DNA from: Sporosarcina sp. NCCP-2222
Lineage (GTDB): Bacteria; Bacillota; Bacilli; Bacillales_A; Planococcaceae
NCBI RefSeq assembly: GCF_023168145.1
Contig: NZ_BQYK01000003.1
Span: 438,114 to 502,113 of the forward strand
DNA length: 64,000 nucleotides
Direction of reading: 5' to 3'
Made by a program: the position numbers and the translations under genes. Every line of letters begins with the position of its first letter. Position 1 is the stretch's first letter. Below the pieces are notes generated by a model. It saw only the letters and a list, made by a program, of their open reading frames with translations, did not search any database and was not told where the DNA came from. This document shows positions 1-64,000 of the stretch, in pieces.

Positions 1-903
1 TACCGGCTGTTTTGCTGGAGCTTTTGCTGCCGGTTTGCTTGCAGCTGGGGCTGATGAAGACGCCGATTTACCGCAGCTATTTGCCACAGTGTGTTTAACG
101 CCATTTGTGGTAACTGTAATATCACAATCGACTGCCGTTCGATAGATTCTAGCTCCGACATTTTGCAATCGTTTCTCTACAACGGAGCTGGGGTGGCCGT
201 ACGCATTATTCTTGCCATAGGAAAGGACTGCCACACTTGGCTTTACGTTGCTAATAAACGCTGCTGAGCTGCTTGTTTCGGAACCATGATGGCCATTTTC
301 CAGAACAGTCGCTTGTACATTGTATTTAGAACGAATTCCATTCTCAATTTCCGAGCTTGCATCTGCCATAAGCAGGAATGAGACTTGATTGTATGTTGCC
401 TTCAGCACTATGGATGCATCGTTCGTATCCTCGGCAAGTTCATTGACATGCAATACCCGTATCATCATATTCGGATCCAGTGCAATCTTGTCTAATTCCT
501 TAGGTACCTGAAACGGAATGTTTTTCTTATCAACCAATTGCAGCATATCGTAATAAGTTTGTGTCGTATGCACTTTACCGCTGTCAAAAAATTGACCAAT
601 TTGGAAAGTATTCAATACATCGATCAAACCGCCGATATGATCAGCATCAGGATGCGTGGCAACGACTACATCCAGCTTTTTTACTCCTTTGCTCTTTAAG
701 AAAGAAACAACGGTCTTTCCTGCTGTTTTCGGCCCTCCATCAACGAGCATATTTTTCCCGTTAGGTGCCTGAATTAACACTGCCTCCCCTTGCCCAACAT
801 TAATAAAATGGACTTTCAATTCACTTGTCGCAGCTTCTGAAGAAGCGGGCAAGATGCAAAGCAGTAAAAGCAAAGTTGCTAGTAACCGTATGATGTTTTT
901 CAT
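1..903 (-). CDS. Secreted metallo-beta-lactamase-fold protein, ComEC/Rec2-type (3' end outside window)
   Basis: The gene starts at an ATG at 903 behind an AGGAGGG site and runs off the left edge, so the C-terminus is missing. Residues 1-24 look like a signal peptide. The body resembles the metallo-beta-lactamase domain of ComEC/Rec2-type proteins: GQGEA near residue 38, a DGG loop, the metal-binding THPDADH motif at about residues 83-89, then NGHHGSE further on. The visible end turns into an Ala/Pro/Lys/Ser-rich linker, which in this family often leads to a second small domain. It is probably an exported metal-dependent hydrolase, possibly acting on nucleic acid or phosphodiesters. Substrate is unknown. 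The fold is confident, the function is not. Confidence 0.85.
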   Translation of the reverse strand, partial: MKNIIRLLATLLLLLCILPASSEAATSELKVHFINVGQGEAVLIQAPNGKNMLVDGGPKTAGKTVVSFLKSKGVKKLDVVVATHPDADHIGGLIDVLNTFQIGQFFDSGKVHTTQTYYDMLQLVDKKNIPFQVPKELDKIALDPNMMIRVLHVNELAEDTNDASIVLKATYNQVSFLLMADASSEIENGIRSKYNVQATVLENGHHGSETSSSAAFISNVKPSVAVLSYGKNNAYGHPSSVVEKRLQNVGARIYRTAVDCDITVTTNGVKHTVANSCGKSASSSAPAASKPAAKAPAKQPV

Positions 904-1006
904 GATGACCCTCCTACTAGTATTCATCTATAATAATAGAATGGAGGACTCTTCTTTGTCTACAATAAAATGGATATTTTTACTAACCAAATTGGAGGTG
1001 TCACTT

Positions 1007-1633
1007 TTGAAAATAATTTCTATACAGGAAAACATGGAAAGATTTGAGGAATTCGTCTCTTCCTTCTGGGAGCAATGGGGAAACGAGACTAATATGATGT
1101 TTTATAAAGACTGCATGACCCATTCGGCAAGCTCTGCCGGTGATCTTCCGTCCTTTTACATTGCTATGGAGGACAAGAAAATCATCGGCACCTACGCCTT
1201 GCTTCGCAATGATTTAGTAAGCCGCCAAGACCTTTCGCCGTGGCTTGCCTGTCTTTATGTGGATCCTTCATTCCGCGGCAATTCGATCGGATCGAAGCTA
1301 CTTACGCACGCCGTGCAGGAAGCAAGCCGGAAAGGATACGAAACTCTCTACTTAACAACTGATCATATCGGTTATTACGAAAAATACGGATGGACAAAGT
1401 TGGGGAATTGCTACGACCTATTCGGCAACCTGTCTTCCGTTTATCAAAAAGCAACAAAATGTTACGATAAAAAAAACGGTCGCAGGAATCCTTCGACCGT
1501 TTTGCACTTTTATTTAGTTAAAAATGAAGCAATGAATATGATCAATATCGCAAGAGGTGCTAGATACCGGACAATCCCCTTCCAGACCGAATGGAATGCA
1601 CTACTCGTTTTCAATTCATCCGATGTATCCTGA
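1007..1633 (+). CDS. GNAT family N-acetyltransferase with abnormal C-terminal extension
   Basis: The TTG at 1007 is chosen because GGAGGTG sits 6 bases upstream; the frame is open further 5' but without such a site. The N-terminal 140 or so residues have the GNAT layout: a beta strand ending in LYVDP, the acetyl-CoA loop FRGNSIGSKLL (R/Q-x-x-G-x-G/S type) and the late YYEKYGW segment. The usual domain should stop near residue 150, but the frame continues through the terminator hairpin and about 120 bases antisense to the end of the neighbouring symporter gene. The last 60 or so residues are therefore probably not native: either a stop was lost or a frameshift lies near the run of eight A at about 1469-1476. 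Substrate unknown. Confidence 0.75.
   Translation: MKIISIQENMERFEEFVSSFWEQWGNETNMMFYKDCMTHSASSAGDLPSFYIAMEDKKIIGTYALLRNDLVSRQDLSPWLACLYVDPSFRGNSIGSKLLTHAVQEASRKGYETLYLTTDHIGYYEKYGWTKLGNCYDLFGNLSSVYQKATKCYDKKNGRRNPSTVLHFYLVKNEAMNMINIARGARYRTIPFQTEWNALLVFNSSDVS
1469..1503 (-). terminator. Intrinsic terminator of the SNF symporter gene
   Basis: On the minus strand a 7-bp stem (ACGGTCG at 1494-1500 pairing with 1477-1483) is followed by a run of eight T. It begins a few bases after the symporter stop. The plus-strand copy lies inside the reading frame of the GNAT gene. Confidence 0.85.
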
Positions 1634-2832
1634 TTCGACATGACATAGCCGGCAAAGATGGAAATCAAGAATGCACCAATTGGCAAACCAAAACGACTCG
1701 TCAGCATATCTGCAAAATCAAAGAACGTTCCGCCTGGCAATTTCCAATTGGACAACACACCGAATGAAAGAGCACTCGGGATACCTACAACAAAGATTAG
1801 CGCACCAAACACCCAAGCAGCCCGCTTTCGACGATCGTGTTTCTTCCCGATGCCCGTAGAAACGACGATCTCCAACATTGAAATGGAAGAAGTCAATGTA
1901 GCAAATAACATTAAAATGAAAAATACAATCATAAAAATTCCGCCAAACGGTATTTCATTAAAAATAGCCGGTAAAATGACAAAAATCAGCCCTGGCCCTT
2001 CACTTGGCGAGTGCCCAAGCGCAAATACTGCAGGAAAGATGACTATACCCGCCAACACGGAAATAAAAATATTTAATATCGAGACATTCCATGCAGACTG
2101 TCCAAGCCGTTCTTCCTTCGGCAAATAGGATGCATACGTCATCATCGCTGTAACCCCTACACTCAAAGAAAAGAATGCTTGACCGAGCGCCAGCAAGAAC
2201 GTCTTACCAGTTAAGTAACTCCAATCAGGTATGAACAAGAAACGGATCCCTTCCATCGCACCTTCGAGTGTCAGCGAACGAATTGCGAGCAGTATAAAAA
2301 AGATGAACAGCAGAGGCATCATCCATCGACTGGCCCGTTCAATTCCCCCTTTAATCCCGCCTTGCACGATCCATACCGTCAGTAGCAAGAATACCGCCTG
2401 GCCAGCTAAGACCTCGACAGGATTAGCAATAATATTACTAAACAGCATTCCATAATCAGAGCTGTTCAATCTAAAAAATATAGCCCGGACCAAATAGGAT
2501 AAAATCCATCCGCCCACAACACTATAGAAAGACAATAAGATGAACGATGAGATAACGCCCATCCAGCCAATCCAATACCATTTCCGTCCAGGGGCGAGTA
2601 TTTTCAACGACGTAACCGCATCATGCTGTCCACGTCGACCAATGATGAATTCAGCTAATAAAATCGGAAGTCCTATCGCAACTGTACATAAAATGAATAA
2701 CAACAGAAACACACTACCGCCATTCGATCCTGTCATGTATGGAAACTTCCATATGGCACCGAGCCCGATCGCACTGCCGGCCGCCGCCAATACAAATCCT
2801 ATTTTCGAAGTCCACTGCTCTCTCTGCTTCAA
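1510..2832 (-). CDS. Sodium:neurotransmitter symporter (SNF/NSS) family transporter
   Basis: A 440-residue, multi-pass inner-membrane protein with about 11-12 hydrophobic segments. The N-terminal stretch with GSAIGLGAIWKFPY is the hallmark sodium and substrate site of TM1 in NSS/SNF transporters (LeuT, MhsT, YocR/YhdH types). TM6 shows ALGQAFFSLSVG, matching the unwound substrate-binding helix. It should import amino acids or a related solute with Na+. The TTG start at 2832 has only a modest purine-rich site upstream. The gene is monocistronic, ends in its own terminator and converges on a GNAT gene. The exact substrate cannot be read from sequence. Confidence 0.93.
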   Translation of the reverse strand: MKQREQWTSKIGFVLAAAGSAIGLGAIWKFPYMTGSNGGSVFLLLFILCTVAIGLPILLAEFIIGRRGQHDAVTSLKILAPGRKWYWIGWMGVISSFILLSFYSVVGGWILSYLVRAIFFRLNSSDYGMLFSNIIANPVEVLAGQAVFLLLTVWIVQGGIKGGIERASRWMMPLLFIFFILLAIRSLTLEGAMEGIRFLFIPDWSYLTGKTFLLALGQAFFSLSVGVTAMMTYASYLPKEERLGQSAWNVSILNIFISVLAGIVIFPAVFALGHSPSEGPGLIFVILPAIFNEIPFGGIFMIVFFILMLFATLTSSISMLEIVVSTGIGKKHDRRKRAAWVFGALIFVVGIPSALSFGVLSNWKLPGGTFFDFADMLTSRFGLPIGAFLISIFAGYVMSNQDTSDELKTSSAFHSVWKGIVRYLAPLAILIIFIASFLTK

Positions 2833-2938
2833 TCCAAACCACTCTCTCTTTGCTATACAGTACTAAATTTTGTTCAATTATAACGCATATTGCTGAAGTT
2901 TCCTTTATATTTATTATTCAGCAAACTTCTTGCCTCCT

Positions 2939-2963
2939 GTTTTAAAACGTTCTTCAAGGGAAT
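2939..2963 (+). promoter_or_regulatory. Candidate sigma-B promoter of tspO
   Basis: GTTTTA (2939-2944), 13-base spacer, GGGAAT (2958-2963). The general-stress sigma-B consensus is GTTTAA, 12-15 bases, GGGWAW; the -10 matches fully. The tspO homologue of B. subtilis (ytaB) is, to my knowledge, a sigma-B regulon member, which fits. Confidence 0.6.
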
Positions 2964-2988
2964 GAGAGTAGTATATGGAGGTGTTTGA

Positions 2989-3495
2989 ATGGAATTAGTT
3001 AAAGTGAATGGCAAACTGGATGGGAAACGGCTCGCGCTGACCGTCCTTGTTCCGATTATCGGAGGCTCTATTACTGGATGGCTGGCGAATCGGCATGCCC
3101 AGGAAAAATACAAAAAGCTGGAGAAGCCTTCCTTTTCTCCTCCCCCGTCCATCTTTCCAATTGCGTGGACAACACTTTACGGGTTAATGGGCCTAGCAAA
3201 ATACCGGGTGCAAACGAAAAAAGAATCCGGTGCGAGTAATGATAATAAAGCCATACCGATGTATGATATTCAACTTGGTCTTAACTATTTATGGTCGTTC
3301 CTCTTTTTCAGATGGGGCTTGCGTGGGACCGCGCTTGTAGAAATGACAGTACTGTTAGGTGCCATCGCCTTGACAGCTTATGAATTTTATCAAGTTGATC
3401 GGACGGCCGGTACCTTGATGATTCCCTATATCGGATGGGTTATGTTCGCATTGACTTTAAATTATTCGACTTGGAAATTGAATGACCGCAAGTAA
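2989..3495 (+). CDS. tspO: TspO/MBR family tryptophan-rich sensory protein
   Basis: A 168-residue membrane protein with five predicted helices, the usual size of TspO (translocator protein, peripheral benzodiazepine receptor family), which binds porphyrins and is linked to stress and tetrapyrrole handling. Diagnostic features are KPSFSPPPSIFPIAWT after TM1, the LNYLWSFLFF motif in TM3, and the Trp-rich last helix with LNYSTWKLN. ATG at 2989 has GGAGG at a good distance. The gene stands alone with its own terminator and a sigma-B-like promoter. Confident family call; the ligand in this organism is unknown. Confidence 0.92.
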   Translation: MELVKVNGKLDGKRLALTVLVPIIGGSITGWLANRHAQEKYKKLEKPSFSPPPSIFPIAWTTLYGLMGLAKYRVQTKKESGASNDNKAIPMYDIQLGLNYLWSFLFFRWGLRGTALVEMTVLLGAIALTAYEFYQVDRTAGTLMIPYIGWVMFALTLNYSTWKLNDRK

Positions 3496-3514
3496 TAAAA
3501 GCCCTTATCACGAT

Positions 3515-3554
3515 AAAAGCTGTCCCATGTCCAATTGGCATAAGACAGCTTTTT
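3515..3554. terminator. Bidirectional terminator between tspO and the stress-protein gene
   Basis: A 10-bp perfect stem (AAAAGCTGTC / GACAGCTTTT) separates two convergent genes. The A run on the left and T run on the right allow use in both directions. Confidence 0.8.
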
Positions 3555-3557
3555 GCT

Positions 3558-3974
3558 TTATGACAAGGAGATATCTTGTGGTTCTTCCCCTTTTTTATTC
3601 ATTAAACGCATGGCAGTAGGCGTCACCTTCAAAATGACTAAATTTGGATCATCGGGACCATCAAACCAAGGTTTCATCGCATCATTCCAAATCTTTTCTT
3701 TTAATCCTTCTTCATCTGAAATAGTCACCGTTCCAGCAACCTCTAAAAAGGCATCCCCAAATCCTTCTCCATCGTAGCCAATTAGGATATGGGTATTCGG
3801 ATTACTCTCCAGCTCATCCACTTTGTCAGTCTTTTTTGATGTGGCCGTGTAGAGAGTAAATCCGTCATTGAAGAACGTCATGTAACGGCTGAATGGCTTT
3901 CCCGCTTCTACAGTTGCCATTGTTCCGACATAGCTTTTGTCTAAAATTTTCTTTGCGGTTTCTTTTGCATCCAT
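3558..3974 (-). CDS. Pyridoxamine 5'-phosphate oxidase-like general stress protein (YdaG type)
   Basis: About 138 residues with the split-barrel flavin/PNPOx-like fold of general stress protein 26 (B. subtilis YdaG). Typical segments are VGTMATVEAGKPFSRYM, the YTATSKKTDKV loop and NPNTHILIGYDGEG. The ATG at 3974 is preferred because AGGAGTG precedes it; an in-frame ATG 15 bases upstream would place that site inside the coding region. A weak sigma-B-like GTTTAG lies upstream, but its -10 is poor. Probably binds FMN, F420 or heme; no catalytic activity can be assigned. Convergent with tspO. Confidence 0.85.
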   Translation of the reverse strand: MDAKETAKKILDKSYVGTMATVEAGKPFSRYMTFFNDGFTLYTATSKKTDKVDELESNPNTHILIGYDGEGFGDAFLEVAGTVTISDEEGLKEKIWNDAMKPWFDGPDDPNLVILKVTPTAMRLMNKKGEEPQDISLS

Positions 3975-4046
3975 AGTAACACTCCTCATTTTTATGGTCT
4001 CTTCCTACTCTTCCTACTTTCAAGCCGTACTAAACATGCAGGAATT

Positions 4047-5102
4047 TCATAACAAATAAAAACCGATGCCGATAATGATATACGCTGCAAACAGGGTCAA
4101 TCCCTCAAACCAGTTCGACTCCCCGTCATTCGTCAAGTTGATGACGAGAAGCGTTGCTGTAATCATGGCAATCAATTCAGGGATCGTAAACACAAGCGGC
4201 ATTGACGTTTGCATAAATAACGAAACGATCACTAGAACTGGAGCGACAAACATGGCGACTTGCAAAGTGGAGCCGACTGCAATTTCCACTGAGACATCCA
4301 TTCGATTTTTCATAGCCATCGTTATTGCGGAAAAGTGTTCTGCTGCATTCCCTACAATGGCAACAATAATGACACCGATAAATAATTCACTCCAGCCAAA
4401 CTTTTCTCCCAGCGTCTCAAATGTGCCGACAAGCCGTTCGGAAACGAATGCAACGGCAATGGTAGAAATGAATAGAATGACAACCGCTTTCCATTTGGAC
4501 CATTCCGGTTCTTCCGTTTCCACCTCCACCTTATCAGTTGAGGAAAAGACCCCTCGGTGAGTCACTAACTTGAAAAACAAACCTGCTAAATATAAAGCGA
4601 TTAAAATAATTGATATACCGATACTAAGAGTGATCGTCGCCTTCTCATCCATGCTCATGGAGAATATCTCCGGTATGACAAATGCTACAATAACTGCAAA
4701 AATGAGCAGTCCCGAATTATAACGGGCATCATGAATGCTAAAGTTTTGGCGTTTATATTTAATGCCGCCCGTAAAGAAGGAGAGCCCTAACACGAGAAGC
4801 AAATTGCCCAGAACCGAACCAGTCAACGAGGCCAGTACAATCCCGATCAATCCAGCCTGCAAAGTGAAAAACGAAATAATTAATTCAACAGCATTGCCGA
4901 ATGTAGCGTTTAGTAGACCACCCACCCGAGGGCCGCTGACAATCGCCAAGCTTTCCGTCGCTCTCCCAATATAGCCGGCAAGTGCTACAATGCTGACGCA
5001 GCATAATAAAAACATAACAATATCATTCCAATGCATAAAAGCGCCTAGCAGCACAAGCGGAACACCGACAAAAGCAAGCACCGCGAAAATACGATCCATC
5101 AA
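4047..5102 (-). CDS. Calcium/proton antiporter, CaCA family (CAX/ChaA, YfkE type)
   Basis: A 351-residue integral membrane protein with about 11 helices arranged as two inverted repeats. Each repeat has the CAX ion-coordination signature: GNAVELIISFF near residues 70-80 and GNAAEHFSAI near 250-260, with paired acidic residues. These motifs define H+-driven Ca2+ (or cation) exporters. An acidic loop with EVETEEPEW separates the halves. Starts at TTG 5102 or ATG 5099 share one GAGGTGATG site. A sigma-B-like promoter lies upstream, which would place it with tspO in stress response. Confidence 0.92.
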   Translation of the reverse strand: MMDRIFAVLAFVGVPLVLLGAFMHWNDIVMFLLCCVSIVALAGYIGRATESLAIVSGPRVGGLLNATFGNAVELIISFFTLQAGLIGIVLASLTGSVLGNLLLVLGLSFFTGGIKYKRQNFSIHDARYNSGLLIFAVIVAFVIPEIFSMSMDEKATITLSIGISIILIALYLAGLFFKLVTHRGVFSSTDKVEVETEEPEWSKWKAVVILFISTIAVAFVSERLVGTFETLGEKFGWSELFIGVIIVAIVGNAAEHFSAITMAMKNRMDVSVEIAVGSTLQVAMFVAPVLVIVSLFMQTSMPLVFTIPELIAMITATLLVINLTNDGESNWFEGLTLFAAYIIIGIGFYLL

Positions 5103-5148
5103 GATTCATCACCTCATTTTGCATACATACCATAAATCCCTTTCTAAT

Positions 5149-5174
5149 GTTCCCTTTTTAGGAAGAGAACAAAC
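5149..5174 (-). promoter_or_regulatory. Candidate sigma-B promoter of the Ca2+/H+ antiporter gene
   Basis: Minus strand: GTTTGT (5174-5169), 14-base spacer, GGGAAC (5154-5149). The -35 matches the sigma-B consensus at 4 of 6 positions and the -10 at 5 of 6. Plausible mainly because a better sigma-B site precedes the nearby tspO. Confidence 0.4.
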
Positions 5175-5227
5175 AAGGATACCTAGCCATACAAAAGTCC
5201 TTTTCGAATATAAGGATGATATTACCA

Positions 5228-5256
5228 TTGCAAAGAAATTTGGTGAGGTGTATTAT
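5228..5256 (+). promoter_or_regulatory. Strong sigma-A promoter of the orphan RNA unit
   Basis: TTGCAA (5228-5233), exactly 17 bases, TATTAT (5251-5256). Initiation is expected near 5263. No protein-coding gene of normal size lies between it and the terminator at 5469-5502. Confidence 0.7.
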
Positions 5257-5325
5257 ATAAACATAAGCTGCATTGTTCGTATACACATTAAGTTTTAACC
5301 TTTAAGCTGTAAACGGGAGTTTTAT

Positions 5326-5361
5326 ATGAAAACCGGAATGGCAAGCCCAATCCATTATTGA
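5326..5361 (+). CDS. Possible 11-residue leader peptide inside the orphan RNA
   Basis: ATG at 5326 follows GGGAG by 6 bases and encodes MKTGMASPIHY before TGA. Its stop codon overlaps the right arm of the hairpin at 5360-5366, so translation could influence folding, as in leader-peptide attenuators. Nothing shows that it is translated. Confidence 0.25.
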   Translation: MKTGMASPIHY

Positions 5362-5468
5362 TTGGGACAAACAGGAACGTTTTTGCGAACACCCACTTTG
5401 AGGAGTGGTGGTTTAAAACTTTCTATGATTCGATACGGCAAAGGCGGCTTTTAAACCGTTCTTAATAC

Positions 5469-5502
5469 GAGGCACTACTCTTCATTGAGTGGTGCCTTTT
5501 TT
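5469..5502 (+). terminator. Intrinsic terminator of the orphan RNA
   Basis: An 11-bp stem AGGCACTACTC / GAGTGGTGCCT (one G-U) with a short loop, followed by TTTTTT. It lies about 100 bases before the next gene. Confidence 0.85.
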
Positions 5503-5604
5503 GTTAGATAAATGTGGAATGAAAAAATATCATCATAGCTTGAATATACCTTTCTCTTTTTCCACTTCTTCTTACATAATTCTACTACAATAAATTAAGG
5601 GGAG

Positions 5605-6033
5605 TTGATTACTATCTTTTCTTGGAATAGAAATAAAGTGCTGATGAAACTAGTGCTGATATTCCTTTTAGTTATTGGATTCATCTCTTTACCTAAAATC
5701 ATTATTTATTTCCTCAATAACGGGAATCCATATGATAAAGCCGTTGTTACGAAACACGTCCCCACTTATTTAGAAAAACAAGGATACACAGATAGCGATA
5801 TTTCGGAGCAACGATATTTGGAACCAAAGCATACGATTAACAGAAAGGTTCTTCATGGCCATTATGCAGTAATTTTTAACGACGAACCGGGATTGGAATA
5901 TTATTATGGCGTGACAAAGTTTCGAAAAAAAGTAGTCCAGTTTTGCGGGAAAGAAGACCAGTTCGGGGAACTAATAACGAAAGAAACGAAACATAGTGAG
6001 AAAGATTGTTTAGATCAGTTTTCCAACAAATAG
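5605..6033 (+). CDS. DUF3139-like small membrane-anchored protein
   Basis: About 140 residues: one N-terminal transmembrane helix (around residues 14-35) and an extracytoplasmic domain with a YLEKQGYTDSDI segment and a VIFNDEPGLEYYYGVTKF segment, as in DUF3139 proteins of Firmicutes. The function of the family is unknown. The start is uncertain. The in-frame TTG at 5605 directly abuts the GGGGAG site, which is too close; the codon best spaced from it (9 bases) is ATC at 5614; a GTG at 5638 lacks a site. No operon partner. Confidence 0.7.
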   Translation: MITIFSWNRNKVLMKLVLIFLLVIGFISLPKIIIYFLNNGNPYDKAVVTKHVPTYLEKQGYTDSDISEQRYLEPKHTINRKVLHGHYAVIFNDEPGLEYYYGVTKFRKKVVQFCGKEDQFGELITKETKHSEKDCLDQFSNK

Positions 6034-6083
6034 GTGTTTAAGCTGACAAATTTGAATGCAACAAATATGTCACGTAACAAAAG

Positions 6084-6124
6084 AAAAGGAGCCGTTCATT
6101 GCTATTCAATGAATGGCTCCTTTT
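6084..6124 (+). terminator. Intrinsic terminator after the DUF3139-like gene
   Basis: Long stem AAAAGGAGCC-G-TTCATTG / CAATGAA-T-GGCTCCTTTT with one mismatch and a 5-base loop, ending in T residues. Confidence 0.85.
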
Positions 6125-6194
6125 GCTATGCGCTTGTCACCCGTCAGTTGTGCTTCGCATATGATTTCATGACGACAATGAAGGAGTGAAGATA

Positions 6195-6401
6195 ATGGAA
6201 TTACAGGCGGTTTATAATTACGATCCTTTCGTCTATGAGACATTACAATCAATTGTAGGTAAATTCATCGTTATTGAAACGACCCAAGGATCCATCGAAG
6301 GTACGATTAAAGCGGTAAAACCAGATCATGTTGTATTGACGGGACGCTCTAAGGATTTTTATGTGAGGATTGCGCAGATTGTTTGGCTCATGCCAGATTA
6401 A
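6195..6401 (+). CDS. YuzF-like small protein (DUF2642)
   Basis: A 68-residue protein closely following the B. subtilis YuzF pattern: D-P-x-V-Y-E-T-L-Q-S-I-V-G, then a TTQGSIEG strand, VKPDHVVL and the invariant-looking end RIAQIVWLMP. The fold resembles small Sm-like beta barrels; the family is associated with sporulating Bacillales and its role is unknown. The ATG at 6195 is chosen because AAGGAG is 8 bases upstream; the GTG at 6186 would overlap that site. Monocistronic. Confidence 0.8.
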   Translation: MELQAVYNYDPFVYETLQSIVGKFIVIETTQGSIEGTIKAVKPDHVVLTGRSKDFYVRIAQIVWLMPD

Positions 6402-6410
6402 TTAAATGAA

Positions 6411-6437
6411 TGGGGGTAGCTCACCCTCTTTTTTTAT
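6411..6437 (+). terminator. Weak terminator after the YuzF-like gene
   Basis: A short G-rich/C-rich stem (GGGGGT / ACCCTC with mismatch) followed by seven T. The 240 bases from here to the next gene show no other clear feature. Confidence 0.5.
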
Positions 6438-6676
6438 TTCCATTAAGAGTTTTTATTCTTGTGGAGAAATTACGATGTTGAGGCTCTTACACTGGATACT
6501 TCCAACCAACTACATATGAATGTATTCGGCAACGAAAGCAAACAGTCTGGCATGCGAATTACATATCACCAGGCATGACGTTCAAATAACACAGGCAATC
6601 TATACTTTTTGCAGCTAATAAAAAGGTTTTTAACGGACCGCGGAGAATATATCAGAGGAAAAGGAGGAATTACATA

Positions 6677-7078
6677 GTGTCTAATTTCATATCCCATATC
6701 GCAACAGTAGAAATCCCAGTCTCCAACCTCGCACAATCGATTGATTTTTATACGGAAATTCTTGGGGTCACCGTCATCTTTCGAGGAGAGACGCAGGCCA
6801 TGCTTTCATTTGAAGCCAAAGGCGTGCCGACCTTGTTCCTTGTGCAAACAGAAAACATGCAACGTCTTTCTTTTGTGAACTCCTTTACGGGTGTTGAGCA
6901 TACTATTATTGATTTCTACACTGAAAATCTTGCGGAGTTTCGTCAGTGGCTGATGGAACGCAAAGTCGAAGTCGGAAGCCTGAACGTCAACGCAGAAAAT
7001 GGACTTGGTGGTTTCGGCTTTAAAGACCCGGATGGTAATATGCTAAGCGCCTGTAATATTCTCCACGAACACCAGTAG
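6677..7078 (+). CDS. VOC family protein (glyoxalase/bleomycin-resistance type)
   Basis: A 133-residue vicinal-oxygen-chelate protein with two beta-alpha-beta-beta-beta modules: the first starts at TVEIPVSNLAQSIDFYTEILG, the second ends with GFGFKDPDGNMLSAC. The potential metal ligands are a Glu in the first strand, the His of VEHTI and residues of the last strand, though the first-strand ligand is not a His as in true glyoxalase I. GTG start at 6677 follows AAAGGAGGAA. Enzymatic activity cannot be assigned. Confidence 0.85.
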   Translation: MSNFISHIATVEIPVSNLAQSIDFYTEILGVTVIFRGETQAMLSFEAKGVPTLFLVQTENMQRLSFVNSFTGVEHTIIDFYTENLAEFRQWLMERKVEVGSLNVNAENGLGGFGFKDPDGNMLSACNILHEHQ

Positions 7079-7096
7079 GACTGGAAATTTCTCAAC

Positions 7097-7127
7097 AGGC
7101 GAGGATCTGCCCTTCCTCGCCTTTTTT
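7097..7127 (+). terminator. Intrinsic terminator after the VOC gene
   Basis: 8-bp perfect stem GGCGAGGA / TCCTCGCC with an 8-base loop and six T. Confidence 0.88.
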
Positions 7128-7204
7128 ATTGGAGGCATGTTAATTTCCACTCCATCATAGTCTCTACAACTACTAAAAGATAAGGAGAGACAAACATTCG
7201 GAAA

Positions 7205-7585
7205 GTGATTCTTGTTTGTTTAACACTGTTACTCATTGTTTTGATTAGCTATGCCCTATGGAATCAGAGAGATACAAATGGTTCTCCGGAGTCCGAAGTA
7301 GACATTCCGGCAGAATATAACGAAGCCTTAATGATGGATAAAATAATTGAAGCAGATTTTTCGAACATCGTGTTTCAATCCCTTCAAGAAAAAGGCTACG
7401 AATTACATGAAAGTGCAGGCTACCAATTCATTTCGGACAAAAGGCAAGTCATCACATTATCCATGTACGACATCGATATCTATGATGAAAAAGTTGTTCA
7501 AGACATTCAACAGATAATCGATAGCGTCTCGCAGGAAAATGATTTTCCTCCATTCCACGTTGAGATCCACGTCATTCATCGCTAA
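7205..7585 (+). CDS. Unrecognised small protein with N-terminal membrane anchor
   Basis: About 126 residues: a hydrophobic helix (first 18 residues) then a charged soluble domain of alternating strands and helices; no family recognised. The frame's conventional start is GTG 7205, but the AAGGAG site at 7182-7187 is 17 bases away from it. An in-frame ATT at 7196 has ideal spacing (8 bases), so a non-canonical AUU start, giving three extra residues, is possible. It converges on the SgrR-like gene with only 10 bases between stop codons and no obvious terminator. Confidence 0.65.
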   Translation: MILVCLTLLLIVLISYALWNQRDTNGSPESEVDIPAEYNEALMMDKIIEADFSNIVFQSLQEKGYELHESAGYQFISDKRQVITLSMYDIDIYDEKVVQDIQQIIDSVSQENDFPPFHVEIHVIHR

Positions 7586-7595
7586 TTTCTTCTCA

Positions 7596-9323
7596 CTACT
7601 GCTTTTTCCATACTTTCCGATAATCCACCCGGCCATTGCAATTCAATTTGATGTTAACATACTCACTTTTGTCAGGTTCGTACACTGCGTGAAAACGATG
7701 ATTTAAAAATAGAATTGCATATTCAGATTTCAACAAGTCCTCTATTTCGCAATAGTACTTCCATTGAACCTGACTTTCTTGCGAACTCCTCATCAAACAA
7801 ATTACTTCATCAATTTTTCTACGGACCTTTTCCGTAACCCATGGATAAATTGGAAAGGCAGGTGATTGAATTACTTGTAATAACGATATCATTTCATCAT
7901 TGCCTAAAGCGATTCCGCCGATAAACAGATCATATGTCGAATTGTAATAATCACTGCATACAGCAGTAAAATCTACCAATTCCAGCTGAGACTTGATTCC
8001 AATAGCTTGTAGTTGCGCTTGTAACTGTTTTGCCGCTTTTACATGATTGGCATCCTGACGAATTCGCTGTACGCCAATTTTCAATTTTAAATTCTCAAAA
8101 TGGATTTCGGGCACTCTATCTCTTGGAGAATTATGTTTTTCTAGAGAACGCGGTGTCAAAAAGCTGGTCGCCCTGAACTCATTATTATGTCCTTCATTCT
8201 TCATATCTTCCGGCATTAAACTTTCAAGGATTTGCTTCCGTATTTCTTTGCTTCTTAACGGCCCATCTTTCATGCAATTGCAACTAATGAACGAGGCTCC
8301 CTCTTCGATTTGCCTCACCTCTCTCCACGAAGAATTGGGTTGGTTCAATAAAAAGGGATGGTTTTGTCTTTTCTCATATTCAGCGGGTGCCTTAATAATT
8401 TCGATTCGATCCAGCCAAGGTCTTGTTGAAAAATAGGAAGCATTCACACCGAGCTGAATCATATTTTCATTATTGCATAGTACTTGGTATGGACCACTGC
8501 CAATCGGGAAGGATCGGAAGCTTCCTTCTTTCCCCTTCTCTATTGGGATAATGGAAGCTTTCATCGTTGCCAAACTTCGTGGGAATAAGTAATCCACCCG
8601 ATTGAGCTCAAATTGAATGACCGTCTCATTGCAGATGGTTATGTTATTAATTTCTTTAAAAAGGCCGATTTCTTTCTGCAAACGAACAATGGTTAATTGT
8701 ACATCTTCACTAGTCAGTTTTCTGCCATGATGAAAATGAATGCCTTTATGTAAATAGAATGTCCATTTCTTTCCGTCGGCAGATTCCCAATGATGGGCGA
8801 TTCGAGGTATCAGCATTTCAGATTCCTCATTATACTCTACCAACCTATCAAAAATCTGCTGTACCATATGGGCGTCATGCCTGGATTTAATCAGCATAGG
8901 ATCCATGATCAGCTGGGTATCGTAAAAAGGATATCGTAATGTATCCAGTTCTTCATCCTCTTCTCTTCCTTCCGATACGCCAAGTGAATTTGCAAACCAC
9001 TCATAAAATGTATCCTTGGCAGATTGGCTGATCGTTTCGACAATTGCAAAAGCATCTCTATATCGGTCTGTTTCTGCAAGCCGTCTTGCTTCAGCAATTA
9101 AAACCTCCTCTTTTGACAGAAGGAGTGTCAATTTCGGTTTCTTCCCCCTCCCCCTCTCCGTCGCCCAGTGAACGACTTGTTCCTCATGTAGGGCAGCCAT
9201 AATATTTTTCACGTGTCTTTCTGAACAATTTAACATACTTGCCAACAAGGCAATTGAAGTTTCTACTTTTGCCCCGTGTTCAAAGTGGTCAGACAATGTA
9301 AGCAAATGCTCGATATATCTCAT
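7596..9323 (-). CDS. SgrR-type regulator: N-terminal winged helix plus solute-binding-protein domain
   Basis: A 575-residue cytoplasmic protein without signal peptide. Residues 1-110 form an SgrR_N-like DNA-binding region with a helix-turn-helix (SIALLASMLNCSERHVKNIMAAL). The remainder is an extracellular solute-binding-protein family 5 domain (LTSEDVQLTIVRL, FPIGSGPYQV, and the C-terminal DLFIGGIALGND segment), used here as a ligand sensor. ATG 9323 has GGAGTG 7 bases upstream. It diverges from an MFS transporter gene across 106 bases, the same arrangement as sgrR and the sugar exporter gene setA in enterobacteria. It probably controls that gene in response to a small solute; the ligand is unknown. 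Confidence 0.85.
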   Translation of the reverse strand: MRYIEHLLTLSDHFEHGAKVETSIALLASMLNCSERHVKNIMAALHEEQVVHWATERGRGKKPKLTLLLSKEEVLIAEARRLAETDRYRDAFAIVETISQSAKDTFYEWFANSLGVSEGREEDEELDTLRYPFYDTQLIMDPMLIKSRHDAHMVQQIFDRLVEYNEESEMLIPRIAHHWESADGKKWTFYLHKGIHFHHGRKLTSEDVQLTIVRLQKEIGLFKEINNITICNETVIQFELNRVDYLFPRSLATMKASIIPIEKGKEGSFRSFPIGSGPYQVLCNNENMIQLGVNASYFSTRPWLDRIEIIKAPAEYEKRQNHPFLLNQPNSSWREVRQIEEGASFISCNCMKDGPLRSKEIRKQILESLMPEDMKNEGHNNEFRATSFLTPRSLEKHNSPRDRVPEIHFENLKLKIGVQRIRQDANHVKAAKQLQAQLQAIGIKSQLELVDFTAVCSDYYNSTYDLFIGGIALGNDEMISLLQVIQSPAFPIYPWVTEKVRRKIDEVICLMRSSQESQVQWKYYCEIEDLLKSEYAILFLNHRFHAVYEPDKSEYVNIKLNCNGRVDYRKVWKKQ

Positions 9324-9338
9324 GTCAACACTCCAATT

Positions 9339-9398
9339 AAAGGTGAAATATTATTTAATAAAGCAGCACTTTTTGTTCACCTTTTTCTATTCTATACT
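9339..9398. promoter_or_regulatory. Inverted repeat overlapping the MFS promoter: candidate operator of the SgrR-like protein
   Basis: Perfect 9-bp inverted arms AAAGGTGAA (9339-9347) and TTCACCTTT (9376-9384) flank 28 AT-rich bases in the divergent intergenic region. The right arm lies in the spacer of a plausible promoter for the MFS gene (TTTTTG 9370-9375, 17 bases, TATACT 9393-9398). A protein bound to both arms could regulate both genes. Operator role is inferred from position only. Confidence 0.45.
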
Positions 9399-9429
9399 TC
9401 TTCTAGATCAAATGAAAGGAGAGGTACAG

Positions 9430-10644
9430 GTGAAACAGATTCGTGCAGAAGACGCATTATGGAAAAACAGAAATTTTCTATTCCTATGGGGGGGAACCAC
9501 TTTATCCAGTTTCGGGATGCAAATGTATAGTATTGCGATTCCGTTGCTTATCTATGACTTAAGCAAATCAGCATTATCCATGAGCATAATGCGAGCCATT
9601 GAATTTTTCCCGAATATCTTCCTAGGAATGCTCGCCGGTGTTTTCGTTGATCGGTTGAATCGCAAGCGAATGATGGTTTGGACAAGTTTTATTCAGGTAT
9701 TTTGTATGGCCGCCATACTTGGGTTGCTTCTGGCGAGACAGCTTGAAATATGGCATTTATACATAATTGGTTTTGTTCTTTCATCTGCCGGCTACACGTT
9801 TGGCAATGCAAATCATTCCGTCCTTCCCCAATTGATTTCTAAAGAGCAATTGACTTCCGCTAACGCAAAGCTGTCTCTTGTTGACACGCTAATTCGTATG
9901 ATTGGTCCGGGTATCGCGGGTATGCTAATTGCGGCCTTTTCTTATGAATCAACTTTGTCCATCTATTTTGGCTGCCTGTTTCTGCTGTTTCTATTTATGC
10001 AGCTGCTTCAAGTGCCTCCAAAGGAAGTTAAAACCAATGAGAAGAATTCACTCTGGAAAGATATGAAAGAAGGGATTGACGAGCTGTTTCGCAACAAAAC
10101 TTTATTGATTCCTACGATGACAGTCCTTTTCAGCAATTTCGCATCGAGTCTTGTAATTGGGGTGCTAGTCTTCTTTGCTACAGATGTGCTAGGGGCGGAT
10201 TCCAAACAGATTGGCTTCATGTTCACGATATCAGCTATAGGCGGAATTGTCGGGGCCAGTGTCGTTGGAAAACTGCGCAAACGTTTTGGAAGAGGAACAC
10301 TTTACACTTACTCAATACTGTTTGATATAACTGCCATGGCACTTTTGATTTTCTCGCAAACTTGGTGGATGATTGGAATCTCACTAGCAATTCGGACCTT
10401 TTCTACCACCCTATCAAATATTGTGTATTTTACAATACGTCAGGAATTTACGCCGAATCACCTGCTCGGCCGTGTCGCCGGAACATCTTCAATGCTTATG
10501 AAATTAACACTGCCTCTCGGTTTATTCATCTCGGGGTTATGGGCTGAATGGTTTTCCATCCGGATCTTATTTGTCATTTCAATGTTTATTTTCATAATGT
10601 TATTTCTGCGTTTGTTTAATCACCCCTTCCGCAAACTTATTTGA
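9430..10644 (+). CDS. Major facilitator superfamily drug/solute exporter
   Basis: About 404 residues and 12 predicted transmembrane helices. The MFS motif A is visible after TM2 as GVFVDRLNRKRMMVW, and a related motif follows TM8 as GKLRKRFGRGTL. The overall pattern is that of MFS_3/enterobactin-exporter-like (EntS/MdfA-like) efflux proteins. GTG at 9430 is chosen because AAGGAGAGG is correctly spaced upstream; the frame is open to 9322 but that would run through the divergent promoter. Probably regulated by the adjacent SgrR-like protein. Confidence 0.85.
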   Translation: MKQIRAEDALWKNRNFLFLWGGTTLSSFGMQMYSIAIPLLIYDLSKSALSMSIMRAIEFFPNIFLGMLAGVFVDRLNRKRMMVWTSFIQVFCMAAILGLLLARQLEIWHLYIIGFVLSSAGYTFGNANHSVLPQLISKEQLTSANAKLSLVDTLIRMIGPGIAGMLIAAFSYESTLSIYFGCLFLLFLFMQLLQVPPKEVKTNEKNSLWKDMKEGIDELFRNKTLLIPTMTVLFSNFASSLVIGVLVFFATDVLGADSKQIGFMFTISAIGGIVGASVVGKLRKRFGRGTLYTYSILFDITAMALLIFSQTWWMIGISLAIRTFSTTLSNIVYFTIRQEFTPNHLLGRVAGTSSMLMKLTLPLGLFISGLWAEWFSIRILFVISMFIFIMLFLRLFNHPFRKLI

Positions 10645-10668
10645 AAGGCATCCTTGGATGCCTTTCTA
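10644..10668 (+). terminator. Terminator-like hairpin after the MFS gene
   Basis: 9-bp perfect stem AAAGGCATC / GATGCCTTT with a 4-base loop, overlapping the stop codon region. Only three T follow the stem, so efficiency is uncertain. Confidence 0.65.
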
Positions 10669-11001
10669 GTCCCTTTGCTATTAGTGTTTTTACCGCAACA
10701 GCAGACTTTTTTGAAAATACATCTTGAGGCTATTTTTTTGCATCCCCATCCCCCAACTCTCCTACATCATTTGCTCCCTTCTATTCATTCGACTCTAACG
10801 TTGATAAAAGAAATTATTACATTCCCAGATAGCAAGCATGCAATTTTGTATTCCAGGGTAACTATATTAAGAGACTCCAAACATACTTTGCAGAATAAAC
10901 TTATAACTGAGGAAACTTCTTTATCCAGCATCCCGTTGGAAATGTTTCAATTTTTAAACCTATTACAGTAAGATAAGACTACAAGCAGAGGAGGCCATGG
11001 C
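10669..11001. other. Intergenic region before dpaL
   Basis: About 330 AT-rich bases. An open frame crosses it but begins within the preceding hairpin, has no ribosome binding site and has low-complexity composition, so I do not call it. The dpaL ribosome binding site (GAGGAGG) is at the right end. I could not identify a convincing promoter. Confidence 0.4.
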
Positions 11002-12237
11002 ATGACGAAACATTTAAGATGGACATTAAATAGATTTCATTCAAAAAGCTCTATCAATACGAATCTATTACCTTTTCAGCTTCAAACGATTAATCAGGTT
11101 AAAAGTTTTTTACGTACTCATCCAACCTATCAGGAGACTCCATTATATTCGTTAAAAAATCTCGCTACCCATCTGAACATTAGTAATATCGCGGTGAAAG
11201 ACGAGTCTTTCCGCTTCGGGTTAAATGCTTTCAAAGGTATGGGAGGACTTTATGCAATCGGGCGTGTGATTGCTGAACGAGCTGGACTCAATCTACATTC
11301 GCTAACCTTCGATCAATTGTTGGAAGTACAAAAGAATCTTGAACAGATGACTTTTATTACTGCGACTGACGGCAACCACGGACGAGGAGTGGCGTGGGCT
11401 GCTAGCAAACTTGGACAAAAATCTTTGATTTTCTTGCCGAAAGGTTCTTCTCTATCGAGAATGCAAAGTATTGAGCAAGAAGGAGCAGAAGTTCAGATTA
11501 CTGACATGAATTACGATGATACCGTTCGAATGTGTTCCAATTTGGCAAAAGAGAATAATTGGATATTGGTCCAGGATACAAGTTGGAAGGGATACGACGA
11601 GATACCATTATGGATTATGCAAGGGTATAGTGTCATTGCTTCAGAAATGACCGAGCAGCTACATAGGGAACAGATGGAACCGCCGACTCATGTAATTTTA
11701 CAGGCTGGGGTCGGCTCCTTCGCAGCTTCCATGGCCGCTTATTTCACGAATGCGTATCCTGAGACTCCTCCACAAATCATTTTAGTTGAACCAGGAGCCG
11801 CAGATTGCTTCTTCCGATCCTTCACTACCCACGATGGACATATGGAACAAGTGAAAGGAGATTTGGCTACGATTATGGCTGGCTTGTCCTGTGGTGTTCC
11901 CAATCCTTATGCATATCAATTGCTCAAAAAATTGGCAGTTGCTACTTTTTCCTGTGCCGACTCCCTCTCTGCCTTAGGAATGAGAGTGCTCGGAAACCCG
12001 ATTGGTGATGATCAAAGGACTGTTTCAGGCGAATCTGGTTCAATTCCGATTGGCTTGCTATACTATTTACGTACGACGGAGGAAGGGGCGGAAATTTGTA
12101 ATGCCCTATCCATCGATGAGAACTCACGCTTTCTATGCGTCAGTACAGAAGGAGATACTGACCCTTCCTTCTATCGTGACATCGTTTGGAAAGGCTATTA
12201 CTCCAACCTCCCTGCTTATTCAGAGATCATCAAATGA
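11002..12237 (+). CDS. dpaL: 2,3-diaminopropionate ammonia-lyase
   Basis: A 411-residue fold-type-II PLP enzyme that converts 2,3-diaminopropionate (either enantiomer in the E. coli enzyme YgeX) to pyruvate and two ammonia. The Schiff-base lysine is Lys78 in NAFKGMGG; Asp123 in the TDGNHG motif corresponds to the second catalytic residue of the family; GVGSF provides the phosphate-binding glycine loop. N-terminal KDESFRFGLNAFK is diagnostic of this family rather than of threonine dehydratases. ATG at 11002 has GGAGG 7 bases upstream. It leads a cluster with an acyl-CoA-dehydrogenase-like gene and ypsA. Confidence 0.92.
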   Translation: MTKHLRWTLNRFHSKSSINTNLLPFQLQTINQVKSFLRTHPTYQETPLYSLKNLATHLNISNIAVKDESFRFGLNAFKGMGGLYAIGRVIAERAGLNLHSLTFDQLLEVQKNLEQMTFITATDGNHGRGVAWAASKLGQKSLIFLPKGSSLSRMQSIEQEGAEVQITDMNYDDTVRMCSNLAKENNWILVQDTSWKGYDEIPLWIMQGYSVIASEMTEQLHREQMEPPTHVILQAGVGSFAASMAAYFTNAYPETPPQIILVEPGAADCFFRSFTTHDGHMEQVKGDLATIMAGLSCGVPNPYAYQLLKKLAVATFSCADSLSALGMRVLGNPIGDDQRTVSGESGSIPIGLLYYLRTTEEGAEICNALSIDENSRFLCVSTEGDTDPSFYRDIVWKGYYSNLPAYSEIIK

Positions 12238-12282
12238 TGTTTTTGATTGGATGTGTATTCAGTTATGAAGAAAGAACTTTTT

Positions 12283-13428
12283 ATGAAATCGGATTTGCAA
12301 CGAGAGTGGGTCGCCAAACTTGCTGAGTTGAAGGCATCCATCCAGGGCGAGGCAGTTGAAAACGATCGTCTTTCCAGGTTCCCTCGGAAGACAATTCAAA
12401 CGCTTGTCGATATGGGCTACACCAAGCTTGGATTACCTAAGGAATATGGCGGAAGTGGAATGACTGTTTCCGATATGATCATGTTGCAAGAGACTTTGGC
12501 TTCATACGACGGTGCGACCGCGTTATCGATCGGATGGCATCAGGGAGTTGTCGGGGATTTATATGAACATCGGGCTTGGAAGCAAAATCTATTAGATCAA
12601 TTTTCAATTGATGTACAAAACGGAGCGTTAGTAAACCGGGCTGTCAGTGAAGCGCAAACGGGCAGTCCCACGAGAGGTGGCCGGCCTCAAACGATCGCTA
12701 TTTCAGTAGACGGCGGCTGGGAAATTACCGGCCGGAAAACCTTTACCTCTATGTCACCTGTATTGACTCATCTTCTCGTCACAGCTTGGGTTGAAGAAAA
12801 AAACGGGGTAGGAACCTTTTTGATCAAACGCTCTGCAGCTGGCATATCGTTTGACCCAACATGGGATATGGTCGGTATGCGGTCAACTGAAAGTCATGAT
12901 CTGGTACTCGAGCAAGTATATGTAGGGGATGAACAGCTGGTTGAGTTTAATACAGCGCCTCGTACAGAAAAACTGAATGGCTGGCTTTTGCATATCCCGG
13001 CTTGTTACCTCGGAATTGCGCAGGCTGCGCGGGATTACGCAGTCCATTTCGCTGCTCATTATTCACCAAACAGCATTCAAGGGACAATCGCCACTTTGCC
13101 AAATGTCCAGGCGGCCATCGGGCAAATGGAGTTGGAATTAATTAAAGCCCGCCATATATTATATAGCACCGCGGAAGCCTATGACGATCATTCCAGAAGA
13201 GCTTATATGCAGCAGGAACTCGGTGTAGCGAAAGTGGCAGTGACGAATTCGGCCATATCGATTGTCGACCAGGCCATGCGCATTGTCGGGGCTAAAAGCT
13301 TGGAAATGTCTTGCCCGCTCCAGCGTTACTACCGCGACGTCAGAGCCGGTTTGCATAACCCGCCGATGGATGATATGGTCATTTCTAAATTGGCCAACCT
13401 CGCGATAAAAGAGGCTGAGAGGAAGTGA
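12283..13428 (+). CDS. Acyl-CoA dehydrogenase family flavoprotein
   Basis: About 381 residues with the ACAD order: helical N-terminal domain (LGLPKEYGGSGM), middle beta domain (VSEAQTGSPTRGGRP, WEITGRKTFTSM, WDMVGMRSTESHDL) and helical C-terminal domain ending in YYRDVRAGLHNPPMDD. FAD is the expected cofactor. The usual catalytic Glu of medium-chain enzymes is not obvious, and the profile resembles the flavin monooxygenase-like (DszC/SfnB) branch at least as well. Start uncertain: ATG 12283 or 12265, both with weak sites. It lies 45 bases after dpaL and 4 bases before ypsA, so the three are likely co-transcribed; any shared pathway is unknown. Confidence 0.82.
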   Translation: MKSDLQREWVAKLAELKASIQGEAVENDRLSRFPRKTIQTLVDMGYTKLGLPKEYGGSGMTVSDMIMLQETLASYDGATALSIGWHQGVVGDLYEHRAWKQNLLDQFSIDVQNGALVNRAVSEAQTGSPTRGGRPQTIAISVDGGWEITGRKTFTSMSPVLTHLLVTAWVEEKNGVGTFLIKRSAAGISFDPTWDMVGMRSTESHDLVLEQVYVGDEQLVEFNTAPRTEKLNGWLLHIPACYLGIAQAARDYAVHFAAHYSPNSIQGTIATLPNVQAAIGQMELELIKARHILYSTAEAYDDHSRRAYMQQELGVAKVAVTNSAISIVDQAMRIVGAKSLEMSCPLQRYYRDVRAGLHNPPMDDMVISKLANLAIKEAERK

Positions 13429-13432
13429 TCGG

Positions 13433-13990
13433 ATGCTGAAGCGGCTTGTTATTACTGGATATAAAGCACATGAGCTGGGAATCTTTAATGATAAGCACCC
13501 GGGCATACCAATTATCAAAAAAGCGGTGGAAAACCGGCTGCTTCCTCTCATTGAAACAGGTTTAGAGTGGGTGATCATCAGCGGACAGCCCGGCGTTGAG
13601 ACATGGGCAGCGGAAGTTGCAATCGATCTACAGCTCGAATATCCAGAGCTCCAGCTAGCTGTGATCACTCCTTTTGAGGATCAAGAGAAAAATTGGAACG
13701 AGGCCAAACAGGAGGCCTATGAGAACTTGATGATCCATGCGGATTATACGGTCAGTCTTACGAAACGTCCATACGAAGCTCCTTGGCAATTCATCGAGAA
13801 GGATAAGTTTCTTCTTCGAAACTCAGATGGATTATTGCTTGTATACGATGAAGATAACGAGGGGTCGCCCAAGTTTATGAAGAAAATGGCGGTCTCTTAT
13901 GCCGAGAAAAGTGATTACGAAGTAATTACCATTACGGCAGACGATTTACAGTTGGTTGCAGAAGATATGCAACGGCAGGATTGGAATTGA
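13433..13990 (+). CDS. ypsA: YpsA, SLOG-domain protein (DUF1273)
   Basis: A 185-residue cytoplasmic protein of the SLOG superfamily (Rossmann-like nucleotide/ligand sensor). Diagnostic features are VITGYKAHELGIF at the N-terminus, WVIISGQPGVETWAAEVA with the glycine-rich ligand loop, and the conserved acidic HADYTVSL and LLLVYDEDNEGSPKFM segments. In B. subtilis and Staphylococcus, YpsA affects cell division; its ligand is not established. Start 13433 has AGAGGAAGTG upstream and lies 4 bases after the preceding stop, which suggests translational coupling. In Bacillus it normally sits next to gpsB, not next to dpaL. Confidence 0.92.
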   Translation: MLKRLVITGYKAHELGIFNDKHPGIPIIKKAVENRLLPLIETGLEWVIISGQPGVETWAAEVAIDLQLEYPELQLAVITPFEDQEKNWNEAKQEAYENLMIHADYTVSLTKRPYEAPWQFIEKDKFLLRNSDGLLLVYDEDNEGSPKFMKKMAVSYAEKSDYEVITITADDLQLVAEDMQRQDWN

Positions 13991-13994
13991 TTAC

Positions 13995-14027
13995 ACAGAT
14001 AGGTTAAATCCACCCATCTGTTTTTTT
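13995..14027 (+). terminator. Terminator of the dpaL-ypsA cluster
   Basis: Short 6-bp stem ACAGAT / ATCTGT with a loop that can extend pairing (GG/CC), followed by seven T. Confidence 0.7.
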
Positions 14028-14080
14028 GTTAGGTATTATCCTGTATAAGAGTGGATTGAGGTAGAAGGGAATGTGCATGA

Positions 14081-14280
14081 GGATTTGGCGAGTTGAATGC
14101 TTGATTTTGCACTGCCCATTTGACGTAATTCGAATTAGGAGCGTGGAATCGGGAAACGGATGCCAATAACTCCGGTGGAACGCCATTAACTCCAGCTGAA
14201 CGCCAATAACTACGGATAAACGCCATTAAATCGAATAACTCCCGCTGAACGACAATAAAGCGAATTTGGCACGCAGTCAC
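14081..14280. repeat. Intergenic array A of degenerate 20-bp units
   Basis: Exactly 20-bp units run from 14161: each begins C/TGCCA(A/T)TAAC and ends G(A/G)TGAA or similar, three in phase (14161, 14181, 14201), then further copies at 14221 and 14251 with small indels. Left of them, units of the opposite orientation are visible in more decayed form (TTTGGCG at 14084, then related TTTGCAC and TTTGACG). The right edge carries TTTGGCACG-CAGTCACC, also found in array C. It sits between convergent genes. No coding sense is supported. Confidence 0.8.
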
Positions 14281-14334
14281 CCAACCAGATTTACGAATGG
14301 GTTTACTGGTTATGCAGAAGTCTGCTGGACGCAC

Positions 14335-14371
14335 CAAAAAACAGCCTAGCGATACCTCTCGCTAGGCTGTT
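14335..14371 (-). terminator. Intrinsic terminator of the S9 peptidase gene
   Basis: 12-bp perfect stem AACAGCCTAGCG / CGCTAGGCTGTT; on the minus strand it is followed by six T. Confidence 0.9.
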
Positions 14372-14378
14372 ATTTCAT

Positions 14379-16169
14379 TCATTTTTGATGTTTCTCCAAA
14401 AACTCCAACATGCGGCTGTATACAGTAATTTCATTCTCTTTTTTCGAGAAACCATGTCCTTCGTCGTCGAGGACCAAATATTCGACATCCCGGCCGAGCG
14501 CTTCCAGTTTGGCTACAATCTGATCGGATTCTTCTTTAACGACACGCGGATCTTTAGCGCCTTGGATGACAAGCATCGGTTTTGTCATGCCGTCTAAATA
14601 GGTGACAGGTGAGTCCTTTTCAAAACGCTCCTTATCTCGCACCGGATCGCCAATCCAGCGGTCCATGATCGGCTTCCAATGCGGTGGAACAGACTCGACA
14701 AAAGTGAACAAATTTGAAACTCCGAAAATATCGACGACCGCTTTGAAGTAGTCTGCATGTCGGCCATGCAACAGCAAGGCCATGTAGCCGCCATAGCTGC
14801 CGCCTACCAGGAATAGCCGCTCTCGATCGGTATGGCCATTTTCAATTAGCCAATCGATGCCCGCAATGCAATCTAGGCGAGGGCCCTCTCCCCAGTCCCG
14901 CTCCACCATCTTTGTGAATTCGGAGCCATAGCCAGTACTGCCTCTGAAGTTTGGCGCAAAAATGGAGTATCCTCTATTTAGGAAACATTGGAACATGGAA
15001 CGGAACATCTTTCTTTCAGCTGCCTGCGGGCCGCCATGCGGCCAAAAGATAGTAAATCCATTGTCCTGTTCGGCTTTTGGTTTGAATAATAAAGCTTCAA
15101 TTTTCAGACCGTCGAATGACGAATATGTCACGACTTCTGGTTCTACCATCTGCTCTATATTCACACCAAGCACCCTGTTATCCGTCAACTGCTTCCATTC
15201 CTCGCCATCGGAAGAACAGAAGATGTTCAAAGGTACCGTTGCACTCCGGCCAAGCAGATAAACGGCTCCAGACTTAGCTACTTCCAACTGATCCACTGTG
15301 TCAATCGGAAGTGAACAAGACTTCAAGGTTTTCGACTCGACCTCATATTTATATAGTTTATCGACAACTCCATGTGAAGTTGTCAAATAAAAGACGTTCT
15401 TTTCCTTGACCCAGTTGATGGAGCCCACACTTTCCCCACTAATTTCTAATTCCTTCGTAAAAGTTTGGGAAGGAATATGGAATGAAGCTACATATGAAAA
15501 GTCACTATCATAATCTGTAATGAAATAGATCGTATCGTTATCGATAAAGACTGGATTGAAAGTGACATGCACTTGTTCTGGATCTGGAGTTAAATAGATC
15601 GTTTCATCCCCGATTTTCACAAAACCAAGCACATACGTATTCGCAAGCGAACTGACATACACTAACTTTTCCTCATCCTTTGATACAGCTGCCAACTGAG
15701 TGGGAGCCTTATCACCGAGGTGCAGGAGGATGTCCTTGCCTGTCTTCAAATTACGCATATGGGTGTTTAAAAAATTTGGATTGTCTTTTGAAGTGACATA
15801 ATAGACACGTTCCCCATCTTCACTTACATTACTTAGAAAGAACTTTTCACTTGAATCCCCTGTAATCAAATCCTCTGGCAAACCACCCTCGAATGGCACG
15901 GCATAGATTTGATAGTTCTCGTCCCCATCCCGGTCAAATCCAGCCAGCACATAACGGTTTTTCGGATCGATTTCAATAAAGGCGCAGGACTCATCCGCAT
16001 GAGCAAATAAATACGGATATGTTTCAGGCAAATCCATCGCCCATAAATTCATCTTTCCATTCATATTCGTGTTGAAGATCAGGCGTTTTTCATCTTTGCT
16101 GACGGCAAAGTTTGTAATCGTGTACGTCCTGAAAAATTGTTCAACTGTCGGCTTCGCAAATTGAATCAT
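14379..16169 (-). CDS. S9 family serine peptidase (prolyl oligopeptidase / acylaminoacyl-peptidase type)
   Basis: A 596-residue protein without signal peptide. Residues 1-330 are a seven-bladed beta-propeller built from repeats such as SNVSEDGERVYYVTSKDN. Residues 340-596 are an alpha/beta-hydrolase domain with HGGPQAAE (oxyanion region), the nucleophile Ser near residue 458 in GGSYGGY, the Asp in GAKDPRV and the His in DDEGHGF. It should cleave short peptides in the cytoplasm, perhaps acyl- or proline-containing ones. ATG 16169 has AGGGGTGATG upstream. Monocistronic, with its own terminator. Confidence 0.93.
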   Translation of the reverse strand: MIQFAKPTVEQFFRTYTITNFAVSKDEKRLIFNTNMNGKMNLWAMDLPETYPYLFAHADESCAFIEIDPKNRYVLAGFDRDGDENYQIYAVPFEGGLPEDLITGDSSEKFFLSNVSEDGERVYYVTSKDNPNFLNTHMRNLKTGKDILLHLGDKAPTQLAAVSKDEEKLVYVSSLANTYVLGFVKIGDETIYLTPDPEQVHVTFNPVFIDNDTIYFITDYDSDFSYVASFHIPSQTFTKELEISGESVGSINWVKEKNVFYLTTSHGVVDKLYKYEVESKTLKSCSLPIDTVDQLEVAKSGAVYLLGRSATVPLNIFCSSDGEEWKQLTDNRVLGVNIEQMVEPEVVTYSSFDGLKIEALLFKPKAEQDNGFTIFWPHGGPQAAERKMFRSMFQCFLNRGYSIFAPNFRGSTGYGSEFTKMVERDWGEGPRLDCIAGIDWLIENGHTDRERLFLVGGSYGGYMALLLHGRHADYFKAVVDIFGVSNLFTFVESVPPHWKPIMDRWIGDPVRDKERFEKDSPVTYLDGMTKPMLVIQGAKDPRVVKEESDQIVAKLEALGRDVEYLVLDDEGHGFSKKENEITVYSRMLEFLEKHQK

Positions 16170-16357
16170 CTCATCACCCCTGAATTATTAAAAAAGTAGT
16201 ACAATTCTTCCTCTACCATTATAACGAAAATAGATCAGTGAAACTAGTAACCCTACTCATTCGTATAGTTATAACATAGACTATGGAAAGGGGATATTTC
16301 CTAGTACAAATATGGTAATATAGAAAGGTAAGATTTAGTGACCTGGAGGTGAATCGT

Positions 16358-16633
16358 GTGCAACAACCGCAAACCATCCAACATCGTCCGGAAGGAAACG
16401 GCCTGGCTGTCGCAGCCCTCGTTCTCGGTATAATCGGAGTCGTACTTAATTTAGTTATCATCATTCCATACTTTTTAGGTATTTTAGCAATCATATTCGG
16501 ATCTGTGGGACTAAAAAAATCGTATGGCCGGGGTATGTCAATAGCCGGAATTATTTTAGGATCTGTTGCTCTCTTGATGAAAATCTGTTTTTGGATACTG
16601 ATTTTTATCCTGGGCAGTATTGGTGATTACTAA
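16358..16633 (+). CDS. DUF4190 domain small membrane protein
   Basis: A 91-residue protein: polar N-terminus, then NGLAVAALVLGIIGVVLN and two further hydrophobic helices with the glycine-rich KKSYGRGMSIAGIILG turn typical of DUF4190. The function of this family is unknown. GTG at 16358 is preferred: GGAGG at 16345-16349 is 8 bases upstream, and the alternative GTG at 16349 lies inside that site. Convergent with the DUF4870 gene, sharing a bidirectional terminator. Confidence 0.8.
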   Translation: MQQPQTIQHRPEGNGLAVAALVLGIIGVVLNLVIIIPYFLGILAIIFGSVGLKKSYGRGMSIAGIILGSVALLMKICFWILIFILGSIGDY

Positions 16634-16644
16634 TTCCATTGCAG

Positions 16645-16675
16645 AAAAAGCGATGACTGGACTGTCATCGCTTTT
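16645..16675. terminator. Bidirectional terminator between two small membrane-protein genes
   Basis: 12-13-bp stem AAAAAGCGATGAC / GTCATCGCTTTT with a 6-base loop; A run on one side, T run on the other. Confidence 0.88.
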
Positions 16676-17069
16676 ATTTTGCCTGATTCACTTGCTTTTC
16701 TGCCATTTCCCCGATAATAGGCAGCTTGTAGTAGTTGCCATTGTACGCTTGATACATCATGAAAATCATAATGGCAAACGCAAGTAACGATATGAGGAAA
16801 CTAAAGATCAGACCAATAATAGGCAGGAAACCTAACACAATATTGATCAAGAAAACTGCCACCGCTAAAAACAAGGATTGGAAAGCATGATAGCGGATGA
16901 AGCGGCTTTCTTTTTCAATAAAAAGGAATACAATACCGATAATGAAGATGTAGCTGAGCATTCCACCTACATTAGGTGTTAATCCTATTGTTGTTTTCTC
17001 CGTTTTTTCTGCTAGTACGGGTGTCTGTTCCAATTTCGGGTCCTCTCTCTTTTGTTCACCTTCGCTCAA
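16674..17069 (-). CDS. DUF4870 (Tic20-like) membrane protein
   Basis: A 131-residue protein. About 30 polar residues precede NVGGMLSYIF, then three to four hydrophobic helices. IEKESRFIRYHAFQSLFL is the signature loop of DUF4870/Tic20-like proteins, and the C-terminus ends with YQAYNGNYYKLPIIGEMAEK, also typical. No enzymatic motif; role unknown. It is followed by its terminator and preceded at some distance by the coiled-coil gene on the same strand. Confidence 0.85.
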   Translation of the reverse strand: MSEGEQKREDPKLEQTPVLAEKTEKTTIGLTPNVGGMLSYIFIIGIVFLFIEKESRFIRYHAFQSLFLAVAVFLINIVLGFLPIIGLIFSFLISLLAFAIMIFMMYQAYNGNYYKLPIIGEMAEKQVNQAK

Positions 17070-17119
17070 TCATTTCCCTCCTCATTTGACTATATTGAGC
17101 GGCCCCTTGTTTCATTCCT

Positions 17120-17842
17120 TTATCTCGTGCTTTCATCTGAATGTTTTATTGGGCTTCTTTTTAGCTTAGCCGCGTAGAGTGTAGTTATTTTATACCCCTT
17201 CTCTATCTTCTCGGCCAAATCGTGGCTTCGTTCATAGATGATGGAGCGGAGATGGTCCATTTGCCGTGCCAATTTATCCAGCATTCCCTCCTGCCGATCA
17301 AGCCGGCTGGTCATTTCTATCTGGGCTGCTGTTTGTTTCTCAAGAACTTCAGCTACCCTTTGCTGATCCTTTCGCTGTTCTTCCATTCTCACTAATAACA
17401 CATCATGCAGCTTTTGTGTGTGTTGTAAACTGATCGTCAGTTCCTGGTTCGAATGATGTATGGTTTCAATTTGCCGGATCAGTTCTTGCTGTTCTGCTTG
17501 TTTAGAAAAGAAAGACTCGTGCAACAGCTGATTTTGCTCTTCTAATTTTACCAATCTTTCTATGACGTTCTCTTCAAATGCCGCCTCTTCGTATTGCTGT
17601 TCCCTGAGTTCCTCTAAACGATAAGAAACCGATAACCACCGATCTTTTTGTTTCAGTCGCTCTTTTGATAATTCCACTGCTAGCTGCTGTATGTTGCCAC
17701 GCATCTCCTCGTCAATCATCCGCTGGCCGGTCTTCCATTCTGTGAGTGGATCATAGGTGTAGCAATCTTGATTTGGTTCATGTATGGATTCTTTATTCAT
17801 AAACATCTCTGGATGTTGGCGGCCATTCAAAAAAAGTCCCAT
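17120..17842 (-). CDS. Unrecognised coiled-coil protein
   Basis: A 240-residue hydrophilic protein with no signal peptide or membrane segment. About residues 45-215 are nearly uninterrupted heptad-type helix rich in Gln, Glu, Leu and Lys (for example KLEEQNQLLHES, RLDRQEGMLDKLARQMDHL), so a long coiled coil is expected. The N-terminus (MGLFLNGRQHPEMF) and the C-terminal KITTLYAAKLKRS are non-helical and could be interaction ends. I recognise no family. It could be a structural or spore-related filament protein, but nothing here proves it. Start has GGAGGAATTGGC upstream. Confidence 0.7.
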   Translation of the reverse strand: MGLFLNGRQHPEMFMNKESIHEPNQDCYTYDPLTEWKTGQRMIDEEMRGNIQQLAVELSKERLKQKDRWLSVSYRLEELREQQYEEAAFEENVIERLVKLEEQNQLLHESFFSKQAEQQELIRQIETIHHSNQELTISLQHTQKLHDVLLVRMEEQRKDQQRVAEVLEKQTAAQIEMTSRLDRQEGMLDKLARQMDHLRSIIYERSHDLAEKIEKGYKITTLYAAKLKRSPIKHSDESTR

Positions 17843-17914
17843 GCCAATTCCTCCTTTGCCCGTATCCTATGCACTTTCCTATATCTGAGGTGAATAGCAC
17901 AGCAGCTTTACAAA

Positions 17915-17945
17915 GAAAAAAGACTGCTCTTAAAGGCAGTCTTTT
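17915..17945. terminator. Terminator of the VLRF1 gene
   Basis: 11-bp stem AAAAAGACTGC / GCAGTCTTTTT, T runs on both strands; lies downstream of the minus-strand VLRF1 gene. Confidence 0.87.
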
Positions 17946-17971
17946 TCGGATAATGCTTACTTCTATTCAGT

Positions 17972-18766
17972 TTATCGTTCAAAAACCTGATGCAGCACCT
18001 TACTCGGTTCCACATTGATCAGGTTTTTATAAATACAATTGTTCGGTTTCTGACGAAGCGAACCAGCAAATGATTTTGCCAGATCTGCTTCACCGACAAC
18101 ATAGAGCTCTCTCCACCCTTTTTCCTTCCTCATATTTTCTACTATTGTTCCCATGTCTTTATAAAATCGATCCAGATTTTCTCGAAGTCGCTGATCCAAA
18201 TCATCGACATGGCTTCCGCCCGTTCCACGCTGATTGGCTGAGTTCAACCCTTTCTGCTCTCTCCACACATCAAGGCCAGAGTCGAAGGAATAGGTCTTTT
18301 CATCATGGACAAAGCCCATGGCAGTATCCAAAATACGCACCTCTCCAAAGCTTGGCAAGACGACGCCTGCTTCCGGATACGCTTTCATCATATATTCAAA
18401 TTGCTCCGTTACCGGGTGGTTTTCCCAATAGAAGTTTGTTTTCACAGGGATTTGAACATAATGGACTGACCAAAGTTCAGGGTTCTCTGACGCAAAAATA
18501 ACGACTCCTTTAAGCAAGTCGTTTTTATGTGAATCAATTTCCGCGGCTACTTTAGCTTTAACATTTGCAAATGCTTTTATTTCACGTTCATCTTTGGATG
18601 CTTTCAAATATTCATCCAGTCGTTTTAAACCATTTTTCAATTGTATTTTCCAAGCACCGTTCTGTTGCTCCGGGTCTGCAGGGTTCGTGTTCAAATAGAC
18701 GGTTAATACGCATCGATGATCACAGTGAAAATCTTGTAAGGCTTGAAGTTCCTTGCTAATTGACAT
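17972..18766 (-). CDS. VLRF1/aeRF1-type release-factor-like protein
   Basis: A 264-residue protein with the eRF1-like fold found in bacterial VLRF1-type proteins: N-terminal CVLTVYLNTNPADPEQQNG, central VVLPSFGEVRILDTAMGFV, and the LNSANQRGTGGSHVDDLDQR segment where GTGG occupies the place of the GGQ loop of classical release factors, followed by LREN and the VVGEADLAKSF domain. Members are thought to act on ribosomes or peptidyl-tRNA; the exact reaction in Firmicutes is not settled. ATG 18766 has GGAGGTCG upstream. Monocistronic. Confidence 0.8.
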   Translation of the reverse strand: MSISKELQALQDFHCDHRCVLTVYLNTNPADPEQQNGAWKIQLKNGLKRLDEYLKASKDEREIKAFANVKAKVAAEIDSHKNDLLKGVVIFASENPELWSVHYVQIPVKTNFYWENHPVTEQFEYMMKAYPEAGVVLPSFGEVRILDTAMGFVHDEKTYSFDSGLDVWREQKGLNSANQRGTGGSHVDDLDQRLRENLDRFYKDMGTIVENMRKEKGWRELYVVGEADLAKSFAGSLRQKPNNCIYKNLINVEPSKVLHQVFER

Positions 18767-18852
18767 GTATACTTCGACCTCCTTGAGATTACTTACCTAT
18801 TCTTATACCCTATGAAAATCGGAATAAACCAAATAATCTACTTTTTATTCAC

Positions 18853-18882
18853 CGTATAAAAATTTCTTTCCATGCCATATTA
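18853..18882 (+). promoter_or_regulatory. Possible forespore (sigma-G/F) promoter of the YfhD-like gene
   Basis: CGTATA (18853-18858), 17 bases, CATATTA (18876-18882). Sigma-G sites look like TGMATA and CATAMTA, so agreement is partial; plausible only because a spore-former-specific gene follows 30 bases later. Confidence 0.3.
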
Positions 18883-18913
18883 GTGAGGACAAAACCGAAA
18901 GGATGATGGCAAA

Positions 18914-19072
18914 GTGGGAAGAGACAATCACAATAATAAAACAGGCAAAAATAGTGCTTCATTGCCACAAACACCTAAAAATCAAAAAATCAATTCCAAC
19001 GATATGAAAGAAGAAATTGCAAGCGAAATGGCAGAACTGCATCAAGCGAAAAAGAAAAAGAAATTTAGATGA
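18914..19072 (+). CDS. YfhD-family small protein
   Basis: A 52-residue, very basic and hydrophilic peptide. It begins with GRDNHNNKTGKNSASLPQTPK, the pattern of the YfhD family (G-R, basic region, K-x-x-LPQ-x-PK), then a short acidic helix (EEIASEMAEL) and a lysine-rich tail. GTG at 18914 is the likely start; AAAGGATG is about 10 bases upstream. An overlapping ATG frame at 18904 gives a peptide without family resemblance. YfhD is confined to endospore formers and its function is unknown. A terminator-like hairpin follows. Confidence 0.72.
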   Translation: MGRDNHNNKTGKNSASLPQTPKNQKINSNDMKEEIASEMAELHQAKKKKKFR

Positions 19073-19108
19073 TCGAATTTCTTGGCTGTGAAAAATAAAT
19101 AATACAAC

Positions 19109-19144
19109 ACGAGCCGATCACCCTAAAAAGGATGATCGGCTCGT
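19109..19144. terminator. Terminator-like hairpin between the YfhD-like and GNAT genes
   Basis: 12-bp perfect stem ACGAGCCGATCA / TGATCGGCTCGT with a 12-base loop. T-rich sequence flanks it on the minus strand. It closes both convergent units. Confidence 0.75.
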
Positions 19145-19176
19145 CATTACTTAATTTTGCAATTTGATTCTGATGA

Positions 19177-19722
19177 TCATAAGCTGTTATTCCATTCGTG
19201 TGTCAGCATGCCAAACAACAAGGAGTCTCTCCAGTCGTCTCCAATTCGGAGGTTCTGGCGCAACTTCCCCTCCTGTATCATTCCGACTTTCTCAAGCACT
19301 CGGGCGGAAGCGATGTTGCGAGGATCGCATGTGCCGAAGATACGGTGCAAGCGCAAGGAATGAAAACCAAATTGAAGCAATAGGCCGGCAGTCTCGGAAG
19401 CAAGTCCCTGTCCCCAATTATCCGGGTGAATAATGTAGGAGATTTCCCCTTCCTGATTCGAGAGGCTGCGGATATTTATTTCCCCGGCACCTACCAGTTT
19501 CTGCTGCTGCAAATGGATGACCGCAAAAACGAATCGGGTACGCGGAATTCTCATAGCATCTTCTATTATTGTTTGAACAAACTCAAACGAATTCGTTACT
19601 GTATTTGGCCCCCATGGTTGATAGCGGGAAGCTTCTGGTAAGGATGCATACGAATGAACATCTCTCCAGTCATCCAATGTCAACTCTCTCAAGCATACTT
19701 TTGAACCTGTTTCACCAATCAT
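19177..19722 (-). CDS. RimJ/RimL-type GNAT acetyltransferase
   Basis: A 181-residue member of the Acetyltransf_3 group that acetylates protein N-termini or small amines. Key segments: VCLRELTLDDWRDVHSYAS at the N-terminus, ISYIIHPDNWGQGLASETAGLLLQFGF carrying the acetyl-CoA loop (WGQGLA), and RIFGTCDPRNIASARVLEKVGM near the end. The specific substrate cannot be deduced. ATG 19722 has AAAGGTGATA upstream. It is the last gene of the minus-strand run that extends from about 29.2 kb to here. Confidence 0.88.
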   Translation of the reverse strand: MIGETGSKVCLRELTLDDWRDVHSYASLPEASRYQPWGPNTVTNSFEFVQTIIEDAMRIPRTRFVFAVIHLQQQKLVGAGEINIRSLSNQEGEISYIIHPDNWGQGLASETAGLLLQFGFHSLRLHRIFGTCDPRNIASARVLEKVGMIQEGKLRQNLRIGDDWRDSLLFGMLTHEWNNSL

Positions 19723-19744
19723 GGCCTATCACCTTTTCTGTCGG

Positions 19745-20116
19745 CTAGTTTAATCGATCTTGTGAAACTAAATTGTTCTGGATGAATGGTTCCAACCCTT
19801 GCGATTCCACCACCAAAGCTGTCATTCCCTCAGCAGACTCCGTTTCGTGTTCTTCTCCTTTGTCCCAAAAAACGATGTCTCCTGCTTTCACGTTTATCCC
19901 GGTTTCATTGCCTGTACGTACCCGGCCTTCCCCTTCCAAAACGATCAGCAATTGAGGAACGGCCGCTTCATGGTAGCCGACAATTCCGTCTACACCAAGC
20001 TCTATAATGGCAATATGAGTAGGAGCATCGGTCATTATTATTTTTCGCATGAGCATTTTTGAATTGTATTGGGAGACTTCTTTCCCCTTGATTTCAGCAG
20101 TTCGAAAGATTTTCAT
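19745..20116 (-). CDS. Cupin-domain protein
   Basis: A 123-residue single-domain cupin. Motif 1 resembles G-x-H-E-A-A-V-P-Q-L-L-I-V-L-E-G-E-G and motif 2 is GDIVFWDKGEEHETES, so one His and Glu set for a metal is largely kept. Probably a small metal-binding barrel with sugar- or amine-related function; activity unknown. Its ATG overlaps the stop of the upstream NUDIX gene (TAATG), which indicates translational coupling within the cluster. Confidence 0.85.
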   Translation of the reverse strand: MKIFRTAEIKGKEVSQYNSKMLMRKIIMTDAPTHIAIIELGVDGIVGYHEAAVPQLLIVLEGEGRVRTGNETGINVKAGDIVFWDKGEEHETESAEGMTALVVESQGLEPFIQNNLVSQDRLN

Positions 20117-20586
20117 TAAAGTACCCCTTTCCCTTCTCGAATCAAACGGAAATAATCTTGAATAATTGGAAGATCAGGCGGGCTGCAATTTCCGGGAAGT
20201 TCATTCAGATAAAAAAATTGAACATCTAACACTTCATCCGGATTTCCTTGCAGCAAACCATCATACTGCTTGCAAATGTAGGTGGCGACAGCGTTATAGA
20301 CTTCGTCACCGTGAGGGTAGCGGTAATAGAATTCTTTGCCCGAATAAAAATTAAATGGGATTAGCTCGATAGCTGTAAGATTTGTTTCTTCAAATAGTTC
20401 GCGTTTAGCTACTTCCTCCAATGTTTCGCCAGGTTCCATCGTCCCGCCTGGCAAGCCCCAACAATAATTATCTGACCGCAGCTGCAAAAGCATCCGACCG
20501 AATTGATCAATTACAATCACATTCGCACCGGCCAGTATGATCGGCCGCGTGCCAACGAGTTGCCTTATCTGTTGGACATACCCCAT
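20116..20586 (-). CDS. NUDIX hydrolase (paralogue 1)
   Basis: A 156-residue NUDIX protein. The Nudix box is complete: GGTMEPGETLEEVAKRELFEETNL (G-x5-E-x7-REU-x-EE-x-G/N-U) at about residues 46-70, where the metal-binding glutamates lie. Expected activity is hydrolysis of a nucleoside diphosphate linked to another moiety. It shares its N-terminal pattern (MGY-x-x-x-IR-x-LVG-x-RP) and overall length with the NUDIX gene at 22308, so the two look like local duplicates. Start is 2 bases from the preceding stop, with a weak binding site. Confidence 0.92.
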   Translation of the reverse strand: MGYVQQIRQLVGTRPIILAGANVIVIDQFGRMLLQLRSDNYCWGLPGGTMEPGETLEEVAKRELFEETNLTAIELIPFNFYSGKEFYYRYPHGDEVYNAVATYICKQYDGLLQGNPDEVLDVQFFYLNELPGNCSPPDLPIIQDYFRLIREGKGVL

Positions 20587-20588
20587 CG

Positions 20589-20999
20589 TTATGCCCTATT
20601 CGTTTTAAACGAAGGACTCAATTCACTCCACACATCAAACAGATTTCCATCGGGATCCGAAAACACAAAATTATTCCCGGCATGCCCTCTGTCTTCAATG
20701 TCACCGACTGTCACACCCCGGTTTTGCAAATCCTTCTGCAATTCTCGTAACGCAGACTCTCCATCTACTTCAAAAGTGAGGGAAAATCGCTTTGCGCCCT
20801 TCGTATCCATGAAATTGGCCGATTCGTTATCTGGTGATTTCACAAGAAAGAAACTTTGATTCGCCAAATCCAAAATCGCTTTGTCCTCATCTTCATAATT
20901 CAATTTCGCACCCAAATTTCCGACATACCAATGAGCAGATTCTTTCACATTCTTAACAGGAATATAAATTGTCCCGACACGCAGCAGCTTTTCTGTCAT
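20589..20999 (-). CDS. VOC family protein
   Basis: A 136-residue glyoxalase-fold protein: VGTIYIPVKNVKESAHWYVGNLGAKL opens the first module and HAGNNFVFSDPDGNLFDVW closes the second. The first strand lacks the His/Glu ligand of glyoxalase I, so it may be a binding or resistance protein rather than a lyase. The ATG at 20999 is correct: AAAGGAGGAA precedes it, and the in-frame ATG 42 bases upstream lies within the end of the previous gene. Confidence 0.85.
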   Translation of the reverse strand: MTEKLLRVGTIYIPVKNVKESAHWYVGNLGAKLNYEDEDKAILDLANQSFFLVKSPDNESANFMDTKGAKRFSLTFEVDGESALRELQKDLQNRGVTVGDIEDRGHAGNNFVFSDPDGNLFDVWSELSPSFKTNRA

Positions 21000-21000
21000 G

Positions 21001-21447
21001 TTAGTTTCCTCCTTTGACATCAACCAATTCAAACCTTTCACAAACTAGAAGCATTTCGCTTGAGTAGGGCAAACCAGCAGTGCTCAGTGCTTCTTTAAAA
21101 AAACGTTCATGGATGAGTCTCCATTCCTCGTACGTTCCTTCCCCTTCCGCTAAAGCGAATTCCTCATTGACTTCATTGAAGGGCGTGAGGGTCACTTCTA
21201 TAGTCTTAATGATGGCGACAGGTTCTTCTAAACTATTTAGAATGATGCTATACTCATTTACCTCCGGCAGCGGCTCATTCTCAGTTTCATACAAAACGTA
21301 GGCTGAGCACGTAGCGGTCTTTTGTCCAATGATCACTTTTTGCGCTAGTGCATCCGGCGTATCACCAAACATCCAGGCGCTTACTTTATCAGGCTTTTCC
21401 TCGGATCCCCAGTATTGATCCCAATACTCTTTCGCTGCTGAATTCAT
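21001..21447 (-). CDS. ASCH domain protein (YhfF type)
   Basis: A 148-residue ASCH/PUA-fold protein, similar to B. subtilis YhfF. Recognisable are SAAKEYWDQYWG, WMFGDTPDALAQKVIIGQKTATCS (the G-x-K-x-x-T signature of ASCH) and the C-terminal LLVCERFELVD. ASCH domains bind RNA or modified nucleosides; some bacterial members hydrolyse acylated nucleosides. GGAGGG precedes the ATG. It ends one base before the next gene's start. Confidence 0.87.
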   Translation of the reverse strand: MNSAAKEYWDQYWGSEEKPDKVSAWMFGDTPDALAQKVIIGQKTATCSAYVLYETENEPLPEVNEYSIILNSLEEPVAIIKTIEVTLTPFNEVNEEFALAEGEGTYEEWRLIHERFFKEALSTAGLPYSSEMLLVCERFELVDVKGGN

Positions 21448-21459
21448 TTTGAATCCCTC

Positions 21460-22302
21460 CTAGATGATCATTTCGATAATTCTACGGCATCTCTCTTCAT
21501 CTGAATGGATACCAAACTTCTTGCTTATATCAACGTTTAATTGATAAAACTCTGAACTTAGATTGGCTATTGTTTCTAAAATATCTTTCTGATCCCTTCG
21601 GCAATCCCATTCAGCTAGTTTCACTTGTTGCCAATCTTTCAACTGGCTTCTGGTGCCTTCTATTTTTGACCAAACACCATACGAACTCTTTAAATGAATC
21701 TCAATTTCCATATACCAACCATAGGCTATCAGCCATCGAAGTCGATCTATATTGGAGAGCGCACTGTACATTTCTCCTCTCATGGTAGAACGATAGGCTT
21801 CATGAAGAAATGCGAAAACCTTTCCCCTCCACCATTCTATATCCCTTAAGTCCGGAGTATATTTCAGCTTCTCTGCCTCTTCGAAGATCGGAGTTAGAAG
21901 ACTGTACGGGTCATAATATACCTGCAAGTCTTGTAACCAAATGGATGGCGTAATATCTTCTATTACTTGGTACCATGAGTCTACTTTCACGAATCCTTCA
22001 TAATGGGTCACAATAACAGGAGATACAGGGGAAGATTCCTCGTAGAATAAAACAGCCCCCCACTTCGCAGAACGTGCTCTTTTTGATTCAATGAATTGTT
22101 GTTGCATTCCAGGGTTAACAATGACATGAAGGTCAATATCTGAATAAAGATCATAATTACCCCTTGCTAAGGAGCCTCCCTCAAAAACAGCCATGACTCC
22201 CGTGTCATTTATCAAGTCATCCAAAGCTTTGTCCAACAGTTGCTTTCGGTACTTAGGCAATCCCAAATCCCTTTCATGAAACTTGACCAATGATACCGAC
22301 AT
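21460..22302 (-). CDS. Nucleotidyltransferase-fold protein (aminoglycoside adenylyltransferase-like)
   Basis: About 280 residues. The pol-beta-type motif FEGGSLARGNYDLYSDIDLHVIV (GGS-x9-11-DxD) near residues 42-64 defines a nucleotidyltransferase active site; a helical C-terminal region follows. It resembles the streptomycin/aminoglycoside 6-adenylyltransferase-like superfamily but lacks enough similarity to predict resistance. ATG at 22302 is chosen since AAGGAG is 9 bases upstream; the TTG at 22311 abuts that site. It overlaps closely with the upstream NUDIX gene. Confidence 0.8.
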   Translation of the reverse strand: MSVSLVKFHERDLGLPKYRKQLLDKALDDLINDTGVMAVFEGGSLARGNYDLYSDIDLHVIVNPGMQQQFIESKRARSAKWGAVLFYEESSPVSPVIVTHYEGFVKVDSWYQVIEDITPSIWLQDLQVYYDPYSLLTPIFEEAEKLKYTPDLRDIEWWRGKVFAFLHEAYRSTMRGEMYSALSNIDRLRWLIAYGWYMEIEIHLKSSYGVWSKIEGTRSQLKDWQQVKLAEWDCRRDQKDILETIANLSSEFYQLNVDISKKFGIHSDEERCRRIIEMII

Positions 22303-22307
22303 CCTTA

Positions 22308-22787
22308 TCAACTCCTTAATTTCACCAGCACATCCCGATGTTTCTGCAAGAACTCCTCCAATACCGTGCGGTGACTCCCTACAATATCATCTGGCAGTTC
22401 ATGTGGATAAAAATATTCGAACGCCATAGATTCCTTCGGATCGACAACCAGTTCGCCTTTAATGGCAGTGGAATAATATGCTGCCGTCACTACGTAGAAT
22501 TCATCTCCGTTGGCAGCCACAATAAATTGATCAGGACCTGAATAGACGTTGATCAGCGTTAATTCACCTACTGACAAGCCTGTCTCCTCCCATAATTCCC
22601 GTCTTGCGACATCTTCTGTTGATTCACCAAGTTCCATCAGCCCTCCTGGCAAGCCCCAGGCTCCTTCAGGAAATTTTCGCTGCTGCAATAAAATCCGGCC
22701 TTGCCGATCCACTGCCACTACGACAGATCCGACAAATATCATGGGCCGATGCCCAACCAGCTCTCGTATTTCTTCTATGTATCCCAT
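22308..22787 (-). CDS. NUDIX hydrolase (paralogue 2)
   Basis: A 159-residue NUDIX protein with the box GGLMELGESTEDVARRELWEETGL at about residues 47-70. N-terminus MGYIEEIRELVGHRPMIFVG parallels that of the gene at 20116, which suggests tandem duplication followed by insertion or retention of three genes between them. Substrate not assignable. GGAAGGAG precedes the ATG. It lies directly downstream of the sliding-clamp paralogue. Confidence 0.92.
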   Translation of the reverse strand: MGYIEEIRELVGHRPMIFVGSVVVAVDRQGRILLQQRKFPEGAWGLPGGLMELGESTEDVARRELWEETGLSVGELTLINVYSGPDQFIVAANGDEFYVVTAAYYSTAIKGELVVDPKESMAFEYFYPHELPDDIVGSHRTVLEEFLQKHRDVLVKLRS

Positions 22788-22806
22788 TACGTACTCCTTC
22801 CTTTCC

Positions 22807-23931
22807 TTACACCCGTAGCGGTGATAATAACTGCAGTGTAGAATGCTGATTATCCGGCCGTATTAATGCCGGCTTCATTAATCCATTGAAGCCTATGACA
22901 ATTTTTTTACTGTTCATTCCTTTTAATGCTTCCAATAAATATTTCCCATCAAAGGTCATCTGGACTGGTAATTGGCCCTCCAGATGTAGAATGTTCTGAA
23001 CCTCTTCCAGTTCACCGATTTCTGTTGATTTGGATGTAATTTTCATTCGATCACCCGCTAAAATTTCCAGTCGAACATTATTATGCTTCCATTCACCTGA
23101 AAAGAGGCAGGCCCGGTCTATTCCACTTCTTAACTGTTCAGTATCTAAAACAACCGATGTTAAAAATTCAGTTGGCAGCAAGGATTCCGTCCTTGGATAG
23201 ATACCCTCAAGCAGGATAGAATAGAGGAATGTATTTTCACATTGAAAAATGGCAAACTGGCCGTTTTTGCTTATATGAACCGATGCTGTTTCGGGAACCT
23301 TTAAGATGGACAGTTCTGACAAAGCTTTACTTGGAACAATGAAGTTGTCTTCCATTGAGGAAGCCGCAGGGATGACAGCTTGTGCCAAGCGATGAGAATC
23401 CGTGGCCGTACAGATGAGCCTGTCTCTTTCCACTTGCATATGTACACCTGTTAAGACTGGCTTGGAATCACTTTTCGCGACAGCAAAAGCAGTTTGACTA
23501 ATGGCTTCCTTCAACTTGCCGAATGGCAATTCAATTGTCTGCATACCTTGTAAATCAGGCAGCTCAGGATAGAGGTCATCTCCATAACCTGATAGCTTCG
23601 TTGAAATGTCCTCGGACGAGACCGTTATTTTGGATTCTCTTATCGATACCCGTATGGTACCGGGCATTTTCTTTATCAGCTCTGCAAAATATTTTGCAGG
23701 GACCATCCCTTGTCCTGCTTCCACTAGTTGCACAACCGTTTCCCCTTTTGCCTGAAGAGGAATTGTCTTTTTAATAAATAGCTCTGTGTTTCCACCCGTC
23801 AATGTTACGCCGTTTTCTCCTGCCTCAATTTTCAAGCCAGTAAGAACCTGCAAGACACTTTGCGTCGGACAAACCTTGACGACATCTGAAACGAAAGAAG
23901 AAAACAATTGTTTCTGAATAATAAATTCCAT
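22807..23931 (-). CDS. dnaN: DNA polymerase III beta subunit (sliding clamp) paralogue
   Basis: A 374-residue DnaN-family protein covering all three clamp domains. Visible landmarks are LTGLKIEAGENGVTLTGGNTEL in domain I, AKSDSKPVLTGVHMQ opening domain II (canonical S-x-x-x-R/K-P-x-L-x-G), ATDSHRLAQ in domain II, and the domain III end PALIRPDNQHSTLQLLSPLRV, where housekeeping clamps end in L-x-PVR-T/Y. No dnaA, recF or gyrB is nearby, so it is probably a second, non-essential clamp, as reported for the B. cereus group. It could serve a repair polymerase or replace the main clamp under some condition. GGGAG precedes the ATG. Confidence 0.88.
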   Translation of the reverse strand: MEFIIQKQLFSSFVSDVVKVCPTQSVLQVLTGLKIEAGENGVTLTGGNTELFIKKTIPLQAKGETVVQLVEAGQGMVPAKYFAELIKKMPGTIRVSIRESKITVSSEDISTKLSGYGDDLYPELPDLQGMQTIELPFGKLKEAISQTAFAVAKSDSKPVLTGVHMQVERDRLICTATDSHRLAQAVIPAASSMEDNFIVPSKALSELSILKVPETASVHISKNGQFAIFQCENTFLYSILLEGIYPRTESLLPTEFLTSVVLDTEQLRSGIDRACLFSGEWKHNNVRLEILAGDRMKITSKSTEIGELEEVQNILHLEGQLPVQMTFDGKYLLEALKGMNSKKIVIGFNGLMKPALIRPDNQHSTLQLLSPLRV

Positions 23932-23952
23932 GGAAAGACTCCCTCTTTTATG

Positions 23953-24513
23953 TTAAATACCTAGATGGACATTGGACCAAACTACATCCCACTTCTTTTC
24001 AGCAATTCTTTTTTCGAACAGGCGCATTCGTTCCGTTGTTTGTTTAAAAAATGGTGTAGCACATACTCTGCAATTCAGCACATCCTCCACCCCGTGAGGC
24101 ATGCATAACACTAATTCATCATTGGTATCCAGCTTGACACCGAGTGCTGTAGCCGTTTCCGGGAATTTAGAGATCGCATCCGCAGAGCAGTGATACGGGG
24201 GAAGATGATTTCGAAGATGCATTCGTGCTTGATTTTTTACGGACCACGGCTCGTTTGGATGCAAGAACTGCAGCCTTTGTTCCCACTCCTTCTCGAAACT
24301 TTCATCCTCATTTTTCGAATCGAAATAAATGACATCGATATCTGGTAAGGGCGTCCGCTGTTCGAAACGGTGTGCCATATCCCAAACTTTTGAACGAACG
24401 AAACCTGCACAGATCCACCAATCCGGCAGATTGATGGATCTCACGGATTGCAAAATGTCCATCATCCACTCATCGTGTTGTATTGCCAGAAGAATATCCT
24501 CACTGGACTGCAT
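23953..24513 (-). CDS. DUF925 nucleotidyltransferase-like protein
   Basis: About 186 residues. LPDWWICAGFVRSKVWDMAH near the N-terminus, followed by LPDIDVIYFD, matches DUF925 (COG3575), a predicted nucleotidyltransferase-fold family of unknown substrate. Later LGVKLDTNDELVLCMPHGVEDVLNCRV is also typical. Start either ATG 24513 or ATG 24522; the GGGGG site favours the former. It overlaps the end of the upstream GNAT gene by about 14 bases. Confidence 0.85.
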   Translation of the reverse strand: MQSSEDILLAIQHDEWMMDILQSVRSINLPDWWICAGFVRSKVWDMAHRFEQRTPLPDIDVIYFDSKNEDESFEKEWEQRLQFLHPNEPWSVKNQARMHLRNHLPPYHCSADAISKFPETATALGVKLDTNDELVLCMPHGVEDVLNCRVCATPFFKQTTERMRLFEKRIAEKKWDVVWSNVHLGI

Positions 24514-25402
24514 ATGGATCATTTCCCCCTAGCGTTATTAAACTGTGGATCAAATCATTTTTCACGTCGAAACCGGCCGCCTTGTATAAGCCAATCGCTA
24601 CAGTATTAGAAGCATTCACACAAAGCCTTATCTCATCGATCCCCTTGAACGCAAATAATCGAAGAAGAGCTTCTTGCAACAATCGTGTTCCAATGCCCTG
24701 TTTTCGAAATGCATTGGATACGGCAATGTATTCAATTGAACCTTCTCCATGTGCAGGATCAGCCTCTATGTATACATAGCCCTTAATTTGTTGATCATCC
24801 GCCTTAAGGACAAGCAACTGATTCTGTTCATTCAACTGGCTGCATATCGTTTCAGCATCGTAGTACGTTTTCGGAAATGCCTCCTTATGAAGTGTTTTGA
24901 ACGCTTCCCAGCAGGATGCTTCATACGAAACAATTTCACTGGTATCGCAGCTCGGTTGTTCACCCTTTTGTGCCGCGAGCACAACATGCTTTCCTTTTTC
25001 GATACCGCTTTTTATTGCAAGGAACTGTTTTAACAATTCATTTTCACCTGAATAGAAAAAGTGAAAATGATCTACTTGATCCACAACCTTGTTGTAGAGG
25101 CTCTTCCATAATGTTTCAGCTAGCCGCAAATCGTCTTTCAGAACGAAAGGACCCCATACTTCCGCACTCCGATCCTCATAATCCAAATCAAATCCAAGCG
25201 CTCCGACAATGCAATCTTCCTCGTACGCAACTTTGAATGATTGAGACCACTCCACGTCCGAAAAATCGTTTTGCAGCGTATCGATGATTTCTTCCGTCTG
25301 TTCCCCGCAATAGCCAATATGATGAGCTGGTTTGTTATTCATTTCTGCTAAAAAACCAGCCAGCCCTCTGATGCTTCGGGGAGTTTCAATCGTAACTGCC
25401 AA
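24500..25402 (-). CDS. Two-domain GNAT acetyltransferase
   Basis: About 300 residues. The N-terminal half is a degenerate GNAT-like domain (VAYEEDCIVGALGFDLDYED). The C-terminal half is canonical: GYVYIEADPAHGEGSIEYIAVSNAFRKQGIGTRLLQEAL carries the acetyl-CoA loop, and CVNASNTVAIGLYKAAGFDV the C-terminal strand and helix. TTG at 25402 is the likely start, with AAGGGGGAA 5 bases upstream; longer frames include that site. The target is unknown. Confidence 0.86.
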   Translation of the reverse strand: MAVTIETPRSIRGLAGFLAEMNNKPAHHIGYCGEQTEEIIDTLQNDFSDVEWSQSFKVAYEEDCIVGALGFDLDYEDRSAEVWGPFVLKDDLRLAETLWKSLYNKVVDQVDHFHFFYSGENELLKQFLAIKSGIEKGKHVVLAAQKGEQPSCDTSEIVSYEASCWEAFKTLHKEAFPKTYYDAETICSQLNEQNQLLVLKADDQQIKGYVYIEADPAHGEGSIEYIAVSNAFRKQGIGTRLLQEALLRLFAFKGIDEIRLCVNASNTVAIGLYKAAGFDVKNDLIHSLITLGGNDPYAVQ

Positions 25403-25415
25403 TGAATTTCCCCCT

Positions 25416-26276
25416 TTATGTACTTCGATAAGCATAGAATATCTCAGTTACTTCATAGTCCGATACTCGTTTCAGGCGCAGCGAATAAGGGCATGTCGAA
25501 TCGACTTCTTTTTCAATGAAAGTTGTACCTTCATTTAGCGCATCTTCTAGTTGCTTTTTCAACATCCCTTCCAGCAAGTACATGCTCTCATCAGCATCAA
25601 CGCCGACCCAGCCAAGCTCCCAGCCTGAAGAATCCGCTTCATAGAGCAAACTGAAACCGATAATGGCCCCGTCTCTTTCCGCCACATAGCTATAGGTTTC
25701 CAGCAAACCATCATAGATGACCGATCGCCACTCTTCAGCCTGCAATTCAGCTACCGGGTTGGCCAGATGGGTTACGGTATAGGTCCGCTTGCATAAGTGG
25801 ACGAAGCTTGATTCAAGTATCGGATCGTTTTTTATTTCCGACACTGTGCGAAAAGTTTTCTCATTAGCCCGTAATTCGCCAGCCGGTTTAAATCGAATGA
25901 TTTCTGTTTTTCGGATCATCGGAAATCCATTCTCAGGCAAAATACTTTGCAGTAAGGAGAACCGGTCATCCAGCAAAAAGAACAACGGCTTTGTATATAC
26001 TTCCTGTATGTATTTCAAGACGTTGACAAGGCTCACTTGATCAGCAGTCGACCACTTGTAGGCCAGGCGTACGTAGATGCAGTGCGGATGCCAAGCGGAT
26101 GTGTGCGTGGAGGCAAAAGCAACCGCCCTGCTTTTATTGCGAAAAAGAAAGCTGCCTTGATTGGTCTTGCTGTTCACGCTCGCCTCCATTTCCAACCGCA
26201 AATCTTCACATCCGCGAAACACCTCATCGAAAAAGTGGCTATACTGCGCCTTGCTCGGATTCTGAACTACTTCCAT
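25416..26276 (-). CDS. GNAT-family protein
   Basis: About 286 residues with two weak GNAT-like halves. The second half shows VAERDGAIIGFSLLYEAD and LGWVGVDADES in the positions of the central strands; the acetyl-CoA loop is degenerate. The first half (FRNKSRAVAFAST, LRANEKTF) is harder to place. ATG 26276 has AAGGTG upstream. It begins within the 3' end of the DUF2087 gene (38-base overlap), which suggests coupling. Function unknown. Confidence 0.75.
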   Translation of the reverse strand: MEVVQNPSKAQYSHFFDEVFRGCEDLRLEMEASVNSKTNQGSFLFRNKSRAVAFASTHTSAWHPHCIYVRLAYKWSTADQVSLVNVLKYIQEVYTKPLFFLLDDRFSLLQSILPENGFPMIRKTEIIRFKPAGELRANEKTFRTVSEIKNDPILESSFVHLCKRTYTVTHLANPVAELQAEEWRSVIYDGLLETYSYVAERDGAIIGFSLLYEADSSGWELGWVGVDADESMYLLEGMLKKQLEDALNEGTTFIEKEVDSTCPYSLRLKRVSDYEVTEIFYAYRST

Positions 26277-26574
26277 GAACCTCACCTTCTATCCAATACG
26301 TTTTTCCATCATCATCCCGTCTCATCATTCCATTATCAATGAAAAATCGACGGATCGTAGCAAAATCGGCATAAACTTGCCTGATGGTGTCATTCACTTC
26401 TTTTTCATTGTACCGAACATCCTTTTCAAATCTTTTGATTATTTCTTCCGCAACGATATACTTTCGTTTTTCTTTACTCGGAAAGGTGTCCAGTGGACCA
26501 TCCAAACCGTGGCGGAAATAACTTTTCAATATCTTTTCTTTTTCTTCAGGCGTAATTTGGAATGTATCTTTCAT
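26239..26574 (-). CDS. DUF2087 domain protein
   Basis: About 111 residues, with KILKSYFRHGLDGPLDTFPSKEKRKYIVAEEIIKRF and YNEKEVNDTIRQVYADFATIRRFFIDNGMMRRDDDGKTYW, the full DUF2087 pattern. This winged-helix-like domain is usually attached to transcription regulators or stands alone; here it is alone. It may bind DNA or act as a cofactor-regulated switch; no ligand known. ATG 26574 has AAAGG at 9 bases; the TTG at 26583 is directly adjacent to the site. Confidence 0.87.
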   Translation of the reverse strand: MKDTFQITPEEKEKILKSYFRHGLDGPLDTFPSKEKRKYIVAEEIIKRFEKDVRYNEKEVNDTIRQVYADFATIRRFFIDNGMMRRDDDGKTYWIEGEVHGSSSESEQGAV

Positions 26575-26598
26575 ATGAATCAACCTTTTCTCTTATAC

Positions 26599-26997
26599 TT
26601 AAAAACCAATTTCGTATTCTTCTCCGTCTTCATTCTTTACAAGCATGGAACCATTCTTTCGCTCTAATCCGATTAATATATACGGATTTACTTCATCACT
26701 TTCAGCATCTATTTCTTTTACCGTAACGATCGTTTGGTCATCAAGAATTTCAACATCAACGACTTCCAACTCTTTTGTAGGCGTTCCCGTCGATACGACA
26801 ACCATACTTTTGCCCTGGGAAATACTAAACAATTTATAGCCTTTGCGGTCTGTCTTCTCTTTTTGTAGCTCTTCAACGAATATTCTGACTCCTGGCTCAT
26901 CATTTATATCCTTCTTTTTCATAACCCAATATTCTTTAGTGCAAGCGCCCAGTAGAAGGACCAAGGCGATCATCATTGCTGCAAAACCCTTTTTCAC
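26599..26997 (-). CDS. Predicted lipoprotein of unknown function
   Basis: A 132-residue protein with a lipoprotein signal: basic MKKG, hydrophobic stretch and lipobox LLGAC, so Cys19 should be lipidated and the protein anchored outside the membrane. The mature part is a small beta-rich acidic/basic domain; I recognise no family. GTG start at 26997 follows GGAGAGG. Same strand as its neighbours but separated by 24 and 47 bases. Confidence 0.75.
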   Translation of the reverse strand: MKKGFAAMMIALVLLLGACTKEYWVMKKKDINDEPGVRIFVEELQKEKTDRKGYKLFSISQGKSMVVVSTGTPTKELEVVDVEILDDQTIVTVKEIDAESDEVNPYILIGLERKNGSMLVKNEDGEEYEIGF

Positions 26998-27044
26998 TTT
27001 TTTTTCCTCTCCAGACTATGTACAATCAGTAATCTTTTTTTGTA

Positions 27045-27584
27045 TCAAACTCTCGTTAATTCACGAAAATGCAATGTAGTTAGCTCAAGCAAATGAAATT
27101 GATCTTCTAAAATCGCCTGCTTCAATGTGTTAAACTCATTCCACGATTGCGAGTATTCTTCAGAGGTAATAATCCCTTCCGCAAGTGCGGCTTCTAATTC
27201 ATCTGCGTCTTTTTCAATCAAACTCCCATTCGGCAAGTAGATCAGATCGAGAAACAGATCATCCATCCATGGGCCATTCTTTTCGCAATAGCCATTGCGT
27301 GTGCATATATCGATATACCACTGGACAACTTGATTAGATGCATCAAACACAGTTGTCACGGAATACTGTTGCCCTACTGGAAAATGCTGCAGCCAGCTAT
27401 ATCCTTTGTCCGCGATGCAGACAGGCGCATCGCCATATTGTTTAACAAGCGAAGCGGCCACTTCGTGCATTTGCAAAAGAGTCACATAGCCCTTGAACTC
27501 TGATGTATCGAAGTATCTCTCCGCATATCCCCGCTTTGTGATCCGCTTCCAATCGTAACGGCTTCCAAACTTCCTTTTCAGCAA
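27045..27584 (-). CDS. DUF402 domain protein (NtdP/FomD-like)
   Basis: A 179-residue protein with the DUF402 order: WLQHFPVGQQYSVTTVFDASNQVVQWYIDICTRNG, DDLFLDLIYLPNGSLIEKDADELEAAL. Conserved acidic residues (DDLFLDL and EKDADEL) would bind metal ions. Family members hydrolyse nucleoside di/triphosphates or related phosphoesters (S. aureus Sa1684/NtdP, FomD). TTG start at 27584 is 7 bases after GGGGGGATG. Confidence 0.84.
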   Translation of the reverse strand: MLKRKFGSRYDWKRITKRGYAERYFDTSEFKGYVTLLQMHEVAASLVKQYGDAPVCIADKGYSWLQHFPVGQQYSVTTVFDASNQVVQWYIDICTRNGYCEKNGPWMDDLFLDLIYLPNGSLIEKDADELEAALAEGIITSEEYSQSWNEFNTLKQAILEDQFHLLELTTLHFRELTRV

Positions 27585-27597
27585 AAATCATCCCCCC

Positions 27598-28137
27598 TTA
27601 TTCCGGCCTGTTACCGTATGGATGCAATTGTCCGACAATCCGGCCAACGCCTCCAGATTCAATCTGCGCAATGACGCCGTCTGATATTTCCTCGTTCGTC
27701 AGCCAGCGTGATGAAGTTTCTTCTTGAATGAATCCCAAATAAACAACTTCCCGTATACAGCTAAAGGGAAGGTTGACGAATTCGTCTTGAAAATAGCGTC
27801 TGCTCCCTTTAACATGGATCAGTCGAAACAGGTTATCATGTTCATTCATAAAACAAACCTGCTCAACGACTTGATAATTCGGCGTCCAACTGACAATGAG
27901 ATCGAAGTATCATCGTTTTTTAATTGCCTCGCTAATTCCCAAAAGGAAAGAATCCGAATTATAATCGGCTTGAACAGGAACTATTGAATGTGGTGGACTA
28001 TTTTCCATCACTTGTTTCAGTTTGCCGGCTGTTCGGCCCACGACCGAAACGGTATAATTATGCTTGGCTAAGTAGATGCTCACATTACGAAGCATCCCCG
28101 TTCCACCAATTACAAGTGCATGCTTTGGATTCATCAT
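27598..28137 (-). pseudogene. Short-chain dehydrogenase-like gene interrupted by an in-frame TGA
   Basis: The frame opens at 28137 (or ATG 28134) with the Rossmann motif ALVIGGTGMLRNVS, continues as a short-chain dehydrogenase-like protein to residue 75, meets TGA at 27910-27912, and then continues in the same frame (YFDLIVSW, VKGSRRYF, LGFIQEETSSRWLTNEEISDGVI, IVGQLHPYGNRP) to a second stop at 27598. The two halves together are 180 codons, the size of a known family of small Bacillales SDR-like proteins whose C-terminus has exactly this SRWLT-x-x-EIS-x-GVI pattern. A single base change would restore it. Either a recent nonsense mutation, a sequence error or, less likely, read-through. Confidence 0.85.
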
Positions 28138-28157
28138 AAACCTTTACCTGATTTCTT

Positions 28158-28718
28158 TTATAATGTAGGAATTCTTTGTGATGCTGTTAAATGATTCTTC
28201 GCCAAATAATATGCACTTACGGAAAATAACTGCGTAATCCGTTTTTCGGAAATCATCTGTTCCATTACGTCAAACGGATATCGTTTCACTGTAATCCGCT
28301 CGGTTTCATCCAGTTCCTGTTCAAATTTCTTCTCTGCATCAACAATCAGGAAGGTAATTACCTTGTTCGTCTGTGTGGCGGGATTGACCATGAATTCCCC
28401 CAGCTGAATCGGCGGATCTTCCGAAACGTACCCAGTCTCCTCCCGCACTTCCCGGACGATTGCTTCCTCCCATGTCTCCCCCTCTTCCATTTTTCCTGCT
28501 GGAATCTCAAGAAACATCCCGTTCCCCGGATGGCGATATTGCTCGACTAACAAGATCTCATTGTCCTCTGTAAGAACAATGGCGTTCACCCAATCCGCAT
28601 ATTCATTCACATAATAATCATTGATAATCGTGCCGTCTGTCATTTGGCACGTATCTTTCCGTAAATTCCCAAAAGGGCTTTTAAAGACATACTCGGAATC
28701 TAGCACTTTCCATGGCAT
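28158..28718 (-). CDS. NUDIX hydrolase (ADP-ribose pyrophosphatase type)
   Basis: A 186-residue protein with the Nudix box AGKMEEGETWEEAIVREVREETGY and the upstream VEQYRHPGNGMFLEIP segment characteristic of ADP-ribose/sugar-nucleotide pyrophosphatases (NudF-like). It should split ADP-ribose-type molecules to AMP and a sugar phosphate. It is more distant from the two other NUDIX genes of the cluster than those are from each other. AGGAGGAACAACA precedes the ATG. Confidence 0.9.
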   Translation of the reverse strand: MPWKVLDSEYVFKSPFGNLRKDTCQMTDGTIINDYYVNEYADWVNAIVLTEDNEILLVEQYRHPGNGMFLEIPAGKMEEGETWEEAIVREVREETGYVSEDPPIQLGEFMVNPATQTNKVITFLIVDAEKKFEQELDETERITVKRYPFDVMEQMISEKRITQLFSVSAYYLAKNHLTASQRIPTL

Positions 28719-28778
28719 TGTTGTTCCTCCTATTCCATCTGCGAAAGGCGCTGCCTCAATCAGCGTAGACCTTGCACC

Positions 28779-29237
28779 TCATGCTTCTTTCTTCAAATGA
28801 TAAATATGGGTGTTCTCCGACTCTGAATCATCGCATACAAACCCGTTAGCCCGATAAAACGCATCCGCTTTCGATGATTCAGTCCGGACCGTAATTACCT
28901 CAAAATGGTCGGCCGCATGATCAGTAATCGCCTTCAATAGCGAAGAACCAACACCATGGCGGCGAGCGTCAGACAAAACATAAAATCTCCTCAACCTGGC
29001 CGCTTGACCGCTCGGATCGTAAGGAGACCGATTTAGCCCTCCAATCCCCAGCACATGACCTTCCGGATTTAGCACACAGAACAGCGCTTCACCAGGACCA
29101 TCAAATCGATTCGATCCATCCCCATATTCTCGAACGAGCCTAGACACAAACCGATAGCCTTCTTTCTCGCTTTCTACCTTCAAACGCTCGATTTCAGCCT
29201 CATCTAAATCTCTCAATCGTTCTACCGTATAGTCCAT
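28779..29237 (-). CDS. GNAT acetyltransferase
   Basis: About 152 residues. Acetyl-CoA loop RRHGVGSSLLKAI preceded by LRRFYVLSDA, and C-terminal VRTESSKADAFYRANGFV, a regular single-domain GNAT. ATG 29237 is chosen: the G-rich site GAGGGGG lies upstream; the earlier in-frame start at 29264 would include it. First gene of the minus-strand run reaching to 19.2 kb. Substrate unknown. Confidence 0.86.
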   Translation of the reverse strand: MDYTVERLRDLDEAEIERLKVESEKEGYRFVSRLVREYGDGSNRFDGPGEALFCVLNPEGHVLGIGGLNRSPYDPSGQAARLRRFYVLSDARRHGVGSSLLKAITDHAADHFEVITVRTESSKADAFYRANGFVCDDSESENTHIYHLKKEA

Positions 29238-29392
29238 GCATACACGCCCCCTCTTTTTTCCCACTACCTACACATTCGTTATATGTCTGAACAAACCCTT
29301 TTATTTTTGGCAGTTCCCTTCCGAATCAAATTCGTTATTACTGGTAGAATAAACAATTCCCGTGTCTCAGTGACTACCTCCGGCAAGTAGAT

Positions 29393-29812
29393 TTATCACC
29401 GACTCTCGGGCGGTTACCACCGACTTCGGGACCAATACCACCGTTTCTCCAACGCTTACCACCGACTCTCGTACCATTACCACCATCTCTCCATTGCTTA
29501 CCACCGACTCGCTTATTTACCACCGACTTCCGGTCCAATACCACCGTTTCTCCAACGCTTACCACCGACTCTCGTACCATTACCACCGTCTCTCCATTGC
29601 TTACCACCGACTTCCAACCCTTTACCACCGTTTCTCTAACGTTTACCACCGTCTCTCGGACCATTACCACCGTCTCTCCATCGATTACCACCGACTCTCG
29701 AACCCTTACCACCGTCTCTTCATTGTTTACCACCGACTCTCGAACCCTTACCACCGTCTCTTCATTGTTTACCACCGACTCTCGAACCCTTACCACCGAC
29801 TCGCCGCATTCA
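29393..29812. repeat. Intergenic array B: 20 tandem units of about 21 bp
   Basis: Units start with ACCACC(G) and alternate between two kinds, GACTCTCG-type and GTCTCTCCA-type, giving a 42-bp super-period in parts. Nearly all units are 21 bp; one near 29503 is 19 bp and shifts any reading frame. Reading frames on both strands stay open only because 21 is a multiple of 3. The last five units (from about 29690) are nearly identical pairs, the oldest-looking ones are on the left. It lies between a SIMPL gene and a GNAT gene on the minus strand, after any 3' end of the former. Confidence 0.85.
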
Positions 29813-29897
29813 ACAAAAAAAAACGCACAAATAAGTGCGCTTGCAGCAGTTCTTCGTACGAGCCCTGTAATCGATGAGTAGTGAGGAAATACATGAA

Positions 29898-30548
29898 TCA
29901 ATATTGAAATTGGACTCTGACAGAGGCCTGAACTACTATTTGGCCTGGCTCGATAGGGGTGGTTGTGGTTTTTGAAACTGCCATCATCGGCTGCGGGTTG
30001 CCCGATTGAAAGGAAGAATCCTCCGTAATTTTGATCGGTTTGGAATCAACCTGAACCTGCATTGACTCACCCAGTGCGCGGGCTTTGGCAGTTGCTTGTT
30101 TTAATGCTTTTTGTAAGGCTTGCTCGTATAGCAGATTTTCATGTTCGACTCCAAACTGCAAGGATCCTACTTGGTTCACGCCATATTGAACTGCTGTATC
30201 AATGACGCGGCCTGCATCCAAACTATTTGCCACTTTGACAGTGATGCTGTTGGTAACCGTGTAGCCGCGGAAAATCTGTTGTCCCTCTACATAATCATAG
30301 CGTGGATTGATGGTGAATGAAGTGGTCTGGATATTTTTTTTAGGAATCCCTAACTGCTGGAGAGCCTCAATGACCTGGTTCATCTTCTCCGCATTTTCCT
30401 GTAATGCTATAGTCGCATCCCTGTTTTCCGTAACGACATCCAGTTGAATTTTTATATAATCAGGTTCCCTTACAACTTGCCCAGAGCCAGTCACAGTAAT
30501 GATTCTTGACGGAGGACGAGTATGGTGCATGACATATGGGTAATACAA
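29898..30548 (-). CDS. SIMPL domain protein (DUF541)
   Basis: About 216 residues of the SIMPL/DUF541 family (YggE-like), beta-rich with VTGSGQVVREPDYIKIQLDVVTE, the ENAEKMNQVIEALQQLGIPKKNIQT helix-strand and YTVTNSITVKV. Members are periplasmic or secreted in some species; no signal peptide is evident here, so a cytosolic or membrane-associated location remains open. TTG at 30548 is favoured because AGGTGG is 7 bases upstream. Function unknown, with links to oxidative stress in E. coli. Confidence 0.82.
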   Translation of the reverse strand: MYYPYVMHHTRPPSRIITVTGSGQVVREPDYIKIQLDVVTENRDATIALQENAEKMNQVIEALQQLGIPKKNIQTTSFTINPRYDYVEGQQIFRGYTVTNSITVKVANSLDAGRVIDTAVQYGVNQVGSLQFGVEHENLLYEQALQKALKQATAKARALGESMQVQVDSKPIKITEDSSFQSGNPQPMMAVSKTTTTPIEPGQIVVQASVRVQFQY

Positions 30549-30613
30549 TGGACTTCCACCTTTCTCCAATGTTCATCCTCTATCATATGCAGCGTTCCCC
30601 CTTGTGACATACG

Positions 30614-30642
30614 ACAAAAAACCAGCAGGCGCGGCTGCTGGT
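30614..30642 (-). terminator. Intrinsic terminator of the amino-acid ABC operon
   Basis: Stem AACCAGCAG / CTGCTGGTT directly after the ATPase stop; on the minus strand a run of six T follows. Confidence 0.87.
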
Positions 30643-31368
30643 TCAAACAAGAATTTTACTGAAAAAGGCTTTCGTTCGCTCATTTTTAGGCTGGTTGAAT
30701 AATTCGTCCGGCGTTCCTTCCTCGACAAGCAGCCCATTGTCCATGAATGCTACCCGGTCTCCAACTTCTTTCGCAAATCCCAATTCATGCGTTACGACCA
30801 CCATAGTCATGCCTTCTAATGCCAATTGCTTCATCACATCCAGCACTTCTTTAACCATTTCAGGATCGAGTGCAGACGTCGGCTCGTCAAACAGCATGAC
30901 TTTCGGTCTCATCGCGAGGGCTCTCGCAATGGCGACCCGTTGCTTTTGACCGCCAGACAACTGCTCTGGGTAGGCATTTGCTTTATCGGCCAAACCGACT
31001 TTTTCCAACAGTTGCCGAGCGAGTTCATTTGCCTCCTGTTTTCCCATCTTCCTGATTTTAATTGGTGCCATCGTAATATTATCGATGACCCGCATATGGG
31101 GGAACAGATTGAACTGCTGAAACACCATTCCGACTTCTTTACGAATTTCATTAATATCCGTTTTTGGATCGTTTACCCGGACACCTTCAATTATAATTTC
31201 ACCGCTTGTAATGTCCTCCAGCAAGTTAATACAGCGTAAAAAAGTGCTCTTCCCTGAACCGCTCGGCCCAATAATACAAATGACTTCCTTTTCTTTTATC
31301 TCATAGTCGATTCCTTGCAGCACATGTAGTTCTCCGAATGACTTATGCAAGCCTTTGATGGTAATCAA
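30643..31368 (-). CDS. Polar amino-acid ABC transporter, ATP-binding protein (GlnQ type)
   Basis: A 241-residue ABC ATPase: Walker A GPSGSGKS at about residue 37, Q-loop [11 protein letters not shown], signature [15 protein letters not shown], Walker [15 protein letters not shown] and switch His in [15 protein letters not shown]. Length and [14 protein letters not shown] fit the polar amino-acid (GlnQ/ArtM/TcyC) class. The TTG at 31368 is the likely start, with AGGGGG upstream; longer frames run into the permease. It is third in the operon binding protein, permease, ATPase. Confidence 0.93.
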
Positions 31369-31372
31369 TTGA

Positions 31373-32098
31373 TCATCCCCCTGCCTGTGTACGCCCAAAG
31401 GACAGGCGCTGTTTCCGAGGTGACGGTACATAGCTGTTGCTAAACCGCTTTTCCACATAACTGATCAGTTTACCGAAAATGAATGTCAGCACTAAATACA
31501 GAACAGCTACAGTCAAATACGGTTCCCATGGACGTAATGTCGCTCCAGCAACAACTTTACCGGCGTAGAGAAGTTCACCCCCGGCAATCATGGAGACAAG
31601 CGAGGAGTCCTTCATCAGGGCAATCAATTCATTGCCGAACGGCGGTATCATCCGGCGCAGTGCCTGCGGCAAGATAATCAGCCGCATGGCGGTCTTATGC
31701 GGCATACCGAGCGAACGGGCAGCTTCCATTTGGCCTTTTTCAATTGAATTGATACCTGCACGGATAATTTCTGCGTTATAGGCGGCACTGTTCAGCATGA
31801 GTGCAACTGCCCCTGAAACGAAGAAGCCGAGTGAATGGCCAAAAATGCTCGGTATTAAAGCAGTATGGATTAATAAAAGCTGTACCAATAACGGCGTGCC
31901 ACGGAAGAAATCCACATAATACTTGGCGGGATAATACACCCATTTCCTTTTTGACAACTTTCCAAGTCCGACAAATAGTCCCAGTATCAGTCCCCCTGCA
32001 TAACCGACAACCGTCAGACCGAGTGTAATCCAAAGTCCCCTGATGAATAACTCCCGGTAATTCCATATGGCATCAAATCGAAAATCCAGGATATCCAT
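31373..32098 (-). CDS. Polar amino-acid ABC transporter permease
   Basis: About 241 residues and five to six helices of the HisM/GlnP type. The EAA motif is visible as [25 protein letters not shown], followed by the [14 protein letters not shown] loop. [15 protein letters not shown] is also typical. ATG 32098 is preferred because GGAGGTGAAG lies upstream. It pairs with the ATPase 4 bases downstream and the binding protein upstream. Confidence 0.93.
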
Positions 32099-32147
32099 TC
32101 TCTTCACCTCCAAGATGCGGAATTATCATGACAGTTTGACGAAGTGT

Positions 32148-32957
32148 TTATTCCACATCAAAGCCAGTGATTTCTTTCAATTTCCCATTCTCTTTAATTT
32201 TCTTGATGCCTTCATTTAAAATATCGAGCACTTCTTGGTTTCCTTTTTTCACCATGAGTCCGTAATATTCCTTCTCAAAACTGTCATCCTCTACAGCTTT
32301 CAGTTTCACTTTTGGATTATTCTTTTGATAATCAATCATAACAACGTTGTCTCCTACAGATGCATCTGCATTCCCATTGATCATTTCTCCGATCGCAAGA
32401 GGCATCGTATCAGCAGCTAGAATTTTAGAGCTCGTATCCCCTTGCAACCCTTTTACGACCATATGGCCCGTAGTACCATTTTGGACAGATACCCGCTTAT
32501 CTTTCAAATCTTGAAAGCTCTCCACGTCAGAATCTTCCGGTACTAGAATTAGTTGATTTGCAATGTAATAAGGATCCGAGAAATCAAAGGATTGCTTTCT
32601 CTCCTCATCAATCGTTATAGATGAAACGGCAAAATCGACTTCCTCGTTATTGACTGCCGGAAAAAGTGGATCCCATCCATAATTCCGGAATTCCACCTCA
32701 ACGCCAGCTGCTTCTGCTATTGCTTTGACGATATCAATATCAATCCCCACAATATTCCCTTTTTCGTCCATATACTCCATCGGCGCGTAGGTTGCGTCGG
32801 TACCGACAATTAGTTTCTTCTTACCGCCTGCTTCTGCTGCGTCCCCTGTGTCACCAGTTGAACCATTTTTACTACCTGTGCCGCATCCAACTAGGAATAT
32901 AGCCATAACCAGGACTGCAAAACGCAACAACCATTTCCCTCTATTCATACTAAACAT
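32148..32957 (-). CDS. Polar amino-acid ABC transporter substrate-binding lipoprotein
   Basis: A 269-residue family-3 solute-binding protein. Lipobox FLVGC at residues 21-25 marks lipidation at Cys25. After a Gly/Ser/Asp linker the mature domain starts at KLIVGTDATYAPMEYMDEKGNIVGIDIDI, with VDFAVSSITIDEERKQSFDFSDPYY and GTTGHMVVKG as ligand-loop segments. The conserved Arg that binds the alpha-carboxylate of amino acids is replaced by the EERKQ region, so which amino acid is bound is open. GGGGGGAG precedes the ATG. Confidence 0.93.
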   Translation of the reverse strand: MFSMNRGKWLLRFAVLVMAIFLVGCGTGSKNGSTGDTGDAAEAGGKKKLIVGTDATYAPMEYMDEKGNIVGIDIDIVKAIAEAAGVEVEFRNYGWDPLFPAVNNEEVDFAVSSITIDEERKQSFDFSDPYYIANQLILVPEDSDVESFQDLKDKRVSVQNGTTGHMVVKGLQGDTSSKILAADTMPLAIGEMINGNADASVGDNVVMIDYQKNNPKVKLKAVEDDSFEKEYYGLMVKKGNQEVLDILNEGIKKIKENGKLKEITGFDVE

Positions 32958-33072
32958 ACTGACTCCCCCCTAAATTCTACAAATTTACTAAAAATCAGAA
33001 TCTTGAATTGATTATATATGAAAACACTTTCTGTAACAACTGAATATTTTTAATTATTGAATATCCACGCAT

Positions 33073-33110
33073 TAAAAAAGCTTGCTCCCCCTTGGGAAAC
33101 AAGCTTTTTC
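33073..33110 (-). terminator. Intrinsic terminator downstream of ctaB and the small membrane peptide
   Basis: 10-bp stem AAAAAGCTTG / CAAGCTTTTT with long loop; on the minus strand T residues follow. It lies 4 bases after the stop of the 53-residue ORF, which supports that ORF being the 3' end of the unit. Confidence 0.85.
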
Positions 33111-33113
33111 TAG

Positions 33114-33275
33114 TTAAAATATATCGCTGATAAATCGAGCTAATGGCCGAATCATCCAGATCAGAAGCCGGATGGGCAAGAATAGTAATTCAGGAACAAA
33201 AAATAATACATCTCCCAAAAAATCTAAAATACGATTGCTCTCGCTCTCTCTTCTCCTCAATTTCCTTCTCTTCAA
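33114..33275 (-). CDS. Small hydrophobic protein, 53 residues, unrecognised
   Basis: TTG at 33275 follows GAGGGG by 7 bases. The peptide has a very basic head (KRRKLRRRES), then NRILDFLGDVLFFVPELLFLPIRLLIWMIRPLARFISDIF: alternating hydrophobic segments with Arg residues, as in a single membrane or amphipathic helix. It starts 18 bases after the ctaB stop and ends 4 bases before a terminator, so it is likely co-transcribed with ctaB. Homologues are not known to me. A role in membrane protein or heme-enzyme assembly is only a guess. Confidence 0.55.
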   Translation of the reverse strand: MKRRKLRRRESESNRILDFLGDVLFFVPELLFLPIRLLIWMIRPLARFISDIF

Positions 33276-33293
33276 ACTGCAACCCCTCATCCC

Positions 33294-34232
33294 TTATTGA
33301 AAGATAGGTAATGTGACAACAACCATCAGTAAAAAGATAATCGCGATATAGTTTACAGAATAAAGAAACATGACATATGCCCATTTCATATCATCCTTGG
33401 CGAAGAAACCTTGGATGGATACAGCCAGATACCCAATATTCATCAACGTGGCCAATGTAACAAAGACCATGCCAAGTGATCCTAGGTAAAATGGCAACGG
33501 CAATAGGCAGGCAATGTAGACAAACATTTGGCGCTTTGTCATTTGAAAACCACGAACGACAGGAAGCATGGCGACATTCGCCGCTTTGTATTCATCATAT
33601 TTACGCATTGCAATAGCAAACGTATGCGGCATTTGCCAGATGAACAAAATCAGGAACAGCATAATCGGCACAATATGGTAAGCAGGCGCTACCGCAGCCC
33701 AGCCGATCATCGGAGTTACCGCGCCAGATAGACTGCCTATCACTGTATTCAGTGTGTACTTTCTTTTCGACCACATCGTATAAAGTACTACATACGTAAA
33801 CCAGCCAATGAACCCCCAGATCGCCGCTTCAAATGTTGTGAAGAACAACATAACCATTCCGGCAGCGGACATGGCAATTCCGATGAGGAGAACAGTGCGT
33901 AAGGGAATATTTCCTGTAACTGTAGGACGTTTTTGTGTCCTTTTCATTACTGTATCAATATCCACGTCGTACCAGTTATTTATAACGAGGGCACCGCCCA
34001 TCAATAGCGTGCTGCCAATAATCGTCAGCCAAAACAATGTTCCATTTGCCCAAAGGGACTGGTCTGTAAAATAGAGCGCTAGCCAAAAACCGACGAATAC
34101 AGGCAGTGCATTTGCGATCAGGACAGGCGCTTTAAAAAGGGATTTCAAGTCGGCAATTAATGTTCCGGAGCGTTCTTCTCCCCGGGTTGCCTCTTGCTCA
34201 TCCCTCAATGAAATATCCATTTGTCGAGTCAT
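33294..34232 (-). CDS. ctaB: Heme O synthase (protoheme IX farnesyltransferase)
   Basis: A 312-residue UbiA-superfamily enzyme with about nine helices, which attaches farnesyl diphosphate to heme b. The first Asp-rich site is NNWYDVDIDTVMKRTQKRPTVTG, the second is MPHTFAIAMRKYDEYKAANVAMLPVVRG; both are diagnostic of CtaB (IWQMPHF-like motif). An N-terminal hydrophilic extension of about 30 residues precedes the first helix. Unlike B. subtilis, it is not next to ctaA or the ctaCDEFG genes, which may indicate a separate or second copy. AAGGGGG precedes the ATG. Confidence 0.93.
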   Translation of the reverse strand: MTRQMDISLRDEQEATRGEERSGTLIADLKSLFKAPVLIANALPVFVGFWLALYFTDQSLWANGTLFWLTIIGSTLLMGGALVINNWYDVDIDTVMKRTQKRPTVTGNIPLRTVLLIGIAMSAAGMVMLFFTTFEAAIWGFIGWFTYVVLYTMWSKRKYTLNTVIGSLSGAVTPMIGWAAVAPAYHIVPIMLFLILFIWQMPHTFAIAMRKYDEYKAANVAMLPVVRGFQMTKRQMFVYIACLLPLPFYLGSLGMVFVTLATLMNIGYLAVSIQGFFAKDDMKWAYVMFLYSVNYIAIIFLLMVVVTLPIFQ

Positions 34233-34400
34233 TCTATATATCCCCCTTGGAGGTTATGATCAATTCATCATCCCTTTTATCATAACATTTCATGCAAGGA
34301 ACTTTAATATTTTGGTCGTATTTAATGGGATATTTCATATAGTGCTCGACAATTCGTCACAAATTATTCAAAAACGAAATATATGGTAATTGTACTCGAT

Positions 34401-34646
34401 TTATCCTTCAAGGAATCCAATGTAAATCCCCATGGTGAATAAAATAAAAATAATTGCGATATATAACAGAATTACTACTACAAATACGCCAACCGTTACG
34501 ATCAAATATGCTTTTGCAAAGTTATTTCGCGGATCTGCTTTATCTGTAGCCCAGATGATGAGCATGACAAGATTGACGATCGGCAAGACGATCAGAATCA
34601 TGGTGATGATCCAATCTTTTAAAGACATGGACTGTTCGTTTTGCAT
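34401..34646 (-). CDS. Small membrane protein, unrecognised
   Basis: An 81-residue protein with two hydrophobic helices (WIITMILIVLPIVNLVMLIIWA and a second of about 25 residues) joined by the short polar loop TDKADPRNNFAKAYL. This helix-loop-helix pattern with a D-P-R-N-N-F-A-K-A loop is common in Bacillales hypothetical proteins. AAAGGAG is about 12 bases from the ATG. Divergent from the YusW-like gene. Confidence 0.68.
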   Translation of the reverse strand: MQNEQSMSLKDWIITMILIVLPIVNLVMLIIWATDKADPRNNFAKAYLIVTVGVFVVVILLYIAIIFILFTMGIYIGFLEG

Positions 34647-34772
34647 GTATGAATTTCGCTCCTTTCATTTTTCTATACGAATCGAAACGTTTTTAGTTTC
34701 GTTTTTGTATTTGAATAAGCCTTTGGGTAAGGGGACATGTTATTCATATAGGTATTTGAAAGGAGAAGCAGC

Positions 34773-35204
34773 ATGAAAATCCATAAGCTGATCAGCGTTT
34801 TACTCTTGTTCGTATTCGTACTCTCCGCGTGCTCAGATCGAACCATTGTCACGGATCGAAAAGAATCAAAGGAAACTGTAGGAGATACATATGGATTTAC
34901 TTCATTCAATTTAACAATTGAGACGAAAATGGAAAAGCAAGCTGTCACCGTAATGTACGAAGAAAAACCAAAAAGGACAGAAGCTGAATATAGCAATAAA
35001 GAAAAAGGAATTAGCACCTTTGGTAATAAGGCGATGAAGAAACTCGACGAACTATTCAAATCCATGAAATTAACGCCTGATATGCCAGAGGAAGATATGA
35101 TCAAGACCGTCTCTGAGACATTTGAAATCAGCGATTATAAAATGATTAAGCTGAGTGTAAAGTTTGTTGGGCATGATGCAAAAGAGATTAGAATATCAAA
35201 ATAA
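34773..35204 (+). CDS. YusW-like lipoprotein
   Basis: A 143-residue lipoprotein: MKIHKL head, hydrophobic segment and lipobox VLSAC. The mature part has FTSFNLTIETKMEKQAVTVMYEEKPKRTEAEY and a final FEISDYKMIKLSVKFVGHDAKEIRI, the YusW-like family pattern. Function unknown; surface-anchored. AAAGGAGAAGCAGC precedes the ATG. A GGGTAA at 34726-34731 might be a sigma-B -10, but its -35 is poor. Confidence 0.8.
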   Translation: MKIHKLISVLLLFVFVLSACSDRTIVTDRKESKETVGDTYGFTSFNLTIETKMEKQAVTVMYEEKPKRTEAEYSNKEKGISTFGNKAMKKLDELFKSMKLTPDMPEEDMIKTVSETFEISDYKMIKLSVKFVGHDAKEIRISK

Positions 35205-35279
35205 GCCAGTTCCATTTTCATTGATTTCGGGTATAGGAAGTCATACTTCATTTACCGACATAGTCAGGGAGGAAATCAT

Positions 35280-36116
35280 ATGGAATGGAAAGGTCGTAGA
35301 GGGAGCCGTAATGTTGAGGATCGGAGGGGCATGGGCGGACCGGCTATCATGGGAGGCGGAATAGGCGGAATTGTCCTCTTGCTGGTCGTCATGTTTCTTG
35401 GTGGTGATCCGGGTGCCATTCTGGACGGAATGGGCAATTCCACGGAGAACACCAGCTACGTGGAAACAGAACAAGATAAGGAGCTCGCAGAGTTCGTTTC
35501 CGTTGTACTCGCTGACACGGAAGATGTGTGGCATGAGGTTTTTAAAGAAGAAGGGCTTGAATACCGAGAACCTACTCTAGTCCTATATTCGGGAAGCGTG
35601 CAATCTGCCTGTGGAACTGCCGGTGCATCAGTCGGTCCTTTTTACTGTCCCGGTGACGAGAAGTTATATATCGATTTAAGTTTTTATCAGGAGCTGCAAG
35701 ATCAATTCCAAGCACCTGGCGACTTTGCAATGGCGTATGTGATTGCACATGAAGTCGGTCACCATGTTCAAAAGTTGCTGGGCATTAGCGATCAGATGGC
35801 TGCTATCCGTTCGCAAGTGAGCGAGGAGGAGTATAATAAATACTCGGTTCGCCTTGAACTGCAAGCTGATTATTTTGCCGGCGTGTGGGCACAGCATGCA
35901 CAAGGCATGGGTGTGCTTGAAAAAGGAGACTTGGAAGAAGCGCTAAATGCGGCCAGCGCGGTCGGGGATGACACGATTCAAAAACGCGCAAGAGGTTATG
36001 TCGTGCCAGAGAGCTTTACCCATGGGACTTCCGAGCAACGAAAAAAATGGTTTTATAAAGGATTCCAATCCGGAAAAATTGAAGATGGCGATACATTCAA
36101 CGCGAAAAATCTATAG
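35280..36116 (+). CDS. YpfJ-type neutral zinc metallopeptidase
   Basis: A 278-residue protein with one N-terminal membrane helix (GGIGGIVLLLVVMFLGG) and a large outside domain. Zinc motif HEVGHHVQ is at about residues 160-167, with the third ligand presumably in RLELQADYFAGVW. SGSVQSACGTAGASVGPFYCPGDEKLYIDLSFY precedes it, as in YpfJ/zinc_peptidase. It probably cleaves extracytoplasmic peptides. GGGAGGAAATC precedes the ATG. A terminator follows. Confidence 0.92.
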   Translation: MEWKGRRGSRNVEDRRGMGGPAIMGGGIGGIVLLLVVMFLGGDPGAILDGMGNSTENTSYVETEQDKELAEFVSVVLADTEDVWHEVFKEEGLEYREPTLVLYSGSVQSACGTAGASVGPFYCPGDEKLYIDLSFYQELQDQFQAPGDFAMAYVIAHEVGHHVQKLLGISDQMAAIRSQVSEEEYNKYSVRLELQADYFAGVWAQHAQGMGVLEKGDLEEALNAASAVGDDTIQKRARGYVVPESFTHGTSEQRKKWFYKGFQSGKIEDGDTFNAKNL

Positions 36117-36124
36117 ACAGTAAT

Positions 36125-36162
36125 AAACCCGGAGGTCACTTCACGCCTCTGGGTTTACTTTT
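36125..36162 (+). terminator. Intrinsic terminator of the ypfJ-like gene
   Basis: Stem AAACCCGGAGG / CCTCTGGGTTT with one mismatch and a 9-10-base loop, followed by a T-rich tract. Confidence 0.82.
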
Positions 36163-36182
36163 TTTATTTATAGCTTAAAAGC

Positions 36183-37094
36183 TCATATAATGCGAGACAC
36201 TTCTTCAGATTGATCATCCAATTGCGCCGCAGAAGAAGCTATGGCAAGAAAGTCTTCCATTGCAATTTGAATTTGCTGCTGGCATTCTTCTACATGTTCT
36301 TGAGCGAGTGTCGTGCCTGTTGCGATATTGCCAATCTCACGAGTAATGGACGCGATGCCTTCCCTAACTTCCACAATGGACTTCTCCACATTAGCCGAGA
36401 GCTTTCTCACTTCCTTGGCAACGACATCAAAACCTCTGCCGTGCTCCCCTGCCCTGGCAGCTTCGATGGCAGCATTCAATGCAAGCAGATTTGTCTGTGC
36501 AGCAATGTCACGGATTGTTTTTACGATATGCTGGATGGATTCCGCATGCAATTGCAGTAGTTCCAGTGTCTTTGTATTATCCCGCGAGATGGTTGCAATG
36601 TTGTCAATAATACGAAGAAGCTCCTTACTTCTGTCAATGCCGACATCTGCTCGTTCCGTCAATCCTTCCGCCATTTCACGCAGCTCATTCACAACCTCCG
36701 TAATGCAAGTCTGCCGATCAGTAATATTGGACGCAACTTTGGAAATGCTGATCACACGTCGTCCATCCTCACTGAATACCGGCATATAGGTCGCTTCCAA
36801 CCAAACTTTATGGCCGTCCTGGTGTTTTCGCTCCACCTTCACCTGTTTGGTAATTCCCCTCGTCAACTCTCTCCAAAATTCAGAGTACTCCCTGCTTCTG
36901 GCATATTCCGAAAAGCATAACTCCTCATGAGGTAAACCAATCATCTCCTCTTGAGTAAACCCCATTGCATTCGCAAAGTTTTCATTGACATACACAATTT
37001 TACGATTTAAATCAAATCGGATAATAGCCAAATTACGTTCCAGCGCTTTTACAACGTGGTCATCCGTCACCTGCTCAATTGCATGTGAATTCAT
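36183..37094 (-). CDS. Soluble PAS-domain methyl-accepting chemotaxis-type protein
   Basis: A 303-residue protein with no membrane helix. Residues 15-125 are a PAS domain ([27 protein letters not shown], then a PAC-like segment). Residues 140-300 are a methyl-accepting signalling helix pair whose hairpin tip [36 protein letters not shown] is unmistakable and binds CheA/CheW. It is shorter than usual and lacks a HAMP domain, so it is a cytoplasmic sensor, perhaps of redox state or a heme/flavin-bound ligand. No chemotaxis genes nearby. Confidence 0.9.
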
Positions 37095-37242
37095 TACTAT
37101 ACCCCTTCCAATTCCCTCATACTTGTAAGCCTATTGTATCAGTACGTTACTTTTATTTAATCACAAAGGGAGGAAAATTGGAATAGGTTGGATGAGTATG
37201 TGTTTTTTTCTTTTAATTCTCTTCCCGCGTTGCTTCCTATTG

Positions 37243-37272
37243 AAAAACCCCTTGATCAAATAGATCAAGGGG
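37243..37272 (-). terminator. Intrinsic terminator of the S-layer gene
   Basis: 10-bp perfect stem CCCCTTGATC / GATCAAGGGG with a 5-base loop and five T on the minus strand. Confidence 0.9.
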
Positions 37273-37285
37273 AGATTTCTAAAAA

Positions 37286-40105
37286 TTATCGTGATACTTT
37301 AATGCTTGTAAGTTGAAGTGGATTCTTTACAGTATCCAATACATTTTTAGTATCGGCTTGCTTTACAGTCAAACCTGAGCTGAGTTGTTCGTCAGTCACA
37401 GGTGTACCCAATTTGATAACTGCTGTTTTGGCAGCTGTGTTAACTGCTGCAACAGTTACACCTGCAAGCGGATTTTTGTCATTGCCAACGAATACTTCAA
37501 ATGCATTTTCATCAACAGTCACATTTTCGCTGAATGTTAATGTAATCGTGTCATTACCAGTCAATACAGCTGATTGAACTGTTGGTGCTACGTTTTCATT
37601 CAAAGTAATTGAACCTTGATAAACATCCATTGCAACTGTTGAATTTTGTGCCTTGATGTTTTGGATTGTTACGTTGCGCAATCCAGAGAAGTTAGCGGAA
37701 CCTGGAGCTAATTTCAATTCAACTTGCTTCAAATTAGTAGATTTGACAGTCGCTGATTCGACAGTAGCTCCATCAATTTGATAGTTCGCTGCTGTTGTTG
37801 CAGTAGCTGCATCAACATTTTTATCAAATGTTACGGTTACAATGTTGTTATCTGTAGTCGATTGAACAATGCCATTGTCTGTAACTTTGATTTTCTCAGT
37901 TGTTGTTGCACTGTCTTCACCACGGTTGAACTTGATGTTGTTAGCTTTATCTACAGAAACGCCTGCTTGGCTTGCAACTCCTGCAAATGTTAATGCAACA
38001 TTGTAAGATGCATTTTTAACATCATCTGTTCCAAGAAGCTTGGATAGTTCCACACGAACTGCTTTCGTGTTCTTTGTTGATTCTAATGCAACAGCTTGTC
38101 CAGTGATGTCATGTGTTACGTTAGATGAAACATAAGAACCTTTTGCAGTCACTGTTGGGCTTCCAGATAGTGTTACATCCTTATCAAAAGTGATTTCCAA
38201 ATATTCTTTGCCATTATCAGAGACTACTGAAGTACCAACTACTTGAGGTACAGCCGTGTCTTCTTTGAATGTTACGACTTTCGTAATTGCTTCGCCTGCT
38301 TGGCCGCTTAAATCTTTATAGCCAGCTGCAACGTTAACATTTTGGACACCAGTCAAATTTTTGTCAACTGTTACTTTGTATTCTGTTCCAGTAACTTTTT
38401 CGACTGATTGAACTGTAAAACCGCCAGATACAGTTACAAGGGCTTTATCTAAAGAATCAATTTCCTTTGTAAATGTAACGTTGAATGTTTTAGCTCCCGT
38501 TTGAACAACAGAAGAAACAGATGGTTTTACACCGTCCGGCTGTTGTTTCACAATTTGTACAACAGTTGGATTTGGTGAAATGATATTGCCAGCCATATCT
38601 TGCAAGCCGATGAATTTAACATTGATTGTTTTATTTACTTCAACGCCTGCATCAGATAGGTCAACAATTACTTCAGTTGCGCCTGCTGTTAGTTTAGCAG
38701 TTGCACCTGTTACAGTTTTACCATCTGCGTATTCTAACGTACCGTCTGCAGCTTTCATAGGTTCAGAGAACTTGATTTTCACTTTTGTTGCAGAAATTTG
38801 CTCTGTACCGACTACAAATGGAGCAGTTTTGTCAGCTGCAAAATCAACGATCTCGTCATATTTCTTCAAAGCAACGCCAGTTTTAGATTTTACATTTTCA
38901 ATCAAAACTTTATAACGCTTGGAAACTGGTTGATCCAATGTTAGAAGAAGAGTCTTTCCATCTTCTGAAAGAGTTGCAGAAGAAATAGCTGGATTTGCAC
39001 CGCCATCAATGGAAGTTAGAGAAAGGTTAGCAGTTTTGAAGCTGCCATTAGTCTCGAATAGTGTAGACTTATCTACCGCATTATTAAACTTCACTTGAAC
39101 TTGAGTGGCATTAATAGCACTCACTGAAACTACTTCAAGTTCAGGATTCTCTCCAACTACAACAGTAACTACTAGCTCTTCAGCATTGTTGCCTGCTTTG
39201 TCGACAGCGCTGTATGTCACTTTGTAAGTGCCAGGTACTTTTGTGTCGATTGCTGCGAGGCGTTCGCCTGCTTCGTTTGTAATAACAGAAGTGACTTCTA
39301 CTTTTTCGTCAACGTTGTCAGTTGCTGTTACTGTTGGTGCAGTAAATGCTGCGCCGTATTGGACGTTAAGTGTTTTTTCACCGTTGTATACTAGTTTCGG
39401 AGCTTCTTTGTCTTCATCCGCTTCTACTTTCAAAGAAGAAGTGTTATAGAGGAATGTAGCAAATTGGCCACGAGTTGTTGTGTTTTTAGGATTGAATGTT
39501 GGGTATTTCGGGTTCGTGATATCAAAATAATCAAGAACATCGATATATGGACGGGCTTCCGCTTTCGCTTTAGCTAGATCCGTAACGTCTTTGTTAAACT
39601 CTTTTTCTTTTACGAGTGATACTAGGTCAGTTTTATAAACTGCATCATATGCACGAACTAAAACAACAGCCATGTTTTCACGAGTGATATTTTTACCTGC
39701 ACCAAGTGTACCGTCTTCATAGCCACCGAAAACGCCATAGTCCTTGACTAGAGCTGCCGATTTCAAAAGCTCCTCGTTTGTTTTAGGTGTCAAATCTTTG
39801 AATCGCATGTTAGTCTTGTAATCTTTCGGAACTTCATATCCCATTTTTTCAAGCCATTTACCCATCATTTTTACTACATCTGAACGAGTCAATGTTTTGT
39901 TAGGTTGGAATGAACCATCTGGATAACCGCCGATGATTCCTTGTGCTACAAGTGCGTTAATAGCATCTTCATGAGTGTTTCCTTTGATGTCCGAAAAGCT
40001 TTTGTCTGCTGCACTTGCAACGACAGGCGCTACTGCAGATGCGATCAATGCCGCAGAAGCAGCACCAGCTATGAAATTACGATACTTTTTAGGTTGGTTG
40101 TTCAT
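37286..40105 (-). CDS. S-layer protein with three SLH domains
   Basis: A 939-residue secreted protein. Signal peptide about residues 1-33 ends in VVASAA. Three SLH domains follow at about residues 37-85, 102-153 and 175-224 with the TRSD, TREN and TRGQ variants of the TRAE motif; they bind pyruvylated secondary cell-wall polymer. Residues 232-318 look like an Ig-like (DUF5011-type) domain with YGAAFTAPTVTATDNVD. The rest consists of several further beta-sandwich domains (Big/Ig-type, repeatedly VTFDK-, KVKFS-, LTFSE-like segments). This is the expected major surface-array protein or a close relative. GAGGAGGAAGTT precedes the ATG. Confidence 0.93.
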   Translation of the reverse strand: MNNQPKKYRNFIAGAASAALIASAVAPVVASAADKSFSDIKGNTHEDAINALVAQGIIGGYPDGSFQPNKTLTRSDVVKMMGKWLEKMGYEVPKDYKTNMRFKDLTPKTNEELLKSAALVKDYGVFGGYEDGTLGAGKNITRENMAVVLVRAYDAVYKTDLVSLVKEKEFNKDVTDLAKAKAEARPYIDVLDYFDITNPKYPTFNPKNTTTRGQFATFLYNTSSLKVEADEDKEAPKLVYNGEKTLNVQYGAAFTAPTVTATDNVDEKVEVTSVITNEAGERLAAIDTKVPGTYKVTYSAVDKAGNNAEELVVTVVVGENPELEVVSVSAINATQVQVKFNNAVDKSTLFETNGSFKTANLSLTSIDGGANPAISSATLSEDGKTLLLTLDQPVSKRYKVLIENVKSKTGVALKKYDEIVDFAADKTAPFVVGTEQISATKVKIKFSEPMKAADGTLEYADGKTVTGATAKLTAGATEVIVDLSDAGVEVNKTINVKFIGLQDMAGNIISPNPTVVQIVKQQPDGVKPSVSSVVQTGAKTFNVTFTKEIDSLDKALVTVSGGFTVQSVEKVTGTEYKVTVDKNLTGVQNVNVAAGYKDLSGQAGEAITKVVTFKEDTAVPQVVGTSVVSDNGKEYLEITFDKDVTLSGSPTVTAKGSYVSSNVTHDITGQAVALESTKNTKAVRVELSKLLGTDDVKNASYNVALTFAGVASQAGVSVDKANNIKFNRGEDSATTTEKIKVTDNGIVQSTTDNNIVTVTFDKNVDAATATTAANYQIDGATVESATVKSTNLKQVELKLAPGSANFSGLRNVTIQNIKAQNSTVAMDVYQGSITLNENVAPTVQSAVLTGNDTITLTFSENVTVDENAFEVFVGNDKNPLAGVTVAAVNTAAKTAVIKLGTPVTDEQLSSGLTVKQADTKNVLDTVKNPLQLTSIKVSR

Positions 40106-40342
40106 TTAATAACTTCCTCCTCATGATGATGAATCTAGTAAGGGCAATTACTCCCATCTTTCATATACCCTCGTTAAACATTATTAATCTTATTTCACAA
40201 AAAAGATAGGGGTAAAATTTGGTATTGCTAAAAAACTAAAAAACTAGCATTAACTCTACTAACCTTGTCATATAAACATTCCTTTTTATTCGAATCATAT
40301 GGAACTATATGAAAACATTAAGTTTTTTATTTTTTATCCACA
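40106..40342 (-). other. Leader region upstream of the S-layer gene
   Basis: About 235 AT-rich bases with a strong GAGGAGG site next to the start. S-layer genes often have long leaders. I could not define a single convincing promoter; no small ORF or known regulatory RNA is seen. Confidence 0.35.
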
Positions 40343-40379
40343 AAGAAACCAACATCATTCTTCTGATGTTGGTTTCTTA
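40343..40379 (-). terminator. Intrinsic terminator of the DUF697 GTPase gene
   Basis: Stem of about 14 bp (AGAAACCAACATCA / TGATGTTGGTTTCT) with small loop, immediately after the stop; T-rich sequence follows on the minus strand. Confidence 0.85.
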
Positions 40380-40384
40380 ATTAC

Positions 40385-41392
40385 TTATTCATTCTTCATT
40401 TTCTTGGACCGTTTCAAAAACTTCTGGTAAATAGGTGTCAATGATTTAGGTGTCAGTTCGATATCGTTTTCGTGCGCATATTTGACTGCTTGTCCTAACG
40501 CAATTGTCATGGCACCTGCCACGCTGGCACCCGCCACCATACCTGCTCCGGGAATGATTTTGACAATCTGCCGAAATACCGTCTTTCCAATATTCCCAAC
40601 GATCGTTGCGATAATCAGTTCCTTGGCATTATCTTTTGATATCGGCTTTCCATACAAAGTAGAGAGCTTGAGCATTAGGCTCACTTGCAGTGCGGTGAGC
40701 GGAACAAAATCCGATCCGGGAATCGGAACCGCTCCAATGGTTGCTGCCGAGGCCCCAGCCCCGAATATCCACCGATTCGCAACTGAAGATTTATCAGCCA
40801 TGTTGGCGGCCATTAAAATGTCCTTTTTTTTTGACTCCAATATGTCCAGCACTTCTTTTTGGAGCAAGCCGATATTCTCACCGGTACGAGAGGAAATCGG
40901 TGTAACGACATAGTCGAAATCTGTATGCTGTTTAATATAGTTGACGAGTGTAGGAATATCATCTGCCGCGTCGATTTTATTGAGAACTAGAATTATATCC
41001 TTGTTCACTTTCGCAATTTTCTTCAATGAAGTAAGCTCTGTTTCAGATAATACGGTCCCCGCTGCATTCAGGAAAAACAAGATGACATCCGCCTCTTTAT
41101 AAAACTTCATCGTTTCAGCAGAATGTTCGCTATAAATATCATCTAGACCTGGCGTATCTACAAAAATAATCTTCTCCCGGTACACAAACTTTTTAATCTC
41201 CTGGGTTTCACCGGGTTTCGCTCCCACTTGCGCCACTTCAGCGCCCATCAGCCTGTTAATTGTCGAGGACTTCCCTGCATTGACATCTCCTATCAATGCG
41301 ATGAGAACTTCCCGCTCCAATTGATCATTAATTTCCTCTGATTTCTCTTTGAAGAGTTGATCAAACTCTTCATCCGAAAGCCAGTCCTTCAT
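40385..41392 (-). CDS. Era-like GTPase with C-terminal DUF697 domain
   Basis: About 335 residues. G1 is GDVNAGKSS near residue 36, G2 the T of the PGETQEI loop, G3 DTPG, G4 NKID, then a helical hydrophobic region (ASAATIGAVPIPGSDFVPLTALQVSLML, and VAGASVAGAMTIALGQ) of DUF697 type, suited to membrane association. Members of this group (YcjX/YcjF-, Era-like) are stress- or membrane-related; function unknown. ATG 41392 is chosen because AAAGGTG is 6 bases upstream, the GTG before it being part of that site. Confidence 0.85.
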   Translation of the reverse strand: MKDWLSDEEFDQLFKEKSEEINDQLEREVLIALIGDVNAGKSSTINRLMGAEVAQVGAKPGETQEIKKFVYREKIIFVDTPGLDDIYSEHSAETMKFYKEADVILFFLNAAGTVLSETELTSLKKIAKVNKDIILVLNKIDAADDIPTLVNYIKQHTDFDYVVTPISSRTGENIGLLQKEVLDILESKKKDILMAANMADKSSVANRWIFGAGASAATIGAVPIPGSDFVPLTALQVSLMLKLSTLYGKPISKDNAKELIIATIVGNIGKTVFRQIVKIIPGAGMVAGASVAGAMTIALGQAVKYAHENDIELTPKSLTPIYQKFLKRSKKMKNE

Positions 41393-41532
41393 TCCAATCA
41401 CCTTTTTCTTTGCTTGTTATGTACGTATACGATTCCCCATGTCAATTGGATTCACACTTTATTTTCTACTCTTTCCTGCATCCTCTGTAACTTTCTTTGG
41501 GCAATAAAGTCTAATGAACAAAAGGTGGTGTC

Positions 41533-41982
41533 ATGATGGCAAGACAAATGTTCATCCTCATAAGTTTTCTAATCATCCTTATGCTGTTTGGCTGTCAGCA
41601 AACCGAACCGGTTCAACATCCCACGAATCAGCTCCCAACTATGAAAGTACGAATCGGTGAAGAGACTTTTAGTACTGCAAGGGGAGGTTATTGCTGGACG
41701 GACGGAAATCAATCCGAATGTACTGATGCTTCCGGAAATCCGTTTGATTATGAAAATAGCGCACCACCAATCGAAGCAGAACCAGGGAGCGAGTTCGAAC
41801 TACTCTTCTCTGAAACGCCATCCTCTATTTCGGTAGACTGGGTGAATAATCTTGAACACGAGACGCTTTCAGAGCGGTCCTCATTCTCCACTCCTTCTAA
41901 ACCTGGAACATATGGATATTCCGTTCACGCAAATTGGAATCAGGGAGATGTGACATTTCATTTTATCTTGCTTATCAAATGA
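41533..41982 (+). CDS. Predicted lipoprotein, unrecognised
   Basis: A 149-residue protein with a lipobox LMLFGC. The mature domain (about 120 residues) contains Cys-rich GGYCWTDGNQSECTD and a final YSVHANWNQGDVTFHFILLI, a beta-rich pattern that may hold a disulfide. No family recognised. Start is ATG 41533 or 41536 after AAAGGTGG. Divergent from the GTPase gene. Confidence 0.72.
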   Translation: MMARQMFILISFLIILMLFGCQQTEPVQHPTNQLPTMKVRIGEETFSTARGGYCWTDGNQSECTDASGNPFDYENSAPPIEAEPGSEFELLFSETPSSISVDWVNNLEHETLSERSSFSTPSKPGTYGYSVHANWNQGDVTFHFILLIK

Positions 41983-42153
41983 TTTGAGCCGAATGTCTTT
42001 TGTAACGGGTTTGAGAAAACAATAACAACAGCGTGTTAGGATATGAATCGTTGATCCTTTGTTTGCTGTTGCAATATGTTATTCGGCAGTGTCTGCTACT
42101 ACTCTATAAGACGAAAACCAACACTAAATGTAAATTTTACAGTCGAGGAGGAG

Positions 42154-42612
42154 TTGAAAATTAGGAAAATTGCTGTCATAGCATCATTTTTAGCTATAGG
42201 AATACTATTTGCAGCTAGCTCTGAAAAAGATAAAAAATTTCCAAATAACAACAACCAAGAAATGGTTGAAGAAGAAGGAGAATTAACGAGAGCTGAAGTT
42301 CAAGAAGTGAATGAGGAAGAAAATCCGGTGGATGTAGTGACAATCACTGACCCCTCCAAATTAAATAAGATTAAAAAATCTTTTCAAAATGTAAAGTGGG
42401 AACCAAATGTACAAGCAGAAATGGCAAGGGAACAAGATGTAATCGTTACACTGTTTTATTCTACCGATAAAAACACTCCCGAGAGACGTTATGAATATCG
42501 AATTTGGTTTGAGGTTAAAACAGCTACCATTATCAGCAATAAGGAAAGTGAAGGCTTCGGCAGCTTAGATTGGGAAAATACTCAAAACCTTAAAAATGCC
42601 TTGGCAAATTAA
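42154..42612 (+). CDS. Small exported or membrane-anchored protein, unrecognised
   Basis: About 152 residues: IRKIAVIASFLAIGILFAASSEK is a signal anchor, an acidic linker follows, then a small domain from VTITDPSKLNKIKKSF to FEVKTATIISNKESEGFGSLDW. No family recognised. The start is unclear: TTG 42154 is only 0-3 bases behind the GAGGAGG site, whereas the in-frame ATT at 42160 is 6-9 bases behind it. A terminator follows the stop. Confidence 0.65.
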   Translation: MKIRKIAVIASFLAIGILFAASSEKDKKFPNNNNQEMVEEEGELTRAEVQEVNEEENPVDVVTITDPSKLNKIKKSFQNVKWEPNVQAEMAREQDVIVTLFYSTDKNTPERRYEYRIWFEVKTATIISNKESEGFGSLDWENTQNLKNALAN

Positions 42613-42625
42613 TTTCTTTATTTTA

Positions 42626-42664
42626 CAAGAAAGCGCTCATAAAAAAATCTGAGCGCTTTTTCTT
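42626..42664 (+). terminator. Intrinsic terminator
   Basis: 10-bp stem AAAGCGCTCA / TGAGCGCTTT with A-rich loop and T run; closes the preceding small gene. Confidence 0.87.
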
Positions 42665-42725
42665 GGTTTTATAAAGCTATTTAACTGTTGAAACATATGC
42701 AATCAAATCAGTCTGAAGCACTTGC

Positions 42726-45041
42726 TTAGGGGGTTGTCGACTCATCCTTCAATAAGGTCCTTGAGTAAAGCAAGCCGACAATACCGACGACAATAAATAA
42801 AATGGCACGGATGAATAGTGAGATGCTTGCCATATCAACGATGAACAGTTTGAGCAGGCTAAACCCGACTATAATTGCCCCAAGAATTTTGACAACCTTC
42901 CAATTCATGACTTTTCCGATGCTGAAAGAGATGAACGCAAAAGCCATTAGCAGGAATGTATGAACAAAAAGGATGTATTCCCATTCCCACTCGTAGCCGA
43001 ACGCAATCGTTAAGTACCATTTATTCAAGAAGATAAAATACAAGACTTGCATTGTGACAGCCAATGCCGGAACTACCTTTTTGAACCGCTCAGGCTTGAA
43101 ATAGAATTTCCCTTTTAAGATTGTCCGGAACAGATAGGATAAGCAAATGACGTAGACTATCTGGACAAACAGATTCAACCATAATCCATCAGTATTTGAG
43201 AAGTTCGTCAAGTTAAACAACAAGACAAACAATCCCAAAAGGAGTAATTCAATGACTGCCGCATGCGCCAAATAAATTCCGCGATGCCATTTAACAAAAC
43301 TGAACGTGATAACCATTGCGATTAAAAAAGCAAAGAAAAAGATATGCATGCTAGTTACCATATTAAAATCAAATGCAGTGATCAACAAGTTTGCCATATA
43401 ACCGACATAGATGAGCAAAACCAACTGTCCTGCAATGAAACTGATGTTGAGTAGCTTTTCTTGCCCCTTCAAGATGGAAGGTACATTCTGAGTCAATGAA
43501 TAAAAAATTAAGACGATCGTATAGATAAAAATGGCCCAAATGAGATTTTCGATGGATACAAATGAATCAATATGGATTACGGTTAAAACCGCCAGCGCCA
43601 CGATACTATAAGCAAAAGCTCCGATGACCATCAAACGGATGGTGTCGAACCGAATACCAAGCCAAAGTCCGAGTGTTGCAATAACAAGCATCAGCGTCAA
43701 TTGAATGAGTGGTTCATCCAACCGGAATGAGAGAACCATTACGCTCGCAGCTATGATCGAAATTGCAGTAAAGATGCTCATTCCAAGGTTTTCACCCTTT
43801 TTGTAAGCGATTGCCGCTAGTATGCTGTAGAGTACAACTAAGAATCCATAGACAGCCAAACGCAATTCATACTCTAAAATCGCTACCCAAAATAACATAA
43901 CGGCCGCATTGGCATAGAGCATAATTTCACTAGATACTGCTTTTTTGCTGAGCCCTCTCATATACGACACAAGCAACACAATGTGTTGAACCAAAACGGT
44001 GAGCACGATGATATTCTTGTCGACAAAGAGGATATTCATAACCGTAAAGATGACGAGCGTCAGGTGGTACAAACTAAAGGAGACATAGAACGAATACGTA
44101 TGCCCCTGCTTCAATGAAATGTAGAACAATGAGATAAACAACAATAACAGATAGATGGCGAACTGAATTGTGGTCGCATTCGTGTCCTCTAATAGGAAAG
44201 GAAGAAGAAAACCCGCGATGGCAGAGAACATCGTCAGCGTTTCGGATTTGAGTCGGCTAGATAACCAAAGGCCTGCAGCAATATAAGCGACAGCAATTAG
44301 GAATGCCACGATGTATGGAAAATACCCATAGAGATGATGTGCAGCAAATGTAGTTAATATGCCGAGTGCGATAAAACCACCTAATAATGTGAGCCCAAAC
44401 GGAGCACGGGAGTTTTGAATGTTTCTCATTCCTGCATAATAGAGAAGTGCTGTTCCGGCATAACCAAGGAGAATGCGCACCCAATCCGTTATCCAACCAT
44501 TATCAAACGCAACTTTCAGTCCCCACAGGACACCTAACAGCAAGATGAACATAAAAACTCTTGGCAGCCAAAGACCGAGCATTCTTTCTAAATTGAAATC
44601 CGACTTCTCCGGCTTTTCGGCTGGTTGCGCCTGTGACTGAGTGAGCATTTCAGGCGGTTGCATTTCCGTTGATGATACGTTCTGTGGTGAAATTCCAGTT
44701 AGCCGTCCTGGCCCTGAATGCACAGTTTCCCCATGGATCTCTTCTGAAACTGGTTCAACGGCCTTCTCGTGAGTCTCCAACGGAACAGATGGTTGGTTAT
44801 GCATGATGTTTACAGGTTCTGCTGACTTGGCTAGTTCTACTGGTTCCGCTGACTTAAATGATTTTACCCGCTCTTCTAGTCCCGTTGGTTCTGCTGGTTG
44901 GAGTGGATCTTCTGCTTCGACTGGTTCTTCTGCTTCGATTGATTGACTGCTTTCCTTCTCAGCCAATTCTTTTTTTAAGTGCAGTAATTCCTCCTCCAAC
45001 TCAGACATTCTTTTTTGAATCCCATCGAAATCCTTGGACAA
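42726..45041 (-). CDS. Large DUF2339 membrane protein
   Basis: A 771-residue protein. Residues 1-30 are a coiled coil (MSELEEELLHLKKELAEKE). Residues 35-150 are a Glu/Pro-rich linker with repeats of AEPV- type (KSAEPVELAKSAEPV). From residue 155 on there are about 24 hydrophobic helices starting at LGLWLPRVFMFILLLGVLWGLKVAFDNGWI, the DUF2339 core. Function unknown; the architecture suggests a cell-envelope sensor or transporter. TTG 45041 has AAAGGGGTG upstream. Its N-terminal repeats make it prone to length variation. Confidence 0.87.
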   Translation of the reverse strand: MSKDFDGIQKRMSELEEELLHLKKELAEKESSQSIEAEEPVEAEDPLQPAEPTGLEERVKSFKSAEPVELAKSAEPVNIMHNQPSVPLETHEKAVEPVSEEIHGETVHSGPGRLTGISPQNVSSTEMQPPEMLTQSQAQPAEKPEKSDFNLERMLGLWLPRVFMFILLLGVLWGLKVAFDNGWITDWVRILLGYAGTALLYYAGMRNIQNSRAPFGLTLLGGFIALGILTTFAAHHLYGYFPYIVAFLIAVAYIAAGLWLSSRLKSETLTMFSAIAGFLLPFLLEDTNATTIQFAIYLLLLFISLFYISLKQGHTYSFYVSFSLYHLTLVIFTVMNILFVDKNIIVLTVLVQHIVLLVSYMRGLSKKAVSSEIMLYANAAVMLFWVAILEYELRLAVYGFLVVLYSILAAIAYKKGENLGMSIFTAISIIAASVMVLSFRLDEPLIQLTLMLVIATLGLWLGIRFDTIRLMVIGAFAYSIVALAVLTVIHIDSFVSIENLIWAIFIYTIVLIFYSLTQNVPSILKGQEKLLNISFIAGQLVLLIYVGYMANLLITAFDFNMVTSMHIFFFAFLIAMVITFSFVKWHRGIYLAHAAVIELLLLGLFVLLFNLTNFSNTDGLWLNLFVQIVYVICLSYLFRTILKGKFYFKPERFKKVVPALAVTMQVLYFIFLNKWYLTIAFGYEWEWEYILFVHTFLLMAFAFISFSIGKVMNWKVVKILGAIIVGFSLLKLFIVDMASISLFIRAILFIVVGIVGLLYSRTLLKDESTTP

Positions 45042-45303
45042 TTGTTACACCCCTTTACTGTGTAGTTAACATGTCTGCTGATGACCGTACATATCATTGA
45101 AAAAGTGAATAGAGAACGTTTAGCCGAACTCTATAAAATGGCTGAAATTATTGTATCACAATCTTCCAATTTATTATGTTATTAACTAACAAACTAGTAT
45201 TTTAGTAACTGCAATTGTTCTGCATCACATTCTAAAAGCATGTTTGAAGTGAGTCAGCCAACCATACTAAATGACTAGTAAACTTTCGAAATCGCCATAT
45301 ACA
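45042..45303. other. Intergenic region between the DUF2339 gene and cotJC
   Basis: About 260 AT-rich bases holding the ribosome binding site (and presumably promoter) of the DUF2339 gene. No ORF or repeat was found in it. Confidence 0.4.
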
Positions 45304-45340
45304 TAAAAAATGTGCAGACAATTGATAGCATTGTCTACAC
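45304..45340 (-). terminator. Intrinsic terminator of the cotJ operon
   Basis: 11-bp stem GTGTAGACAAT / ATTGTCTGCAC (one G-T) with T-rich tail on the minus strand; about 35 bases after the cotJC stop. Confidence 0.82.
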
Positions 45341-45373
45341 TAAGGGCTTTTTTATCATAACCGAAGACTATGG

Positions 45374-45943
45374 TTAGAAAAACTTCTTCCGGTCCCGTTC
45401 TTCTTTTAAGATTTCAACCGATTCTCTAAATCTCAGAGAATGTACATTTTCCCGCTCGCGCAAGAAACGCAGCGAATCGTTTAGCGATGTATCATCTGAC
45501 ACATCAATGATCCATTGGTAAGTGGCTCTGGCTTTCTCTTCTGCTGCGATGTCTTCATAGAGGTCCGCTATTGGGTCGCCCTTTGCTTGGATATAGGTTG
45601 CGGTGAAAGGAACATTACCAGCATTCTCATAAAAAAGATCGTGCCCATGGTTTACAAAATGCGCACCGAGACCAGCTTCCACCAATTGTTCAGGTGTTGC
45701 GTCTTTTGTCAGTTTATATATCATCGTTGCAATCATTTCAAGATGAGAAAATTCTTCCGTGGCAATATCATTTAACACACCGATTACCTTGTCAGGAACC
45801 GTATAACGCTGATTCATATACCGAAGTGCAGCAGCAAGCTCCCCGTCCGCACCTCCATATTGCTCCATTAAATACCTCGCTAGCTTTGGATTGCATGTGT
45901 CCACTTTGACCGGGTAAAGTAGTTTCTTTTCATAAACCCACAT
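45374..45943 (-). CDS. cotJC: Spore coat protein CotJC (manganese-catalase family)
   Basis: A 189-residue manganese-catalase-fold protein of the spore coat. YGGADGELAAALRYMNQRYTV, IATEEFSHLEMIATMIYKLT (E-x-x-H ligands) and IAAEEKARATYQWIIDVSDD carry the dinuclear metal ligands. It is shorter than soluble Mn catalases, the usual CotJC size. Third gene of cotJABC, transcribed in the mother cell. AAAGGGG precedes the ATG. Confidence 0.94.
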   Translation of the reverse strand: MWVYEKKLLYPVKVDTCNPKLARYLMEQYGGADGELAAALRYMNQRYTVPDKVIGVLNDIATEEFSHLEMIATMIYKLTKDATPEQLVEAGLGAHFVNHGHDLFYENAGNVPFTATYIQAKGDPIADLYEDIAAEEKARATYQWIIDVSDDTSLNDSLRFLRERENVHSLRFRESVEILKEERDRKKFF

Positions 45944-45958
45944 ATCGGTCCCCTTTCT

Positions 45959-46228
45959 TCACCTTTGCCATGGCCATGGAGTCTGATTCCAACGCCAGCC
46001 GGCTTCAATTGCCTGTTCAGTCGGGATGGAAGCCAGAGAGAGCGGACCGTATCGACTTTCGTACTGATGCCTGATCTTTGAAGCCCGCTTGATCGCCTCT
46101 CTCCACTGATCCAAGGCATCCTGATCGTCGGGATGAGTGTCAGTATAGAGGGTTAATTCCACAACGACAAAATCAGCTTCCTGCAGTTGCAGCATCAGTG
46201 CGCGTTCCTCTTCAAACGCAGGATTCAC
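45959..46228 (-). CDS. cotJB: Spore coat protein CotJB
   Basis: An 89-residue helical protein with LQEADFVVVELTLYTDTHPDDQDALDQW, the CotJB hallmark, and a C-terminal GWRWNQTPWPWQ. It binds CotJA/CotJC in coat assembly. GTG start overlaps the cotJA stop (GTGA), so it is translationally coupled. Confidence 0.94.
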   Translation of the reverse strand: MNPAFEEERALMLQLQEADFVVVELTLYTDTHPDDQDALDQWREAIKRASKIRHQYESRYGPLSLASIPTEQAIEAGWRWNQTPWPWQR

Positions 46229-46443
46229 GATATTCCCTCCTCCCGTGAAAATCCATCAACTAAAGCTGGCCAAAGAGAACCTTGGAATAATGCTTGAGCC
46301 GGGGTATATTGCGGAAGACCCGGCGGCTGGAAATTCATGAAAACTTGGGGAGGCAAGACAAACTTCTTAACGAGAATCGGTGGACAAGGATCTAAAGGTG
46401 AAACATAGGGCCTGTAACTTCCCCGGAAAGACGGGTGCTCCAA
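46225..46443 (-). CDS. cotJA: Spore coat associated protein CotJA
   Basis: A 72-residue protein with YVSPLDPCPPILVKKFVLPPQVFMNFQPPGLPQYTPAQALFQGSLWPAL, the complete CotJA motif. The TTG at 46443 is preferred: GAGGAG is 7 bases upstream; the GTG at 46458 would precede that site. First gene of cotJABC, under a sigma-E-like promoter in B. subtilis. Confidence 0.9.
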   Translation of the reverse strand: MEHPSFRGSYRPYVSPLDPCPPILVKKFVLPPQVFMNFQPPGLPQYTPAQALFQGSLWPALVDGFSREEGIS

Positions 46444-46461
46444 ATCATCACTCCTCACGCT

Positions 46462-46491
46462 ATCGTATGCAGGCAGTGCATGTCTGATTCA
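46462..46491 (-). promoter_or_regulatory. Candidate sigma-E promoter of cotJABC
   Basis: Minus strand: TGAATCA-like -35 at 46491-46485 and CATACGAT at 46469-46462, 15 bases apart. The -10 differs from the sigma-E consensus CATACAAT in one base. The -35 is weak. Confidence 0.4.
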
Positions 46492-46512
46492 CCCGCCCAA
46501 GCTGCGGACAAT

Positions 46513-47046
46513 CTAATTTTTTACTTTGCTCATCATCTTTTTAATGATCCTAATTTGGCCCCGGTGGCTTAGCTCGTCCTCAAAGACATGGAACCATTTG
46601 AAATAGTTATTGGCTGGGAGATCCCACCAAAACGACTGCTGTTCAAATAGCCAGGAATCTGGCAATTTCTTAAATGTCTCGATGGTGTGCTGTCTTGTTT
46701 CTTCCAAGGCAGCCAAATAGTACTCGATTGAATTTCCTTTTATCTGTTCACGGGCTGGCGCTCCTAAATCCATGGCGGGATTCACCAATTGAATATCCTC
46801 CTCCGTAAAATCCCGGTTTTCAAATGTCATGATTTGATAAGCCTTTTCCACAGACACCATATGGGCAAGCAGCATGCCGATCGAATTGGCATCATCGTCA
46901 TATAAATAATCAAGTTCTTCTACCGTCAATCCTTGTACTTCGTCTAACGTTGTATCCCTTGTATAATTCATCATGGAAACCAGCTTGCTGAATTCTTCAG
47001 TTAATCCATCTTTTTTATCAATCAATAATAGAGTTTCATCTTTCAA
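46513..47046 (-). CDS. DinB family protein
   Basis: A 177-residue four-helix-bundle protein. LLAHMVSVEKAYQ and WFHVFEDELSHRGQIRIIKK supply the three-His metal site pattern typical of DinB/DUF664 proteins, which in Bacilli are often thiol-dependent transferases (bacillithiol). TTG at 47046 follows AAGGAGAG. Downstream of an aminoglycoside-kinase-like gene on the same strand. Confidence 0.85.
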   Translation of the reverse strand: MKDETLLLIDKKDGLTEEFSKLVSMMNYTRDTTLDEVQGLTVEELDYLYDDDANSIGMLLAHMVSVEKAYQIMTFENRDFTEEDIQLVNPAMDLGAPAREQIKGNSIEYYLAALEETRQHTIETFKKLPDSWLFEQQSFWWDLPANNYFKWFHVFEDELSHRGQIRIIKKMMSKVKN

Positions 47047-47063
47047 TTACGTTCTCTCCTTTT

Positions 47064-47987
47064 TTATAAAGTGATCGCATTGATCCGCTTTTCTTCAAGC
47101 AACTCATTGAACCAGACAGCGCATTGATAAGTATCTTGCCAATCGGACTGATCTTCTATTGCCCAGCAGGCATATAAGGTAGACAAACCAACAGCAGTTT
47201 CCAGCAACCGGATTTGATCGATGTGCAATTCCTCACTGATGCGATTGACGCGGTACTCAAGCAGCGTACGAGGATCCGGTTTCTCCATCAAATGATTGAT
47301 CATAAACGAAACCAAATCGAAGCATGGATCACCGCCTACCCCTTTCGGATCGATTGCTAACCAGCCCCGCTCCTCAGAATAGAGGATGTTCTCATGATGT
47401 AAATCGCCATGCAGAAGCTCATGCCGCTCGGGTTCCTCCATGTTTTTATAAATATATTCCTGAGCTCTGTTAATAAATTCTATCGGAATTTCCTGATTGC
47501 CGTTTGCCTGAGCTGCATAAGTAGTCAACGAACCCGCCCAATCTGTAATCATTGGGATCTGACGTTCAGTCGGTAATTCCCGGCGTATCGCTTTCCATGT
47601 ATCTAGAAAAATACGGACGACTTCTTCTTCGTCTAGCAGATCCGATAGCATCGTACCCGGCGATAGTCTTTCGAGAAGCATAACCCCTTCCTCCCGGTCC
47701 GCCTTTACTAATCTCGCACATCCCTTTCCATCGTACTGCCGGACGGTATCCATCTCATTCCGGCAATCAAAATTGGGAACCCCTAGTTTCAAGACGAAAG
47801 GCTGTCCCTGCGTATCCTCAACGAACAGTACGTAATTATAGGATAAATTCGTAAACGGCCCTTGGATGGTCAATCCCCATTGTTTCGCATAATGAGCGAC
47901 TTTCTCAGGTAGTGCTGCGAGCCATTTTTCACCTTCTTCCCGAAAACAACCAATAATTTTTTGTTGGAACTCAACAGGTATATCCAT
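47064..47987 (-). CDS. Aminoglycoside/hydroxyurea-type phosphotransferase (APH(6)-like)
   Basis: A 307-residue kinase-fold protein similar to streptomycin 6-kinase and the hydroxyurea-resistance kinase family. The catalytic loop is LLHGDLHHENILYS with the base Asp, and IDPKGVGGDPCFDLVSFM is the metal-binding segment. LGVPNFDCRNEMDTVRQYDG is typical of the family. It could phosphorylate an aminoglycoside or a natural metabolite; resistance cannot be inferred from sequence. AGGTGG precedes the ATG. Confidence 0.87.
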   Translation of the reverse strand: MDIPVEFQQKIIGCFREEGEKWLAALPEKVAHYAKQWGLTIQGPFTNLSYNYVLFVEDTQGQPFVLKLGVPNFDCRNEMDTVRQYDGKGCARLVKADREEGVMLLERLSPGTMLSDLLDEEEVVRIFLDTWKAIRRELPTERQIPMITDWAGSLTTYAAQANGNQEIPIEFINRAQEYIYKNMEEPERHELLHGDLHHENILYSEERGWLAIDPKGVGGDPCFDLVSFMINHLMEKPDPRTLLEYRVNRISEELHIDQIRLLETAVGLSTLYACWAIEDQSDWQDTYQCAVWFNELLEEKRINAITL

Positions 47988-48010
47988 AAAAATTTTTCCA
48001 CCTCTCGTAA

Positions 48011-48750
48011 TTAGGTTGAAGCTATTTTGTTTATAAAGCTCTCAACAATTTTTGAGTAGAGCAATGGCTGGTCTTGGTGCACAAGGTGGCCGGCAAAAGG
48101 AAGAACCGCTACATGAAAATTTTCGTTCCTCTTTGGGTACTCGATAACTCCCATTACTTCATGCGCTTTGTCTTCGCCTACCAGAAGAAGAGAAGGGCAC
48201 TGAATGGAGTGAATCTCGCCAGTTTCCTCAAAAGGATACCAATCCGTTTCGATTGATTCCTTTAAAAATTTCTTCCAATCGGACAGATGCAGCTGACTAA
48301 AGTATTGGACAATCTGCTCGTCCAAAAGCATAGCCACTTGGTTGGCTGCATCTTTTTCACATAAGACATTCCAATTATCCGGTCTTGTTGACGTGATGCC
48401 TGAGATAATCAAGCTGCTTAATCGGTCTAAATGAATCTTGGCGAACTTCAATCCGATTAACGCTCCTAACGAACATCCAATCAGATGCGCTTTTTCAATT
48501 CCTAAGCTATCATTCCTAAGCTATCCATTGTTTCGATTAAATCAGTGACACTATCGGAAAAGTAAGTGGAGAACGCTACATCTTGTACATAAGATTTCCC
48601 GTGGCCCCGCAAGTCCGGAGCATAGACTTTGTAGTGTCCCTTAAAATATTCTTGCTGAAATAAAAAATCCGTCTGTCCAGTTTGTAATCCGGTATGCAGA
48701 AAAACCAGAGATTCCTTGCCATCACCAGAGACGGTGAAGTGCAAGCGCAT
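48011..48750 (-). pseudogene. Alpha/beta hydrolase gene disrupted by a 14-bp tandem duplication
   Basis: The first 82 codons (from ATG 48750) read as an alpha/beta hydrolase: LHFTVSGDGKESLVFLHTG, DLRGHGKSY, then SLGM-IA-stop. The frame is then shifted. At 48498-48525 the 14-bp unit ATTCCTAAGCTATC occurs twice in exact tandem. Removing one copy restores one frame of 726 bases (241 residues plus stop) with the nucleophile elbow GCSLGA, ending with the catalytic-His region LPFAGHLVHQDQP. It is therefore a recent, reversible-looking disruption. Start has AAAGGG upstream. Two fragments can still be translated but neither is a full enzyme. Confidence 0.9.
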
Positions 48751-48754
48751 CGTA

Positions 48755-49270
48755 TTACCCTTTCTGCATCAAAATGCGATGATCCTTCCAACCATATGCA
48801 ATCTCCAGGAGCTCTTCCCCGCTAATCGTAATAGTTGTACTGTCGATGACCTCACCGCCGAGACGCTCATAAAATTGCTTGGAAGGATTCTTATCCAACA
48901 CCCAAACGAGCATGGAGGTAATACCCATTTGGTCCAACTCTTTTGATATCGCCCTAACGAGCTCGGAGCCAATGTTCTTTCCTTGTGCTTCCTCCAGCAA
49001 ATAAATTGCATACAATTCACCGGTATAATCAGCATATTTCCCGGATCGTTCTTTTCCACCTGTCGCAAACCCGACAATCTTCCCATTTTCATCCTCAGCG
49101 ACATATAATGGATTACCTCCGATCGCCCGGTTCCACATTTCGGCACGCTCTTCATACGATAAACTTTCAAGATAGGAATCCGGAACAATTCCTTTATATG
49201 TTGTGCGCCAACTGTCGACATGCACAGTCGCAATCCCTTCTGCATCTCCCTGCTGAGCTTTCCGTATCAT
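48755..49270 (-). CDS. GNAT acetyltransferase
   Basis: About 171 residues. N-terminal IRKAQQGDAEGIATVHVDSWRTTYKGIVPDSYLESLS is the PhnO/ElaA-like opening of a common group, the acetyl-CoA loop is EEAQGKNIGSELVRAI and the last strand has LDKNPSKQFYERLGG. ATG 49270 has GGGGGCGAG upstream. It is a few bases upstream of the disrupted hydrolase gene and probably co-transcribed. Substrate unknown. Confidence 0.87.
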   Translation of the reverse strand: MIRKAQQGDAEGIATVHVDSWRTTYKGIVPDSYLESLSYEERAEMWNRAIGGNPLYVAEDENGKIVGFATGGKERSGKYADYTGELYAIYLLEEAQGKNIGSELVRAISKELDQMGITSMLVWVLDKNPSKQFYERLGGEVIDSTTITISGEELLEIAYGWKDHRILMQKG

Positions 49271-49273
49271 CAA

Positions 49274-49576
49274 CTCGCCCCCTTTCTTTCCATCTATTTC
49301 TAGTTTACAATACTTTCATAATAAACAGAAGAACAGCACGATTATTTGTTGTCGGCCGCTTCAGCTCGGATATCGGCCAACCATCAGCAGTGACCGTACA
49401 TACTGCTACCAGAATCATTCACTTTGCCTAGTTATTTTTTTTGCGCCGAAAGTTCTTTTAACACAAACCAAAAAGACAGCTTCTCGATCTGAAACGAACG
49501 AGATGCCGCCTTTGTGTAGCATTCCAAGTCATATGGTCAATTCCCTCTTTCAATCAGCAATCGATCCCATCTTATC
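49274..49576. other. Intergenic region with terminator-like hairpin for spoVR
   Basis: About 300 bases; around 49467-49511 a partial stem (GCATCTCG / CGAGAAGC on the minus strand) is followed by TTTTT and is a plausible terminator of spoVR. The remainder shows no ORF or repeat. A plus-strand open frame across 48985-49431 is antisense to the GNAT gene and not called. Confidence 0.45.
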
Positions 49577-50977
49577 TTAGGCATACCGCCGATGTATTTT
49601 CTTGCCGTCATATGAAAAGACGAGCTGCTTATCATCGACATACGTTTCTAGATGGACAATGCGTCCCCATAACTGATGTATATAGGGAAGGACATTTTCA
49701 AGGTATTGAAAATCAAGTTCCAATCCTTCATAACGGTGCACCAAATAGAGTTCTCCGTTTCTAACATAGTCACCATCCTGGACGACGATATATGGAAATC
49801 CACCGTTCACGCGGTTCGCAACAATTTGGTCCCGAACGGCTTCATATTGTTTGTCTGTAATTTTGTATTCATTGCCGCTCTTTTGAAAGATATAAAGATC
49901 TTCTTGTTTCATTAAATCCTTTGTTAAAAAGTTTCGGATGAAAGAGATATCAGAATCCATTTCCCTCACTTGAAAGATCTTTTCTCGTCCTGAATTAGGC
50001 TGGATGCCTAGCTCTTTCATTTCCTCTGTTGGATGATCAAATCGCTTTTCAATATCCTCAAATATCTTTAATCCTAAATGATAGGGGTTGATTGATGTTT
50101 TCGAAGGCTGTATCACATTGGCGTTCAGAGTGGCAAACTCTATCGTTTCATCAGAGTCTAAATCTAATTCCCTCATGATCCGCTGATGCCAGAAGGTGGC
50201 CCAGCCTTCGTTCATAATTTTTGTCGACAGTTGCGGCCAAAAATAGAGCATTTCCTCTCGCAGCATCGTCAATATATCCCGTTGCCACTCCTCCAGCTCA
50301 TCGCTGTATTGCAGGATAAATAACAGAAGATCTTTTTCCGGTGCTGGTGGGATGCGCTTTCGTTTTGGACTTTTCGTTCTCGGTTGGATTGTTCGGCGAT
50401 CGAGTGCCCAAAGATCATCATATGGGGTGATCACTTTCACCTCATTCTCCTCTTCCTCTTCATCCAGCAGATCGATGTTTTTCATTAAGGAGGGATCGAT
50501 ATGCTCTTGGATGGCGAGGACGGCATCGAGAAAACGCTCGACTTCTTCTTTTCCGTGTACCATTTCATACTGTGCGATCCGTTCAGCGGTCGCTGTCATA
50601 CTTTCCACCATGTCCCGCCGGGTGTTCGAAAAATGTACGTTGTTCTTGAAAAAGTCGCAGTGGGCGAGCACATGGGCAACAATCAGTTTGTTTTGAATCA
50701 AGCTATTTGTATTAAGCAAAAATGCATAGCAAGGATTCGAATTGATGACGAGTTCATATATTTGGCTGAGTCCTAAATCATATTGCAGCTTCATCTTATG
50801 AAATTGTTTTCCAAAGCTCCAGTGGGTGAACCGGGTCGGCATGCCGTAGGCTCCAAATGTATAGATAATATCAGCTGGACAAATTTCGTAACGCATAGGG
50901 TAAAAGTCGAGTCCGAAACCGGTTGCAATCTCCGTGATTTCATCTATTGCCCGTTCCAAATCCTTAAATGGCTTCAT
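49577..50977 (-). CDS. spoVR: SpoVR family protein
   Basis: A 466-residue protein with the SpoVR signature: [35 protein letters not shown], the His-rich [16 protein letters not shown], and [17 protein letters not shown], as well as the [16 protein letters not shown]-like segment. In B. subtilis it is required for cortex formation; E. coli homologue YcgB. Biochemical role unknown. Its ATG overlaps the stop of yhbH by 4 bases (ATGA). GGAGGGG precedes it. Confidence 0.95.
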
Positions 50978-52131
50978 TCGGACCCCTCCTCCCTTTTCTT
51001 GAAAAAGCGCTTCAATGCGAAATAGACGTCGGCCTGCTCCTTCACGACATAATGCTGGAATTTCGGATTGTTTATTTTTTCATAGGAGTTCATCAGGGTG
51101 GAATATCTGCTGTGTGTATTGATTTCACCGTACCCAAACAGGTTTGACACCGCCATGAGTTCATCCACAAGTTGTACGCATTTTGTATTATCCGACGACA
51201 TATTTTCCCCGTCTGAAAAATGAAAAGGATAAATATTATAACGTGCTGGAGGGTATTTCGCGCGGATTAATTGTAACGCTTTTGCGTATGCGGTTGAACA
51301 GATCGTGCCGCCCCCTTCTCCTTTGGTGAAGAACTCTTCTTCCGTCACCACTTTTGCTTCCGTATGATGAGCTATGAATTCGAGCTCCACTTGTTCATAT
51401 TTCGTACGCAAAAAGCGGGTCATCCAGAAAAAAAAGCTGCGGGCTACATATTTCTCAAACTTGCCCATCGATGCACTCGTATCCATCATCATAAGAACGA
51501 CTGCCTTGGAATGGGGCTTTTGAATTTCATTCCATGTCTTAAAACGCAGGTCATCCTGGTGAATCGGCGCAATGGCTGCACTGCCTTTCATGGCATTACG
51601 TTTTATCGCTGTTAATAGGGTCCGTTTCTTATCAATATTGCCGATGAGACCCTTCTTTCGGATGTCATTAAATACGATCGTATCAACGGTGACGTCCGCC
51701 TGCTCCTTCGGCTCCATTGCAGGCAGCTCCAATTCCGAAAACAAAGCCTCTTCTAGTTCTGCAACTGAAATCTCCGCTTCATAATAATCAGTGCCGGGTT
51801 GATCACCCGCCTGTTTGCCAGTGCCTGCGCCGCCTTTTTTTCCATCCTTCGCGACTACATCCCCGACTTTGCTCTCGCCATCTCCTTGGCCTACATGCTT
51901 TCCTTTTTCATGGTTATACCTTATTTTATATTCATCCAATGAACGGATCGGAATTTTGACCGTTTTGCGGCCGTCCGACAAGATAATACTTTCCTCGCTG
52001 ATCAAGTCAGGCAAGTTATTACGAATCGCCTCTTTTACTTTATCCAGATGACGTTGCTGATCCGTATGACCTTTCCGATGGAGAGTCCAGTTTTCCTGAG
52101 AAACGACGTAGCTCTTCTGATTTTCGTCCAT
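50974..52131 (-). CDS. yhbH: DUF444 / YhbH-YeaH family stress-sporulation protein
   Basis: A 385-residue protein of the YeaH/YhbH family with a VWA domain: [27 protein letters not shown] carries the metal-ion-dependent adhesion site (D-x-S-x-S-like), and [32 protein letters not shown] follows. A Lys/Gly-rich low-complexity linker lies at about residues 75-110. Works with prkA and spoVR. In B. subtilis it is sporulation-related. GGGGTGAAGATG precedes the ATG. Confidence 0.94.
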
Positions 52132-52276
52132 ATCATCTTCACCCCATCTTATGACCGATTGTTTCCTTCATCATATGCAAAACGAAACCGGTAATTGACC
52201 AAATTAACAGAAGAACGAAAATCCTGCCTTGCTTGTCCTGAAACCATAAATACACCTGGCTGACCATTTAGAACAT

Positions 52277-52308
52277 AAAAAACAAGGCTGCCTTGCACAG
52301 CCTTGTTT
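52277..52308 (-). terminator. Intrinsic terminator of prkA
   Basis: 11-bp perfect stem AAACAAGGCTG / CAGCCTTGTTT, then T run on the minus strand, 9 bases past the prkA stop. It separates prkA from yhbH-spoVR at least partly. Confidence 0.9.
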
Positions 52309-52316
52309 GAGTATTC

Positions 52317-54212
52317 TTATCGATTTAATAAGCTGCCGACATAACGCAGCAATTCATTGGCAGAAACCGAATTGTATCCATAATCATCGATGAGGCGCGC
52401 CACCACTTCATTGATCTTTTTCAACTGGGATTCATCCGGCGTGGCAGAGGACGTGGTAATTTTCACGACATCCTTCAAATCGGCGAATAACTTTTTCTGT
52501 ATTGCTTCGCGCAGCCGTTCATGTGATTGGTAATTAAATCGCTGTCCTTTTCTCGCATAAGCGGAGATACGGATCAGAATCTCTTCCCTGAATGCCCGCT
52601 TCGCATTTTCGGAAATGCCAATCTGCTCTTCGATGGACCGCATTAATTTTTCATCTGGATTCATTTCTTCCCCGGTTAACGGATCTCTGATCTTATGTTT
52701 ATTGCAGAACGCTTCCACGTTATCCAAATAATTATCCATTAATGTTTTTGCGGATTCTTCATACGAATACACAAACGCTTTTTGCACTTCTTTCTTCGCG
52801 ATTTCATCGTATTCCTTCCGTGCAATGGAAATGTAATTCAAGTACGCTTCCTTCGCCTCTGATGTAATGGAGGCATGTTGGTCGAATCCATCCTTCAACG
52901 AACGAAGGACATCCAGTGCATTAATGGAAGGCACTTCTTTCCGGATAATCGCCGACGAAATCCGGTTAATGACGTAACGCGGATCAATGCCATCCATGCC
53001 TTCATTCGGATATTCTTTTTTCAACTCTTCCAGATCGTTAATATTGAAGCCTTCAACATTTTCCCCATCATATAGTCGCATCTTTTTCACGATGTCGATC
53101 CCTTGTTTCTTAGAAGCCTTCAGCCTCGTCAGGACAGAAAATATGGCTGCCACGCGCAATGCATGAGGCGCAATATGGACGTGCGCCATGTCGCTTTCGC
53201 GAATCATTTTATCGTAAATCCGCTCTTCCTGGCTGACCTTCAAGTTATACGGGATCGGGATTACGATAATCCGGGAATGCAAGGCCTCATTTTTCTTATT
53301 GGAAATGAAAGCGCGATACTCCGTCTCATTCGTATGTGCCACAATCATTTCATCTGCACTAATCAAGGCGAAACGGCCTGCTTTAAAATTCCCTTCCTGT
53401 GTCAGTGATAACAGATGCCACAAAAACTTTTCATCGAGCTTCAGCATTTCTTGAAACTCCATAATGCCCCGGTTCGCTTTATTCAACTCTCCATCGAACC
53501 GGTACGCTCGAGGGTCGGATTCAGAACCGAATTCTGCAATGGTTGAAAAGTCAATGCTGCCGGTCAAGTCGGCAATATCTTGGGATTTAGGATCGGAAGG
53601 TGTGAATGTCCCAATACCAACCCGTTTATCTTCGGAGAAGAATATTCTTTCGACTAGAACATTTTCAATCCTGCCATCATACTCCTGTTCAAGACGCATG
53701 GTGTTCAGCGGCGATAAACTTCCCTCAATCCGGATGCCGAATTCCTCATAAAATTCTTCACGCAGATGGTTCGGGATCAGGTGGAGCGGATCCTCGTGCA
53801 TCGGACAACCTTTTATCGCAAAAACAGCGCCTTCCTCTGTCCTCGAGTATTCTTCAAGCCCTCGCTTCAGCATCGTGACAATAGTCGATTTCCCACCGCT
53901 GACTGGACCCATTAACAATAAAATACGTTTTCGGACATCCAATCGTTTGGCCGCGGGATGAAAATATTCCTCCACCAATCTTTCAATCGCCTCATCCAAA
54001 CCATAGATCGCATCATCAAAAAAATGATATTTCGTGAGCCCTTTCTCTTTCGTAGAGCCAAAGCTGTTAATCATATGATAAACGCGAGAATGTGACGTCT
54101 GTGCTACTTCCTTCCGTTCTTTCAACAGGTCAAGATACTCGGCAAACGTCCCTTCCCATTTCAGCTGATCCTCTTCCTCACGGGCCTGTTTCACCTTGTT
54201 TAAGATATCCAT
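52317..54212 (-). CDS. prkA: PrkA family serine protein kinase / AAA+ protein
   Basis: A 631-residue protein. The Walker A-type loop GPVSGGKST lies near residue 105; residues 15-370 form the AAA+ PrkA N-terminal domain, with QDIADLTGSIDFSTIAEFGSESDPRAYRFDGELNKANRG characteristic of the family; the C-terminal domain contains the kinase-like region (LMRSIEEQIGISENAKRAFREEILIRI). In B. subtilis it is mother-cell expressed and influences sporulation through sigma-K. GGGGGGG precedes the ATG. Upstream of yhbH and spoVR on the same strand. Confidence 0.95.
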   Translation of the reverse strand: MDILNKVKQAREEEDQLKWEGTFAEYLDLLKERKEVAQTSHSRVYHMINSFGSTKEKGLTKYHFFDDAIYGLDEAIERLVEEYFHPAAKRLDVRKRILLLMGPVSGGKSTIVTMLKRGLEEYSRTEEGAVFAIKGCPMHEDPLHLIPNHLREEFYEEFGIRIEGSLSPLNTMRLEQEYDGRIENVLVERIFFSEDKRVGIGTFTPSDPKSQDIADLTGSIDFSTIAEFGSESDPRAYRFDGELNKANRGIMEFQEMLKLDEKFLWHLLSLTQEGNFKAGRFALISADEMIVAHTNETEYRAFISNKKNEALHSRIIVIPIPYNLKVSQEERIYDKMIRESDMAHVHIAPHALRVAAIFSVLTRLKASKKQGIDIVKKMRLYDGENVEGFNINDLEELKKEYPNEGMDGIDPRYVINRISSAIIRKEVPSINALDVLRSLKDGFDQHASITSEAKEAYLNYISIARKEYDEIAKKEVQKAFVYSYEESAKTLMDNYLDNVEAFCNKHKIRDPLTGEEMNPDEKLMRSIEEQIGISENAKRAFREEILIRISAYARKGQRFNYQSHERLREAIQKKLFADLKDVVKITTSSATPDESQLKKINEVVARLIDDYGYNSVSANELLRYVGSLLNR

Positions 54213-54317
54213 AATGTCCCCCCCAGTTGGAGCATGGTTTCCATTAGTCTATGCATACAACAGCCCGATGATGTACAAATCGATAGATCCTCACGGTAGG
54301 AGATAGACTTGACATAA

Positions 54318-54348
54318 AAATAGGCAGCCCCAGGATGAGAGGCTGCCA
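54318..54348 (-). terminator. Intrinsic terminator of the DUF1801 gene
   Basis: 7-bp stem GGCAGCC / GGCTGCC; T-rich sequence follows on the minus strand, about 15 bases after the stop. Confidence 0.82.
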
Positions 54349-54363
54349 ATCTAGTTTTCATTT

Positions 54364-54783
54364 TTACTCCGGATAAAGATCTTGCAGAAACTCAACTGAT
54401 TGTCTGATCAATTTTCGCAGGATCTCCTCATCGATATCGTCTACCTTATTAATATAGACACACGCTTTCCCGGCTGTATGTTTACCGAAGTGCTGGAGCA
54501 AATGATCCCTATTCGGATCTCCGGTCGCAAAATACAAGCTAATTTTTGCTTTCCGCGGAGAGAAGCCAACAAGCGGCGCATCCCCTTCATGACCGGTGTC
54601 ATACACATAATGGTAGCTGCCAAATCCGATGATGCTCGGTCCCCACATTTTCGCTTTGAACCCTGTTGTGTCTTGAAATAGATCCAGCAGCCGATACGCA
54701 TCAGCCTTTTTCTTCGGGCTTTCCACTTGCTCAATAAATTCAATGACAGACTGGTCCGTTTCTTTCGTCTTTTGTTCATACAT
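54364..54783 (-). CDS. DUF1801 (YdhG/YyaL-like) domain protein
   Basis: About 139 residues. MWGPSIIGFGSYHYVYDTGHEGDAPLVGFSPRKAKISLYF is the DUF1801 core, followed by YINKVDDIDEEILRKLIRQSV. In this family the first helix is often LLDLFQDTTGFKAKMWG as here. Small iron-related or stress functions have been suggested for some members; no activity known. ATG 54783 is selected with GGGAGAG upstream. Confidence 0.88.
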   Translation of the reverse strand: MYEQKTKETDQSVIEFIEQVESPKKKADAYRLLDLFQDTTGFKAKMWGPSIIGFGSYHYVYDTGHEGDAPLVGFSPRKAKISLYFATGDPNRDHLLQHFGKHTAGKACVYINKVDDIDEEILRKLIRQSVEFLQDLYPE

Positions 54784-54963
54784 AGAAGGCTTCTCTCCCT
54801 TCATTTTGATTCATCATAGCATACATTTCCATCTGAATCTCTCCCGCTTAGTCATTTTATTCTGACAAAGCACCATGGTTGACCTGTCCATTTAGGGAAA
54901 TTACACTAGACGAGTCCCTTTTCTATTGGAGTAGGGGAAATTATTTTGCAAAGGAGCACAACG

Positions 54964-55377
54964 ATGAAAAAATTAGTAACTTCTATGCTTTGCATCCTCC
55001 TATTAGCGGCTTGCAGCACGAATGATTCTAAGAACGAGCCTGATACTGAAAAAAATCCTGCTGTCGAAAGTCCATCTGCTAACGACACAACGAATGAAGC
55101 AAATGCAGATGCTGAGGATACAGCTGCAGACAATGAGCCAAGCTCAACAGACAACGAATTGGCATCGTATGATGAATACGAGACGATTGCATCTACGATC
55201 GACCTTGACACCAACAAAGGTATCGTGGAAACCGATAACGAAGGAAACCGTGTCATTTTATTTGAAGACGCCAATGGAAAAAAAACATACAAAAGCATCT
55301 TCACAAAACATGATCGCTTTTTGAAGATCATTGACCTAACTACTGATCAACTATTGTTTAAAGATCGGCTCAACTAA
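54964..55377 (+). CDS. Predicted lipoprotein with acidic linker
   Basis: A 137-residue lipoprotein: MKKLVTSMLCILLLAAC with lipobox LLAAC; then an Asn/Asp/Glu/Ser-rich linker of about 60 residues and a compact C-terminal domain (STIDLDTNKGIVETDNEGNRVILFEDANGKKTYKSIF). No family recognised. ATG 54964 follows AAAGGAG; the upstream in-frame start at 54946 is within the gap. A strong terminator follows. Confidence 0.78.
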   Translation: MKKLVTSMLCILLLAACSTNDSKNEPDTEKNPAVESPSANDTTNEANADAEDTAADNEPSSTDNELASYDEYETIASTIDLDTNKGIVETDNEGNRVILFEDANGKKTYKSIFTKHDRFLKIIDLTTDQLLFKDRLN

Positions 55378-55381
55378 ACGC

Positions 55382-55418
55382 AAAGCTTGAAACGTTCATG
55401 GCGTTTCAAGCTTTTTGC
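55382..55418 (+). terminator. Intrinsic terminator
   Basis: Stem AAAGCTTGAAACG / CGTTTCAAGCTTT with a 6-base loop, followed by T residues. Confidence 0.9.
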
Positions 55419-55501
55419 ATATAGAAGTAAGTGTACGAATAGATAGTATAGCCACGCCACTAGATGTAAACCATAAATGTAAAGAAAGGAGCTGACTTTA
55501 C

Positions 55502-55909
55502 ATGTTGGAATTGCACACTGGCATCGAAGGCCTGCAAGCACATTTTGGGCCGACAATGGATTTAATTAGCGACTTGGGATATAAATTAGGCGGCGGCTGG
55601 GATTACGACGGCGGCTGTTTTGATTCGGTCCTCTGGAGAGAGGGCGGTGAGACGATTTACTTGCGCATACCTTTCCATGTAAGCCATGGCGAACTCGATC
55701 AGTATCATACTTCGATCGTTTTCCGTACTCCATATGTTATCAAACATGTAGTCAATATCGGCTTGGACCGGGATGCAAGCTCGCTGACTACAGCGACTTT
55801 CAATCAATTCCAAGATCCTATCGACAAAGATGCGGAAATCCGTGACAAAAGTAGATGGGAAGAAGCTGGCGAACAAGCGGTTGAGGAAGTCATTACTTTA
55901 TTGCAATAA
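55502..55909 (+). CDS. YugN-like family protein
   Basis: A 135-residue protein with YKLGGGWDYDGGCFDSVLWREGGETIYLRIPF and the YHTSIVFRTPYVIKHVVNIGLD segment, the YugN-like family pattern. Cytoplasmic; function unknown, no catalytic motif. AAAGGAG 9 bases before ATG. Confidence 0.85.
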   Translation: MLELHTGIEGLQAHFGPTMDLISDLGYKLGGGWDYDGGCFDSVLWREGGETIYLRIPFHVSHGELDQYHTSIVFRTPYVIKHVVNIGLDRDASSLTTATFNQFQDPIDKDAEIRDKSRWEEAGEQAVEEVITLLQ

Positions 55910-55915
55910 AAACAA

Positions 55916-55945
55916 GAGCATGGAATTCCTTCCATGCTCTCTTTT
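55916..55945. terminator. Bidirectional terminator between yugN-like and MFS genes
   Basis: Stem AGAGCATGGAA / TTCCATGCTCT with a 4-base loop and T-rich tails in both directions; the convergent stop codons lie on either side. Confidence 0.88.
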
Positions 55946-57173
55946 AATTCATATTATTCGCCTGTACATATTCGTTTTTTCCAGCCTTCAATCCGGAAAG
56001 GAGGATAATGAACGAAGCGATAAGTAATACAACTAATGACACGGACCAACTTCCCGTTACGTCATGTAGTGAACCGAACAAGACCGGACCGATTGCCGCA
56101 AGCAAGTATCCGAAAGATTGTGCCATTCCCGACAACTCCGCTGCTTCCACTGGTGTATGTGTCCGAAGCGTAAAAAACATCATGGCCAAGCCAAAAGATG
56201 CGCCGCCGGCTATTCCTGTGATGATCATCCATAGCGGTACCAAACTGGATCCATCGAAGAGGATTCCACCGTACCCGATCAAGTAGAGCAGCACAATGAT
56301 GATTACGATCAGCCGCTGGTCCTTTACCTTGCCTGCAACAATGGGGATGATGAACGTCATTGGCAACTGGGCAATTTGCAAAAGAGACAGCATCCAGCCG
56401 GCTTGGCCCGCGTCAAGCCCTTGGGATTTAAGCACTTCAGGCAACCATGCCGATGTCGTATAAAACAGAAGGGACTGCAATCCCATGAACAGTGTAACCC
56501 CCCATGCGACCGGCGAACGCCATAGTGACGCTGGCCGTTTCGTCCTTGAACTCGGAAGGGATGGAGTTGCGTTTTTGCTGCGTTTTAATTGCGGAAGCCA
56601 AATAAGGATCGCAAGCCCTGTCAGAACGGCCCAGACGCCAAGCGCTCCCTGCCAGCCATACGATGTCTTTTCTAAGATCGGTACGCTTAATCCGGAAGCG
56701 AAGGTAGCCGAAATATTCATGGAAACCGAATAGATTCCTGTCATTAAACCGATTTGGAGCGGGAAGCTCAGTTTCAGAATAGCGGGAAGCAGTACATTAC
56801 CGAAGGAGATAGCGACGCCAATTAAAAATGTCCCTGTAAAGAGGAATAGAATGTTCCCTGCTGAGCGCAGCAAAATACCTGCCGTTAAGAGACAAAGTGA
56901 AAAGAATAATGTCGTTTCCATGCCAAAGCGGCTGCTCACTTTCGGAACGAGCGGTGAAATGAGTGCAAAGGCTAGAAGAGGTATCGTTGTGACAAAACCT
57001 GCCACTGCGTTTGGAATCCCTAAATCATCACGAAGAGGTGCAATAATCGGTCCTACCGAAGTGAGCGGTGCCCGAAGAGTGGCTGCTATACAGATGATAC
57101 CGAGGATTAATAGCCAGCTGGTCCGCTTGTAGGTTAGTTTTTTTGAAAGATGTATCGTTTGTTCCCTTTCCAA
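55944..57173 (-). CDS. MFS transporter of the CynX/NimT family
   Basis: A 409-residue, 12-helix transporter. ATLRAPLTSVGPIIAPLRDDLGIPNAVAGFVTTIPLLAFALISPLVPKVSSRFGMETTLF, the conserved first half of CynX/NimT-like MFS proteins, with a shortened motif A. Such proteins are annotated as cyanate or 2-nitroimidazole transporters, but the assignment is weak. TTG 57173 follows AGGAGGTGG. It may be related to detoxification. Confidence 0.88.
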   Translation of the reverse strand: MEREQTIHLSKKLTYKRTSWLLILGIICIAATLRAPLTSVGPIIAPLRDDLGIPNAVAGFVTTIPLLAFALISPLVPKVSSRFGMETTLFFSLCLLTAGILLRSAGNILFLFTGTFLIGVAISFGNVLLPAILKLSFPLQIGLMTGIYSVSMNISATFASGLSVPILEKTSYGWQGALGVWAVLTGLAILIWLPQLKRSKNATPSLPSSRTKRPASLWRSPVAWGVTLFMGLQSLLFYTTSAWLPEVLKSQGLDAGQAGWMLSLLQIAQLPMTFIIPIVAGKVKDQRLIVIIIVLLYLIGYGGILFDGSSLVPLWMIITGIAGGASFGLAMMFFTLRTHTPVEAAELSGMAQSFGYLLAAIGPVLFGSLHDVTGSWSVSLVVLLIASFIILLSGLKAGKNEYVQANNMN

Positions 57174-57282
57174 TCAATCCACCTCCTTTTATTAGATTTC
57201 AAAAGACATAAAGAGCATTTACAAAATCAAACTTGTTGCCCCTCAAATGATTGCTTTAAAATGATAGCATACATCGAACCAT

Positions 57283-57317
57283 AAAAAAACGGATTCCAAA
57301 GTACTTGGAACCCGTTA
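57283..57317 (-). terminator. Intrinsic terminator of the arg operon
   Basis: Imperfect stem AACGG-A-TTCCAA / TTGGAA-C-CCGTT, then a run of seven T on the minus strand; 67 bases after the argD stop. Confidence 0.85.
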
Positions 57318-57383
57318 ATTAATGGAACAAAAATGTCCCCTCTTTGAATAGCGATTCTCTGAACGCCTTAATTCAAGTGTTGT

Positions 57384-58532
57384 TTATGATACAGTTGCCT
57401 TCTCCTTCAGTACGGAACAGAGGATGTCAACTGCTTCGTCGATTTCCTCTATAGATACCGTCAATGGCGGGAGCAGCCTGATCACAGTCTGCCCCGCTTG
57501 CACAGCAAGCAATCCTGATTCCTGCAATTCCTCAATAAGAGGACCGACATCGATTCCGCAATCAACTCCGACTAACAGGCCTCTACCTCTGAGTTGGAAT
57601 GGACTATCTTGAAACACTTCCTGCAGCCGTTTCTGTAAATAAATCGATTTCATGTTCACTTCTTCCAAAAATACTGGATCGAAAATATGGTCGACAACTG
57701 CTTGTGCGACTCGAACCGCTAATGGATTACCTCCGAATGTCGTGCCGTGTGTGCCGGGACCGAAGGCAGCCACAAGTTCATCGGTCCCTGCCATCGCGCC
57801 AATCGGGAATCCTCCGCCTAGTCCTTTCGCAAGTGTCAGGATATCCGGTTTGAGCAAAGTTTGTTCATAAGCAAAACGGGTACCTGTTCTGCCAATCCCC
57901 GTTTGGACTTCATCGACGATTAACAAAATTCCTTTATCGTGACAAATATCGGTGATCATCTTCGCGAAGTCAGGTGTGATTTCATTCACTCCTCCTTCGC
58001 CCTGGATCACCTCCAGCATGATGGCAGCAACTTCCTCCGTCGCAGCGGCGGTTAAGCTCTCGAGGTCATTGAATGGCACAGTGACGAAAGAAGGCAACAT
58101 CGGACCGAATCCCTGCTTTACCTTTTCCTGCCCTGTCGCCGCCATCGCCCCAAATGTCCTGCCGTGAAAAGAGTGTTCAAACGTAATGATCGAATGCTTG
58201 CCAGTATATTTTCTTGCCAGTTTCATCGCCGCCTCATTCGCTTCCGCTCCACTATTGCAAAAGAATATCCGGCTCAAATGAGTGTCCTGCAAGATGGAAG
58301 CGGCAAGCCTTTCCTGCTCGGGACTTTCGAATAAATTGGACACATGCCATAATTGCTGGCTTTGCTCCCCTAACGCTTTGATTAACGCAGGATGGCTGTG
58401 TCCGAGGCAGTTGACCGCAATGCCGCTAATAAAATCCAAATAGGATTTGCCGTCAGAATCGGTTACGACGGTACCCTTTCCTTCCACTAAATGAATGGGG
58501 CGTCTGGCATAGTTCGGAAACAAATGGCTCAA
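57384..58532 (-). CDS. argD: Acetylornithine aminotransferase
   Basis: A 382-residue class-III PLP aminotransferase for N-acetyl-L-glutamate 5-semialdehyde to N-acetylornithine. LDFISGIAVNCLGHSHPAL, FCNSGAEANEAAMKLAR, VIQGEGGV, LLIVDEVQTGIGRTG and the PLP lysine in ILTLAKGLGGGFPIGA are all present. TTG start overlaps the argB stop by 4 bases. Last gene of argCJBD; carA/carB/argF are absent from the operon end here. Confidence 0.95.
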   Translation of the reverse strand: MSHLFPNYARRPIHLVEGKGTVVTDSDGKSYLDFISGIAVNCLGHSHPALIKALGEQSQQLWHVSNLFESPEQERLAASILQDTHLSRIFFCNSGAEANEAAMKLARKYTGKHSIITFEHSFHGRTFGAMAATGQEKVKQGFGPMLPSFVTVPFNDLESLTAAATEEVAAIMLEVIQGEGGVNEITPDFAKMITDICHDKGILLIVDEVQTGIGRTGTRFAYEQTLLKPDILTLAKGLGGGFPIGAMAGTDELVAAFGPGTHGTTFGGNPLAVRVAQAVVDHIFDPVFLEEVNMKSIYLQKRLQEVFQDSPFQLRGRGLLVGVDCGIDVGPLIEELQESGLLAVQAGQTVIRLLPPLTVSIEEIDEAVDILCSVLKEKATVS

Positions 58533-59308
58533 CTGAAAACCTCCTCCGCTTCAATAACAGTTCCGACGAGATGCTGATCTGTTATGCGAACGGAAGGAAT
58601 GCCTTCCTGAATACAATCAAGCGCCGCTTTTACTTTCGGAATCATGCCGCCGTATATGTCCTCGGTCTCGATCCACGTAACAATTTCCCCGACTGTCGCG
58701 CGGCACTGGACATTGCCTTCAATTTTTATTCCTGGCGTATCCGTCACGAGAAGCAGACTTTCCGCTCCGACTGCCAGCGCGACTTTACTAGCGACCGTAT
58801 CCGCATTAATATTCAACGTCTTACCGCATTCAGTGGAACCGATGCAGGAAAAGACCGGAACGACACCGATACCAATAAATTGGTCAATCAGTTGTTTATT
58901 GACAGACTTGATGTCGCCGACAAATCCATATTTGTCTTTATTCAAATAGCCGCAAGTAAATAATTTACCGTCAAATCCATTCAGCCCGATTGCCACAATT
59001 CCTTCCCGGTTCAGTTGATGGACAAGAAGCGGGTTAACTGCTCCGACCAATACATTCCGGACGATATCTGCCGACCTTTCACAAGTCACACGAATCCCTT
59101 CCGAAATAGTTGACTGTATTTCATTTCTCGCAAGCTCCGCGTTGATGGCGGGACCTCCCCCGTGGACAATGATGATGTCATACCCTTCCGCTTGAAGCCG
59201 TTTAAAGTTGGTAAAGAAATGGCCGCTCAGACCGCCGAGCATGCTGCCTCCTAATTTGATGACGATACGCTTACGATCGGTACGTTGCATTGATTTGGAC
59301 ATAGTCAT
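58529..59308 (-). CDS. argB: Acetylglutamate kinase
   Basis: A 259-residue amino-acid kinase that phosphorylates N-acetylglutamate. IVIKLGGS, IIVHGGGPAINAELAR, GLNGFDGKLF, NINADTVASKVALAVGA, LLLVTDTPGI and GGMIPKVKAALDCI are the family signatures. The 5' end overlaps argJ by about 38 bases, so the true start may be ATG 59302 or 59308, with GGGGGTG at a long distance. Confidence 0.94.
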   Translation of the reverse strand: MTMSKSMQRTDRKRIVIKLGGSMLGGLSGHFFTNFKRLQAEGYDIIIVHGGGPAINAELARNEIQSTISEGIRVTCERSADIVRNVLVGAVNPLLVHQLNREGIVAIGLNGFDGKLFTCGYLNKDKYGFVGDIKSVNKQLIDQFIGIGVVPVFSCIGSTECGKTLNINADTVASKVALAVGAESLLLVTDTPGIKIEGNVQCRATVGEIVTWIETEDIYGGMIPKVKAALDCIQEGIPSVRITDQHLVGTVIEAEEVFS

Positions 59309-60497
59309 ACGTCAAATCACACCCCCACGCTGTGCCTGTTCCTGCTCCTGCATGTAAATGAATGGATATCTTCACTTCTGGCTGTTTCAAATAATCAGTA
59401 AGCTGTTGTTCCGAAAAGAGGACCGGTTCTCCCGCTTTGACGACATACGTCGATCCGATTTGAATGTCGATCTTTTCCGGATCGATCACCGCACCGCTAT
59501 AGCCAACCGCCGCAATAACACGTCCCCAGTTCGCATCACAGCCAAAAACCGCTGTTTTCACTAATGGAGAACCGACCACGGTCTTTCCAATTTTCCGTGC
59601 CTCTACGTCATTTATTGCTCCGGTCACTTCCACTTCGATCAACTTCGTTGCGCCTTCCCCATCCTTGGCGATCATTTTAGCCAAGTCTTGCGCAACCGCG
59701 TGCAATGCCTGCATAAATGCCTCCCAATCCGGATGAAGCGGTGTCAGCGTTTCATTCTCAGCGAGCCCATTTGCAAGCGCGATCACCATATCATTTGTCG
59801 ACGTATCTCCGTCAACCGTAATGGCGTTAAATGTCCGGTCCGTGACAGATGCCAGTGCCTGTTGAAGATGTTTTGACTCAATTTTGGCATCCGTTGTAAT
59901 GAATCCAAGCATGGTCGCCATATTCGGTTCAATCATTCCTGAACCTTTCGCTGTTCCTGCCACGATGACTTCCTTCCCATCGATTTCCGTTTGATAGGCA
60001 ATGTTTTTCGTTACTGTATCTGTCGTTAAGATTGCTTGAGAAAATTGAATGGATCCTTCTAAACTGGCAGTGGGCTGGAGCATGTCAATTCCCGCAAGCA
60101 ACGTCTCCATCTTCAGCTTTTCTCCGATCACACCCGTCGAAGCGACTCCGACGAGCTGTGGATCAATTCCTAGCTTTTCGGCCGTTTTCTGCTGCATAGC
60201 GTATGCGTCTGCCAACCCTTGTTTTCCTGTGCAGGCATTGGCATTGCCTGAATTGATGATGATCGCTTGCATTTTTCCAGTTTCATAGACGACTTGTTTC
60301 GTCACCTGCAAAGGAGCCGCCTGGATCTGGTTCGTTGTAAAAACGCCTGCAACACTGGCGGGGATTTCACTGACAAGTAAAGCCAAATCATTTTTCTTAT
60401 GCTTCAGTCCGCAATGCACACCGACAGCTTGAAACCCTTTAGGTGAGACGATATTCCATTTTGAAATCCGCTTGATTTGTTGAACAGTTACTGTCAT
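59271..60497 (-). CDS. argJ: Bifunctional glutamate N-acetyltransferase / amino-acid acetyltransferase
   Basis: A 408-residue ornithine acetyltransferase-type enzyme that makes N-acetylglutamate and recycles the acetyl group from acetylornithine. The self-cleavage/nucleophile Thr is in EPNMATMLGFITTDA at about residues 188-202; GNANACTG and VDGDTSTNDM are further markers. GGAGGGG precedes ATG 60497. Because argJ is present and no argA or argE is seen here, the cyclic pathway is implied. Confidence 0.95.
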   Translation of the reverse strand: MTVTVQQIKRISKWNIVSPKGFQAVGVHCGLKHKKNDLALLVSEIPASVAGVFTTNQIQAAPLQVTKQVVYETGKMQAIIINSGNANACTGKQGLADAYAMQQKTAEKLGIDPQLVGVASTGVIGEKLKMETLLAGIDMLQPTASLEGSIQFSQAILTTDTVTKNIAYQTEIDGKEVIVAGTAKGSGMIEPNMATMLGFITTDAKIESKHLQQALASVTDRTFNAITVDGDTSTNDMVIALANGLAENETLTPLHPDWEAFMQALHAVAQDLAKMIAKDGEGATKLIEVEVTGAINDVEARKIGKTVVGSPLVKTAVFGCDANWGRVIAAVGYSGAVIDPEKIDIQIGSTYVVKAGEPVLFSEQQLTDYLKQPEVKISIHLHAGAGTGTAWGCDLTYDYVQINATYRS

Positions 60498-60518
60498 ACA
60501 ATCCCCTCCGAATGTTTT

Positions 60519-61553
60519 TTAAATAAATAAAGGAACGCCCGTCAATCCGGCTGTTTCCTTATAACCACATTGGATATTCATATTTTGAATTGCCTGGCCC
60601 GCGGCTCCCTTCACCAAGTTATCGATAACAGAAACGATTGTTGCCCTATTCGTCCTTTCATCTACTCTTACGTGGATATCGCAGTAATTGGAGCCATACA
60701 CTTGATTCGTCCCCATGACGGCCGCTTCCCGAATGATTCGTACAAAGGGGTTGCTTTCATATGCAATTTCAAGACAGTCAAACAAATCCGACTCTTGCAT
60801 ATTTGCCGTGATTGGCGCATAGCTTGTCGCCATAATGCCGCGCGTCATTGGAACAAGATGCGTCGTGAACGTGATGGGTGAAGAAGCCTTGGCAAATTGG
60901 CCAATCGCCTGCTCGATTTCCGGGATATGCTGGTGTTCATGCAATTTGTATATCGAGAGGTTTTCATTCGTCTCGGCAAAATGAGTTATTCTGCTAAGCG
61001 TATTGCCGGCTCCCGATACACCGCTTTTCGCGTCGATAATGATAGAATCCCCGCCGATGACCCCTTCTTTTAGCAATGGCAGCAAAGAGAGCAAAACTGC
61101 GGTAGGATAACAACCCGGATTTGCGATTAGCTGAGCTTCAGAAATGGCAGTTCGGTTCCATTCCGTTAATCCGTACACACTGGCTTCAAGCATTTCCTCC
61201 GTGGCAGGCTGTTTTTTATACCAGTGACTATAATCATCCGGATTTTTTAATCGAAAATCTCCCGACAGGTCAATTAACTTCGGTTTTTTCCCAAGCAAAA
61301 AAGGAAAAAGGGTACTCGTCACCCCTGCCGGCGTACTGGCGAATACAATATCCATTTCCGCTAACACTTCCAAGTCAATCGAGTGAAGCGGCACATCGTA
61401 TAGCCCCTTCAAATGTGCATACTTGGCAGAGTAATTCACGCCTTCTTCAGAAGAAGTGAATAAACTGATTTGTTTAACCTCCGGATGCCCGTGGAGCAGA
61501 CGTATCAGTTCGACTCCACCGTAACCCGTCGCACCAATGATTCCAACCTTCAA
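60519..61553 (-). CDS. argC: N-acetyl-gamma-glutamyl-phosphate reductase
   Basis: A 344-residue NADPH-dependent reductase. Rossmann loop GIIGATGYGGVELIRLL at the N-terminus, catalytic Cys in LIANPGCYPTAVLL, and SGVSGAGN are diagnostic. TTG 61553 (or GTG 61556) follows AAGGGG; longer in-frame extension would cross the promoter. First gene of argCJBD. Confidence 0.95.
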   Translation of the reverse strand: MKVGIIGATGYGGVELIRLLHGHPEVKQISLFTSSEEGVNYSAKYAHLKGLYDVPLHSIDLEVLAEMDIVFASTPAGVTSTLFPFLLGKKPKLIDLSGDFRLKNPDDYSHWYKKQPATEEMLEASVYGLTEWNRTAISEAQLIANPGCYPTAVLLSLLPLLKEGVIGGDSIIIDAKSGVSGAGNTLSRITHFAETNENLSIYKLHEHQHIPEIEQAIGQFAKASSPITFTTHLVPMTRGIMATSYAPITANMQESDLFDCLEIAYESNPFVRIIREAAVMGTNQVYGSNYCDIHVRVDERTNRATIVSVIDNLVKGAAGQAIQNMNIQCGYKETAGLTGVPLFI

Positions 61554-61581
61554 CACCCTCACCCCTTTTGTGATTATGATT

Positions 61582-61610
61582 AGTATACTTATGCATAAAT
61601 ATAAAGTCAA
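61582..61610 (-). promoter_or_regulatory. argC promoter with embedded ARG-box-like operator
   Basis: Minus strand: TTGACT (61610-61605), 17-base spacer, TATACT (61587-61582). The AT-rich spacer contains TTATGCATAA and ATATTTATGCAT, close to the AhrC/ArgR ARG box (consensus about ATGAATAAAAATTCAT). Binding by an arginine-dependent repressor would block RNA polymerase. The sequence match is good; the regulator gene is not in this window. Confidence 0.7.
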
Positions 61611-61687
61611 CTGTATTTTTATTAATTTTGTAAACTATTTCATTTTACCTGGGCTAACATCTTGTTTTGCATTCAAGCGGATTATGA

Positions 61688-61693
61688 TATAAT
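61688..61693 (+). promoter_or_regulatory. fabI promoter -10 element (extended)
   Basis: TATAAT at 61688-61693 preceded by TG at one base (TGATATAAT), an extended -10. A -35 TTTTGC lies 17 bases upstream. Confidence 0.65.
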
Positions 61694-61697
61694 CTTT

Positions 61698-61714
61698 TTA
61701 TTACTTGGTACTAA
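61698..61714 (+). promoter_or_regulatory. FapR-type operator upstream of fabI
   Basis: TTATTACTTGGTACTAA resembles the FapR box (about TTAGTACCTGGTACTAA), 15 of 17 positions. It lies at the expected transcription start, where the malonyl-CoA-responsive repressor FapR represses fatty-acid synthesis genes in Bacillus. Confidence 0.75.
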
Positions 61715-61752
61715 TAGAAGGTGATAGTTTATCGCCGAATCAGGAGGTCATT

Positions 61753-62532
61753 ATGGAGGATTTGCTGAAGCTGAATGGGAAAAATATTGTCGTCATGGGT
61801 GTGGCAAATGAACGGAGCATCGCATGGGGCGTCGCAAAATCGCTTTTCGACGTAGGGGCGAATGTGATTTTCACGTACCGGAAAGAACGGTCATTAGCAA
61901 AGCTGGAAAAAGCATTAGAGAAAGCTGGCTTAGAACCAAAAATGATCGTCCAATGTGATGTGAACGAAGATGAAAGCATTGAACATGCCTTCACATTAAT
62001 TGGCGAAACATTGGGCACGATCCACGGGGTAGTTCACTCCATTGCATTTGCACATGCCGAAGACTTGCATGCAGATTATATAAATACATCTAGAAGCGGT
62101 TATGCATTCGCTCAAGATTCCAGCTCATATTCACTTGTTGCCACAGCACGGGAGGCCCGCCGTTTCATGACAGAAGGCGGTTCTATCATTACAATGAGTT
62201 ATTTAGGCGCTGAACGCGTCTTGGAAGGATACAATGTGATGGGTGTCGCAAAGGCTGCACTTGAAGCATCGGTCCGCTATCTGGCGAGCGACCTCGGTAA
62301 GGACGCCATCCGCATCAACGCCATTTCAGCTGGGGCTGTTCGTACCCTGTCTGCGAAAGGCGTTCCGTCCTTCAACACAATTCTTGGTCAAATTGAAGAA
62401 CGCGCACCGCTCAAGCGCAATATTACAAACGAAGAAGTCGCCAAAATGTCCATCGCCATGCTAAGCGATCTATCTTCTGGCGTGACAGGCGAAGTCATTT
62501 ACGTGGATGCAGGCTATCACATTATGGGATAA
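61753..62532 (+). CDS. fabI: Enoyl-[acyl-carrier-protein] reductase (NADH), FabI
   Basis: A 259-residue SDR-fold enzyme that performs the last reduction of the fatty-acid elongation cycle. NAD-binding GVANERSIAWGVAKSL at the N-terminus, catalytic Tyr-x6-Lys in GYNVMGVAKAALEA and the Pro/Ser-rich INAISAGAVRTLSAKGV substrate loop match FabI. ATG 61753 has CAGGAGG; the earlier in-frame start at 61705 lies just inside the FapR-type operator. Terminator follows. Target of triclosan-type inhibitors in general. Confidence 0.95.
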   Translation: MEDLLKLNGKNIVVMGVANERSIAWGVAKSLFDVGANVIFTYRKERSLAKLEKALEKAGLEPKMIVQCDVNEDESIEHAFTLIGETLGTIHGVVHSIAFAHAEDLHADYINTSRSGYAFAQDSSSYSLVATAREARRFMTEGGSIITMSYLGAERVLEGYNVMGVAKAALEASVRYLASDLGKDAIRINAISAGAVRTLSAKGVPSFNTILGQIEERAPLKRNITNEEVAKMSIAMLSDLSSGVTGEVIYVDAGYHIMG

Positions 62533-62539
62533 AAGGAGT

Positions 62540-62572
62540 CGGCAGGGATAGTATATTCCTGCCGATTTTTTG
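62540..62572 (+). terminator. Intrinsic terminator of fabI
   Basis: 10-bp stem TCGGCAGGGA / TTCCTGCCGA with a short AT-rich loop, then six T. Confidence 0.9.
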
Positions 62573-62600
62573 TTGATTTAATTCTGTGCGGGCGCTTGCT

Positions 62601-62798
62601 TCCAATTAACTTCAACTGAACGCCATTAAATCAATTTGAACGCCAATAACTCCGGATGAATGCCAATAAATGGAGCGGGCTCCTTTTTGGCACGGTCACC
62701 TTGCTATTTGGCGCATTATCTTTTTATTTGGCGCAGTCTTTTTCTTTATTTGGCGCGTACTCCTAGCTATTTGGCGCAAGATGCACTTTATTTGGCGC
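62601..62798. repeat. Intergenic array C: two half-arrays of 20-22-bp units in opposite orientation
   Basis: Left half: CGCCATTAAA (62621), CGCCAATAAC (62641), TGCCAATAAA (62661), spaced exactly 20 bp. Middle: a 4-bp hairpin GGAG-CGGG-CTCC and a TTTTTGGCACGGTCACC block. Right half: TATTTGGCGC at 62705, 62725, 62747, 62768 and 62789 (20, 22, 21 and 21 bp apart), i.e. the reverse-complement orientation (GCGCCAAATA). Located between the fabI terminator and a convergent GNAT gene. Same family as array A. Confidence 0.88.
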
Positions 62799-62886
62799 GG
62801 TTCTAAGCTTTCTGATGCATGCTCACTCCCTAACCAAATCCTCTAAAGTCTTAACAACTGATTTCTTATGAACATCACTGTTCTCT

Positions 62887-63345
62887 TTACAGCAAATCTA
62901 ATGGATACACCATGCTGATTTCTTCCTCATCGACTTCGCTGGTGTGTTGAAAGCCTGCACTTTCGTATAGCTTGCATGCCACTTCATCTTCTTCGTGATA
63001 ACAAAGGGTGATCGCCTCATACCTCTCTTTCTTTCCAACAAAAGACATCCACTCCTGCAGGGCGGCTTTGCCATAGCCCCTGCCTTGATATTGTTCTCCA
63101 ATCATGAACTGATCCAGCACACAATAGATCTTTCCGTTTTCTTCATAGTCCCGCTGCATCAGCAGACCTACGGGTAATTCAGCATAATAGATCGCGTAGA
63201 CATGACTGTTTTGGTTTCGAAAAGCGTATGCCCTCGCCATGATGGTGACGTTCGGAGCGACAAACTTGCTCTGCTCTTGCCTCACCTTCAATGAATTAAA
63301 TATACGCCAATTGTCTGGTGTTATCTCCCTAAAATGAATGGTCAT
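62887..63345 (-). CDS. BltD/PaiA-like GNAT acetyltransferase
   Basis: A 152-residue GNAT similar to diamine/spermidine N-acetyltransferases. LDQFMIGEQYQGRGYGKAALQEWMSFV contains the acetyl-CoA loop, ITLCYHEEDEVACKLYESAGFQHTSE the C-terminal part, and the N-terminal REITPDNWRIFNSLKVRQEQSKFVA is typical of this group. Substrate unproven. GGGAGGGGAAAGG precedes the ATG. Confidence 0.88.
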   Translation of the reverse strand: MTIHFREITPDNWRIFNSLKVRQEQSKFVAPNVTIMARAYAFRNQNSHVYAIYYAELPVGLLMQRDYEENGKIYCVLDQFMIGEQYQGRGYGKAALQEWMSFVGKKERYEAITLCYHEEDEVACKLYESAGFQHTSEVDEEEISMVYPLDLL

Positions 63346-63468
63346 CCTTTCCCCTCCCCCCTACTGCTTATCTATTATTTTACTGGTTCCCGTGGAGGAG
63401 TCTAGCACAGGGTAGAAAACTAGTAACTTCGTAGAGCTTTTTTCGTCTTAATTAATGAGGTGAACGAA

Positions 63469-64000
63469 ATGAAAAGTAAACCGATATACGTGGAAATCCA
63501 TATAGAGGCTGATGTGGATGCAGTTTGGAAAGCGTCCCAGGACCCGTATCTACATTCCCAATGGGATTTGCGCTTTTCTTCCATCACTTATTTGCCGAGG
63601 AACGATGGCGAGCCCCAACTGTTTACCTATGAAAGAAAGGTTTTGCCCTTCTTTTCCGTACAAGGATGGGGGAAGAGCTCCGGTGTGTCGAATCAACTGG
63701 ACGGCAGCCGTTCTTCTGCACTTCATTTCGGGACCGAGCAATGGTTTTCTCCGATTAAAGAAGGCAAAGGGTACTGGAAGTATGTACCTGAAAACGATGG
63801 TACGACATTTTTAACGCAATATAACTATGATGCTGCCTTCGGCAAAGCAGGAACGGTTCTTGATACATATCTCTTCCGGCCGGTAATGGGCTGGGCGACC
63901 GCCCTCAGTTTTGACGTGTTGAAAAAATGGCTGGAGAAAGGCGAATCGCCGGCTTCCCAATATTTACGTTTTTTCACTGCGTATGGCCTTTCTATTTTCT
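63469..64000 (+). CDS. SRPBCC-type ligand-binding protein (3' end outside window)
   Basis: ATG at 63469 follows GAGGTGAAC; the frame is open for 177 codons to the right edge. The N-terminal KPIYVEIHIEADVDAVWKASQDPYLHSQWDLRFSSITYL is the polyketide-cyclase/START-like helix-grip start, and FLTQYNYDAAFGKAGTVLDTYLFRPVMGWATALSFDVLKKWLEKG matches the SRPBCC C-terminal helix. The end appears to enter a hydrophobic helix (DoxX-like fusion is possible). Function unknown. Confidence 0.8.
   Translation, partial: MKSKPIYVEIHIEADVDAVWKASQDPYLHSQWDLRFSSITYLPRNDGEPQLFTYERKVLPFFSVQGWGKSSGVSNQLDGSRSSALHFGTEQWFSPIKEGKGYWKYVPENDGTTFLTQYNYDAAFGKAGTVLDTYLFRPVMGWATALSFDVLKKWLEKGESPASQYLRFFTAYGLSIF

Follow-up and report, generated by a model that had tools for sequence, protein, structure and literature searches.

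Does the change of orientation inside an intergenic repeat array of Sporosarcina sp. NCCP-2222 mark one functional unit shared by the two flanking genes, or have two separate arrays simply met there? The array in question, array C, lies in the window, i.e. the whole stretch of 64,000 nucleotides that was analysed (G000:C3:438114-502113; G000 is the source genome, 4.02 Mb in 24 contigs). Both neighbouring genes point at it: a fabI-like enoyl-ACP reductase gene on the left (61753..62532, + strand; Pfam PF13561, E 1.3e-80) and a GNAT acetyltransferase gene on the right (62887..63345, - strand; Pfam PF00583, E 4.2e-9). The terminator scan placed a terminator-like site between the left gene and array C (62533..62571, + strand); this and 62452-62469 were the only sites between 62400 and 62950, and no GC-rich stem with a T run was found inside array C. 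A terminator role for the array was rejected, given this separate upstream site and the lack of an orientation rule in the array's own families.

Array C is built of two half-arrays. The left one, of the GAACGCCA type, occupies 62618..62669 on the + strand with three units at a period of 20 bp, GAACGCCATTAA at 62618, GAACGCCAATAA at 62638 and GAATGCCAATAA at 62658; its consensus is GAACGCCAWTAA, also written GAACGCCA(A/T)TAA, in agreement with the initial annotation, which had read CGCCA(A/T)TAA every 20 bp. The right one, of the GCGCCAAAT type, occupies 62684..62798 on the - strand and comprises six units; their steps are 20-22 bp, the spacing described in the initial annotation. Five of these are exact copies of GCGCCAAATA (62705-62714, 62725-62734, 62747-62756, 62768-62777 and 62789-62798; spacing 20, 22, 21 and 21), and the sixth is a degenerate GTGCCAAAAA at 62684-62693, given as “TTTGGCACG” in the initial annotation. 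Across 1000 dinucleotide shuffles of 62601-62800 no array reached four units, a threshold under which the + half alone, with its three units, falls. The two cores had been taken for reverse complements of each other; CGCCAATAA and CGCCAAATA are indeed related, but they are not exact reverse complements and differ in their 5' letters and period. The halves of array C are members of two related genome-wide subfamilies, not one element plus its exact reverse complement.

At the point where orientation switches, the GGAG/CTCC hairpin proposed earlier exists as an inverted repeat (62672..62683), but it is weak: its arms are no longer than 4 bp, folding of the stretch is not superior to that of its shuffles (z = -0.66), it is not among the sites of the terminator scan and, by eye, it has no counterpart at the corresponding loci of the relatives G064, G043 and G016. 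The combination TTTGGCACG-N0-4-GTCACC, noted before as common to arrays A and C, has two exact matches genome-wide, precisely one in each of these arrays. Array A (14158..14272) likewise shows both orientations, as reported, with five + units of the GAACGCCA type followed by one - unit (GTGCCAAATT, 14263-14272), and is flanked by convergent ypsA-like and S9 peptidase genes. Array B (29393..29798, - strand) belongs to a third subfamily and carries 20 units of the CGGTGGTAA type (TTACCACCG on the + strand) with a period of mostly 21; its ortholog at locus L298 of G064 has other units and another unit number. Among the matches listed, TTACCACCG arrays occur in one-strand clusters within about 100 kb (G040 C10 1.90-2.00 Mb; G004 C17; G053 C53). 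The window also holds two short tandem repeats, one of 18 bp at 44886-44938, inside a - strand ORF (42726-45041), and one of 14 bp at 48498-48525.

Arrays of this kind are spread over the whole genome. The two-unit pattern CGCCAWWAA-N5-15-CGCCAWWAA gave 55 matches in G000 and none in its backward control, and the TATTTGGCGC pattern gave 31 against four. A de novo finder returned 42 arrays of at least four units in the window plus 27 fetched stretches, with array A and the + half of array C falling below its rule; stretch L187 yielded none, nor did the window when shuffled three times. Across 151 genomes, the three-unit ACGCCA pattern was met in ten, including G000 (400 matches), G016 (354), G064 (489) and G043 (24); in four of the ten (G032, G040, G071 and G087) the matches are other sequences, two of the ten have a single match, and the backward control matched in four of 151 genomes, 1-5 times each. 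Pairs of GCGCCAAA were present in 11 of the 151 genomes, four of them with one match each that may be due to chance, and pairs of TACCACCG, the family of array B, in 16, all belonging to the genus of the window; the backward controls for both pairs gave one or two matches in some genomes.

In other genomes, at least 117 stretches with CGCCAATAA pairs were found, and 64 of those listed hold chains of at least four units. The titles of 57 of these 64 name Mesobacillus, Cytobacillus, Bacillus sp. or Sporosarcina; the other seven are Chryseobacterium sp. ISL-80 (three), Allobacillus, Odoribacteraceae, Tannerella and Planktothricoides. The ISL-80 loci (L082, L109 and L143) carry arrays of the Bacillales type and their record is probably misnamed, as is probably the record of L160, titled Arthrobacter beigongshangensis, with arrays of the same type. 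Core types met within and between lineages include GAACGCCA, GCGCCAAAT, CGGTGGTAA, CGAGCGGTT, TGACCGATAA and TTTGCTCG. Arrays with core CGAGCGGTT were seen at L181 (5185-5295) and at L279, L282, L289 and L290 (G043), six of seven being called between convergent genes (two in one region) and one lying at a locus edge. Locus L198 of G013 (6280-7463) holds 57 near-identical 21-bp units of the GCGCGCAACGCGGGTCATCCC type, a far more homogeneous array from the genus of the window.

Orthologous arrays were compared to see how the units change, one of seven pairs giving no ortholog segment. At four loci with GCGCCAAAT arrays in G000 and G064, changes affected 20/291 core, 68/335 spacer and 141/841 flank positions (core against spacer, p = 9e-7; core against flank, p = 2e-5), and at two loci with CGCCAATAA arrays in G013 and G039 they affected 2/90, 24/96 and 57/500, correspondingly (p = 3e-6). 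Neutral simulation under the same counting rule gave near-equal core and spacer rates, 0.102/0.098 and 0.259/0.278. For the Bacillaceae elements of the TCGCCAATAA type, 12 hand-picked pairs, in which each array was used once but two or more ortholog groups entered twice through different members, showed 24/679 core and 96/573 spacer changes (p = 1e-15), together with 85/470 in the leader and 327/1207 in the flanks, the latter rate being inflated because some flanks align badly. The leader of these elements changes no more slowly than the spacers (p = 0.62), and in two of the 12 pairs spacer changes are not in excess (0/39 and 0/31). All 54 Bacillaceae pairs, which are non-independent and many of which align poorly, gave 273/2971 core, 881/3152 spacer and 1167/3735 flank changes. 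In three comparisons, core change was 3 to 11 times rarer than spacer change. The core is constrained over the spacers in the GCGCCAAAT, CGCCAATAA and TCGCCAATAA types, which is one mark of a phased array.

The other mark, a period of whole helical turns that persists although the spacers are unrelated, was found as well. With steps of 17-25 admitted to the count, every one of the 72 intervals in G013, G063 and G039, three other species, is 21 bp at a mean spacer identity of 36%; 44 of 45 intervals of the G000 GCGCCAAAT arrays are 20-21 bp at 38%, and in the CGCCAATAA-pair loci listed and used 275 of 281 intervals are 20-21 bp. Constraint and spacing together form the pattern of a sequence-specific reader that requires all its sites to face the same side of the helix, a reader that we infer. 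The initial claim of an element as opposed to decay of one sequence is supported by the conservation of cores over spacers and by the over-representation between convergent genes in the G000 sample, and is not supported where it makes the orientation switch the functional feature. Array C is a real intergenic element, apparently constrained.

The likeliest reading, in our view about an even call, is that array C is a chance meeting of two phased intergenic arrays, the cores of which are putative sites for a protein that binds double-stranded DNA sequence-specifically. In each array a conserved core of 8-12 bp (GAACGCCA(A/G)... or GCGCCAAAT) recurs at every second helix turn, with the letters in between only loosely constrained; copies of the protein would align on one helix face and may bind cooperatively, and the resulting nucleoprotein patch, situated mostly near gene ends, might act in chromosome organisation, in insulation or as a block to read-through transcription. 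The head-to-head order of array C most likely has no separate role. Cores vary from lineage to lineage and also inside a single genome, so a single conserved protein could not recognise all of them unless its specificity drifts. A wider generalisation, which we offer tentatively as a possibility, is that Bacillaceae and Sporosarcina share a class of intergenic elements with a common plan of about six or many more phased, lineage-specific cores (CGCCAATAA, TCGCCAATAA, GCGCCAAAT, CGGTGGTAA, CGAGCGGTT, TGACCGATAA and others), for which a candidate fast-evolving DNA-binding protein would be the reader, building patches near gene ends. If the arrays are phased operators, each chromosome would have dozens of sites of protein assembly near gene ends, and these would add a new element to what organises the chromosome or insulates transcription in Firmicutes; the strict period and the core constraint lead to a concrete, testable prediction of a protein with a two-turn footprint.

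The composition of the elements bears on alternative accounts. In the CGCCAATAA-pair loci listed, with six Sporosarcina loci and one Tannerella locus left out of spacing and unit counts, 35 of 58 arrays consist of exactly six units. A TTTCCAGT arm precedes unit 1 in 47 of 59 arrays of the listed loci, usually as part of the inverted repeat ACTGGAAA...TTTCCAGT. The Mesobacillus and Cytobacillus loci L049-L164 present themselves as a compact dispersed element, in which the ACTGGAAA...TTTCCAGT leader is followed by about six TCGCCAATAA units, and sister elements have the core TCGCTATAA (L051 and L119). Arrays of G013, G063 and G039 mostly have five or six units and, by eye, a different leader near GTAAAGTCCTGATT; no common leader was seen by eye before the arrays of G000, G064 and G016.

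Dispersed copies, a recurrent leader and the roughly six units in Mesobacillus and G013-type genomes, along with core types that differ by lineage, are what one would expect if the arrays were a non-autonomous mobile or selfish repeat, the cores of which are recognised in trans by a transposase or similar enzyme. We regard this as unlikely. Dead insertions would not be expected to keep their cores constrained in old orthologous copies. Six aligned pairs of G000/G064 loci, picked for having arrays and therefore biased on empty sites, hold arrays on both sides with differences in growth and loss and offer no clean empty site. Searches by blastn returned no match in plasmids (three array queries) or in phages (one query), and a plasmid or phage origin was rejected on these four query-collection pairs. 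Viral contigs gave 18 matches to the two-unit pattern, all of them chains of only 2-3 units.

Placement and strand bear on whether the repeats act in transcripts instead. Genes were called with a home-made codon scorer that had overlooked some genes and was therefore trained again under a less strict cut-off. The by-region count for the G000 sample placed 37 of 42 arrays; an earlier placement had left out five of 35 merged arrays, two lying on low-scoring ORFs through the array itself, one on a well-scored gene start and two at edges. The 25 array-bearing intergenic regions of this sample comprise 10 convergent, 13 co-directional and two divergent ones, against 20, 106 and 36 of the 162 regions without an array; convergent regions are over-represented (10/25 vs 20/162, Fisher p = 0.0016), and for divergent ones p = 0.12. 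Among the CGCCAATAA-pair loci listed, a few of which are not Bacillaceae, and with 14 locus-edge arrays left out, 11 array regions are convergent, 34 co-directional and one divergent (n=46), compared with 33, 119 and 44 of those without an array (n=196); here divergent regions are avoided (p = 6e-4) and convergent ones are not enriched (p = 0.29). In the wider Sporosarcina set, promoter avoidance is weak for the families of array C, as eight of 62 placed arrays lie in divergent regions. Arrays tend towards gene ends, and convergence as such is no rule, most array regions of the G000 sample being other than convergent.

In co-directional regions the core of all subfamilies taken together follows the sense of the genes in 65 of 93 cases (p = 2e-4, orthologous arrays counted), most strongly in the CGGTGGTAA family (12/14), and such a lean is not what a purely DNA-level role predicts. 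The two families of array C show no such bias (19 same, 12 opposite, p = 0.28), and local GC skew reveals no replication-strand rule for them (19:19 and 10:10); the CGCCAATAA-pair loci listed lean to the leading strand by the same measure (39:18, p = 0.008). As orientation in the families of array C tracks neither transcription nor the replication strand, it fits a DNA-level role better than an RNA-level one.

It is quite unlikely, in our estimate, that the repeats work as a non-coding RNA or 3'-UTR element in mRNA decay, translation, Rho-type termination or as a small RNA, even with the sense bias over all subfamilies, the inverted-repeat arm of TTTCCAGT and the rarity of arrays in divergent regions of the CGCCAATAA-pair loci listed to recommend it. 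Two arrays were folded and neither did better than its shuffles, the long one doing worse (z = +2.1), and base-exact spacing over unrelated spacers suits helical phase better than single-stranded RNA; also, the terminator-like site preceding array C is strong. At gathering score there was no Rfam family in the window, and none was found at the array loci searched: when nine of these were scanned by E-value, the one family to pass its gathering score was a c-di-AMP riboswitch located away from the array. This riboswitch is a ydaO leader at L061 (4833-4981). Identity as an RNA gene was rejected for want of an Rfam match and of a stable fold.

That the arrays are functionless, neutral minisatellites growing by slippage we hold to be distinctly improbable. 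Array length does vary a great deal: the L175/L291 locus has about 15 GAACGCC units in G064 and two in G000. The GAACGCCA type forms rows of up to 34 units with alternating 40-bp dimers (spacer identity 0.59), and this alternation looks like slippage or unequal exchange; the GCGCCAAAT type forms short rows with unrelated spacers (identity 0.38). From these long, homogeneous dimer rows, the short rows and the growth at L175/L291, the GAACGCCA type looks young and expanding and the GCGCCAAAT type old and kept. It should be added that, of the 67 genomes with a fabI match, 30 loci from the genus were fetched and 23 of them are without any array, which would suit neutral repeats. However, the rarity of core changes in all three comparisons, the near-exact period despite unrelated spacers and the centring of unit number on six in the CGCCAATAA-pair loci listed speak against neutral growth.

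The orientation switch itself proved to be an exception. Among GAACGCCA/GCGCCAAAT arrays lying within 300 bp of each other, 17 of 19 adjacent pairs have the same orientation, and the two non-parallel pairs are one head-to-head (array C) and one tail-to-tail (L174); the 19 pairs come from 17 loci of G000, G064 and G016, some mutually orthologous, and none was met in the G043 loci. Among the three relatives whose FabI is most similar, G064 has at the fabI locus only a + array (13 units; FabI 100%), G043 only a - array (eight units; 99%) and G016 only a + array (nine units; 99%), so that each has one half and the head-to-head switch is not conserved. The neighbour of array C is not conserved either, since the GNAT gene is incomplete in G043 and absent in G016; by eye, one end of it is missing at L243 of G043 and none is found before the next gene at L244 of G016. 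At the fabI loci of G031 and G040 the arrays have another core, TGACCGATAA, and at that of G050 it is TTTGCTCG. The switches of array C and L174 and the single reversed unit of array A do all lie between convergent genes, as had been suspected, but those of array C and L174 have opposite polarity and the number of cases is two, or three with array A. A two-sided element serving both convergent genes is accordingly very hard to sustain and largely refuted, and the switch was rejected as a conserved unit, being found in two of 19 adjacent pairs and missing in all three closest relatives. The conserved feature, which corrects the initial view, is the phased core and not the orientation switch.

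How do these arrays compare with known repeat systems? In CRISPR arrays both the repeat and the spacer exceed about 20 bp, whereas core and spacer here are 8-12 bp each. Plasmid iterons and centromere-like repeats are direct repeats of 20-22 bp read by Rep or ParR proteins, and the present arrays resemble iterons as direct repeats about two helical turns apart; they differ in forming dozens of dispersed chromosomal arrays without a plasmid match for three array queries, and array C stands beside fabI-like and GNAT genes and not beside rep or par. The bcr1 repeat is a folded element of about 155 bp. Repeats of the bcr1 type, described for Bacillus, are like the present arrays dispersed in Bacillaceae, as far as the descriptions in PMC3446304 and others go, and the present arrays, being phased and not a folded element, are set apart from them by description. 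REP sequences are palindromes, and BIMEs alternate in orientation, both being characterised in the relevant part of PMC2817692 as intergenic protein-binding repeats; in contrast, the units studied here are direct repeats with a consensus devoid of inverted symmetry by eye, and regular alternation is absent, as the largely parallel adjacent pairs show. Among the matches listed from open-licence PubMed Central, there were no repeats of the present type in Sporosarcina or Mesobacillus.

The closest known kind are the STAR elements of Staphylococcus aureus, as portrayed in the sections of PMC3532100 that deal with them: interspersed intergenic direct repeats with a GC-rich core of 14 bp, T(G/A/T)TGTTG(G/T)GGCCC(C/A), and locus-specific spacers of about 40-44 bp, which expand and contract at fixed loci, show at gapR a start signature that precedes 1-6 motifs, and had an unknown function as of 2012. 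The arrays described here are likewise dispersed and intergenic with locus-specific spacers. On the strength of that account they differ from STAR in the sequence of the core (GAACGCCA/GCGCCAAAT, by eye) and its length of 8-12 bp, in spacers of 8-12 bp and steps of 20-22 bp in place of 40-44-bp spacers, and in the genera in which they occur; a counterpart of the start signature is not seen by eye before the G000, G064 and G016 arrays, and leaders are present in other lineages. Given these differences in the sequence and length of the core and in the spacing, array C was not filed as STAR. As to the kind of protein that might read such sites, binding to direct repeats is, in the portion of PMC9723621 concerned with it, restricted to few prokaryotic regulators, mostly of the AraC family, and by this analogy the AraC family may serve as a lead.
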